Of a DNA stretch of 33,227 nt, positions 1 through 33,227 are shown piece by piece. This DNA comes from Mycobacteriales bacterium (GTDB taxonomy: Bacteria > Actinomycetota > Actinomycetes > Mycobacteriales > QHCD01). The stretch is from positions 1 through 33,227 of the forward strand of contig DASXJE010000091.1 of NCBI GenBank assembly GCA_036497565.1, read 5' to 3'. The translations under genes and the position numbers were made by a program. The notes under the pieces are model-generated. The model was not told the DNA's origin and made no database searches. It saw nothing but the letters and a program-made list of their open reading frames with translations. The stretch's first letter is position 1; each line of letters begins with the position of its first letter.

Positions 1-450
1 GAAGGCGCCGTGGTACGTCGTGGTCTCTTGCCGGAGCAACAAGTCGACGAGTTCGACGAACTCCGCGAACCGGGCCACCCGCTCCCCCGCAGACCAGGTG
101 ATCCCGCCCGCGGCAGCACCTGCCGAGGGATCGCCGACGCCCAACGCGACCTCGACCCGACCACCCGTCAATCGATCCACGGTCATGGCGGCCTTGGCCA
201 GGGTCACCGGATGCCGGAAGTACAGGCTCGAGACCAGCGTGCCGACCCTGATGCGGGTCGTCGCTCCACCCATCAGGGTCAACGTCGCGGGGCCGTCGTA
301 CATCATGTGCGTCGGTCGATCGGGCTCCACGACGGTGTCGCAGTTCCACACCACCTCGAACCCGCGTTGCTCCGCCTCGAGCCACCGCTCCCGGAGCGTC
401 TCCAGCGGGAGGTTCTGGTACTGGTAGGCACAGAAGCGCAGCCCGGACAT
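1..450 (-). CDS. LLM-class flavin-dependent oxidoreductase (partial, C-terminus cut by window edge)
   Basis: The frame is open from the ATG at 450 to the left edge, giving 150 residues without a stop. It starts MSGLRFCAYQYQNLPL and has the N-terminal half of a luciferase-like TIM barrel: an early strand, then GFEVVWNCD, GATTRIRVGTLV, FRHPVTLAKAAMTVDRLTGGR and VALGVGDP. The IRVGTLV...HP..LAK....D.L..GR pattern is the usual signature of F420- or FMN-dependent monooxygenases of the bacterial luciferase superfamily. These act in the cytoplasm, but neither substrate nor cofactor can be told from this half. Full-length members are about 280-350 residues, so roughly half is outside the window. The ATG at 450 matches the usual family start. 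An upstream ATG at 478 is out of frame. The gene is transcribed in the same direction as the phosphoesterase gene to its right, but a strong hairpin separates them. Confidence 0.85.
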   Translation of the reverse strand, partial: MSGLRFCAYQYQNLPLETLRERWLEAEQRGFEVVWNCDTVVEPDRPTHMMYDGPATLTLMGGATTRIRVGTLVSSLYFRHPVTLAKAAMTVDRLTGGRVEVALGVGDPSAGAAAGGITWSAGERVARFAEFVELVDLLLRQETTTYHGAF

Positions 451-540
451 CGATGGCCCCGTATTCGTAGCCCTGCATGGCTTATCTGCCCATCGTCCGG
501 CTCGTCATATCGAGCGTCAAGGCGCTTGCCGGCGCACAGA

Positions 541-578
541 ACGGGCCCCGGTCGGCGGTGACGTCGACCAGGGCCCGT
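541..578 (-). terminator. Intrinsic-type hairpin terminator of the ABC/phosphoesterase operon
   Basis: The arms 541-554 and 565-578 pair over 14 positions with one G-T wobble, around a 10-nt loop. The stem is very GC-rich. It begins 20 nt beyond the stop codon of the phosphoesterase gene (599). There is no clear U-run after it, which is common for actinobacterial terminators. The rest of 451-598 holds only the leader of the flavin oxidoreductase gene. Confidence 0.7.
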
Positions 579-598
579 GCTGTTGCGATCCGACTTTC

Positions 599-3358
599 TT
601 AGTTGTCGCCGTCCGCCGACGGGAGGTAGGCGCCCGGCACCTGGTTCGGCGAGTAGATCTTGTGCTCACCCGGGTAGGGCTTCGACCACCCGTGCGTCTC
701 GTACCACGTGAGGTGGTTCATCTGCGTGGGATCGGCGTAGTCGGGTGTAGCGCTCGTTCCGGTCAGACGCTGGTGCGTCTTCCATTCCTGCCACTGCGCC
801 GCGACCTGCTTCTGGCTCGCGGGCACCGTGGTCGACGGCTCGGCCGCGGCATCCTTCGCCGGGACGTTGTCCAGACCGCAGGACGGCGCGCCGCCGGTCA
901 GACCCAACGTCAGCGAGGTCTGGTTCGGCACGGCGTTGAACGGCGCGTCGTTCGGCTTCTGGGTGAACGCCGCCGTCATCGGAGTGGCCGCGGTGTCCTT
1001 CTGGTTCATCGGGTGGATCCCGAGGATCTGCTCGATGGTGCGGATCATCATGATCTGCGAGTAGTAGTGGTTGTCGACAACACCGTGCTGGGCCCAGGGG
1101 CTGATGATCTGGATCGGAGCGCGATGGCCGTCGACGTGGTCGAGGCCGGCCTGGCTGTCGTCCTCGACGACGAAGATTGCCGAATCCTTCCAATACTTGC
1201 TGTGCGAGATTTTGTCGACGATCTTGCCGGTCGCGAGGTCGTTGTCGGCAACCTGGGCCGTCGGGTTCAGCGGGCCGCCCGTGTGGTCACTCGACAGCCA
1301 GAACATGTTCAGGTTGGCCGGCCCGTTCTTCTCGAAGTCCTGCTTCCAGATCTCGTACCGGTACTGATCCGGGATCGAGGTGTCGAACTTCGGGAAGCCG
1401 TGCACGGACACGTCGTTGAGCGACGGGATCGGTGAGGACGACACCAGCGGGTACTCAGTGGGCTGACCGGTCGCGTCCATGGTCTTGGCGTCGCAGTAGA
1501 GGTTCTGCCAGGTCGCGCCGGCCGGCTTGGTCAGGAACTGCTGGAACTCGCCGAAGTCGCGCACGGTCTTGCCAGCCGCCTGGGCGCCGGACCAGATGAA
1601 TCCGGAGGCCTGGTGGCCGAGAGCGTCGTCCTCGGTGTCGTAACTGCGCAGGTACTCACCGGCCGAGGATTCGGTGTACTCCGGGTTGTCGGCCTGCATC
1701 AGCCAGTTGTGGCCCTCGGCGGAGTTGGTGCCGACGTCATAGGTGTTGTCGTAGAGCCCGAACTGCTTGGCCAACGCGTGCTGGTTCGGGGTGACCTTCT
1801 CACCGAACTGGGCAAGCGCCGGGTCGCCGTTGCCGCTTGTGATGTCGCCGTAGTCCTGGTCGTAGGTGCGGTTCTCCTTGACGATCAGGAAGACGTGTTT
1901 GATCGTCGAGGGCTCTCCGATCCGCTGCGGAACCGGTACGGCTTTCGCCTTGCTCTTGCCCTTGGTGAACAGGACCGAGTCTGTGGTCCAGCCGTTCTGC
2001 TGGAAGACCGTGGCGGTGTCAGCCTTGATCACGTTGTCGCTCGGTAGCGTGAATTTCTGCAGGCTCGACGTCGTGTCATGGGTGCCGTGCCCGGCAGCGG
2101 TCGTGGGACGGCGGGCGTCGATCCCGCGGGTGTTCGCGATCAGCACATTCTTGCCGGAGGCCGTAATCCCGTCCGGGAAGTAGTCCGTCGGCAGCAGACC
2201 GACATAGCTGACCGGCTCCTGCGGCTTGCTGTAACGGTAGACGGCGACGGCGTTGGCCCGGCCGAGCGCCACCAACAAGTGGCCGTCGCTGGTGAGGGTG
2301 ATCCCGTCCGGTTCGTAACCCACCTTGGCCTCCGGCCAGGGCTGGGTGGAGATGGACTGGACGACCTTGTCGTTGGCGGTGGCGATGACGGAGACCGTGT
2401 TGCTGTTGGTGTTGGCGACGAACACCGCGCCGTTCTTGGCGTATAGGGCGGTCGGGTGCAGGCCGACCTCGATGCTCTTGGCCGCCGCGGTCGGGCGCGC
2501 CAGGTTGATGACGCTGACCGTGCCGGTGGTCGTGGAACCGGTGACCGGGTTGGCCGGCACCTGGGTGTTGTACGAGTTCATCGTGGTTTCGCCGGGCTTC
2601 GCCGGACGCCCGCCCTCGTTGGTGACGTAGATCTTGTCGCCGACCCGGACGATGTCGCGCGGGGCGGTCCCGACGGCCCAGCTCTGCTGGATGTCGCCGG
2701 TCCCCGCGTTGATCGCGATCACGCGGTTCTGGCCGTTGACGGCCGAGTACACGGTGGAGCCGTCGGCGGAGAACACGGCCTGCGCCGACAATGCGTGCTT
2801 AGGCCCGTCCGCCGGTATCGAGACAGTGGTCGGGTTACTGAGGGTGCCGTCGGAGTTCACCGTGAACTTGGTGTAGCCGTCGGTCCGCGGCATCCACAGC
2901 GTCTTACCGTCAGGCGAGTACGACGGACCCTCCTGGCCGACGTCGCTGCCGGTGATCTTCAGGTTGTCCGCCGCGTTGTTCCCGACGAGCTGCTGAACCT
3001 TCCAGCTCTTGAGATCCACGATGGTGAGCGCGGAGTCTCCATCGGTGGTCAGCGCTGCGAGGTGGCTCCCGTCCGGGCTGACCGAGGAAGCCATGATCTT
3101 GCCATCGTTGACGACGAGGTGAGTGCCGATCGACTTGAGGTACTGGTCGCTGGATATGACCTCGCCCTTGTCGGTGGTCTGGCCGACCTGGTCGGTGCCG
3201 AACTCTTGCGTCGAGGCAAGGCCGACGCCGGAACCGACGGCGACGAGTGCGCAACCGCCGGCGACGGCCGTTGCCATGCGGATCCGACGGCCGCGGCGTG
3301 GACCGAGAAGTTTGGAACGGACCCTCTCGTCACGCCGATAGTTGCGTGTTACCTGCAT
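599..3358 (-). CDS. Bifunctional YncE-type beta-propeller / phosphoesterase (alkaline-phosphatase superfamily) protein
   Basis: This 919-residue exported or membrane-anchored protein has a basic N-terminus, one hydrophobic segment (about residues 28-49) and then two domains. Residues about 65-445 form a YVTN/YncE-like beta-propeller with repeats such as SPDGSHLAALT, SPDGKTLWMPR, SADGSTVYSAV and KNGAVFVANTNSNTVSVI. From about residue 486 a phosphoesterase domain of the phospholipase C / acid phosphatase type (PF04185-like) begins with IKHVFLIVKENRTYDQ. It continues with GHNWLMQADNPEY and later EDDSQAGLDHVDGHRAP, which supply likely metal and active-site residues. The family hydrolyses phosphate esters outside the cytoplasm; the substrate is unknown. 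The start lies 3 nt after the ABC permease stop, and its AAAGGA ribosome site is made of the permease's last codons, so the two are translationally linked. The fused architecture is known in bacteria. What the propeller does here is not known. Confidence 0.9.
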   Translation of the reverse strand: MQVTRNYRRDERVRSKLLGPRRGRRIRMATAVAGGCALVAVGSGVGLASTQEFGTDQVGQTTDKGEVISSDQYLKSIGTHLVVNDGKIMASSVSPDGSHLAALTTDGDSALTIVDLKSWKVQQLVGNNAADNLKITGSDVGQEGPSYSPDGKTLWMPRTDGYTKFTVNSDGTLSNPTTVSIPADGPKHALSAQAVFSADGSTVYSAVNGQNRVIAINAGTGDIQQSWAVGTAPRDIVRVGDKIYVTNEGGRPAKPGETTMNSYNTQVPANPVTGSTTTGTVSVINLARPTAAAKSIEVGLHPTALYAKNGAVFVANTNSNTVSVIATANDKVVQSISTQPWPEAKVGYEPDGITLTSDGHLLVALGRANAVAVYRYSKPQEPVSYVGLLPTDYFPDGITASGKNVLIANTRGIDARRPTTAAGHGTHDTTSSLQKFTLPSDNVIKADTATVFQQNGWTTDSVLFTKGKSKAKAVPVPQRIGEPSTIKHVFLIVKENRTYDQDYGDITSGNGDPALAQFGEKVTPNQHALAKQFGLYDNTYDVGTNSAEGHNWLMQADNPEYTESSAGEYLRSYDTEDDALGHQASGFIWSGAQAAGKTVRDFGEFQQFLTKPAGATWQNLYCDAKTMDATGQPTEYPLVSSSPIPSLNDVSVHGFPKFDTSIPDQYRYEIWKQDFEKNGPANLNMFWLSSDHTGGPLNPTAQVADNDLATGKIVDKISHSKYWKDSAIFVVEDDSQAGLDHVDGHRAPIQIISPWAQHGVVDNHYYSQIMMIRTIEQILGIHPMNQKDTAATPMTAAFTQKPNDAPFNAVPNQTSLTLGLTGGAPSCGLDNVPAKDAAAEPSTTVPASQKQVAAQWQEWKTHQRLTGTSATPDYADPTQMNHLTWYETHGWSKPYPGEHKIYSPNQVPGAYLPSADGDN

Positions 3359-3361
3359 CAG

Positions 3362-4720
3362 TCATCCTTTCGCGGTGGGGAGCAGGTCGACGTCGGCGTC
3401 GAACTGCCAGAGAGGGTTCGGTTCGTCCCCGGTCGGGGTCCGTACCTGGAAGTAGCCGTTGACGTCCTTCGGTCCGTCCCCGTCGGCGACGAACCGTCCG
3501 TCCGGCTTGACGTCAAGCTGGTAGATGGCGGACCCAGTGGCTCCCGCGACGTGCGGAAGATGCCAGCTGACGACGCAACGCCAGTCGTTGCCCGGCCCGG
3601 TGGGCGCGACCAAGCCGTCGCCCTTGTTGCACGTCGCGCGAGCCGCCAGCTGCGCCTCGGTGACGTCGGGACGGTGAAGCTGCCTGGCCTGCAGACGGTA
3701 GAGGTGGGCGAACGCTGTGGCGACCGACCGCTGCACCTTGCCCTGCTCAATTCCGGCGCTCGTACCTGCGGTCGAAGCGGCAATGATCGCGATCGTGATG
3801 CCGAGGAGTCCGACCAGCGGGAGTACTCCGACGGTGATCTCGCGGCGCCCCGGGCCGTTGTGGGTGCCGCTGGTGAAATCACGGCGTACGAACAGCAGGT
3901 AGGCCAGCGTTGTCGCGGCGACGGCCCACACCAGGCTGACCCCGATGCCGATCAGTAAAGGACCCACCTGGACCGGGCTGGTGAACAGGCCGTACCAGGC
4001 GATGAAGGCGTAGCCGGGCAGTGCGAGCCGTACCGCGACGGGCAGCGGCAGCAACTGCGCAAGCTGCATCGCCAGGGCGAAGAAGGCCGGCAGCAGAAGC
4101 CCCATCGGGGAACGCCGCAGCGCGATGGAGCCGAGTAGGCCGATCGCACCGAGGGCCAGCGTCGGAGCGAGGACGCAGACCCAGGCGAGCAGGACCCGCC
4201 CGACGGCGTCCGCCGGGGCCAGCAGGTGGCCGTCGAGGCCGACCAGGGGTTGGTTGCCGATCGCCGCGACCCCGCCCACCGCGCTGGAAACCGCCAGCCC
4301 GGCAACGAGCAGCAGGATGACGCTGAGGCTGGCAAATCCCTTGGCGACGAAGATCCGTCGAGACGACCGCACCGCCACCAATAGGTGGCGCCAGGTGCCG
4401 AGCCGATCCTCGGTGGCGAACACGTCGCCGGCGACCACCGAGGTCACCAGCGGGAGCGTCCAGGTACCGGAAAACCCGAGCATCACCAGCGCCCCGGCCC
4501 AGCCTGTGGCGTGCATCCAGCGACCAAAGAAGGTGTCAGCTGGTAGGGATGTCTGCTGGCTCACCAGTGCGACGAAGACTGCCGGCGCGAGCCAGCAGGC
4601 CAGGATCAACAAGCGTATGCGCCATTGGGAGAGCAGCTTGACGAGCTCGAAGCGGTAGCCGCGCGACACCGGGACCCGGCGGGCACCAGCTGCTCGGGCG
4701 TCGGTGACGGTGGCGGTCAT
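3362..4720 (-). CDS. ABC-2 type transporter permease with C-terminal extracytoplasmic domain
   Basis: This 452-residue membrane protein is the permease partner of the ATPase encoded just upstream. Hydrophobic segments include RLLILACWLAPAVFVALV (about residues 36-53), GALVMLGFSGTWTLPLVTSV, SVILLLVAGLAVSSAVGGVA, VLLAWVCVLAPTLALGAIGL, MGLLLPAFFALAMQLAQLL, IGIGVSLVWAVAATTLAYLL and VGVLPLVGLLGITIAIIAAS. After the last one, about residues 315-452 are soluble and probably outside. They contain two cysteines (ATCNKGDG and DWRCVVSW) that could form a disulfide. The start is the ATG at 4720, which overlaps the ATPase stop as ATGA. An in-frame extension exists upstream but would run through the ATPase gene in another frame, so it was not used. 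The cargo is unknown. Confidence 0.88.
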   Translation of the reverse strand: MTATVTDARAAGARRVPVSRGYRFELVKLLSQWRIRLLILACWLAPAVFVALVSQQTSLPADTFFGRWMHATGWAGALVMLGFSGTWTLPLVTSVVAGDVFATEDRLGTWRHLLVAVRSSRRIFVAKGFASLSVILLLVAGLAVSSAVGGVAAIGNQPLVGLDGHLLAPADAVGRVLLAWVCVLAPTLALGAIGLLGSIALRRSPMGLLLPAFFALAMQLAQLLPLPVAVRLALPGYAFIAWYGLFTSPVQVGPLLIGIGVSLVWAVAATTLAYLLFVRRDFTSGTHNGPGRREITVGVLPLVGLLGITIAIIAASTAGTSAGIEQGKVQRSVATAFAHLYRLQARQLHRPDVTEAQLAARATCNKGDGLVAPTGPGNDWRCVVSWHLPHVAGATGSAIYQLDVKPDGRFVADGDGPKDVNGYFQVRTPTGDEPNPLWQFDADVDLLPTAKG

Positions 4721-5661
4721 CGGCTGACCTCTTCCTGCTCTGTCAGAGCGAGGAAGGCCGCCTCGAGCGGAGACACCACGGGCGCGAGCTCGCGCACCGC
4801 GACGCCGGCGTGCACGAGCCGCGCCACCAGTTCGTCGAGGGCCGGTACCGCCGCGCGTATCACGAGGAATCCGGCCCGCCGCTCCGCGGCATCGCGGCCA
4901 TCGACGATGCGGAGGCCGGGCGTGCTGAGAGTCAGTCGGCAGGCGGCGTCCGGGTCGGAGGTGAGGAGCCGGTAGTCGAGTTCGCCGTTCTCGGCGGACA
5001 GCTTGCTCAGCGGACCGGAGAAGACGACCCGTCCGGTCGACAGAATGGTGACCTCGGAGCACAGTGCCTCGAGGTCGTCCATCCGGTGGCTGGACACCAC
5101 GACGGCGGTCCCGTCCGCCGCGAGCCGGGTGAGCACACCGTGAACGTGCTTCTTGCCGGCGGGGTCGAGACCGTTGGACGGCTCGTCGAGCACCAGTAGC
5201 CGCGGCTTGGTCAGGAGCGCTGCGGCCAGCCCGAGCCGCTGGCGCATGCCGAGGGAGAAAGCGCGCACCCGGTCGTTGGCGACATCGGCGAGCCCGACCT
5301 GACCGAGCACCTCGTCAATACCGGCTGTGCGCGCCTCATGGCCGCGGAGAGCGGCCAGCGCGGCGAGGTTCTGCCTCGCGGTGAGGTAGGGGTAGAGGCC
5401 CGGCCCGTCGACGAAGCCGGTGACTCCGTCGGGAACCGTCAGCGCCCGCCCGACCGGCATTCCCAGAAGCTCGACCCGGCCCTCGTCGGGGACGGCCAGA
5501 CCCAGCAGCAGGCCGAGCAACGTCGTCTTCCCGGCGCCGTTCGGCCCGACCAGGCCATGGATCTGCCCCTGTGCCACGTCGAGATCGATGCAGTCGAGCG
5601 CGACGACATTGCCGAAACACTTCGTGATCCCGCGGGCCCGGACTGCCGCCGCTGTCGCCAT
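4717..5661 (-). CDS. ABC transporter ATP-binding protein
   Basis: A 314-residue cytoplasmic ATPase of the ABC-2 exporter type. It shows Walker A GPNGAGKT (residues 39-46), signature FSLGMRQR (135-142), Walker B LLVLDE (155-160) and the switch histidine in SSHRMDDLEAL (about 190-200). The tail after about 215 is an accessory domain typical of this group. The ATG at 5661 was chosen because AAAGGAGGAG lies directly upstream and because the promoter at 5685-5713 would start RNA near 5678-5679. A longer form from 5700 would begin before the transcript. Another ATG at 5679 could be used as a leaderless start. The stop overlaps the permease start by 4 nt. Together with the phosphoesterase gene this makes a three-gene operon. 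Confidence 0.92.
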   Translation of the reverse strand: MATAAAVRARGITKCFGNVVALDCIDLDVAQGQIHGLVGPNGAGKTTLLGLLLGLAVPDEGRVELLGMPVGRALTVPDGVTGFVDGPGLYPYLTARQNLAALAALRGHEARTAGIDEVLGQVGLADVANDRVRAFSLGMRQRLGLAAALLTKPRLLVLDEPSNGLDPAGKKHVHGVLTRLAADGTAVVVSSHRMDDLEALCSEVTILSTGRVVFSGPLSKLSAENGELDYRLLTSDPDAACRLTLSTPGLRIVDGRDAAERRAGFLVIRAAVPALDELVARLVHAGVAVRELAPVVSPLEAAFLALTEQEEVSR

Positions 5662-5684
5662 ACTCCTCCTTTCGACCATTTGGG

Positions 5685-5713
5685 AACATAGGGAAGGCAC
5701 ATGACTCTGACAA
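5685..5713 (-). promoter_or_regulatory. Sigma-70-like promoter for the ABC/phosphoesterase operon
   Basis: On the minus strand TTGTCA (5713-5708) and TATGTT (5690-5685) are separated by exactly 17 nt. The predicted start point near 5678 gives a short leader carrying the AGGAGG site for the ATPase gene. An imperfect inverted repeat, GTTTGA-N7-TCGAAC (5721-5739), lies just upstream of the -35 and could be an operator or activator site; that role is a guess. Confidence 0.6.
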
Positions 5714-5800
5714 GGGCGGCGTTTGAACGTATATCGAACGGAAGATGGCCAGCGTCTGCGAGCCGGACGAGGCCAGCGGCGCTATTCATGCGGAGTTCAT

Positions 5801-5826
5801 GTTCGGTGGCCACCCCGACCGGGTAA
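5801..5826 (+). promoter_or_regulatory. SigB/SigF-type stress promoter upstream of the HATPase operon
   Basis: GTTC (5801-5804), a 16-nt spacer, then GGGTAA (5821-5826). The actinobacterial SigB/SigF consensus is close to GTTT-N14-17-GGGTAT, so this is a near match. It is correctly oriented about 46 nt before the HATPase ATG at 5873. The match is direct; use by such a sigma factor is inferred. Confidence 0.5.
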
Positions 5827-5872
5827 CTCTCTCCTACGGGCTTTGGCAATAGGCCCGAGGAGGTAGGTCGCC

Positions 5873-6280
5873 ATGGCTACGCCATTGGCCAAGACACCAT
5901 TCACCCTTGCCTTGCCGAGCGGGCCGTACGCACCGGGCCGCGCGCGTGACTTCGTCCGGGACAGCTCGGCCTTCCGCACCCAGTCCTCGCGTGACTCGGC
6001 GGTGCTGATGGTCTCCGAGCTGGTCACCAATGCCGTGCTCCATGGCCGGCCGCCGATCGTTCTGACGGTCGAGCGGGTGTGGTCGGGCGTTCAGATCAGC
6101 GTCGCCGATGATCATCCCGATGAACCTGTGCTGGGGCCACCATCGCGCACAGCCGTGGTCGGCCGGGGGATGCCGGTCATCGACGCCCTCGCCGCCTCGT
6201 GGGGCGTACGCCGCCGCCCGATCGGCAAGTCCATCTGGATCCGTGTCGCCGACGACGAGGCAGACCCGACAACTGCATGA
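5873..6280 (+). CDS. ATP-binding protein of the RsbW/SpoIIAB anti-sigma HATPase family
   Basis: This 135-residue GHKL-fold protein shows all the ATP-site boxes. The N box is SELVTNAVLHG (E49, N53), the G1 box VADDHPDEP (about 78-86) and the G2 box VGRGMPVIDALA (about 96-107). The length is that of a single HATPase_c domain. Family members bind ATP and either sequester a sigma factor, phosphorylate an STAS anti-anti-sigma partner, or do neither. No sigma factor or STAS gene lies in the window, so the partner is unknown. GAGGAGG lies 9 nt before the ATG. It is the first gene of a rightward operon behind a stress-type promoter, which fits a role in stress control, but that is inference. Confidence 0.88.
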   Translation: MATPLAKTPFTLALPSGPYAPGRARDFVRDSSAFRTQSSRDSAVLMVSELVTNAVLHGRPPIVLTVERVWSGVQISVADDHPDEPVLGPPSRTAVVGRGMPVIDALAASWGVRRRPIGKSIWIRVADDEADPTTA

Positions 6281-6318
6281 CGTCGGTGCGGAGGCGCCGA
6301 CGGTGGTGGAATGAACGG

Positions 6319-6543
6319 GTGACTCTCTCTGACGCCGACGTTGCGGCGCTGGCTCGCGAGGCGGTCGACCGACGCAGCGTCGACCTGGACATCGACATCG
6401 TCCCCTCGGATCCGGTCGATCCATACCGTTGGGGCGTGGCGGCCTGGACCGTCTCCGCAGGTGGGGCGACCAGTTACATCACGGCCGAGATGACCGCCGA
6501 GGCAGCGCTAGCCAAACTGATCGCCGATCTCGTCCCGGCCTGA
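6319..6543 (+). CDS. Small hypothetical protein (74 aa)
   Basis: The protein is acidic, with the stretch SVDLDIDIVPSDPVDPYRWGVAAWTVSAGG followed by a short helical end (AEMTAEAALAKLIADLVPA). No known domain was recognised. The GTG at 6319 is preferred because the encoded start VTLSDADVAALAREA looks like a normal protein N-terminus. An ATG at 6277 overlaps the HATPase stop as ATGA and would add 14 residues, but that extension is a low-complexity arginine/tryptophan run. The gene lies between the HATPase gene and the SRPBCC-like gene, with a 20-nt gap to the latter, so it is very probably co-transcribed. Confidence 0.65.
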   Translation: MTLSDADVAALAREAVDRRSVDLDIDIVPSDPVDPYRWGVAAWTVSAGGATSYITAEMTAEAALAKLIADLVPA

Positions 6544-6563
6544 GGCCAACCAAGGAGCACGCC

Positions 6564-7022
6564 ATGTCCACGATTCGCCTCCATATGTCGACCACCGCCA
6601 CGCCCGAGCAGTTCGTCGCCGGGCTCACCGACTTCGGCCCGGGTCGCTCGAAGCTCTTCGGCAACAGCACCGACGAATACCTCAAGGTGCATGACCAGAG
6701 CCCCGGCCACGCCGACGTCACGGAGGGCTCGCGCGGCGTCTGGGAACGCCTTGACTACGACTGGTCCGACCCCCACCGCGTCACCATGACGACCACCGAC
6801 TCCAACCTGTGGGGAGGCGCCTCGGGGCACACCTACACCATCACGCAGCAGGCCAACGGGGCGACCGACGTGGATGTCGTCGTCGTGCGCGAGGGTAAGA
6901 CAGTCAAGGGACGGGCGCTCGGGTTCTTGGTCGGGATCTTCGGTAAGCGCATCTTGGGAAAGGAGTTGGGAAATACCATCAAGGCCATCGAGGCCCGCGA
7001 TGCCGGAGTGGAGGAATCATGA
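6564..7022 (+). CDS. SRPBCC / polyketide-cyclase-like protein
   Basis: A 152-residue protein resembling START-fold (SRPBCC) proteins. It opens with a beta strand then a helix (IRLHMSTTATPEQFVAGLTDFG). Strand-rich segments follow (HADVTEGSRGVWERLDYDW, HRVTMTTTDSNLW, HTYTITQQANGATDVDVVVVREG). A long C-terminal helix (RALGFLVGIFGKRILGKELGNTIKAIEAR) typically closes the hydrophobic pocket. The family binds hydrophobic ligands or acts as cyclases or hydrolases; no ligand can be named. AAGGAG lies 6 nt before the ATG at 6564. The stop overlaps the next start as ATGA, so translation is coupled to the VOC gene. Fold assignment is by pattern only. Confidence 0.75.
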   Translation: MSTIRLHMSTTATPEQFVAGLTDFGPGRSKLFGNSTDEYLKVHDQSPGHADVTEGSRGVWERLDYDWSDPHRVTMTTTDSNLWGGASGHTYTITQQANGATDVDVVVVREGKTVKGRALGFLVGIFGKRILGKELGNTIKAIEARDAGVEES

Positions 7023-7498
7023 CAGAGCCCACAGACCGGATCGACTACGCCAATCTCCCCGCGCCCGACGAGGGCATTGTGGTGACGTTGTTCATCACGG
7101 TCCGCGAGGTCGCGCGGTCCCGGGACTTCTACTCGCGCATCCTGGGCGGCACTGTCGTCCTGCCCGAGAATCCGTGCATGGTCAAACTGTCCAATTCGTG
7201 GATCATCATGAACCCCGGCGGGCCGCCCACTCCCGACAAGCCAGGTATCTCGGTGGTCGACTACCAGCCCGGCGATACGACCTCGATCTTCCTCAACCTG
7301 CGGGTCGCCGACATCCAGGCCTGCTACGAGGAGTGGAAGGCCAAGGGCGCCGAATTCGTCACGCCACCGATCGACCGCGGCGCAGAGACCCGCTGCTACA
7401 TACGGGATCCGGACGGATACCTCATCGAGGTCGGCCAGTCCACCGGACTGCTGCACGGCAAGCTCGCCGAGAAGCGCCCGGAGGACCTCCCCGGCTGA
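7019..7498 (+). CDS. VOC family protein (glyoxalase/dioxygenase superfamily)
   Basis: This 159-residue protein has one pair of VOC beta-alpha-beta-beta-beta modules. The first is VVTLFITVREVARSRDFYSRILGGTVV (about 21-47). The second is SIFLNLRVADIQACYEEWKAKGAEFV (about 89-114), followed by ETRCYIRDPDGYLIEVGQS with the usual metal-ligand glutamate (E137). Family members include glyoxalases, extradiol dioxygenases and resistance proteins; the reaction here is unknown. It is the last gene of the HATPase operon and overlaps the SRPBCC gene by 4 nt. The next gene is convergent and only 15 nt away. Confidence 0.88.
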   Translation: MTEPTDRIDYANLPAPDEGIVVTLFITVREVARSRDFYSRILGGTVVLPENPCMVKLSNSWIIMNPGGPPTPDKPGISVVDYQPGDTTSIFLNLRVADIQACYEEWKAKGAEFVTPPIDRGAETRCYIRDPDGYLIEVGQSTGLLHGKLAEKRPEDLPG

Positions 7499-7513
7499 TG
7501 GTCGTAGCGCTGT

Positions 7514-8080
7514 TCAGCTGAGCAGGCGGAGGGCGTAGTAGGCCAGAAAATGCTCAACCCCGTAGACGCTGTCGGTGCTCTGTAGGAGCGGGGCGTGGGT
7601 GTGTCCGCGTGTCGCGCTGAGCATGGCGACGATCCGATCATCGTCGGCGGGGACGGCCAGCGCGAGGCGTTGCCAGCACCAGGCGCGGTGCAGATTGAGC
7701 CCGTGCAGATGGGCGATCAACCCGTCGGACGGATCGGTCACGGTCGCCGGTGTGAAAAGGGCGGCCTCGGCCGCCAGCGCCGGGGCGGTCAAATGCTCGT
7801 TGAGCGTGCGACGGATCTCGGCGCCCGGTACGAGGTCGGGATGGCATCGCAGGAGGCGCACCAGCACCCAGAACATCTCCACACAGGAATGCCAGTCCAG
7901 ACTGCCGTAGAAGGACGGGTGCAGCCGCCGCGGTGTAGGGATGTGCTCGCCCTCGATTTGCCAGTGAAACTCGCAACGCGGGTACTCGCGTACGACGTTC
8001 GCCAACGCGACCCCGGCCAGGTCACCGGCGCCGGCCGTCAGCAGCTGACGGCGTTCGTCATCCCAGCCCGCAGCGCTCAC
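7514..8080 (-). CDS. Short DUF2891-like protein, apparently lacking the central part
   Basis: This 188-residue protein begins like DUF2891: LANVVREYPR, then RRLHPSFYGSLDWHSCVEMFWVLVRLLR (about 51-78) and LNEHLTAPALAAEAA (about 93-107). It then passes directly into LFTPATVTDPSDGLIAHLHGLNLHRAWCW (about 108-136) and ends EHFLAYYALRLLS, which resemble the C-terminal block of that family. Family members are usually over 300 residues with about 130 residues between the blocks, so this looks like an in-frame internal deletion with a junction near residue 107. The function of DUF2891 is unknown. The start is the GTG at 8080, 12 nt after the ftsH stop, with no convincing ribosome site, so it probably depends on ftsH translation. 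Family recall is from memory of conserved motifs. Confidence 0.75.
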   Translation of the reverse strand: MSAAGWDDERRQLLTAGAGDLAGVALANVVREYPRCEFHWQIEGEHIPTPRRLHPSFYGSLDWHSCVEMFWVLVRLLRCHPDLVPGAEIRRTLNEHLTAPALAAEAALFTPATVTDPSDGLIAHLHGLNLHRAWCWQRLALAVPADDDRIVAMLSATRGHTHAPLLQSTDSVYGVEHFLAYYALRLLS

Positions 8081-8092
8081 CGGGACAGAATC

Positions 8093-10018
8093 TCACGTGA
8101 GTCGTTCTGCTCCGGCCCGAGCGTCGGTCGCCCCATCGGCCTGCGGAGTCGTATCGGGGTCGCGCAGGGTGGCCAGCACGACGCTGCCGTCCACCGTCTC
8201 CTCGACAAGCAGGAGATCCGCGAGGCGATCGAGCGCCGCACGGTGGGTCTGAAGCAACGTGAGCGCGGTCTGCTCGGCTTCTCGAACCAGGCGCGCGACC
8301 TCCTGGTCGATGACGCGCTGCGTGCCCTCGGAGTAGGGATGGCCGAGTATCTCTTGCCCGGAGCCCGCGGAAGCTGATGGATCGGAGTAACTCACGGGGC
8401 CGAGCTGCGTGGAGAGGCCGAACTCGACGACCATTCGGGTAGCGAGTTGGGTAGCTCCGAGAAGGTCGTTGGCAGCGCCGGTCGAGCCCTGCCCGAGCAC
8501 GATCAGCTCGGCCGCGCGACCACCCAACTTCACTGCTAGCGCGTCTGTCAGGTAGTTCTCGGTATACAGGTGGCGCTCGGCCTCGGGTAGCTGCTCGGTG
8601 ACGCCGAGAGCCATGCCTGCCGGGAGAATGGTCACTTTGGCCACGGGGTCGGCATTCGGTGACAGCGCCGCGACCATCGCATGACCGGCTTCGTGCACCG
8701 CCACGGATCTCCGTTCCTCGGGCAGCAAGGCGTTGGATGCGTCGCGTCGGCCGAGCAGCGCCCGGTCGCGGGCCGCATCCAGGTCGGCCGCGCTTATCAC
8801 GGCACGGTTGGCCCGGACGGCGTTGATGGCCGCTTCGTTGAGCAGGTTGGCCAGATCGGCGCCGGAAAATCCGGGCGTCGCCCGGGCAACGCGGTCGAGA
8901 TCGACGTCGGGCGCGAGCTGCTTGTCGCGGGCATGGACCGCCAGGATCGCGGCTCGCTCCCGCTGGGTCGGAAGGGGCACCACGACCTGCCGGTCGAAGC
9001 GACCCGGCCGGAGCAGAGCAGAGTCGAGCGTCTCGGGCCGGTTGGTGGCGGCGAGCACGACGACATCGGCCTCGTCGTCGAATCCGTCCATCTCGCCCAG
9101 CAGCTGGTTGAGCGTCTGCTCGCGCTCGTCGTTGCCACCGAAACTGCCGCGACCGCCGCGCCGGCCACCGATCGAATCGATCTCGTCGATGAAGATGATC
9201 GACGGCGCGCGCTTGCGTGCCTCGGCGAACAGGTCCCGCACTCGAGATGCCCCGACGCCGACAAAGAGTTCGACGAAGCCTGACCCGGTGATCGAGAGGA
9301 AGGGGACATCGGCCTCGCCCGCGACCGCGCGGGCCAGCAACGTCTTACCGGTTCCCGGCGGACCCACCATGAGCACCCCGCGCGGGCCGACCGCGCCGAC
9401 CTTTGTGTATCTGTCCGGAGCACGGAGGAAGTCGACGACTTCGGTGATCTCCTCCTTCGCGCCCTCGTATCCGGCGACATCGGCGAAGCGGGTCTTCGGG
9501 CGCTCTACGTCGGAGATCTTCGCGCGTGAGCGACCGACGCCGCCGATCCCCCCGGCAAACGAACGACGAGCGGCGCGACCGGACCAGACGAACAGTCCGA
9601 GGATGAGCAGCAGCGGCAGGAAACTGAGCAGGATGCCGAGCACGGAAGAGTCGCTCTTCTGTGTGCCGGTGATCTTCACGTGGTGGGTGAGCAACGCACT
9701 CTGCAGATCGTTCGTCCCGGTCGTCAGACTCGTCGGAATCTGGCTGGTGAACTGCTTACCGCCGCTCAGCGTTCCGGTGACGGCGCCGTGATTGTCGATG
9801 GTGACCGAGGTGACATGGTTGGCGTTCACACGGTCGAGAAGATTGCTGTAGGTGAGCTCTTGCGGTGTGGTGCCGCGGGACATGGCCGGTATCAACAGCA
9901 GCAACGCCGTGATGAACAACCCGATCGGCAGCAGCCAACGGCGCCACCCCGGCGGTGGGGGCGGAGCGGGCTTCGGTGGGGTGTCGCGTGGTGCGCCCGG
10001 TGTTGCAGAGCGGCTCAT
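8093..10018 (-). CDS. ftsH: ATP-dependent zinc metalloprotease FtsH
   Basis: This 641-residue membrane AAA+ protease degrades membrane and short-lived cytoplasmic proteins as a hexamer. After a proline-rich start, TM1 is at about 28-45 and TM2 at about 126-144, with a small extracytoplasmic domain between. The AAA domain has Walker A GPPGTGKT (219-226), Walker B IIFIDEID (274-281) and the second region of homology [20 protein letters not shown] (324-343). The protease site is HEAGH (442-446) with the third zinc ligand D518 in [12 protein letters not shown]. All catalytic residues are present. GAGGGG lies upstream of the ATG. The short C-terminal tail and the lack of the usual hpt/folE/folP neighbours suggest it may be an additional FtsH copy, but the rest of the genome is not visible. 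Confidence 0.95.
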
Positions 10019-10400
10019 GATGACGCACCCCTCGCCCCGACGTGACTCTCAGCGGCGCGGCTCGGAGGCGCCCCCTGGGAACGGAGCGTATACCGGAGCA
10101 TGGTTGCATTCCCCCTTCTTGCCGGAGAGGGCCCACGTGTACAGCGGACGCTCGGTCACGCCTCCACGGCGGCGAGTGATCAGGGCTGGCGGTCGCCGTT
10201 GCACCTCCGTTGCCGTTGACACGGCCGCCCAGCCTCGGCACGATCGATGCACGGCGTTGCCGACGCCCAGCCTCCTGAGGACCTGCCCCAGCCGAGCCCT
10301 CGAGAAGGCGAAGGGAATCCTGCTCTCAAGGCTGCTGCCATCCAGGCCTGCTTCGAGTGCCGCTTCGCTGGGGGAATGGGGCACGTCGAGGAGGCTTGTC
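10019..10400. other. Divergent intergenic region between ftsH and the APH-like gene
   Basis: These 382 bases hold no convincing gene. An open frame on the minus strand across 10049-10423 has no ribosome site, is arginine-rich and overlaps the start of the APH-like gene, so it was not called. On the plus strand TTGACA at 10216-10221 is a possible -35 for the APH-like gene, but only a poor -10 (CACGAT) follows after 17 nt. On the minus strand TATACG at 10092-10087 could be a -10 for ftsH without an obvious -35. Confidence 0.4.
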
Positions 10401-11519
10401 ATGACCAAAGAGGGCAGTTTCAAGCGCGCAGTGCGTCAGCGGGCACAAGCGACCGGATTGCGGTACACCGAGGCCCGCGCCGCGCTGGAGAAGGGCCGCA
10501 CGTCGCCGTTTGCTCGGACTCGCCCCGTCGAGTTCGCGGAACTGAGAGCGCACCTCGAGACGCGATACGGCATTAGCATCACCTCGATCGCGCCCATCGA
10601 CGACGACCCGGAGACGCGGCCACGCGGGTCCTGGGTCGGCCACTACCCCTGGACGCTGGTCGTCAAGCGAGAGGACGGCTCGCCCTGGATCGCTCGAGTC
10701 TTCTCGTCGGCAGCGGACACGGTCGGCCGCGTCGAGGGCGATGCGGAGATCCTGCGGTTCCTGGCCTTACAGGGCTTCCCCGCCGAACGGCCCGCGCACG
10801 ACAGTCCCGTGTCGGTGCTCGAGGGCAGCGGCGTGATCGTGACCGAGTACGTCGAGGGCGGACGCCCGACCCAGTCGCCGGCGGTGCTCCACGAGCTGGC
10901 GAGCCTGCTCGGCCGCCTGCACAAACTGCCGGCGGCCGGTGGTGCGGTCGCGCGGGACGGAGGGTCGGAGGAGCACGACGGCGCCTACTTCGCGGGACGA
11001 CCGAAGCAGGATCTCGCGGCGGCGATGAGCTTTCTGGTGAGCGTCGAGGACGCCGTCGCTCCCGAGGGTCGCGAGATGTTCGAGTGGCTCCGCGACAAGG
11101 TCGAGCACGCCGACGACGCGGAAGGCCTGCCCGAGGCGTTCACCCACGGGAACTACCACGCATGGGCGGCCGTCGGCAGTCCGGGCAACCTCGCCATCGT
11201 CGGCTGGGCAGGGTCCGGGCGCGGACCCCGCCTGCCCGCCCTCGCCTGGCTGCTGACGACCGCCGGGGAGGGCGATGGGGAGGGTATCGACGCTGCCGCG
11301 CGCGGGTATCGCGAGCACGTTCAGCTCACCGGTGAGGAGTTCGAGCGGCTGCCCGGCGTACTGGCCATGCGACCGCTGTGGCTGGCGTGCCTCGACTACC
11401 GGCAGTCGGCGCGCAACGGGCTCACCCCGACGATGGACGAGGGGTGGATCGGCTGGCTCGCGCGCCCCGAGCACGCCGAACGACTAGCTGCCCGGGCGAT
11501 CGCGTCGTTGCAAGGCTGA
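10401..11519 (+). CDS. Aminoglycoside-phosphotransferase-fold protein with degenerate catalytic residues
   Basis: A 372-residue protein of the APH/choline kinase-like family. Residues 1-30 (SFKRAVRQRAQATGLRYTEA) form a small helical N-terminal tag. The kinase N-lobe includes PWTLVVKREDGSPWIARVF and EGDAEILRFLALQGFPAERP. The hinge is GVIVTEYVEGG, followed by LHELASLLGRLHKLP. The catalytic loop reads HGNYHAWAAV (249-258) where HGD-x4-N is expected. The metal-binding segment reads IVGWAGSGRGPR (266-277) where V-[IV]-D-W is expected. The catalytic aspartate, the loop asparagine and the metal aspartate are therefore all replaced, so phosphotransfer is unlikely. The ATG at 10401 has GAGGAGG 6 nt upstream; an upstream in-frame extension lacks such a site. 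It lies divergent to ftsH. A binding or regulatory role is inferred. Confidence 0.82.
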   Translation: MTKEGSFKRAVRQRAQATGLRYTEARAALEKGRTSPFARTRPVEFAELRAHLETRYGISITSIAPIDDDPETRPRGSWVGHYPWTLVVKREDGSPWIARVFSSAADTVGRVEGDAEILRFLALQGFPAERPAHDSPVSVLEGSGVIVTEYVEGGRPTQSPAVLHELASLLGRLHKLPAAGGAVARDGGSEEHDGAYFAGRPKQDLAAAMSFLVSVEDAVAPEGREMFEWLRDKVEHADDAEGLPEAFTHGNYHAWAAVGSPGNLAIVGWAGSGRGPRLPALAWLLTTAGEGDGEGIDAAARGYREHVQLTGEEFERLPGVLAMRPLWLACLDYRQSARNGLTPTMDEGWIGWLARPEHAERLAARAIASLQG

Positions 11520-11601
11520 GTCGCGCGCTGCTCGCGCTCTGCGTCGCAGCCATCTACTACGCACGTGGACGCAAGCGGTAAACAGGCTGGTGTCATACGG
11601 A

Positions 11602-11874
11602 CTAGCCGACGCCCTCATCAGAGGTGAACAACCGTGCCAGCATGCGGTCTTGACTGTCCACAGCACTGAGATGGGTCGCCGCGACATGTGAGAGCCAGAC
11701 GGCCGCGCGCTTATAGGCGTAAAGCAACTCGCCGTCCTGCGGGTGCCCTGCCTCGTCCCAAGCGTCCGCCGCCACATGAAAGTCGGCCTCCGCCTGATCG
11801 AGATGCTCACGAGCCCGACGCACTTGCCAGCGCTGCGCCTCGACTCTGCTTAGGTAAGCCTCTGATGCGCTCAT
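11602..11874 (-). CDS. Small helical hypothetical protein (90 aa)
   Basis: The sequence is almost wholly predicted alpha-helix (EAYLSRVEAQRWQVRRAREH, DQAEADFHVAADAWDEAG, ELLYAYKRAAVWLSHVAATH). It has no cysteine, signal peptide or membrane segment, so it is probably a cytoplasmic helical bundle. No family was recognised. GGAGG lies 6 nt before the ATG at 11874, which is good support for a real gene. It is convergent with the APH-like gene (82-nt gap). The 190 bases upstream, to the tRNA gene at 12065, show no other gene. Confidence 0.7.
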   Translation of the reverse strand: MSASEAYLSRVEAQRWQVRRAREHLDQAEADFHVAADAWDEAGHPQDGELLYAYKRAAVWLSHVAATHLSAVDSQDRMLARLFTSDEGVG

Positions 11875-12064
11875 GTGTGGCCTCCGTTCAATCGCGCCGT
11901 CTGGATGCGGGTCCGAAGCGAAACTCCCAGGTTGCTAGGCAGCGATCGCCGCGGCGGCTCGACCGGGTCCAAGTGCGGACTCGGCGCGGACTGGGCCGCG
12001 CGGGAAGTCCGCGGGTTGCACTCTGTAGGCGTGTGACCATGCCGCTGACCTGCGAAACAACGAG

Positions 12065-12138
12065 TGGGGCGGGTGGGGCTCGAACCCACGACCGACGGAT
12101 TATGAGTCCGCTGCTCTGACCGGCTGAGCTACCGCCCC
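12065..12138 (-). tRNA. tRNA with CAT anticodon (tRNA-Ile2 more likely than elongator tRNA-Met)
   Basis: The 74-nt gene folds as a cloverleaf: 7-bp acceptor GGGGCGG/CCGCCCC, D-arm AGCTC-AGCCGGTCA-GAGC, anticodon stem GCGGA/TCCGT closing a loop with CAT, and T-arm GTGGG-TTCGAGC-CCCAC. The discriminator is A and CCA is not encoded. CAT fits initiator Met, elongator Met or Ile2 (C34 modified to lysidine). There is a normal A-T/G-C acceptor start rather than the initiator mismatch. The GAGCAG...ACTCATAATC...GGTCG pattern resembles Ile2, so that is preferred with moderate confidence. Confidence 0.93.
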
Positions 12139-12168
12139 TTGGTCTGTCCGGGTGGCCGGCTCGGGATG

Positions 12169-12241
12169 CTCCCCCGGTTGGACTCGAACCAACAACCCTG
12201 CGATTAACAGTCGCATGCTCTGCCAATTGAGCTACGGGGGA
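12169..12241 (-). tRNA. tRNA-Asn (GTT)
   Basis: The 73-nt gene folds as a cloverleaf. It has acceptor TCCCCCG/CGGGGGA, D-arm AGCTC-AATTGGCA-GAGC, anticodon stem TGCGA/TCGCA around a loop with GTT, T-arm TTGGT-TCGAGTC-CAACC in the usual register, and discriminator G as expected for Asn. CCA is not encoded. It lies 30 nt upstream of the CAT tRNA gene on the same strand, so the two are probably transcribed together. Confidence 0.96.
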
Positions 12242-12381
12242 AAGACGCACGGCCGCAACCGCAACGGCTCCGTAGACTACCTCACGGCCTGCCCCGACCC
12301 TACGACGGCCGAGCCGATCTTCACTACGCTGGCCCCGCCGGCACTACGATCGGTGGACCGAAGACGACCAAGGGGCCGACC

Positions 12382-12642
12382 ATGCGGAAAGTGATGTTCT
12401 TCGTCGGTTTTGCCGCCGGGTACGTGTTGGGCGCCCGGGCGGGCCGCCAGCGTTACGAGGCGATCACCCGGGCGGCGGCACGGGTCAAGGGCAGCCAGAC
12501 CGCGCAGAGCGCCGCCGGGGTGCTGCGCGCCCAGGCCGGCTCGGTCGCCGAGGAGGCCCGCCGCCGCATCCCCGTACCCGGCCGTTCGGGCCAGGGACCG
12601 AGCCATCCGGGCGGCAACGGCCAGACCCCGACCGCGGGCTGA
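12382..12642 (+). CDS. YtxH-like small membrane-associated protein
   Basis: An 86-residue protein with an N-terminal hydrophobic segment carrying glycines (MFFVGFAAGYVLGARAGRQRYE). A basic amphipathic helix follows (ITRAAARVKGSQTAQSAAGVLRAQAGSVAEEARRR), then a low-complexity proline/glycine tail. The start FxxGxxxGYVLGARAGRxRYE is the hallmark of a widespread actinobacterial YtxH-like family, whose role is not established. AAGGGG lies 6 nt before the ATG, and TACGAT at 12345-12350 could be its -10 box. The neighbours (tRNA genes, a convergent GntR gene 21 nt away) give no functional hint. Confidence 0.82.
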   Translation: MRKVMFFVGFAAGYVLGARAGRQRYEAITRAAARVKGSQTAQSAAGVLRAQAGSVAEEARRRIPVPGRSGQGPSHPGGNGQTPTAG

Positions 12643-12663
12643 CACCACGGACCGGGGCGTCCC

Positions 12664-13425
12664 TCAGGGCCGCTCCGGCACCCAGGACCAGCAGGTGCGG
12701 ATGTGCTCCCGCATCGCCCGCGCCGTCCCGGCCGGATCGCGTCGGGCGATCTGCCGGTGGATCTCGTGGTGGCCGGCATGCGCGACGTCGAGGTTGACGC
12801 TCCTGGGCATGGCGTGGGTCCACGGGTGGTCGCCGAACTGCATGTGCCGGACGATCGACGTGATGATCGCGCGACCGACGACGTTGCCGGACGCCTCCAT
12901 GATCAGACAGTGGAAGCCCTGCTCGATCCTGCGGTAGTCGGCGGGGTGTTCGTAGGCCTCGTCCATCAGCACGATGATCGATCTCAACTCGCGCAACTGG
13001 TCGTCGGTGATCCGCTGCGCGGCGAGCGCGGCCATCGCCGACTCCAATGCCGCCCGTACGTCGACCAGGTCGCCGAGCACGGAGAAGCCGGTGTCGTGCC
13101 CGAGCAGCGCGCCGAGCACCTGGTCGTCGAGAACGTCCCACGACTCGACGCCCAGCACGGATGTCCCCTTGCCCTGCTGGATCCGCGCGAGGCCTCTCTC
13201 CTCGATCCCCTTGAGCGCCTCCCGCACCACCGTGCGGCTCACGCCGAATTCGGCGGCCAGTTCGGGCTCCGGCGGCAGGACCGAACCCGCCGGGAATTCC
13301 CCGCCCGCGATCCGGTCGATCAGCACGGAGACCACCGCCGAGCCGAGCCGGGCCGGCCGCTCGATGTGGTAGCGCGGCGGCGGCACGGCGGCGGAATCCT
13401 GCTCCGCTGCGGTCGTTTTCGCCAT
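12664..13425 (-). CDS. GntR-family transcriptional regulator, FadR/FCD subfamily
   Basis: A 253-residue DNA-binding repressor-type protein. The winged helix-turn-helix spans about residues 25-92, with the GntR signature LPPEPELAAEFGVSRTVVREALKGIEERGLARIQQGKGTSV. The all-helical FCD ligand domain follows (LGDLVDVRAALESAMAALAAQR, FHCLIMEASGN, AHAGHHEIHRQIARRDPAGTARAMREHI), with histidines in the usual metal-site places. FCD regulators often sense sugar acids or other small carboxylates. The ATG at 13425 has a G-rich site upstream; an in-frame ATG at 13458 is also possible. A candidate operator lies at 13472-13487 in its own leader, pointing to autoregulation. It is placed at the end of the pentose region, so a sugar-derived ligand is a reasonable guess only. 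Confidence 0.9.
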   Translation of the reverse strand: MAKTTAAEQDSAAVPPPRYHIERPARLGSAVVSVLIDRIAGGEFPAGSVLPPEPELAAEFGVSRTVVREALKGIEERGLARIQQGKGTSVLGVESWDVLDDQVLGALLGHDTGFSVLGDLVDVRAALESAMAALAAQRITDDQLRELRSIIVLMDEAYEHPADYRRIEQGFHCLIMEASGNVVGRAIITSIVRHMQFGDHPWTHAMPRSVNLDVAHAGHHEIHRQIARRDPAGTARAMREHIRTCWSWVPERP

Positions 13426-13471
13426 CGCGGCCCCCCATGGGTGGGTTCGGGTCGGCACACTGTACCGGAGG

Positions 13472-13487
13472 TCATACGTCTGATGTA
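13472..13487. promoter_or_regulatory. Candidate GntR operator
   Basis: The site TCATACGTCTGATGTA lies about 50 nt before the GntR start. Its core (CATACGTCTGATG) is an imperfect palindrome of CAT...ATG half-sites around a central base, a layout common for FadR/FCD regulators. A heptamer ATCAGAC from its minus strand also occurs at 14378-14384, between the divergent araC-type and PhyH genes. Functional use is inferred from position only. Confidence 0.35.
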
Positions 13488-13509
13488 GAGCTGAATTCCG
13501 TCGATCTGA

Positions 13510-14376
13510 TCAGCGCGGCCACACCTGATCGGCCAGCCGCAACAACCGCCCGTCGGCGAGTACGGCGTCGGCGTCGGCGCCCGATCCGAGCCTGCGGTAA
13601 TGGCTTGGCGGGATCCGGTACGCGGCCGAGAACCGCCGGCTGAAGTGGTACTGGTCGGCGAAGCCGCAGGCGTCGGCGATCACGGTGATCGGATAGTTGC
13701 TGCGCAGCAGCATCGACGCCGCGCGGGCCAGTCGCAGCCGTTCGAACGCGGTCACCGGACCCACGCCGTACTGCCGCCGGAAGCTCCGGGCGAGGTAGCC
13801 GGTGGAGACGGATGCGGCAGCCGCCAACTCGCCCAGCGAGACCTGCCGCAGCCGCCCGTCGCCCCACACCGTCCGGACGTGGTCGACGACGGCGCCGAGC
13901 GCCGCCGACAGCGGCGGATCCGGCTCCGGCAGCGGACCGTCGACGTAGGTCGCGAGCAGCAGGCCCAGGACGTCGTCCACCCGACGCTGCCAGCCGCCCG
14001 GCGCCCGGCTGCCGAGCCAGAGCAGGTAGGCGAGCAGCCCGGGCAGCGGCCCGTCGGGGTCGGCGCGGCGGGACACCGGCCAGCCGGTCGGGTCTGCGTC
14101 GGCGTCGACCCGGAAATGGACGTAGGCGTGCCGGCAGGGGCCGGCCGGATCCCACGCGTAGCGGTCCCGTGTACCCGGACCCACCAGCAGCAGGACGCCC
14201 GGCCGCAGCGACACCGAACGGCCGTCGTCGGCGTTCCAGGTCGCCGCGCCGCGCAGCATCCAGACGAACTCGAAGTCGTCGAGGCGCCGCGGCCCGAACG
14301 TCGCGCCCGCCGGATACTCCGCGACGGCCGGCCGACGGGCGGCGACCTGGGGGTACGCGGCCGGTCCGGAGGTCAT
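13510..14376 (-). CDS. AraC-family transcriptional regulator
   Basis: A 288-residue regulator. The N-terminal cupin-like sensing domain (about residues 20-145) includes FEFVWMLRGAATWNADDG, SLRPGVLLLVGPGTRDRYAWDP and RHAYVHFRV, typical of sugar-responsive members. The C-terminal DNA-binding domain has two helix-turn-helix motifs: LGELAAAASVSTGYLARSFR (181-200) and PITVIADACGFADQYHFSRR (229-248), the second being the AraC signature. The ATG at 14376 was chosen because the upstream in-frame extension runs antisense through the dioxygenase gene. The regulator is divergent from the PhyH gene (93-nt gap), so it very likely controls that gene. The ligand is unknown. Confidence 0.92.
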   Translation of the reverse strand: MTSGPAAYPQVAARRPAVAEYPAGATFGPRRLDDFEFVWMLRGAATWNADDGRSVSLRPGVLLLVGPGTRDRYAWDPAGPCRHAYVHFRVDADADPTGWPVSRRADPDGPLPGLLAYLLWLGSRAPGGWQRRVDDVLGLLLATYVDGPLPEPDPPLSAALGAVVDHVRTVWGDGRLRQVSLGELAAAASVSTGYLARSFRRQYGVGPVTAFERLRLARAASMLLRSNYPITVIADACGFADQYHFSRRFSAAYRIPPSHYRRLGSGADADAVLADGRLLRLADQVWPR

Positions 14377-14469
14377 GATCAGACATCTTTGCGCACCGTC
14401 GGTCCATTGCCCAGGGGCCGCCGCCGAGGCATGGTCGACGGCAGTGACCCGCCGATCCCGAGGGATGCG

Positions 14470-15351
14470 ATGACCACGACCACGCCGACCACCGTCGGCT
14501 CCCCCGACCACACGCTCGCGCAGAACTACGCCGACAACGGTTACGTCGTTCTCGAGCAGGCACTGTCGCAGGCCGAGATCGACGAGATCCTGGCCGAGAC
14601 GGTGCGGATCTGCCGTGGGGAGCTCGGCGCGATCTCCGGCTCGGAGCCGGCCCGCCCGGGCGAGTCCGACGACGACGTCCTGCGCCGGCACCTGTGCGTG
14701 CACTTCCCGCACAAGGTCTCCCCGGTGATGCACGACGCGCTGTCGCACCCGGTGATCGTCGACGCCCTGACGCAGGTCATCGGGCCGAACGTCAAGGCGA
14801 TGCAGTCGATGCTCTTCATCAAGTCCGAGGGCAAGCCCGGCCAGGCCTGGCACCAGGACGAGTACTTCATCCCCAGCCGCGACCGCTCGATCACCGCCGC
14901 GTGGATCGCGCTGGACGACGCGACGATCGAGAACGGCTGCCTGTGGGTGCTGCCCGGCTCACACCGCCCCGGCATCATCTACCCCGACCGGGAGCACGAC
15001 GACCCGCGCTACGACTGCTCGATCATGTCCTACGACTTTCCCTACAGCGACGAGGACGCCGTACCGGTGGAGATGAAGGCCGGCTCGGCCCTGATCTTCA
15101 ACGGCTACCTGCTGCACAAGTCGATGCCCAACAGCGGCCGGCACGGCTACCGGCGGGCGTTGGCCAACCACTACATGAGCGCTGAGTCGCTGCTGCCCTG
15201 GGCGCGTCCGCCGCAGGACATCCACATGGCCAAAGCCGACTACCGCGACGTCGTGCTCGTCGCCGGCCGCGATCCCTACGCCTACAAGGGCGTCGACGAC
15301 GTCAAGCGTCCGCACCTGCGCAAGGACCGGGACGGCGGCTGCGACCGCTGA
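14470..15351 (+). CDS. Phytanoyl-CoA dioxygenase (PhyH) family protein
   Basis: A 293-residue Fe(II)/2-oxoglutarate-dependent oxygenase. The jelly-roll core carries the facial triad as H128 and D130 in AWHQDEYF and H216 in LLHKS, with R228 in GYRRALANHY as the likely 2-oxoglutarate salt bridge. GCLWVLPGSHRPGI is the usual strand and turn of the family. The enzymes hydroxylate a wide range of substrates in the cytoplasm, so PhyH homology does not mean phytanoyl-CoA is the substrate. GAGGG lies 5 nt before the ATG at 14470. Divergence from an AraC regulator and placement in a pentose region suggest a small sugar- or plant-derived substrate; this is inference. The gene ends inside a terminator hairpin. 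Confidence 0.9.
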   Translation: MTTTTPTTVGSPDHTLAQNYADNGYVVLEQALSQAEIDEILAETVRICRGELGAISGSEPARPGESDDDVLRRHLCVHFPHKVSPVMHDALSHPVIVDALTQVIGPNVKAMQSMLFIKSEGKPGQAWHQDEYFIPSRDRSITAAWIALDDATIENGCLWVLPGSHRPGIIYPDREHDDPRYDCSIMSYDFPYSDEDAVPVEMKAGSALIFNGYLLHKSMPNSGRHGYRRALANHYMSAESLLPWARPPQDIHMAKADYRDVVLVAGRDPYAYKGVDDVKRPHLRKDRDGGCDR

Positions 15352-15361
15352 GGTCGCAGCC
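15337..15361. terminator. Perfect bidirectional hairpin between PhyH and esterase genes
   Basis: The arms GGCTGCGACC (15337-15346) and GGTCGCAGCC (15352-15361) pair perfectly over 10 bp around the loop GCTGA. The loop contains the PhyH stop codon (15349-15351). The element lies between convergent genes 22 nt apart and has no strong U-run on either side. It probably ends transcripts from both directions. Confidence 0.75.
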
Positions 15362-15373
15362 CCCGATCCGGAC

Positions 15374-16330
15374 TCAGCCGAGGAGCTTGCGCAGGAAACC
15401 CAGTCGGGCCTCCGCCTGGAACATCGCGCCGCCCTCGTGGCCGTTGAACCACCACTCGCGGATGTCCTTCGGCCCCGCGTAGTGGTTGTAGGCCGCGTAG
15501 ACGGTGGACGGCGGGCAGATCTCGTCCATCATCCCGACCGAGAAGAGGCTGGCCGCGTTGGCGCGCGCCGCGAAGTTGACGCCGTCGAAGTAGGACAGCG
15601 TGCGGAACACCTGATCGGTGCGCTGTGGGTGCTTGGCGCAGAAGCGCACGATCTCTTCGTACGGCGCCTTGTCGGTGATCTCGCTGGCCCGGCGGTAGTG
15701 ACACAGGAACGGCACATCGGGCAGCGCGCCGAGCACGTCGGGCACCAGCCCCGCCGCGGCGAGCGTCAGCCCGCCGCCCTGGCTGCCGCCGGCGACCACG
15801 ATCTTGCCCGGGTCGACCGCGGGGTGTGACCGGGCGGCCTCTACGGCGCGGGCGGCGTCGCTCATCAGCCGCCGGTAGTAGTAGGTCTCGGGGTCGAGGA
15901 CGCCGTCGGTCATGAAGCCGGCGACATGCGGGCTGCCGGGCTGCGCGTGGGCGTCGCCGGTGTCGCCGCCCTGCCCGCGGGTGTCCATGACGAAGTTCGC
16001 GTAGCCGGCGGCGCTGTAGAGCAGGTGGTCGTAGACGAGCCCGCGCCCGCCGCTGTAGCCGATGTACTCCACCACGCAGGGCAGAGGCTCGGTCCGGTGC
16101 CTCGGCAGGATGAGCCAGCCGCGCACCGGCTCGCCATTCCAGCCCGCGAAGGTCACGTCGAAGGTGTCCACCGTGCTCAGCTCACCGTCGTACGGCGTGA
16201 ACTGCGCGGCCAGCGGATGGCTCCGCACCTGCTCCAAGGTGCGTTGCCAGAAGGCGTCGAAGTCGCTCGGCTCGGTGCGGTCCGGATGGTAGGCGCGCAG
16301 TTTCTCCGGGGTCATGTCGAACAACGGCAT
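15374..16330 (-). CDS. Acetyl-xylan esterase / cephalosporin-C deacetylase family protein (Axe1-like, CE7-type)
   Basis: A 318-residue alpha/beta-hydrolase without a signal peptide, so probably cytoplasmic as in other CE7-type enzymes that deacetylate imported oligosaccharides. The N-terminus FDMTPEKLRAYHPDRTEPSDFDAFW is typical. The family motif RGQGGD is at about 118-123, the nucleophile is S183 in GGSQGGG, the acid is D269 in GMMDEICPP and the base is H298 in NGHEGG. All three catalytic residues are present and the length is normal. GAGGAGA lies just before the ATG. The gene lies 22 nt after the GH172-type gene and is the last of the leftward pentose operon. Xylan-derived acetylated sugars are plausible substrates. 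Confidence 0.92.
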   Translation of the reverse strand: MPLFDMTPEKLRAYHPDRTEPSDFDAFWQRTLEQVRSHPLAAQFTPYDGELSTVDTFDVTFAGWNGEPVRGWLILPRHRTEPLPCVVEYIGYSGGRGLVYDHLLYSAAGYANFVMDTRGQGGDTGDAHAQPGSPHVAGFMTDGVLDPETYYYRRLMSDAARAVEAARSHPAVDPGKIVVAGGSQGGGLTLAAAGLVPDVLGALPDVPFLCHYRRASEITDKAPYEEIVRFCAKHPQRTDQVFRTLSYFDGVNFAARANAASLFSVGMMDEICPPSTVYAAYNHYAGPKDIREWWFNGHEGGAMFQAEARLGFLRKLLG

Positions 16331-16352
16331 CTCGGTCTCCTCGGGTGGGCGG

Positions 16353-17432
<1,080 letters not shown>

Positions 17433-17475
17433 CAACAGGCCTTTCGGTAGTGGTGACGGGCGGGTAGGGCGAGGA

Positions 17476-18480
17476 TCAGTCGCCGGAGGAGAAGGCGGCG
17501 TCGAAGGCAGCCGCCGGCTTGTCGAAGGCGAGCTTGCGCAGGAACTCCAGCGACTCCGGCGCGCCGAGCTCGCGGTCCATGCCGGCGTCCTCCCACTCGA
17601 CCGAGATGGGGCCGTCGTACTCGATCGCGTTGAGCATCCGGAAGCACGCCTCCCAGGGGACGTCGCCGTGCCCGACCGAGACGAAGTCCCAGCCACGACG
17701 CGGATCGGCCCAGGGCAGGTGCGAGGAGAGCCGCCCGTTGCGGCCGTTGAGCTGCTTCTTCGACTCCTTGCAGTCCACGTGGTAGATGCGGTCGCGGAAG
17801 TCCCAGAGGAAGCCGACCGGGTCGAGGTCCTGCCACATGAAGTGGCTGGGGTCGAAGTTGAGCCCGAACGCCGGCCGGTGCCCGATCGCCTCGAGGGTGC
17901 GGACGGTGGTCCAGTAGTCGTAGGCGATCTCGCTGGGGTGCACCTCGTGCGCGAACCGCACGCCGACCTCGTCGAAGACATCGAGGATCGGGTTCCACCG
18001 GTCGGCGAAGTCCTGGTAGCCGCGCTCGATCATCGCGTCCGGGGTGGGCGGGAACATCGCCACCGTGTACCAGATCGAGGAGCCGGTGAAGCCGATCACG
18101 GTCTTCACGCCGAACTTCGCCGCCGCCCGGGCGGTGTCCTTGATCTCCTGGGCGGCCCGCTGCCGCACGCCCTCCGGCTCGCCGTCACCCCAGATGCGGG
18201 CCGGCAGGATGTCCTTGTGCCGCTCGTCGATCGGGTTGTCGCAGACGGCCTGTCCGACGAGGTGGCAGGAGATCGCCCAGCAGTCCAGCCCGTACTTCTT
18301 CAGCATGGCCCGCTTGTCGTCGACGTAGTTGTCGTCGGCGAGCGCCTTGTCGACCTCGAAATGGTCGCCCCAGCAGGCGATTTCGAGTCCCTCATAACCC
18401 CAGGACGAGGCCAGCTGGCAGACCTTCTCGAAGGGCAGGTCGGCCCACTGGCCGGTGAACAACGTGAACGGTCGAGGCAT
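17476..18480 (-). CDS. Sugar phosphate isomerase/epimerase family protein (TIM barrel)
   Basis: A 334-residue AP-endonuclease-2-type TIM barrel, as in IolE, IolH and related sugar isomerases. Barrel motifs are [17 protein letters not shown] (about 25-41), [11 protein letters not shown] (about 123-133), FAHEVHPSE (177-184 region) and [12 protein letters not shown] (205-216), followed by IYHVDCKES (232-240) and [11 protein letters not shown] (292-302). The likely metal ligands E179, D210, H213 and E295 are present. Such proteins act with Gfo/Idh/MocA dehydrogenases on free or oxidised sugars in the cytoplasm, and such a dehydrogenase is in the same operon. AAAGGAG lies 8 nt before the ATG at 18480, and xylA ends 17 nt upstream. 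Whether it isomerises, epimerises or dehydrates is unknown. Confidence 0.9.
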
Positions 18481-18497
18481 CGAATTTCTCCTTTACG

Positions 18498-19658
18498 TCA
18501 GCGGACGCCGAACAGGTGGTCAAGGGCGAGCTGGTCGAGCCGCTCGTAGTGCATGCCGCGCTCGCCGGCCTTCTCGACGTCGAACGACGTGTCGTCGCGC
18601 AGCGCGGCGAGCGACTCCCCCTTGTCCAGGGTGGAATCCTTCAGGGCGGTGACGCGCGAGGCGGCCAGTGCCTCGGCGACCTCGGGGTCGGCCCGGAAGG
18701 CCGCCGCCCGGTCGGCGAGGATCAGGTAGGTACGCATGCACGCCGCGGCCGACTCCCACACACCCGAGATGTCCTCGGTGCGCGGCGGCTTGAAGTCGAA
18801 GTGCCGCGGGCCGGTGTACCCGCCGGTCTCGAGCAGGTCGACCAGGAAGAACGCGCTCTTCACGTCGGCCGCGCCGAAGCGCAGGTCCTGGTCGTACTTC
18901 ATCCCGTGCTGACCGTTGAGGTCGATGTGGAAGAGCTTGCCCGACCACAACGCCTCCCCGACGCTGTGTACGACGTTGAGCCCGGCCATCGTCTCGTGCC
19001 CGACCTCCGGGTTGACGCCGACCATCTCCGGGTGGTCGAGCTGCTCGATGAAGGCGAGCACGTGGCCGACCGTCGGCAGGAAAATGTCGCCGCGCGGCTC
19101 GTTGGGCTTCGGCTCCAGGGCGAGCCGCATGTCGTAGCCCTGCTCGCGGATGTACGCACAGAGGGCGTTGATCGCCTCCCGGTAGCGGTCGTACGCCGCG
19201 AGCACGTCGGTCGCGGCGTCGCTCTCCGAGCCCTCCCGGCCGCCCCAGCAGACGTAGGTCTTGGCGCCGAGCTCGGCCGCGAGGTCGATGTTGCGCAGCG
19301 TCTTGCCGATCGAGTAGCGCCGGATGTCGCGGTCGTTGGCGGTGAAGGCGCCGTCCTTGAAGACCGGGTGGAAGAACAGGTTGGTCGTCAGCATCGGCGT
19401 CGTCATGCCGGTTTCATCCAGCGCCTTGCGGAACCGCGTGATGCACTTCTGGCGTTCGGCGTCGGTGGCGCCGAACGGGATCAGGTCGTTGTCGTGGAAC
19501 GTCACCCCGGCGGCACCGAGCTCGGCCAGCCGGTTGACCGACTCGACCGGGTCGAGCGGCGGCCGCACGGCCGTGCCGAACGGGTCGACGCCCTGCCAGC
19601 CGACGGTCCACAGTCCGAAGGTGAACCGGTCGGCCTTGGTCGGTTGGTAGTCACTCAT
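18498..19658 (-). CDS. xylA: Xylose isomerase
   Basis: A 386-residue class I xylose isomerase of the actinobacterial length, interconverting D-xylose and D-xylulose in the cytoplasm. The catalytic H55 and D58 lie in [13 protein letters not shown]182 and K184 lie in [17 protein letters not shown]218 and H221 lie in [13 protein letters not shown]. The metal residues D246, D256 and D258 lie in [20 protein letters not shown], and D288 in RHFDFKPPR. All expected active-site and metal residues are visible. It lies 47 nt after the dehydrogenase gene and 17 nt before the TIM-barrel isomerase gene. Its partner kinase, XylB, is encoded upstream beyond the ROK regulator gene. Confidence 0.97.
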
Positions 19659-19705
19659 CGAGGTTCAGCTCCCAGGTGTCGGAGTCGTGGTCTTCGAGGT
19701 CAGGC

Positions 19706-20878
19706 TCATACGTCGTCGACGGCCGTCCAGACCGAGTCGGCCGATGCGCTCCGGCCGACCGCGTCGAGCACGAGTTGCACCCGAAGGCCGTCGACGAAGC
19801 TGGGCTCCGGGTCGGTGCCCTCGCCGACCGCGGCGAGGAAGTCGCGCATCTCGTGGGTGAAGCTGTGCTCGTAGCCGATGATGTGGCCCGGCGGCCACCA
19901 GGCGGCGAGGTAGGGGTGGGTCGGCTCGGTGACCAGGATGCGGCGGAAGCCGGCCTCGGCCGGGTCGAGGCTCGCGTCGTAGAACTCCAACTCGTTCAGC
20001 CGCTCGAGGTCGAAGACGACCGAACCGCCGTCGCCGTTGATCTCCAGCCGCAGGCCGTTCTTGCGGCCCTGCGCGAAGCGGGTCGCCTCGAAGGTCGCGA
20101 CCGCACCGCCACCGAGGCGGGCGAGGAAGAGCGCGGCGTCATCGACGGTGACCTGCCCGCGGGCGTCGGCGGATCCGGTCGCCGCCAGCCCGCCGCTCAC
20201 CGATTCCGGCAGCGGCCGCTCACCGATGAAGGTTTCGGTCAACGCCGAGACCCCGGTGATGTGCTGCCCGGTCACGTACTGCGTCATGTCGACGATGTGC
20301 GCACCCAGGTCGCCGAGCGCGCCGGAACCGGCCTGGTCGGCCTGCAGCCGCCAGGTCAGGGGAAAGTCGGGATCGATGATCCAGTCCTGCAGGTACGCCG
20401 CCCGCACGTGCCGGATCGTGCCGAGCCGGCCGTCGGCGACCAGCTGCCGCATGAAGGCCACCGCGGGCACCCGGCGGTAGTTGAAGCCGACCATCGACCG
20501 CACGCCCTGGGCCTGCGCCCGCGTCGCGGCCTCCACCATCGCGCGCGCCTCCGGCACGGTGTTGGCCAGCGGCTTCTCGCACACCACGTGCTTGCCCGCG
20601 TCGAGCGCGGCGATCGAGATCTCGGCGTGGCTCGAGCCCGGCGTACACACGTCTACCAGGCCGACGTCGTCGCGTTTGAGCAACGCCCGCCAGTCGGTCT
20701 CCGTCGACGCCCAGCCCATCGTCTTCGCCGCGGTCTGCACCGCCTCGCGATTGCGGCCGCAGATCGCGGTCATGTCGGCCTCGACCGGCAGGTCGAAGAA
20801 CCGGTTGACGGTGCGCCAGGCCTGCGAGTGCACGGCTCCCATGAACGAATAGCCGACCAGGCCTACTCCGAGACGCAT
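19706..20878 (-). CDS. Gfo/Idh/MocA family NAD(P)-dependent oxidoreductase
   Basis: A 390-residue sugar or inositol dehydrogenase-like enzyme. The Rossmann start GVGLVGYSFMGAVHSQAW (4-21) has the G-x-G-x2-G-type cofactor loop with Y in place of one small residue. The catalytic-lysine motif is EKPLANT (101-107, K102), followed by GFNYRRVPAVAFM and GDLGAHIVDMTQYV, the last carrying the usual histidine. The C-terminal domain ends with WWPPGHIIGYEHSFTHEMRDFL. Related proteins oxidise sugars, sugar acids or inositols. GAGGAG lies 7 nt before the ATG at 20878; an in-frame extension upstream overlaps the ROK gene and was not used. The location between the ROK and xylA genes supports a pentose or related substrate. 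Confidence 0.92.
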   Translation of the reverse strand: MRLGVGLVGYSFMGAVHSQAWRTVNRFFDLPVEADMTAICGRNREAVQTAAKTMGWASTETDWRALLKRDDVGLVDVCTPGSSHAEISIAALDAGKHVVCEKPLANTVPEARAMVEAATRAQAQGVRSMVGFNYRRVPAVAFMRQLVADGRLGTIRHVRAAYLQDWIIDPDFPLTWRLQADQAGSGALGDLGAHIVDMTQYVTGQHITGVSALTETFIGERPLPESVSGGLAATGSADARGQVTVDDAALFLARLGGGAVATFEATRFAQGRKNGLRLEINGDGGSVVFDLERLNELEFYDASLDPAEAGFRRILVTEPTHPYLAAWWPPGHIIGYEHSFTHEMRDFLAAVGEGTDPEPSFVDGLRVQLVLDAVGRSASADSVWTAVDDV

Positions 20879-20916
20879 GTGCGGGCTCCTCACTGTCGTT
20901 GCATCAGGGTCGTTGT

Positions 20917-22221
20917 CTAGGCGGATTGGGACGTGGCACCGGTGGACGAAGACACCGCGGCCGGATTGTCGAGCACCTGCTCGACGACCAGACCGGCGGC
21001 CCCCCGGACCGCCGCGTCGAACCCGAGGGCCGACGCGGTCACCCGGCACCCGGCTGCGTCGCCGGCCAAGGCGAGCCGGGTCAGCTCCCGCGTCACGATG
21101 GGCACGATCCGGTCGGCGGCGCGGGCGAAGTAACCGCCGAGCACCAGTGCTTTCGGGTTGAAGAGGTTCACCAGGATCGCCGCGCCCACCGCGAGCCAGC
21201 GGCCGACGTCGTCGAAGGCACCGGCCGCGCGGGCGTCGCCGGCGGCGGCGCGGGTCACGACCTCGGCCAGCCGCTCCTCCGGATCGCGCGACGGGTCGAT
21301 CGGGCGGTCACCGCCGGCCAGCGCGATCAGCCGGGCGAAGCCGATGGTGGTCTCCCAGCAGCCGACCCGACCGCAGCCGCACCTGGTGCCGGCCGGGTCG
21401 ACCGGCATGTGCCCGACCTCACCGGAAAAACCGTCCGCGCCGCGCAGCAGCCGGCGGTCGACGATCACGCCGCCGCCGACGCCGATCTCGCCACTGACGT
21501 AGACCAGATGCGACGTTCCCGCCTCGGCTCCCTGCCAGTATTCGGCGAGCGCCGCGAGGTTGGCTTCGTTCTCGACCCGCACCGGGACGTCGTCGACGCC
21601 CAGCGCCGCCGCGATCCGCGCGCCCACCGGTACGTCGGACCAGTGCAGGTTGGGCGCGAGGACGACCTGACCGGCGGCGACGTCGACCAGACCCGGGACC
21701 GCGACGGTCACCCCGATCGGCCGCGCGCCGGCGCGGGACATCGCGGCGAGCGCGGACCGGCCCATCCCGGCCAGCCGGCGGAGGACGACGGCCGGCGTAT
21801 GCGCGACCGCGTCGAAGCTCACCCGCCGGTCGACGAGCACCCGCCCGGCGAGATCGGTGGCGTAGGTGGCGAGGTAGTCGACGTTGACCTCGAGGCCGAG
21901 CACGCCGAGCCCGGCGCCGTCGAGTTCGATCAGCTGCGCCGGTCGGCCGACCACACCCTCGACGCGGCGGCCGGTCTCGCGGATCAGCCCGCGCGCCATG
22001 AGTTCGCCGACCAGGCTCGAGACGGTCGCCTTGTTGAGGGCGGTCTCGGCGGCGATGGCGGCCCGGGAGCGGGGGCCGTGATCGTGCAGCCGGCGCAGCA
22101 CCAGCGAAAGGTTGTTACGGCGTACTGCCGCGGAGTCCGATCGGCCGCCGGGATCGTTCGTGGCCGCGGCGCGCTGCAGCCCGGACGGCCGAGGAGCGTC
22201 GTACTGCCCGCTCCGACCCAT
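20917..22221 (-). CDS. ROK family transcriptional regulator (XylR/NagC type)
   Basis: A 434-residue regulator. The winged helix-turn-helix is at about residues 33-98 (RRLHDHGPRSRAAIAAETALNK then ATVSSLVGELMARGLI). The ROK sugar-kinase-fold domain has VENEANLAALAEYW (about 216-229) and SGEIGVGGGVIVDR. The zinc site follows in GEVGHMPVDPAGTRCGCGRVGCWE, with H271, C281, C283 and C288. Family members repress sugar genes until a sugar binds. Being first in the operon with xylA, and near xylB, makes xylose or xyloside sensing likely. CGGAGG lies 9 nt before the ATG at 22221. Longer in-frame starts would pass through the inverted-repeat element and were rejected. Confidence 0.92.
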   Translation of the reverse strand: MGRSGQYDAPRPSGLQRAAATNDPGGRSDSAAVRRNNLSLVLRRLHDHGPRSRAAIAAETALNKATVSSLVGELMARGLIRETGRRVEGVVGRPAQLIELDGAGLGVLGLEVNVDYLATYATDLAGRVLVDRRVSFDAVAHTPAVVLRRLAGMGRSALAAMSRAGARPIGVTVAVPGLVDVAAGQVVLAPNLHWSDVPVGARIAAALGVDDVPVRVENEANLAALAEYWQGAEAGTSHLVYVSGEIGVGGGVIVDRRLLRGADGFSGEVGHMPVDPAGTRCGCGRVGCWETTIGFARLIALAGGDRPIDPSRDPEERLAEVVTRAAAGDARAAGAFDDVGRWLAVGAAILVNLFNPKALVLGGYFARAADRIVPIVTRELTRLALAGDAAGCRVTASALGFDAAVRGAAGLVVEQVLDNPAAVSSSTGATSQSA

Positions 22222-22273
22222 CCTGTGGCGCCTCCGCTCACGGTCGCTCGGCCATTTGGTCTGGTGGCCCAAC

Positions 22274-22303
22274 AAACTATGGGGTCGGCGACGACGTACG
22301 CAA
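22274..22303 (-). promoter_or_regulatory. Candidate promoter of the ROK-xylA operon
   Basis: Minus-strand TTGCGT (22303-22298) and TAGTTT (22279-22274) are 18 nt apart, about 53 nt before the ROK start. The -10 matches TANNNT, while the -35 is partial. Sequences around the -10 (ATTTGG...CAACAAA) have weak symmetry and might form an operator for the ROK protein. Evidence is limited to motif and position. Confidence 0.35.
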
Positions 22304-22321
22304 GGCCCGGTCGACCGGCCG

Positions 22322-22411
22322 CCCTGGACAAAACCCACTAGTAGTGGGTTTTGGGCACGTCCCGCGGCGTGTCGCCGTACAAAACCCACTACTAGTGGGT
22401 TTTGTCCAGGG
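22322..22411. repeat. Nested long inverted repeat between xylB and the ROK gene (hairpin element 1)
   Basis: Arms 22322-22353 and 22380-22411 are 32 nt each and perfectly complementary, around a 26-nt spacer. Each arm also contains its own perfect palindrome of 11+1+11 nt (22330-22352 and 22381-22403). In these, AAAACCCACTA faces TAGTGGGTTTT around one G or C. The inner parts (GGGTTTTGGGCACG and CGCCGTACAAAACCC) resemble the centres of the elements at 28808 and 30069. The element could be a double operator, a terminator pair or a dispersed hairpin repeat. Confidence 0.9.
22381..22403 (-). terminator. Likely intrinsic terminator of xylB, inside hairpin element 1
   Basis: Read leftward, the hairpin starts 9 nt after the xylB stop. 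Its stem CCCACTA/TAGTGGG has a one-base apex and is followed by TTTTG, the standard intrinsic-terminator form. The twin palindrome at 22330-22352 could do the same, or act in the other direction. Confidence 0.5.
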
Positions 22412-22412
22412 A

Positions 22413-23816
22413 CTAGTGCGATCTGGTCAAGAGCGGCACCGCGTCATCGCGCACCGACGCGTACGCCGACCGCACGGCGGTCGCCGACGGCGCCTCCGGG
22501 AGGGCCCGCGCGGGGACCGGCCACGCGGGCGGCTCCGCGCCGCCGCCGAGCACCCACGCCGCCTGCCGAGCGGCACCGAGCGCGACGTACTCCCCCGGCT
22601 CGGGTACCTCGACCGGAGCGCCGAAGATCGCCGGTGCCAGTGCCTGCACCGCGAGCGAACGGGCGGCGCCGCCGATCAGCAGCACGCGGCGTACGGCGAC
22701 GCCTTCTGCACGCAGCGCATCGATCCCGTCGGCCAGCCCGCACAGCATCCCCTCCACCGCGGCCCGGGCCAGCCGCGCGGGCGAGGCGTTGCCGCGGGTC
22801 AGCCCGTAGACCAGGCCGCGGGAGTCGGGCAGGTCAGGGGTCCGCTCACCGTCGAGGTAGGGCAGCAGCACCAGCCCGCCGGAGTCGGGCACCGAGGTGG
22901 CCAGCTCGTCGAGGCGGGCCAAATCGACACCGAGCAGCGAGGCGACCGACGAGAGCACCCGCGCGGCGTTGAGCGTGCAGACCAACGGAAGGTAGCGGCC
23001 GGTCGCGTCGGCGAAACCGGCCACCGCACCGCTGGCGTCGCTGGTCGGCGCCTCGGCGACGGCGTACGCCGTCCCGCTGGTGCCGAGGGAGACCACGACG
23101 TCGCCGGCGGCGGCGCCGAGCCCCAGGGCGCCGGCCATGTTGTCGCCGGTCCCCGGCGCGATGCGGGCCCCGGCGGCGGTCTCACCGACCTGTTCGTCCG
23201 GCGCGGCGACCCGCGGCAGGTCGAGGTCGCGGCCGAAGGCGAGCCGGACCAGGTCGCCCCGGTATTCGCCGGTCGCGGGCGAGAAGTAGCCGGTACCCGA
23301 CGCGTCGCCCCGGTCGGTCGTCGGCACCGACGCTCCTGCCGACAGCCGGCCGGTGAGCCAGTCGTGCGGCAGCACCACCCCCGTCGTACGCCGCGCCGAG
23401 TCCGGTTCGTGCTCGGCCAGCCAGCGCAGCTTGGTGACCGTAAAGCTCGCGAGCGGCACCGACCCGACGGCCTCCGCCCACTTCTCCGGCCCGCCGAACT
23501 CCTCGACCAGCGCGGTGGCGGCGGCCGCCGAGCGGGTGTCGTTCCACAACAGGGCCGGGCGGACGACCGCGCCGGACTCGTCGAGGGTGACCATGCCGTG
23601 CTGCTGACCACCCACCGCTATCGCGGCGACCTCGTCGAGCAGCCCGTCCGAGGCCTTGGTCCAGGCCTGCCACCACACCTCGGGGTCGATCTCGGTGGTG
23701 TCGAGGTGCGGTGCCGAGCCGCTGCGCAGCACCGCCCCGGTCTCGGCATCGCACACGAGCACCTTCGTGGACTGGGTCGAGCAGTCGACCCCGGCGACCA
23801 ACGTCATGGCCGCCAT
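22413..23816 (-). CDS. xylB: Xylulokinase
   Basis: A 467-residue FGGY-family kinase that phosphorylates D-xylulose to xylulose 5-phosphate in the cytoplasm. The N-terminal phosphate loop is GVDCSTQSTK (about 9-18). The substrate region has AIAVGGQQHGMVTLDESG and PALLWNDTRSA, including the conserved MV and W-D-R residues. GTGDNMAGALGLGA carries the likely catalytic aspartate. The C-terminal ATP-binding part has LLIGGAARSLAVQALAPAIFG and EYVALGAARQAAWVLGG. The length is normal. Two close in-frame ATGs (23816 and 23807) are both possible; neither has a strong ribosome site. It is read in the same direction as the ROK-xylA operon, but hairpin element 1 separates them. Confidence 0.95.
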   Translation of the reverse strand: MAAMTLVAGVDCSTQSTKVLVCDAETGAVLRSGSAPHLDTTEIDPEVWWQAWTKASDGLLDEVAAIAVGGQQHGMVTLDESGAVVRPALLWNDTRSAAAATALVEEFGGPEKWAEAVGSVPLASFTVTKLRWLAEHEPDSARRTTGVVLPHDWLTGRLSAGASVPTTDRGDASGTGYFSPATGEYRGDLVRLAFGRDLDLPRVAAPDEQVGETAAGARIAPGTGDNMAGALGLGAAAGDVVVSLGTSGTAYAVAEAPTSDASGAVAGFADATGRYLPLVCTLNAARVLSSVASLLGVDLARLDELATSVPDSGGLVLLPYLDGERTPDLPDSRGLVYGLTRGNASPARLARAAVEGMLCGLADGIDALRAEGVAVRRVLLIGGAARSLAVQALAPAIFGAPVEVPEPGEYVALGAARQAAWVLGGGAEPPAWPVPARALPEAPSATAVRSAYASVRDDAVPLLTRSH

Positions 23817-23854
23817 CTTGCCGCGACCGCTCCGCAGCGGGCCAGCCAGTCACT

Positions 23855-23867
23855 GTCCACTGTGGAC
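23855..23867. promoter_or_regulatory. Palindrome upstream of xylB
   Basis: GTCCAC-T-GTGGAC is a perfect 6+1+6 palindrome. It lies in the 58-nt gap between the conserved unknown gene and xylB, 38 nt before the xylB start. It may be an operator for xylB or a short terminator for the upstream operon. The stem is short for a terminator and has no U-run, which slightly favours an operator. Confidence 0.4.
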
Positions 23868-23874
23868 CAGGGAA

Positions 23875-24435
23875 TCATCCGACGGCCGGAAAGGTCTGCT
23901 GCGCCTGCGCAATCAACTCGGCGACCCGCGCCTTCACGTACGCCGAGTCCTGCTCGGTCCCGCGGTCGTAGCGCACCTGCCAGAAGACCCCGTCCCGACC
24001 GGGCACCCGGCGTCCGACGACGCGCACTCCCCCGCCCGGCTCCAGCGGGAAGTGCTCGGAGTAGGCGACGCTGCGGGTGACCCTCGTCCGCACGACCGGC
24101 GGGAGTCCGCGTGGATCGGTCAGCTGCCACCGCAGCGGCGGGCCGTCCTCCACCACCTCGATGTCGGTGCCGGCGGCGGGAACGACCCCCATGTCGGTGG
24201 CGGGGATCACGGCGAACTCCGGGTCGCGCCAGGTCGCCTTGTCGACGCGGTGCCAGCCGAGCCGTCGGCGTCCGGCGGCCCGGTCCTCGACCGGTGGAAC
24301 CGGGAGCCACAGCCCCTTCGGGGTCGCCGCGATCACCGCGTCTCCCTCGGCGGTGGCCCAGGCCAGCACGCGTTCGTCCCGGTCGAGTACGGCGACCACG
24401 TCGGCCGGCGGTTTGTCCCGGCGGAGCCATCTCAT
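23875..24435 (-). CDS. Conserved actinobacterial protein of unknown function
   Basis: A 186-residue protein without a membrane segment or signal peptide. It has a strand-rich first half (VVAVLDRDERVLAWATAEGD, VIAATPKGLWLPVP, RLGWHRVDKATWRDPEF). A conserved-looking second half follows (VVRTRVTRSVAYSEHFPL, GGGVRVVGRRVPGRDGVFWQVRYDRGT) and a closing helix. The pattern resembles a family often encoded beside dnaG in actinobacteria, with a possible PH-like fold; that is recall, not a search. The ATG at 24435 was chosen because the longer frame would overlap dnaG. It lies 25 nt after dnaG and is probably co-transcribed. No function is assigned. Confidence 0.8.
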   Translation of the reverse strand: MRWLRRDKPPADVVAVLDRDERVLAWATAEGDAVIAATPKGLWLPVPPVEDRAAGRRRLGWHRVDKATWRDPEFAVIPATDMGVVPAAGTDIEVVEDGPPLRWQLTDPRGLPPVVRTRVTRSVAYSEHFPLEPGGGVRVVGRRVPGRDGVFWQVRYDRGTEQDSAYVKARVAELIAQAQQTFPAVG

Positions 24436-24460
24436 GCCCGACCCGCCCGCGATCGGCGCA

Positions 24461-26335
24461 CTACTCGCCCATCCCCTGCTCCCGCAGGCCGCGGCGGTGC
24501 TGCTCGAGGGTGACCAACTCGCCGAACATCCGGCTGTACTCGTCGGCCCGCTCGACCGGGTTGATGCGCTGCACCCGCGACCGCAGCTGGGCGATGGTGC
24601 GGTCGACGGCGAGCTCCTGCAGCCGGGCGAGGTTGCGGACGACGTAACGCCCGTCCGGGTCACCGGAGGTGCGCAGACCCTCGACGGCGAGTTCCATCGC
24701 GACCGACCGGGTGACGTCGTCGGTGCACTTGTCCCGCACCTGCTCGACCCAGCCCGGTCCGATCGACGCGCCCTGCACCCCGCCGGCGGCGGCGATGGCC
24801 TCCCTGAGGGCGACGTAGACGGGGTGCGTGTAGGCGTCGGCGCCGACCGCGTCGAAGACCGGCCCGGCCAGGCCGGGGACCTGCATCGCGAGCTTCAGCG
24901 ACTCGCGCTCGACCGCCAGCCGTGGGTCGTCGGCCCGGGGCCGCTCGACCGTCCCGACCGCGGCGGCGCTGCGCGTCGGCTTGCGGGCAGGCGCGGCCTT
25001 GCGGTTGGTCACCTCGGCGACCCGGCGCAGGATGAAGGCCTCGTCCAGCCAGCCGAGCCACCGGTCGAGCGCGACGGCGTAACGGTCGCGCAGGCCGCGG
25101 TCCTTGATGGCGGCGACGATCGGCGCCGCGGCGTCGAGCGCGGCGAGCCGTCCCTCCGTCGTGTCGAGGTCGAAGTCCTCGATACGGCTGCGGATCGCGA
25201 ACTCGAACAGCGGCTGGCGCCGGGCGACCAGGTCGCGCACGGCCGCGTCGCCCTTGGCCTGACGCAACTCGCACGGATCGAGGCCGGACGGTTCGACCGC
25301 CACGAACGTCTGCGAGGTGAAGCGCTGCTCGTCGTCGAACGCGCGCAGCGCGGCCTTCCGCCCGGCCGCGTCGCCGTCGAAGGTGAAGATCACCTCGCCG
25401 CGGAACGAGTCGGAGTCCATCAGCAGCCGGCGCAGCACCGTGATGTGCTCGGACCCGAACGCGGTGCCGCAGGTCGCGATCGCGGTGGGTACGCCGGCCA
25501 GATGGCAGGCCATCACGTCGGTGTAACCCTCGACGACGACCGCCTGCCGCCGCCGGGCTATCTCCCGCTTGGCGAGGTCGACGCCGTAGAGCACCTCGCT
25601 CTTCTTGTAGAGCGGGGTCTCCGGGGTGTTGAGGTATTTCGGGCCGTCGTCGTCGTCGAAGAGCTTGCGAGCACCGAAGCCGACCACGTCGCCGGGCAGC
25701 GACCGGATCGGCCAGACGAGCCGGCGCCGGAAGCGGTCGATGTGCGAGCCGCTGCGCGCCTGCAGCGACAGTCCGGCGGTCACCAGTTCCCGCGTGGTGA
25801 AGCCGGCGGCGAGCAGGTGCTTGGTGAGCACGTCCCAGCCGCCGGGTGCGAAGCCGCAGCCGAACGTCTTGGCGGCGTCGGCGTCGAAGCCGCGGACGGC
25901 GAGGAACTCGCGGGCCGGCTTTCCGTCGGCGGCCGCGAGCTGCTCGGTGTAGAAGGCGGCGGCCGCCAGGTTGGCCGCCAGCATCCGGGCCCGCTCGCCG
26001 CCACCCGGCCGGGTCGGTGCCGAGCCGCCCCGCTCGTAACGCAGGGTCACCCCACCGCGGCCGGCCAGCCGCTCGACGGCCTCGAGGAAGTTGAGGTGCT
26101 CGAGCCGCTGGATGAAGTCGATCACGTCGCCGCTCGCGTCACAGCCGAAGCAGTGGTAGAGCCCGACGCTGGGCCGGACGTGGAACGACGGCGTCTTCTC
26201 CTCGTGGAACGGGCACAGCCCCTTCAGCGAGTCACCGCCGGCGCGACGCAGTGCGACGTACTCCCCGACCACGTCGGCGACCGGCGAACGGTCACGGACC
26301 GCCGCGATATCTGCGTCAGGGATACGGCCGGGCAC
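24461..26335 (-). CDS. dnaG: DNA primase
   Basis: A 624-residue primase making RNA primers at replication forks. The N-terminal zinc-binding domain has C41, H44, C62 and C65 in CPFHEEKTPSF and GLYHCFGCDASGD. The catalytic TOPRIM domain has E269 in VVEGYTDVMA and the D320/D322 pair in FTFDGDAAGRKA. The variable helical C-terminus should bind the DnaB helicase. The length is normal for actinobacteria. The start is the GTG at 26335 (VPGRIPDADIAAVRDRSPVA), which agrees with family N-termini. No ribosome site is visible; instead CGGGA/TCCCG form a small hairpin at 26338-26353. It follows the flavoprotein gene by 21 nt. Confidence 0.97.
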   Translation of the reverse strand: MPGRIPDADIAAVRDRSPVADVVGEYVALRRAGGDSLKGLCPFHEEKTPSFHVRPSVGLYHCFGCDASGDVIDFIQRLEHLNFLEAVERLAGRGGVTLRYERGGSAPTRPGGGERARMLAANLAAAAFYTEQLAAADGKPAREFLAVRGFDADAAKTFGCGFAPGGWDVLTKHLLAAGFTTRELVTAGLSLQARSGSHIDRFRRRLVWPIRSLPGDVVGFGARKLFDDDDGPKYLNTPETPLYKKSEVLYGVDLAKREIARRRQAVVVEGYTDVMACHLAGVPTAIATCGTAFGSEHITVLRRLLMDSDSFRGEVIFTFDGDAAGRKAALRAFDDEQRFTSQTFVAVEPSGLDPCELRQAKGDAAVRDLVARRQPLFEFAIRSRIEDFDLDTTEGRLAALDAAAPIVAAIKDRGLRDRYAVALDRWLGWLDEAFILRRVAEVTNRKAAPARKPTRSAAAVGTVERPRADDPRLAVERESLKLAMQVPGLAGPVFDAVGADAYTHPVYVALREAIAAAGGVQGASIGPGWVEQVRDKCTDDVTRSVAMELAVEGLRTSGDPDGRYVVRNLARLQELAVDRTIAQLRSRVQRINPVERADEYSRMFGELVTLEQHRRGLREQGMGE

Positions 26336-26356
26336 GTCGGGAGTCTAGTCCCGCGG

Positions 26357-27586
26357 CTAGCCCGCCAGATCCTCCAGCGGCACCGACGGATCGGCCAGTC
26401 GCGCCCGGTCGACCGGCGCGCCGGACCGGATCGCCGCGACGATCGGATCGGTGACGTCCCAGATGTTGACGTTCATGCCGGCGAGGAGCTTGCCGCCGCC
26501 GACCCAGAAGGCGAGGAACTCGCGGCCCTTCACGTCGCCGCGGAACACCACCTCGTCGTAACCCTCCGGCCCGACGTAGCCGGAGTACTCCATGCCCAGG
26601 TCGTACTGGTCGGAGAAGAAGTAGGGGATTTTGTCGAAGGTCACCGGCTGGCCGAGCATCGACTTGGCGGCCGCGGGGCCGCCGTCGAGCGCGTTGGCCC
26701 AGTGCTCGACCCGGACCGGGTCGGCGTAGAGCGGGTGGTCGGCGCGGGCGACGTCGCCGGCGGCGTAGACGTCCGGGTCGGCGGTGCGCAGTGCCGCGTC
26801 GACGCGGACGCCGTTGTCGACCGTCAGCCCGGCCGCCTCGGCCAGCTCGGTCGCCGGCCGGATGCCGACGCCGGCGACGACGACGTCGGCCGGCAGTTCG
26901 GTGCCGTCGTCGAGCACAACGGTCTCGACCGATCCCGAGCCGCGGATCTCGCGAACGCCGGACTTCAGGTGGAAATCGACCTCGTGCTCGCGGTGCAGGT
27001 CGGCGAAGACCTGGGCGACCTCGTCGCCCAGCACCCGGCGCAACGGGAGGGTGTCCATCTCGACGAGGCTCACCGCGGCGCCGCGGGTCCGGGCCGCCGC
27101 GGCGATCTCCAGGCCGATCCACCCGCCGCCGATGATCACGACCCGGCTGTCCGGCTTGATGTCGGCGTTGATCCGGTCGGAGTCGGCCAGCCGGCGCAGG
27201 TAGTGCACGCCGGCGAGGTCGCCGCCGGGCACCGGCAGGGTGCGCACGATCGAGCCGGTGGTGAGCAGCAGCTTGTCGTAGTGCAGCCGCTCCCCGCCGT
27301 CGAGCTCGACCTCGTGCGCGCCGGTGTCGAGGGCGGTGACCCGGGTGCCGAGCCGGAGCTCGACGTTGTTCCGCTCGTACCAGCCGGCCTCGTGGACGTA
27401 GACGCTGTCCCGCTCGGCGTTACCGAGCAGCAGATCCTTGGACAGCGGCGGGCGTTCGTAGGGGCGTTCGGTCTCCTCGCCGATCAGGACGACGCGCCCG
27501 TCGAATCCCTCGTCGCGCAACGTCTGCGCCGCCTTGGCGCCGGCGAGACTGGCTCCGACGATGACGAACACCGCGTCCTTCGGCAT
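26357..27586 (-). CDS. FAD-dependent NAD(P)H oxidoreductase, ferredoxin-reductase-like
   Basis: A 409-residue pyridine nucleotide-disulfide oxidoreductase of the rubredoxin/ferredoxin reductase group. The FAD loop is IVGASLAGAKAA (9-20), followed by RPYERPPLSKDLLLG (41-55), which is typical of ferredoxin reductases of oxygenase systems. The NAD(P) motif is IIGGGWIGLEIA (151-162), and the second FAD motif is DVYAAGDVA in the 270s. No redox-active CxxC pair is present, as expected for this group. GGGGAGG lies just before the ATG at 27586. It is encoded between dgt and dnaG. Its electron acceptor (a ferredoxin or similar) is not encoded in the window. Confidence 0.93.
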   Translation of the reverse strand: MPKDAVFVIVGASLAGAKAAQTLRDEGFDGRVVLIGEETERPYERPPLSKDLLLGNAERDSVYVHEAGWYERNNVELRLGTRVTALDTGAHEVELDGGERLHYDKLLLTTGSIVRTLPVPGGDLAGVHYLRRLADSDRINADIKPDSRVVIIGGGWIGLEIAAAARTRGAAVSLVEMDTLPLRRVLGDEVAQVFADLHREHEVDFHLKSGVREIRGSGSVETVVLDDGTELPADVVVAGVGIRPATELAEAAGLTVDNGVRVDAALRTADPDVYAAGDVARADHPLYADPVRVEHWANALDGGPAAAKSMLGQPVTFDKIPYFFSDQYDLGMEYSGYVGPEGYDEVVFRGDVKGREFLAFWVGGGKLLAGMNVNIWDVTDPIVAAIRSGAPVDRARLADPSVPLEDLAG

Positions 27587-27625
27587 GGACCCTCCCCTGA
27601 TTTCACCGGTCAGTGACGATGCTGA

Positions 27626-28714
27626 TCATCCTCGGCGTACCGGTACGTCGATACCCCGGGGCAGCTTGTCCTCGTCCCAGTCGAGCACGGCGAGCGCGGT
27701 CTGGAACGCGTATCGATCGGTCATGCCGGCGACGTAGCCGACCGCGGCACGCACCGCATCATGGCTGCCCGGGTCGGCGGCGACGGGCTCGGGCAGGGCG
27801 TGCGGCCGGTCGGCGTAATACTCGACCAGGGCGCGCAGCACCGCGACGACCGCGCGTCCCTGGGCGACCGACTCCGGCCGGGTGTAGATGCGCCGGTAGT
27901 TGAACTCGCGCAGGGCGGCAAGTGCGGCCGCGGGCTCGGCGCGCATGCCGACCACACCGTCGTCGGCGATGCAGTCGACGAGGGCGCCGACGAAGACGGC
28001 GAGCTGGCGGCCCTGCGTGTCGCCGCACACCTCGCGCACGACGGGCGGCAGCGCGTCGACGGCGACGATGCCGGCGTGTACGGCGTCTTCGAGGTCGTGC
28101 GCTGTGTAGGCGCACCGGTCGGCCCAGCTGACCACCGCACCCTCCGGCGTCGCCGGCGGCGGCCGCGACCACGAGTGGTTACGGATGCCGTCGAGGGTCT
28201 GCGCGCACAGGTTGAGCGGCTCGAGAACGACCGCGCCCCAGACCGCGTGGTCGTAACCCTCATCGAGGAAGAGGTCGAACGCCTCCTCGCTGGCATGCCC
28301 GCCCGGGCCGTGCCCGCAGTCGTGTCCGAGCGCGATGGCTTCGGTCAGCTCGACGTTGAGGCCGGTCGCCCGGGCGACGCTGGTCGCGACCTGGGTGACC
28401 TCCAGCGCGTGCGTGAGCCGGGTCCGCTGATGATCGGCCGGGTAGACGAAGACCTGGGTCTTGCCCGCCAGCCGGCGGAACGCCGTGGAGTGCAGGATCC
28501 GGTCGCGGTCGCGTTCGAAGCAGGTGCGGTCCGGGTCGGGCTGCTCGGCGCGGGCCCGGTCACCGGCTCCCACGGCGCTGGTGGCGCCGGGCGCGAGCAG
28601 CCGGCCGGCGAGGGTCTCCCGCTCCTCGCGCCGCAGCCGGGGACGTGGATCGAGATCCGGTCCCGGCTCGCGATGCGCGACCACGATGCCGTCCGGGCGG
28701 GCGGTGCCGGTCAT
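27626..28714 (-). CDS. dgt: Deoxyguanosinetriphosphate triphosphohydrolase-like HD protein
   Basis: A 362-residue HD-domain hydrolase of the dGTPase type, which splits dNTPs to deoxynucleosides and triphosphate. Motifs are CFERDRDRILHSTAFRRLAGKTQVF (about 65-89), RTRLTHALEV (about 97-106, H102), the HD pair H131/D132 in LGHDCGHGPGGHASEE, and VSWADRCAYTAHDLEDAV, which supplies the last metal aspartate. The metal site looks intact. The ATG at 28714 is preferred. A GTG at 28774 would add 20 residues and neither has a strong ribosome site. The gene order dgt then dnaG is common in actinobacteria; here a flavoprotein gene sits between. The whole run has gaps under 40 nt. Confidence 0.93.
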   Translation of the reverse strand: MTGTARPDGIVVAHREPGPDLDPRPRLRREERETLAGRLLAPGATSAVGAGDRARAEQPDPDRTCFERDRDRILHSTAFRRLAGKTQVFVYPADHQRTRLTHALEVTQVATSVARATGLNVELTEAIALGHDCGHGPGGHASEEAFDLFLDEGYDHAVWGAVVLEPLNLCAQTLDGIRNHSWSRPPPATPEGAVVSWADRCAYTAHDLEDAVHAGIVAVDALPPVVREVCGDTQGRQLAVFVGALVDCIADDGVVGMRAEPAAALAALREFNYRRIYTRPESVAQGRAVVAVLRALVEYYADRPHALPEPVAADPGSHDAVRAAVGYVAGMTDRYAFQTALAVLDWDEDKLPRGIDVPVRRG

Positions 28715-28807
28715 CGTGGCCGCCCATGCCTCGGAGCGGTCGGAGCGCTCAAGGTCGTCGTCGGAGTGGTGCACGCCCCGATTCTGCTCCCGCCCGCCGA
28801 CACCCCC

Positions 28808-28861
28808 GTGATCAAGAGCGGATTTCGGCACGAAACGCCGTACGAATCCCCTCTTGATCAC
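28808..28861. repeat. Long inverted repeat in the dgt / PLP-enzyme divergent region (hairpin element 2)
   Basis: Arms 28808-28824 and 28845-28861 (17 nt) pair with a single mismatch around a 20-nt loop containing GGCACGAAACGCCGTAC. Outside the arms CCCCC and GGGGG could lengthen the stem with a 3-nt bulge. From GGAT to ATCC the 30-nt centre has the same length as that of the element at 30069 and shares CGAAACGCCG exactly. It lies between divergent genes, so it is not in a terminator position. Confidence 0.9.
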
Positions 28862-28910
28862 CGTGGGGGCGGGAGGTGACGGCGCGCGGCGGGTGGGCGA
28901 GACTGCCGGG

Positions 28911-30053
28911 ATGGACGACTTCGACGCACCGCGGCTCGCCGACCTCCGGCAGCGGCGCAGTGCCAAGTGGCGGGAGTACGGCGACGCCCTTCCGGTCTGG
29001 ATCGCCGAGAGCGACGTCCCGCTGGCCGAGCCGGTCGCGCGCGTGCTGCACGAGGCGGTCGACCGCGGTGACACCGGCTATGCGCACCCCGACGAACTCC
29101 GCGAGACGGTCGTCGGCTGGATCGGCCGGGTCTACGGCTGGCGGATCGCGACCGACGACGTCCTCGTCCTGCCGGACGTGATGACCGGCGTCGCGGAGGT
29201 GCTGCGGGTCGTCACCGGGCCGGGCGACGGGGTGGTCATCAACACACCGGTCTACCCGCCGTTCGCGGCCACCGTGGCGCAGGTGGGCCGGCGGGTGGTC
29301 GAGGTACCGCTGCTCTCCGACCCGGGCGGCTGGTCGCTCGACGTCGACGGCCTGGAGCGGGCCTTCGCCGGCGGCGCCCGCGCCTATCTGCTGTGCAGCC
29401 CGCACAACCCGGTCGGTGCGGTGTGGCCGGCCGACGTTCTCGCCGCTGTCGCCCGCCTTGCCGCGCGGTACGACGTCACGGTCCTCGCCGACGAGATCCA
29501 CGCGCCGCTGACGCTGCCCGGGGCCGACCACACGCCGTACCCGCTGGTGAGCTCCGAAGCCGCCGATCAGTCGGTGCTGCTGACCTCGGCGTCCAAGGCG
29601 TGGAACCTGGCCGGTCTGAAGTGCGCGGTGGCCGTCGCCGGGTCGCCGCGGATGCGGGCCGCGCTCGACCGCACCGACCCGCATCTCCGGTGGGGCGTGG
29701 GACACCTGGGTGCGCTCGCGATGATCGCGGCGCTGCGCGACGGCTCGGACTGGCTCGATGGACTGCTCGCCCACCTCGACCGCAACCGGGCGCTGCTCGG
29801 CAAGTTGCTGGCCGAACACCTGCCCGGCGTCGGCTACCAGCCGCCGCAGGCGTCGTACCTCACCTGGCTCGACTGCCGCGCCCTCGACCTCGGCCCCGAC
29901 CCGGCGGCAGCGTTCCTGCGGTCCGGCGTCGCACTGAGCTCCGGACCCGACTTCGGTCCGCCCGGCGAGGGCTTCGCCCGGCTCAACATCGCCACGACGG
30001 AAGCCCTGGTCGAGGAAGCGGTACGCCGCATGGCCCGCGCCGTCGGTCCGTGA
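28911..30053 (+). CDS. PLP-dependent aminotransferase / cystathionine beta-lyase (MalY/PatB type)
   Basis: A 380-residue fold-type I PLP enzyme. The start LPVWIAESDVPLAEPV (27-42) matches the W-[VI]-A-x-x-D motif of MalY/PatB C-S lyases. Other marks are GYAHPDELRETVVGWI, NTPVYPPF (111-118), SPHNPVG (163-169, N166), LADEIHAPL (192-200, D194) and the PLP lysine K229 in TSASKAWNLAGLKCA. The C-terminus has FARLNIATTE with the carboxylate-binding arginine. These enzymes cleave cystathionine or cysteine conjugates, and some act as aminotransferases. The ATG at 28911 has only a weak ribosome site. It is divergent from dgt and convergent with the YdcF-like gene, so it is probably a single-gene unit. 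Confidence 0.92.
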   Translation: MDDFDAPRLADLRQRRSAKWREYGDALPVWIAESDVPLAEPVARVLHEAVDRGDTGYAHPDELRETVVGWIGRVYGWRIATDDVLVLPDVMTGVAEVLRVVTGPGDGVVINTPVYPPFAATVAQVGRRVVEVPLLSDPGGWSLDVDGLERAFAGGARAYLLCSPHNPVGAVWPADVLAAVARLAARYDVTVLADEIHAPLTLPGADHTPYPLVSSEAADQSVLLTSASKAWNLAGLKCAVAVAGSPRMRAALDRTDPHLRWGVGHLGALAMIAALRDGSDWLDGLLAHLDRNRALLGKLLAEHLPGVGYQPPQASYLTWLDCRALDLGPDPAAAFLRSGVALSSGPDFGPPGEGFARLNIATTEALVEEAVRRMARAVGP

Positions 30054-30068
30054 CCGCCTCCCGTCTTC

Positions 30069-30124
30069 CATGATCGTGATCGGATAAAGCCGCGAAACGC
30101 CGACGGAATCCGATCACGATCATG
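30069..30124. repeat. Long inverted repeat between convergent genes (hairpin element 3)
   Basis: Arms 30069-30085 and 30108-30124 are 17 nt each and perfectly complementary (CATGATCGTGATCGGAT and its complement), around a 22-nt loop containing GCCGCGAAACGCCGACGG. The element starts 16 nt after the PLP-enzyme stop and ends 13 nt before the YdcF-like stop, a place where a terminator would be expected. It shares its inner GGAT...ATCC and CGAAACGCCG with element 2, but the outer arms differ. Confidence 0.92.
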
Positions 30125-30136
30125 AAGCGGGCGAGG

Positions 30137-30760
30137 TCAGACGGCGCTGGGGCCGGCTTCGGAGCTGGCGTGGAACAGCCGGTAGTAGAGGTAGGCCGCG
30201 GTCTCCCGCACGATGTAGCGCAACTCGGTGCCGCGGGTGCGTACCGCGGGACCCTCATGCGTCGGTGACGTACTGGCCTCGATGCCCTGGTCGGTGGCCA
30301 TCGTCTGCGACCGCAACTCGTGCCAGGGATCGGTGACGAGTACGGCGCTCTTCCAGCCGTTCTTGGCGAAGACGACCCGGGCCGCCTCCAAGCTCTGCAG
30401 GGTGTCGTTGCCCTTTCCGACGGCGACGACAGCGGAGGCGGGTACGCCGCGGTCCTGCAGCCATTGCGCACCCGCGCCGGCCTCGGTGAACCGGTCGCCG
30501 GGCTGCTTGCCGCCGACCGTCACCACGCGCGGCGCCACGCCTTCCTTGTAGAGCGTCAGCGCGTGCTGGAGCCGGAACGCGAACACCTCCGACGGGCGAC
30601 CGTCGAACTGGGACGCGCCCAGGACGACGATCGCGTCCGAGTGCGGCCGCTCGTCGGCCCGGGCCACCTGCCACACCCGGAACACCGTCGAACCGACCAC
30701 GAGCGCCACGGCCAGCACGATGGCGCCCACCGCGCGGCCGAGCACGCCTCGAACGGTCAC
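30137..30760 (-). CDS. YdcF family (DUF218) membrane-anchored protein
   Basis: A 207-residue protein with one N-terminal membrane segment (GAIVLAVALVVGSTVFRVWQ, about 12-31) and a DUF218 domain outside or at the membrane face. Domain motifs are SDAIVVLGAS (41-50), RLQHALTLYKEGVAPRVVTVGG (about 63-84), AQWLQDRGVPASAVV, GNDTLQSLEAARVVFAKNG and VLVTDPWHELR. The family has been linked to vancomycin sensitivity and envelope functions (SanA) and to nucleotide or methyl donor binding (YdcF), but its reaction is not settled. The GTG at 30760 is chosen because longer forms run through ppdK in another frame. It begins 19 nt after the ppdK stop and is likely read from the same transcript. Confidence 0.88.
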   Translation of the reverse strand: MTVRGVLGRAVGAIVLAVALVVGSTVFRVWQVARADERPHSDAIVVLGASQFDGRPSEVFAFRLQHALTLYKEGVAPRVVTVGGKQPGDRFTEAGAGAQWLQDRGVPASAVVAVGKGNDTLQSLEAARVVFAKNGWKSAVLVTDPWHELRSQTMATDQGIEASTSPTHEGPAVRTRGTELRYIVRETAAYLYYRLFHASSEAGPSAV

Positions 30761-30779
30761 CGCCGGATCACCCGGAGGG

Positions 30780-33227
<2,448 letters not shown>

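Follow-up and report, generated by a model that had tools for sequence, protein, structure and literature searches.

Autogenous ribosomal protein leaders place a cis-acting RNA beside the gene of an RNA-binding product, and kissing-loop riboswitches such as that for cobalamin make a loop–loop contact near the ribosome site. The locus analyzed here resembles the former in that a cis RNA lies beside the gene of a possibly RNA-binding product, and the latter in its loop–loop contact. It differs from autogenous ribosomal leaders in that the RNA and an N-terminal peptide are joined to many unrelated proteins and that no Rfam family matched, and from cobalamin-type riboswitches in that the leaders scanned had no Rfam match and are tied to a protein module. 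The encoded protein shares its fold over approximately residues 41–372 (Z 17–23) with the APH/choline-kinase-like family (PF01636; AmiN, homoserine kinase, APH(9), and APH(2'')) and retains the HxD-loop His and the Trp that follows the metal site, whereas its own family has lost the catalytic Asp, the metal Asn, and the D-W Asp and carries an additional N-terminal hairpin. The superfamily offers a precedent for conserved catalytic loss—in the excerpts of PMC2860764, five classes of the spore kinases YtaA/CotS lost the catalytic Asp yet are conserved, and a non-catalytic role is inferred by the authors—although those proteins are a spore-coat family of endospore formers and the likeness here is one of fold (2q83, Z 20.1). 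The RiPP cyclases TvaE and RosX, in the excerpted text of PMC12291118, also combine a kinase-like fold with missing canonical catalytic and Mg residues, a precedent for such folds acquiring other chemistry; they act in RiPP pathways, whereas the present gene stands alone and carries a leader RNA and an N-terminal module.

The window, the whole 33,227-nt stretch that was analyzed, contains on its forward strand an ORF at 10401–11519 (ATG start, TGA stop) with a product of 372 amino acids. The same frame is open further upstream, up to a GTG at 9852, and protein conservation among aligned relatives begins at the 10401 ATG. The unit sits between an FtsH gene (opposite strand, 8093–10018) and genes for tRNA-Met and tRNA-Asn; a small ORF of 90 amino acids without a Pfam match (11605–11874, minus strand) adjoins it. 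A role in anti-phage defence was rejected, as PADLOC models returned 0 families for the four proteins scanned (E ≤ 0.01). The gene would form a self-contained expression unit in which a promoter and a folded leader RNA precede the coding part, itself composed of a helical hairpin of 31 residues at the N terminus, a linker, and an APH-fold domain, with the following features:

10216–10221, plus strand: −35 element TTGACA, with GTTGACA kept in 23 aligned clade A leaders; family conservation starts here.
10239–10244, plus strand: −10-like CACGAT after a 17-nt spacer, mostly of the CA[GC]GAT type in aligned leaders; putative promoter element.
10252–10400, plus strand: structured 5' leader RNA of ~149 nt, supported by covariation; it matches covariance models R1 (141.6 bits) and R2 (9.3e-29) by construction, being part of both training sets.
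10253–10267, plus strand: P1 hairpin GGCGTTGCCGACGCC (helix 1, with 96.6% of cells paired across 34 leaders).
10286–10292, plus strand: loop L3, CCCCAGC, perfectly complementary to L4, with which it covaries from leader to leader.
10367–10373, plus strand: loop L4, GCTGGGG, at the tip of the hairpin that precedes the start codon, covarying with L3.
10388–10394, plus strand: Shine–Dalgarno (SD)-like GAGGAGG, its 3' part paired in consensus helix 6 and the whole paired in the lowest-energy fold.
10401–10493, plus strand: N-terminal module, residues 1–31, a basic helical hairpin (profile A6, 1.5e-14 in its own genome, with the window row included in A6).
10527–11516, plus strand: APH-fold pseudokinase domain, approximately residues 43–372 (Pfam 89–304; VIA-align ranges ~41–372).
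11145–11168, plus strand: degenerate catalytic loop HGNYHAWA, residues H249–A256 (translation and family alignment).
11196–11207, plus strand: degenerate metal segment IVGW, residues I266–W269 (translation and family alignment).

Relatives of the protein fall into two clades, A and B, and are found in 6 of 394 genomes of the class (its own genome counted), in 27 of 38 Kribbella genomes (where the G410 match is a relative without the module, L048, and L037 is start-incomplete), and in 4/4 genomes of another genus. Three named Kribbella species carry relatives at 87–94% identity, and two MAGs filed as Binataceae at 73–74%; the latter (L005, L006) hold the full unit, which may reflect horizontal transfer or mis-binned contigs. 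Among the rows listed, the clade A unit (six Kribbella genomes and the window) has DNA in common from the −35 box (~−187) to about the stop codon at 82–95%, and most clade A pairs show no other match longer than 150 nt within 4 kb. G395 and G429 match slightly beyond the stop, up to +1228, and the contigs of G396 and G397 stop soon after the gene, so that their downstream sides are not comparable. Some clade B copies share a common location (G408, G419, G418, and G431). As judged by comparing these flanks, the pseudokinase unit is one that moves between genomic locations. A transposon with defined ends was set aside, since no terminal repeats were noticed by eye at the clade A unit edges. Searches of plasmid and phage collections with the window protein (tblastn) gave no match, and an IMG/VR match (L007) that covers 50 residues at 36% was not accepted as a homologue. 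One genome also carries a truncated second copy 37 kb from its full gene (L049, G415:C1:1026059–1026250), consisting of an intact leader and the first 64 pseudokinase residues followed by 18 other residues and a stop.

In clade A, the 150 nt preceding the ATG are approximately as conserved as the gene itself, and their core is also found in clade B. A consensus on 34 leaders comprises 38 pairs, 16 of them changed on both sides, with 97.2% of cells able to pair; cells changed on both sides numbered 102, compared to 31.0 in shuffles that ignore relatedness (0/500 as high). Pairing falls to 36–49% when partners are slid by 1–3 columns, a control that keeps relatedness, although the structure was derived from the same alignment. 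Changes on both sides were particularly frequent in helix 7 (8/10 pairs), and further pair types in the alignment did not rise above shuffles (98/500 as high). Single leaders fold no better than shuffles (z −0.53, −1.37, and +1.12), and therefore no single predicted fold should be taken literally. None of the 4227 models of Rfam 15 matched the leader in the window (9900–11700, E ≤ 10), and at E ≤ 1 none matched any leader at 15 plus 20 further loci, ruling out a known Rfam RNA on every leader scanned. Comparison among relatives shows the leader to be a real structured RNA, with a predicted loop–loop (kissing) helix.

By eye, many of 23 leaders share one order of elements: a GGCG...CGCC-type hairpin, a CCUCC-type stretch, the L3 hairpin, GGAGG-C-RAAGGG, the L4 hairpin, the SD, and the ATG. 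In leaders read this way, the GGAGG-C-RAAGGG stretch can close on CCUCC; the CCUCC/GGAGG part is absent in L166, L174, L183, L137, L138, L214, and L215, among others. The lowest-energy fold of the window leader pairs AGCCUCCU with AGGAGGCU of the SD, whereas the consensus fold pairs GCCU within the leader; thus, two exclusive pairings are possible, which might constitute a natural switch (SD occlusion being derived from pseudokinase leaders alone). A helix between the leader and codons 3–8, plausible in close relatives, was dropped, as the pairing is not kept by eye in L029 and L051.

The loop–loop helix carries much of the comparative evidence. Very different module genes have a hairpin loop 28–49 nt before the start and its exact 7-nt complement in a second loop ~95–146 nt before it, in eight sequence variants, of which three are main ones—GCTGGGG/CCCCAGC, GCGTGAG/CTCACGC, and GCGTGGG/CCCACGC. 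Across all 122 entries, 4 of which repeat an already counted leader, these loops were accompanied by their own complement in 44/58, 20/20, and 19/26 cases, respectively; complements of another class occurred 8 times, and 21 entries had none of the words. With one entry per 70% cluster, chosen blind, the corresponding figures were 13/14, 8/8, and 11/14, with 4 complements of another class in all and 10/45 clusters without any of the three words. At 60%, clusters held loop and complement in 23/32 cases, the loop only in 2, and no listed loop in 7; own complements (23/25) far exceeded those of another class (3/50; Fisher 5.8e-14), though representatives here were picked preferring the complement, making the 70% table the fairer one. 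The enclosing stems behave similarly: P3 is 88% paired compared to 50% with partners swapped among genes, and P4 80% compared to 41% (0/2000 swaps as high). As a control, only 4/265 loop words at −38 have their complement.

A later test set was taken from other classes of the phylum (25 of the 33 places listed). A listed loop occurred in 16/25, 13 of these 16 with its own complement, alongside 4 other-class complements; the remaining 9/25 places lack a listed loop, and one of them (L246) lacks a readable gene there. A scan that accepted any 7-mer pair with stems, whatever its sequence, within the same range of positions recovered 16/25 places in the later set and 57/84 in the discovery set (53/78 class places, from 79 of 87 class module places read, L210 being too short upstream, and 4/6 plasmid places), compared to 32/6000 random background positions, taken in the window and beside related loci rather than in later-set genomes. 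The scan also returned pairs that had not been sought. In the later set, these were GCGCGGG/CCCGCGC (three places) and GTGCGAG/CTCGCAC (one); in the discovery set, they were GCGCGAG and ACTGGGG (two places each) and GCGTGGA (one). Those occurring a single time could be chance. Together, these comparisons are strong evidence that the loop pairing is a tertiary contact under selection.

Immediately downstream lies the N-terminal module. Its two helices appear in models of two unrelated proteins—at residues 3–18 and 22–34 in the pseudokinase (mean pLDDT 56–61), and at residues 3–18 and 22–33 in an AHSA1/DUF4287-type protein modeled from a 31-row alignment (pLDDT 78–91, with residues 35–41 under 50). 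In codons 2–31, pN is 0–0.06 compared to a pS of 0.04–0.30, which argues that the peptide is constrained and not the RNA alone. Three example modules have net charges of +5, +8, and +6, which fits nucleic-acid binding, and the module may resemble ribbon-helix-helix antitoxins. The module profile matched 59 of 394 class genomes (87 places, E ≤ 0.001) and, at E ≤ 0.0001, 30 of 396 phylum genomes, 25 of them outside the class; in the window's own genome, the pseudokinase is its sole match. One module peptide, searched against plasmids, found 21 records, 17 from Rhizobium, Sinorhizobium, or Phyllobacterium, with 15/21 places annotated as carbon-nitrogen hydrolases; phages gave no match. Six of the 21 plasmid places were examined, and on Sinorhizobium, Rhizobium, and Microvirga plasmids (L134, L135, and L139) leader loops and module stand before hydrolase genes, all three of these alphaproteobacterial loci carrying the GCTGGGG/CCCCAGC pair. 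The alphaproteobacterial plasmid copies suggest transfer between phyla.

Leader and module recur together. Model R1 found matches in 32 of 38 Kribbella genomes, namely the pseudokinase leaders, a single further strong match (L095), and weaker places (28–44 bits) in 19 genomes, one each; of 6 weak places examined, 5 precede a carbon-nitrogen hydrolase starting like MTAHRNFKRRVRARAAKTGESYTAALRHF, an N terminus of the same kind as that of the pseudokinase, MTKEGSFKRAVRQRAQATGLRYTEARAALE. Model R2, trained with weak R1 places too and run with stricter filters at which weak matches are lost, found 30 places in 26 of 394 class genomes. A module gene follows the leader at 30/30 of these: six belong to the pseudokinase family, one being the broken G103 copy, and the other 24 each precede a further module gene (in L128 and L131, the module begins at an in-frame ATG inside the automatically chosen frame). 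The two parts also occur singly. The sixth weak R1 place (L096, G424:C2:906589–906736) has a leader directly before a hydrolase gene without the module, and at L095 (G419:C33:461306–461454), a clade-B-like leader precedes a gene for a UvrA-like ABC ATPase that likewise lacks the module; in the same genome, the leader of the pseudokinase gene (L038) has been lost. Because these two places lack the module, and the clade B genes L038 and L040 have lost their leader wholly or for the most part, neither part is strictly dependent on the other.

The proteins behind the module are diverse. Pfam identified CN_hydrolase, DUF2087, BtrH_N with DUF4872, AHSA1 with a weak DUF4287, Pup_ligase (4.6e-88), Epimerase, and KH_2 in 22 other module proteins, with DUF1835 and FtsK_SpoIIIE below cut-offs and several proteins without any model. 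Over module residues 1–31 of these 22 proteins, no Pfam model gave the best stretch, bar a chance-level Adeno_terminal (E 0.11, from residue 27). BLAST linkage of the 122 entries minus their first 30 residues yielded 16 groups, that is, 15 and the truncated copy L049. The Pup_ligase-family fusion (L221, G572:C11) lies outside the class, and its listed loop word has no exact complement. From this distribution, leader and module very probably form one conserved unit that has been shuffled before unrelated proteins. We know of no system of this leader-plus-peptide kind. Neither leader nor module is described in the open-access PMC literature as searched, and the text of a survey of structured-RNA candidates (PMC2864571) contains no mention of carbon-nitrogen hydrolase, phosphotransferase, Kribbella, or nitrilase. 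On these negatives and those from Rfam and Pfam, the cassette would be a new kind of system. The structured leader and common module are the most unusual part of the locus, and an earlier note on this DNA, made from the sequence alone, saw neither.

Among module proteins, the carbon-nitrogen hydrolases comprise 26 distinct sequences (41 entries, many at duplicated places; e.g., L097–L101, L109–L117, L134, L135, and L139). Nitrilases canonically place their catalytic Cys in a Cys-Tyr-Asp motif and also have a Lys site. In segments found by pattern, the module hydrolases have Gly at the expected Cys in 22/22 readable cases and YDER at the Lys site in 24/24, and a PDB search with one of them (phmmer) gave no match. 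They look like pseudo-nitrilases. A second Met at residues 34–42 in 15 of the 26 may represent an older start codon before which the cassette was inserted.

The best explanation of the locus as a whole is, in our view, an autoregulatory cassette driving a non-catalytic kinase-fold domain, to which we assign a probability of about one half. The leader would set translation by varying how open the ribosome site is, its last helix covering part of the SD and the CCUCC stretch being able to pair with the SD or, alternatively, within the leader. The basic module, generally translated from a leader-bearing mRNA, would bind the leader and feed back on its own synthesis; such binding is proposed because the two are co-inherited and the helices are basic. 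The dead kinase domain may keep a ligand or partner pocket and gate the feedback, or it may be a non-catalytic effector of controlled dose. That module–leader feedback is the reason for the cassette has, we judge, slightly under even odds. More tentatively still, the cassette could represent an undescribed cis-regulatory class of Actinomycetota and some Alphaproteobacteria, in which a kissing-loop leader and an RNA-binding peptide are shuffled as a 5' cassette, so that varied proteins, including two or more enzyme folds devoid of catalytic residues (the pseudokinase among them), would control their own translation, with the downstream domain possibly acting as a sensor.

Alternatively, the leader might be a small-molecule riboswitch, and the module a separate tag (for targeting, turnover, or partner docking) hitchhiking beside the start codon. 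A compact kissing-loop fold before the ribosome site suits a riboswitch in general, functionally unlike targets could answer to one common signal, and L095 and L096 retain the leader without the module. However, this leaves unexplained why the same peptide follows the leader at every R2 place, and the leaders scanned lack an Rfam match; we consider it unlikely. Less probable again is an action on the ribosome, in which the nascent basic helix and the mRNA fold would tune or stall early elongation under stress, for example from ribosome-targeting drugs. In favor of this, the genes read encode the module N-terminally, directly behind the leader, and the CCUCC stretch resembles the 16S anti-SD; by contrast, no conserved upstream ORF was seen by eye in the aligned leaders, and the module folds as a helix pair in a finished protein model.

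Returning to the cassette reading, we examined the domain that it would drive. The earlier note had proposed an APH-type fold, altered at three catalytic positions and kept for a non-catalytic function; the fold and the alterations were confirmed, and the retained non-catalytic function was supported. Pfam assigns APH (PF01636) to residues 89–304 at E 2.4e-12 (47.5 bits, the cut-off being 23.2), and an AF2/AlphaFold model from a 34-row alignment has a kinase-like fold (pLDDT 81.4, pTM 0.79). Superposition with VIA-align gave Z 23.3 to homoserine kinase 2ppq, 21–22 to the amicoumacin kinase AmiN, 20.1 to the YtaA/CotS-family spore kinase 2q83, and 17–20 to APH(9) (spectinomycin) and APH(2'') kinases, the Foldseek and VIA-align rows covering residues 36–372 and thus barely including the module. 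The window protein had no NCBIfam match, and phmmer found no PDB match for it.

Within this fold, the catalytic Asp is replaced by Asn251 (HGN for HGD), the metal Asn by Ala256, and the D-W Asp by Gly268 (GW for DW). We counted these positions in 35 module-bearing rows, window included, after excluding duplicates (L002, L003, L004), a fragment (L049), a 5'-incomplete row (L037), and a broken one (L012). Position 251 is N in 35/35; position 256 is A in 17, H in 13, and S in 5, with a 2-residue insert making the 13 clade B rows uncertain here; and position 268 is G in 22 and N in 13. The rows span Kribbella genomes and two MAGs (73–95% identity) and a second clade at ~42–46%, so that the case in which orthologues keep intact motifs and the window copy alone is changed did not hold. 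The corresponding motifs are H[GS]N[YF]H.W[AS]A and GWAG in clade A, and HGNL[LM]HAP and INW in clade B. L048, the relative without the module, has D, N, and D at the three sites, and from this and the wider family we infer an active ancestor. Ten pairs gave dN/dS of 0.11–0.24, that is, purifying selection. Because all rows share the losses and dN/dS is this low, the loss of catalytic residues is old and retained. By these comparisons, the window gene is a conserved pseudokinase rather than a product of decay, predicted to lack phosphotransfer. Two unrelated enzyme folds therefore seem to sit on the cassette without their catalytic residues, which fits domains kept for binding.

There is a slim chance that the kinase-fold domain is an enzyme after all, with a different catalysis of the RosX and TvaE kind. 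TvaE, which in the excerpts of PMC12291118 also lacks canonical kinase residues, is the best PDB sequence match of the family profile (E 1.9e-5); however, that match is partial (profile 158–333), the unit stands alone and its surroundings differ from copy to copy, visual inspection of the large ORFs closest to it at 12 loci (several of which had none called) showed no obvious RiPP set, and the module-bearing hydrolases lack their expected catalytic Cys as well. An atypical active phosphotransferase that uses other residues is very improbable—some pseudokinases keep activity, but here other residues stand in place of the catalytic base, the metal Asn, and the D-W Asp alike. Simple decay of an APH resistance gene, a process for which the broken G103 copy (L012, L017) and the startless L037 show that loss does happen, is ruled out by the shared losses, open frames, and low dN/dS of the 35 rows.

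Neither leader nor module matched Rfam 15 or Pfam as searched, and, whether or not the feedback idea is right, the leader is by its covariation a candidate for a new RNA family. If the cassette reading is true, one RNA fold and one 31-residue peptide would act as a portable control element for many proteins in a phylum in which antibiotic producers abound, and would provide a common handle on proteins whose roles are unknown, including DUF1835-, DUF2087-, and DUF4287-type proteins, BtrH-like proteins, a Pup-ligase homologue, dead-looking nitrilases, and the pseudokinase. The pseudokinase would then be one payload among these, its kinase-fold domain kept for binding, and the cassette would offer a test case for the spread of RNA–protein regulators by 5' fusion.
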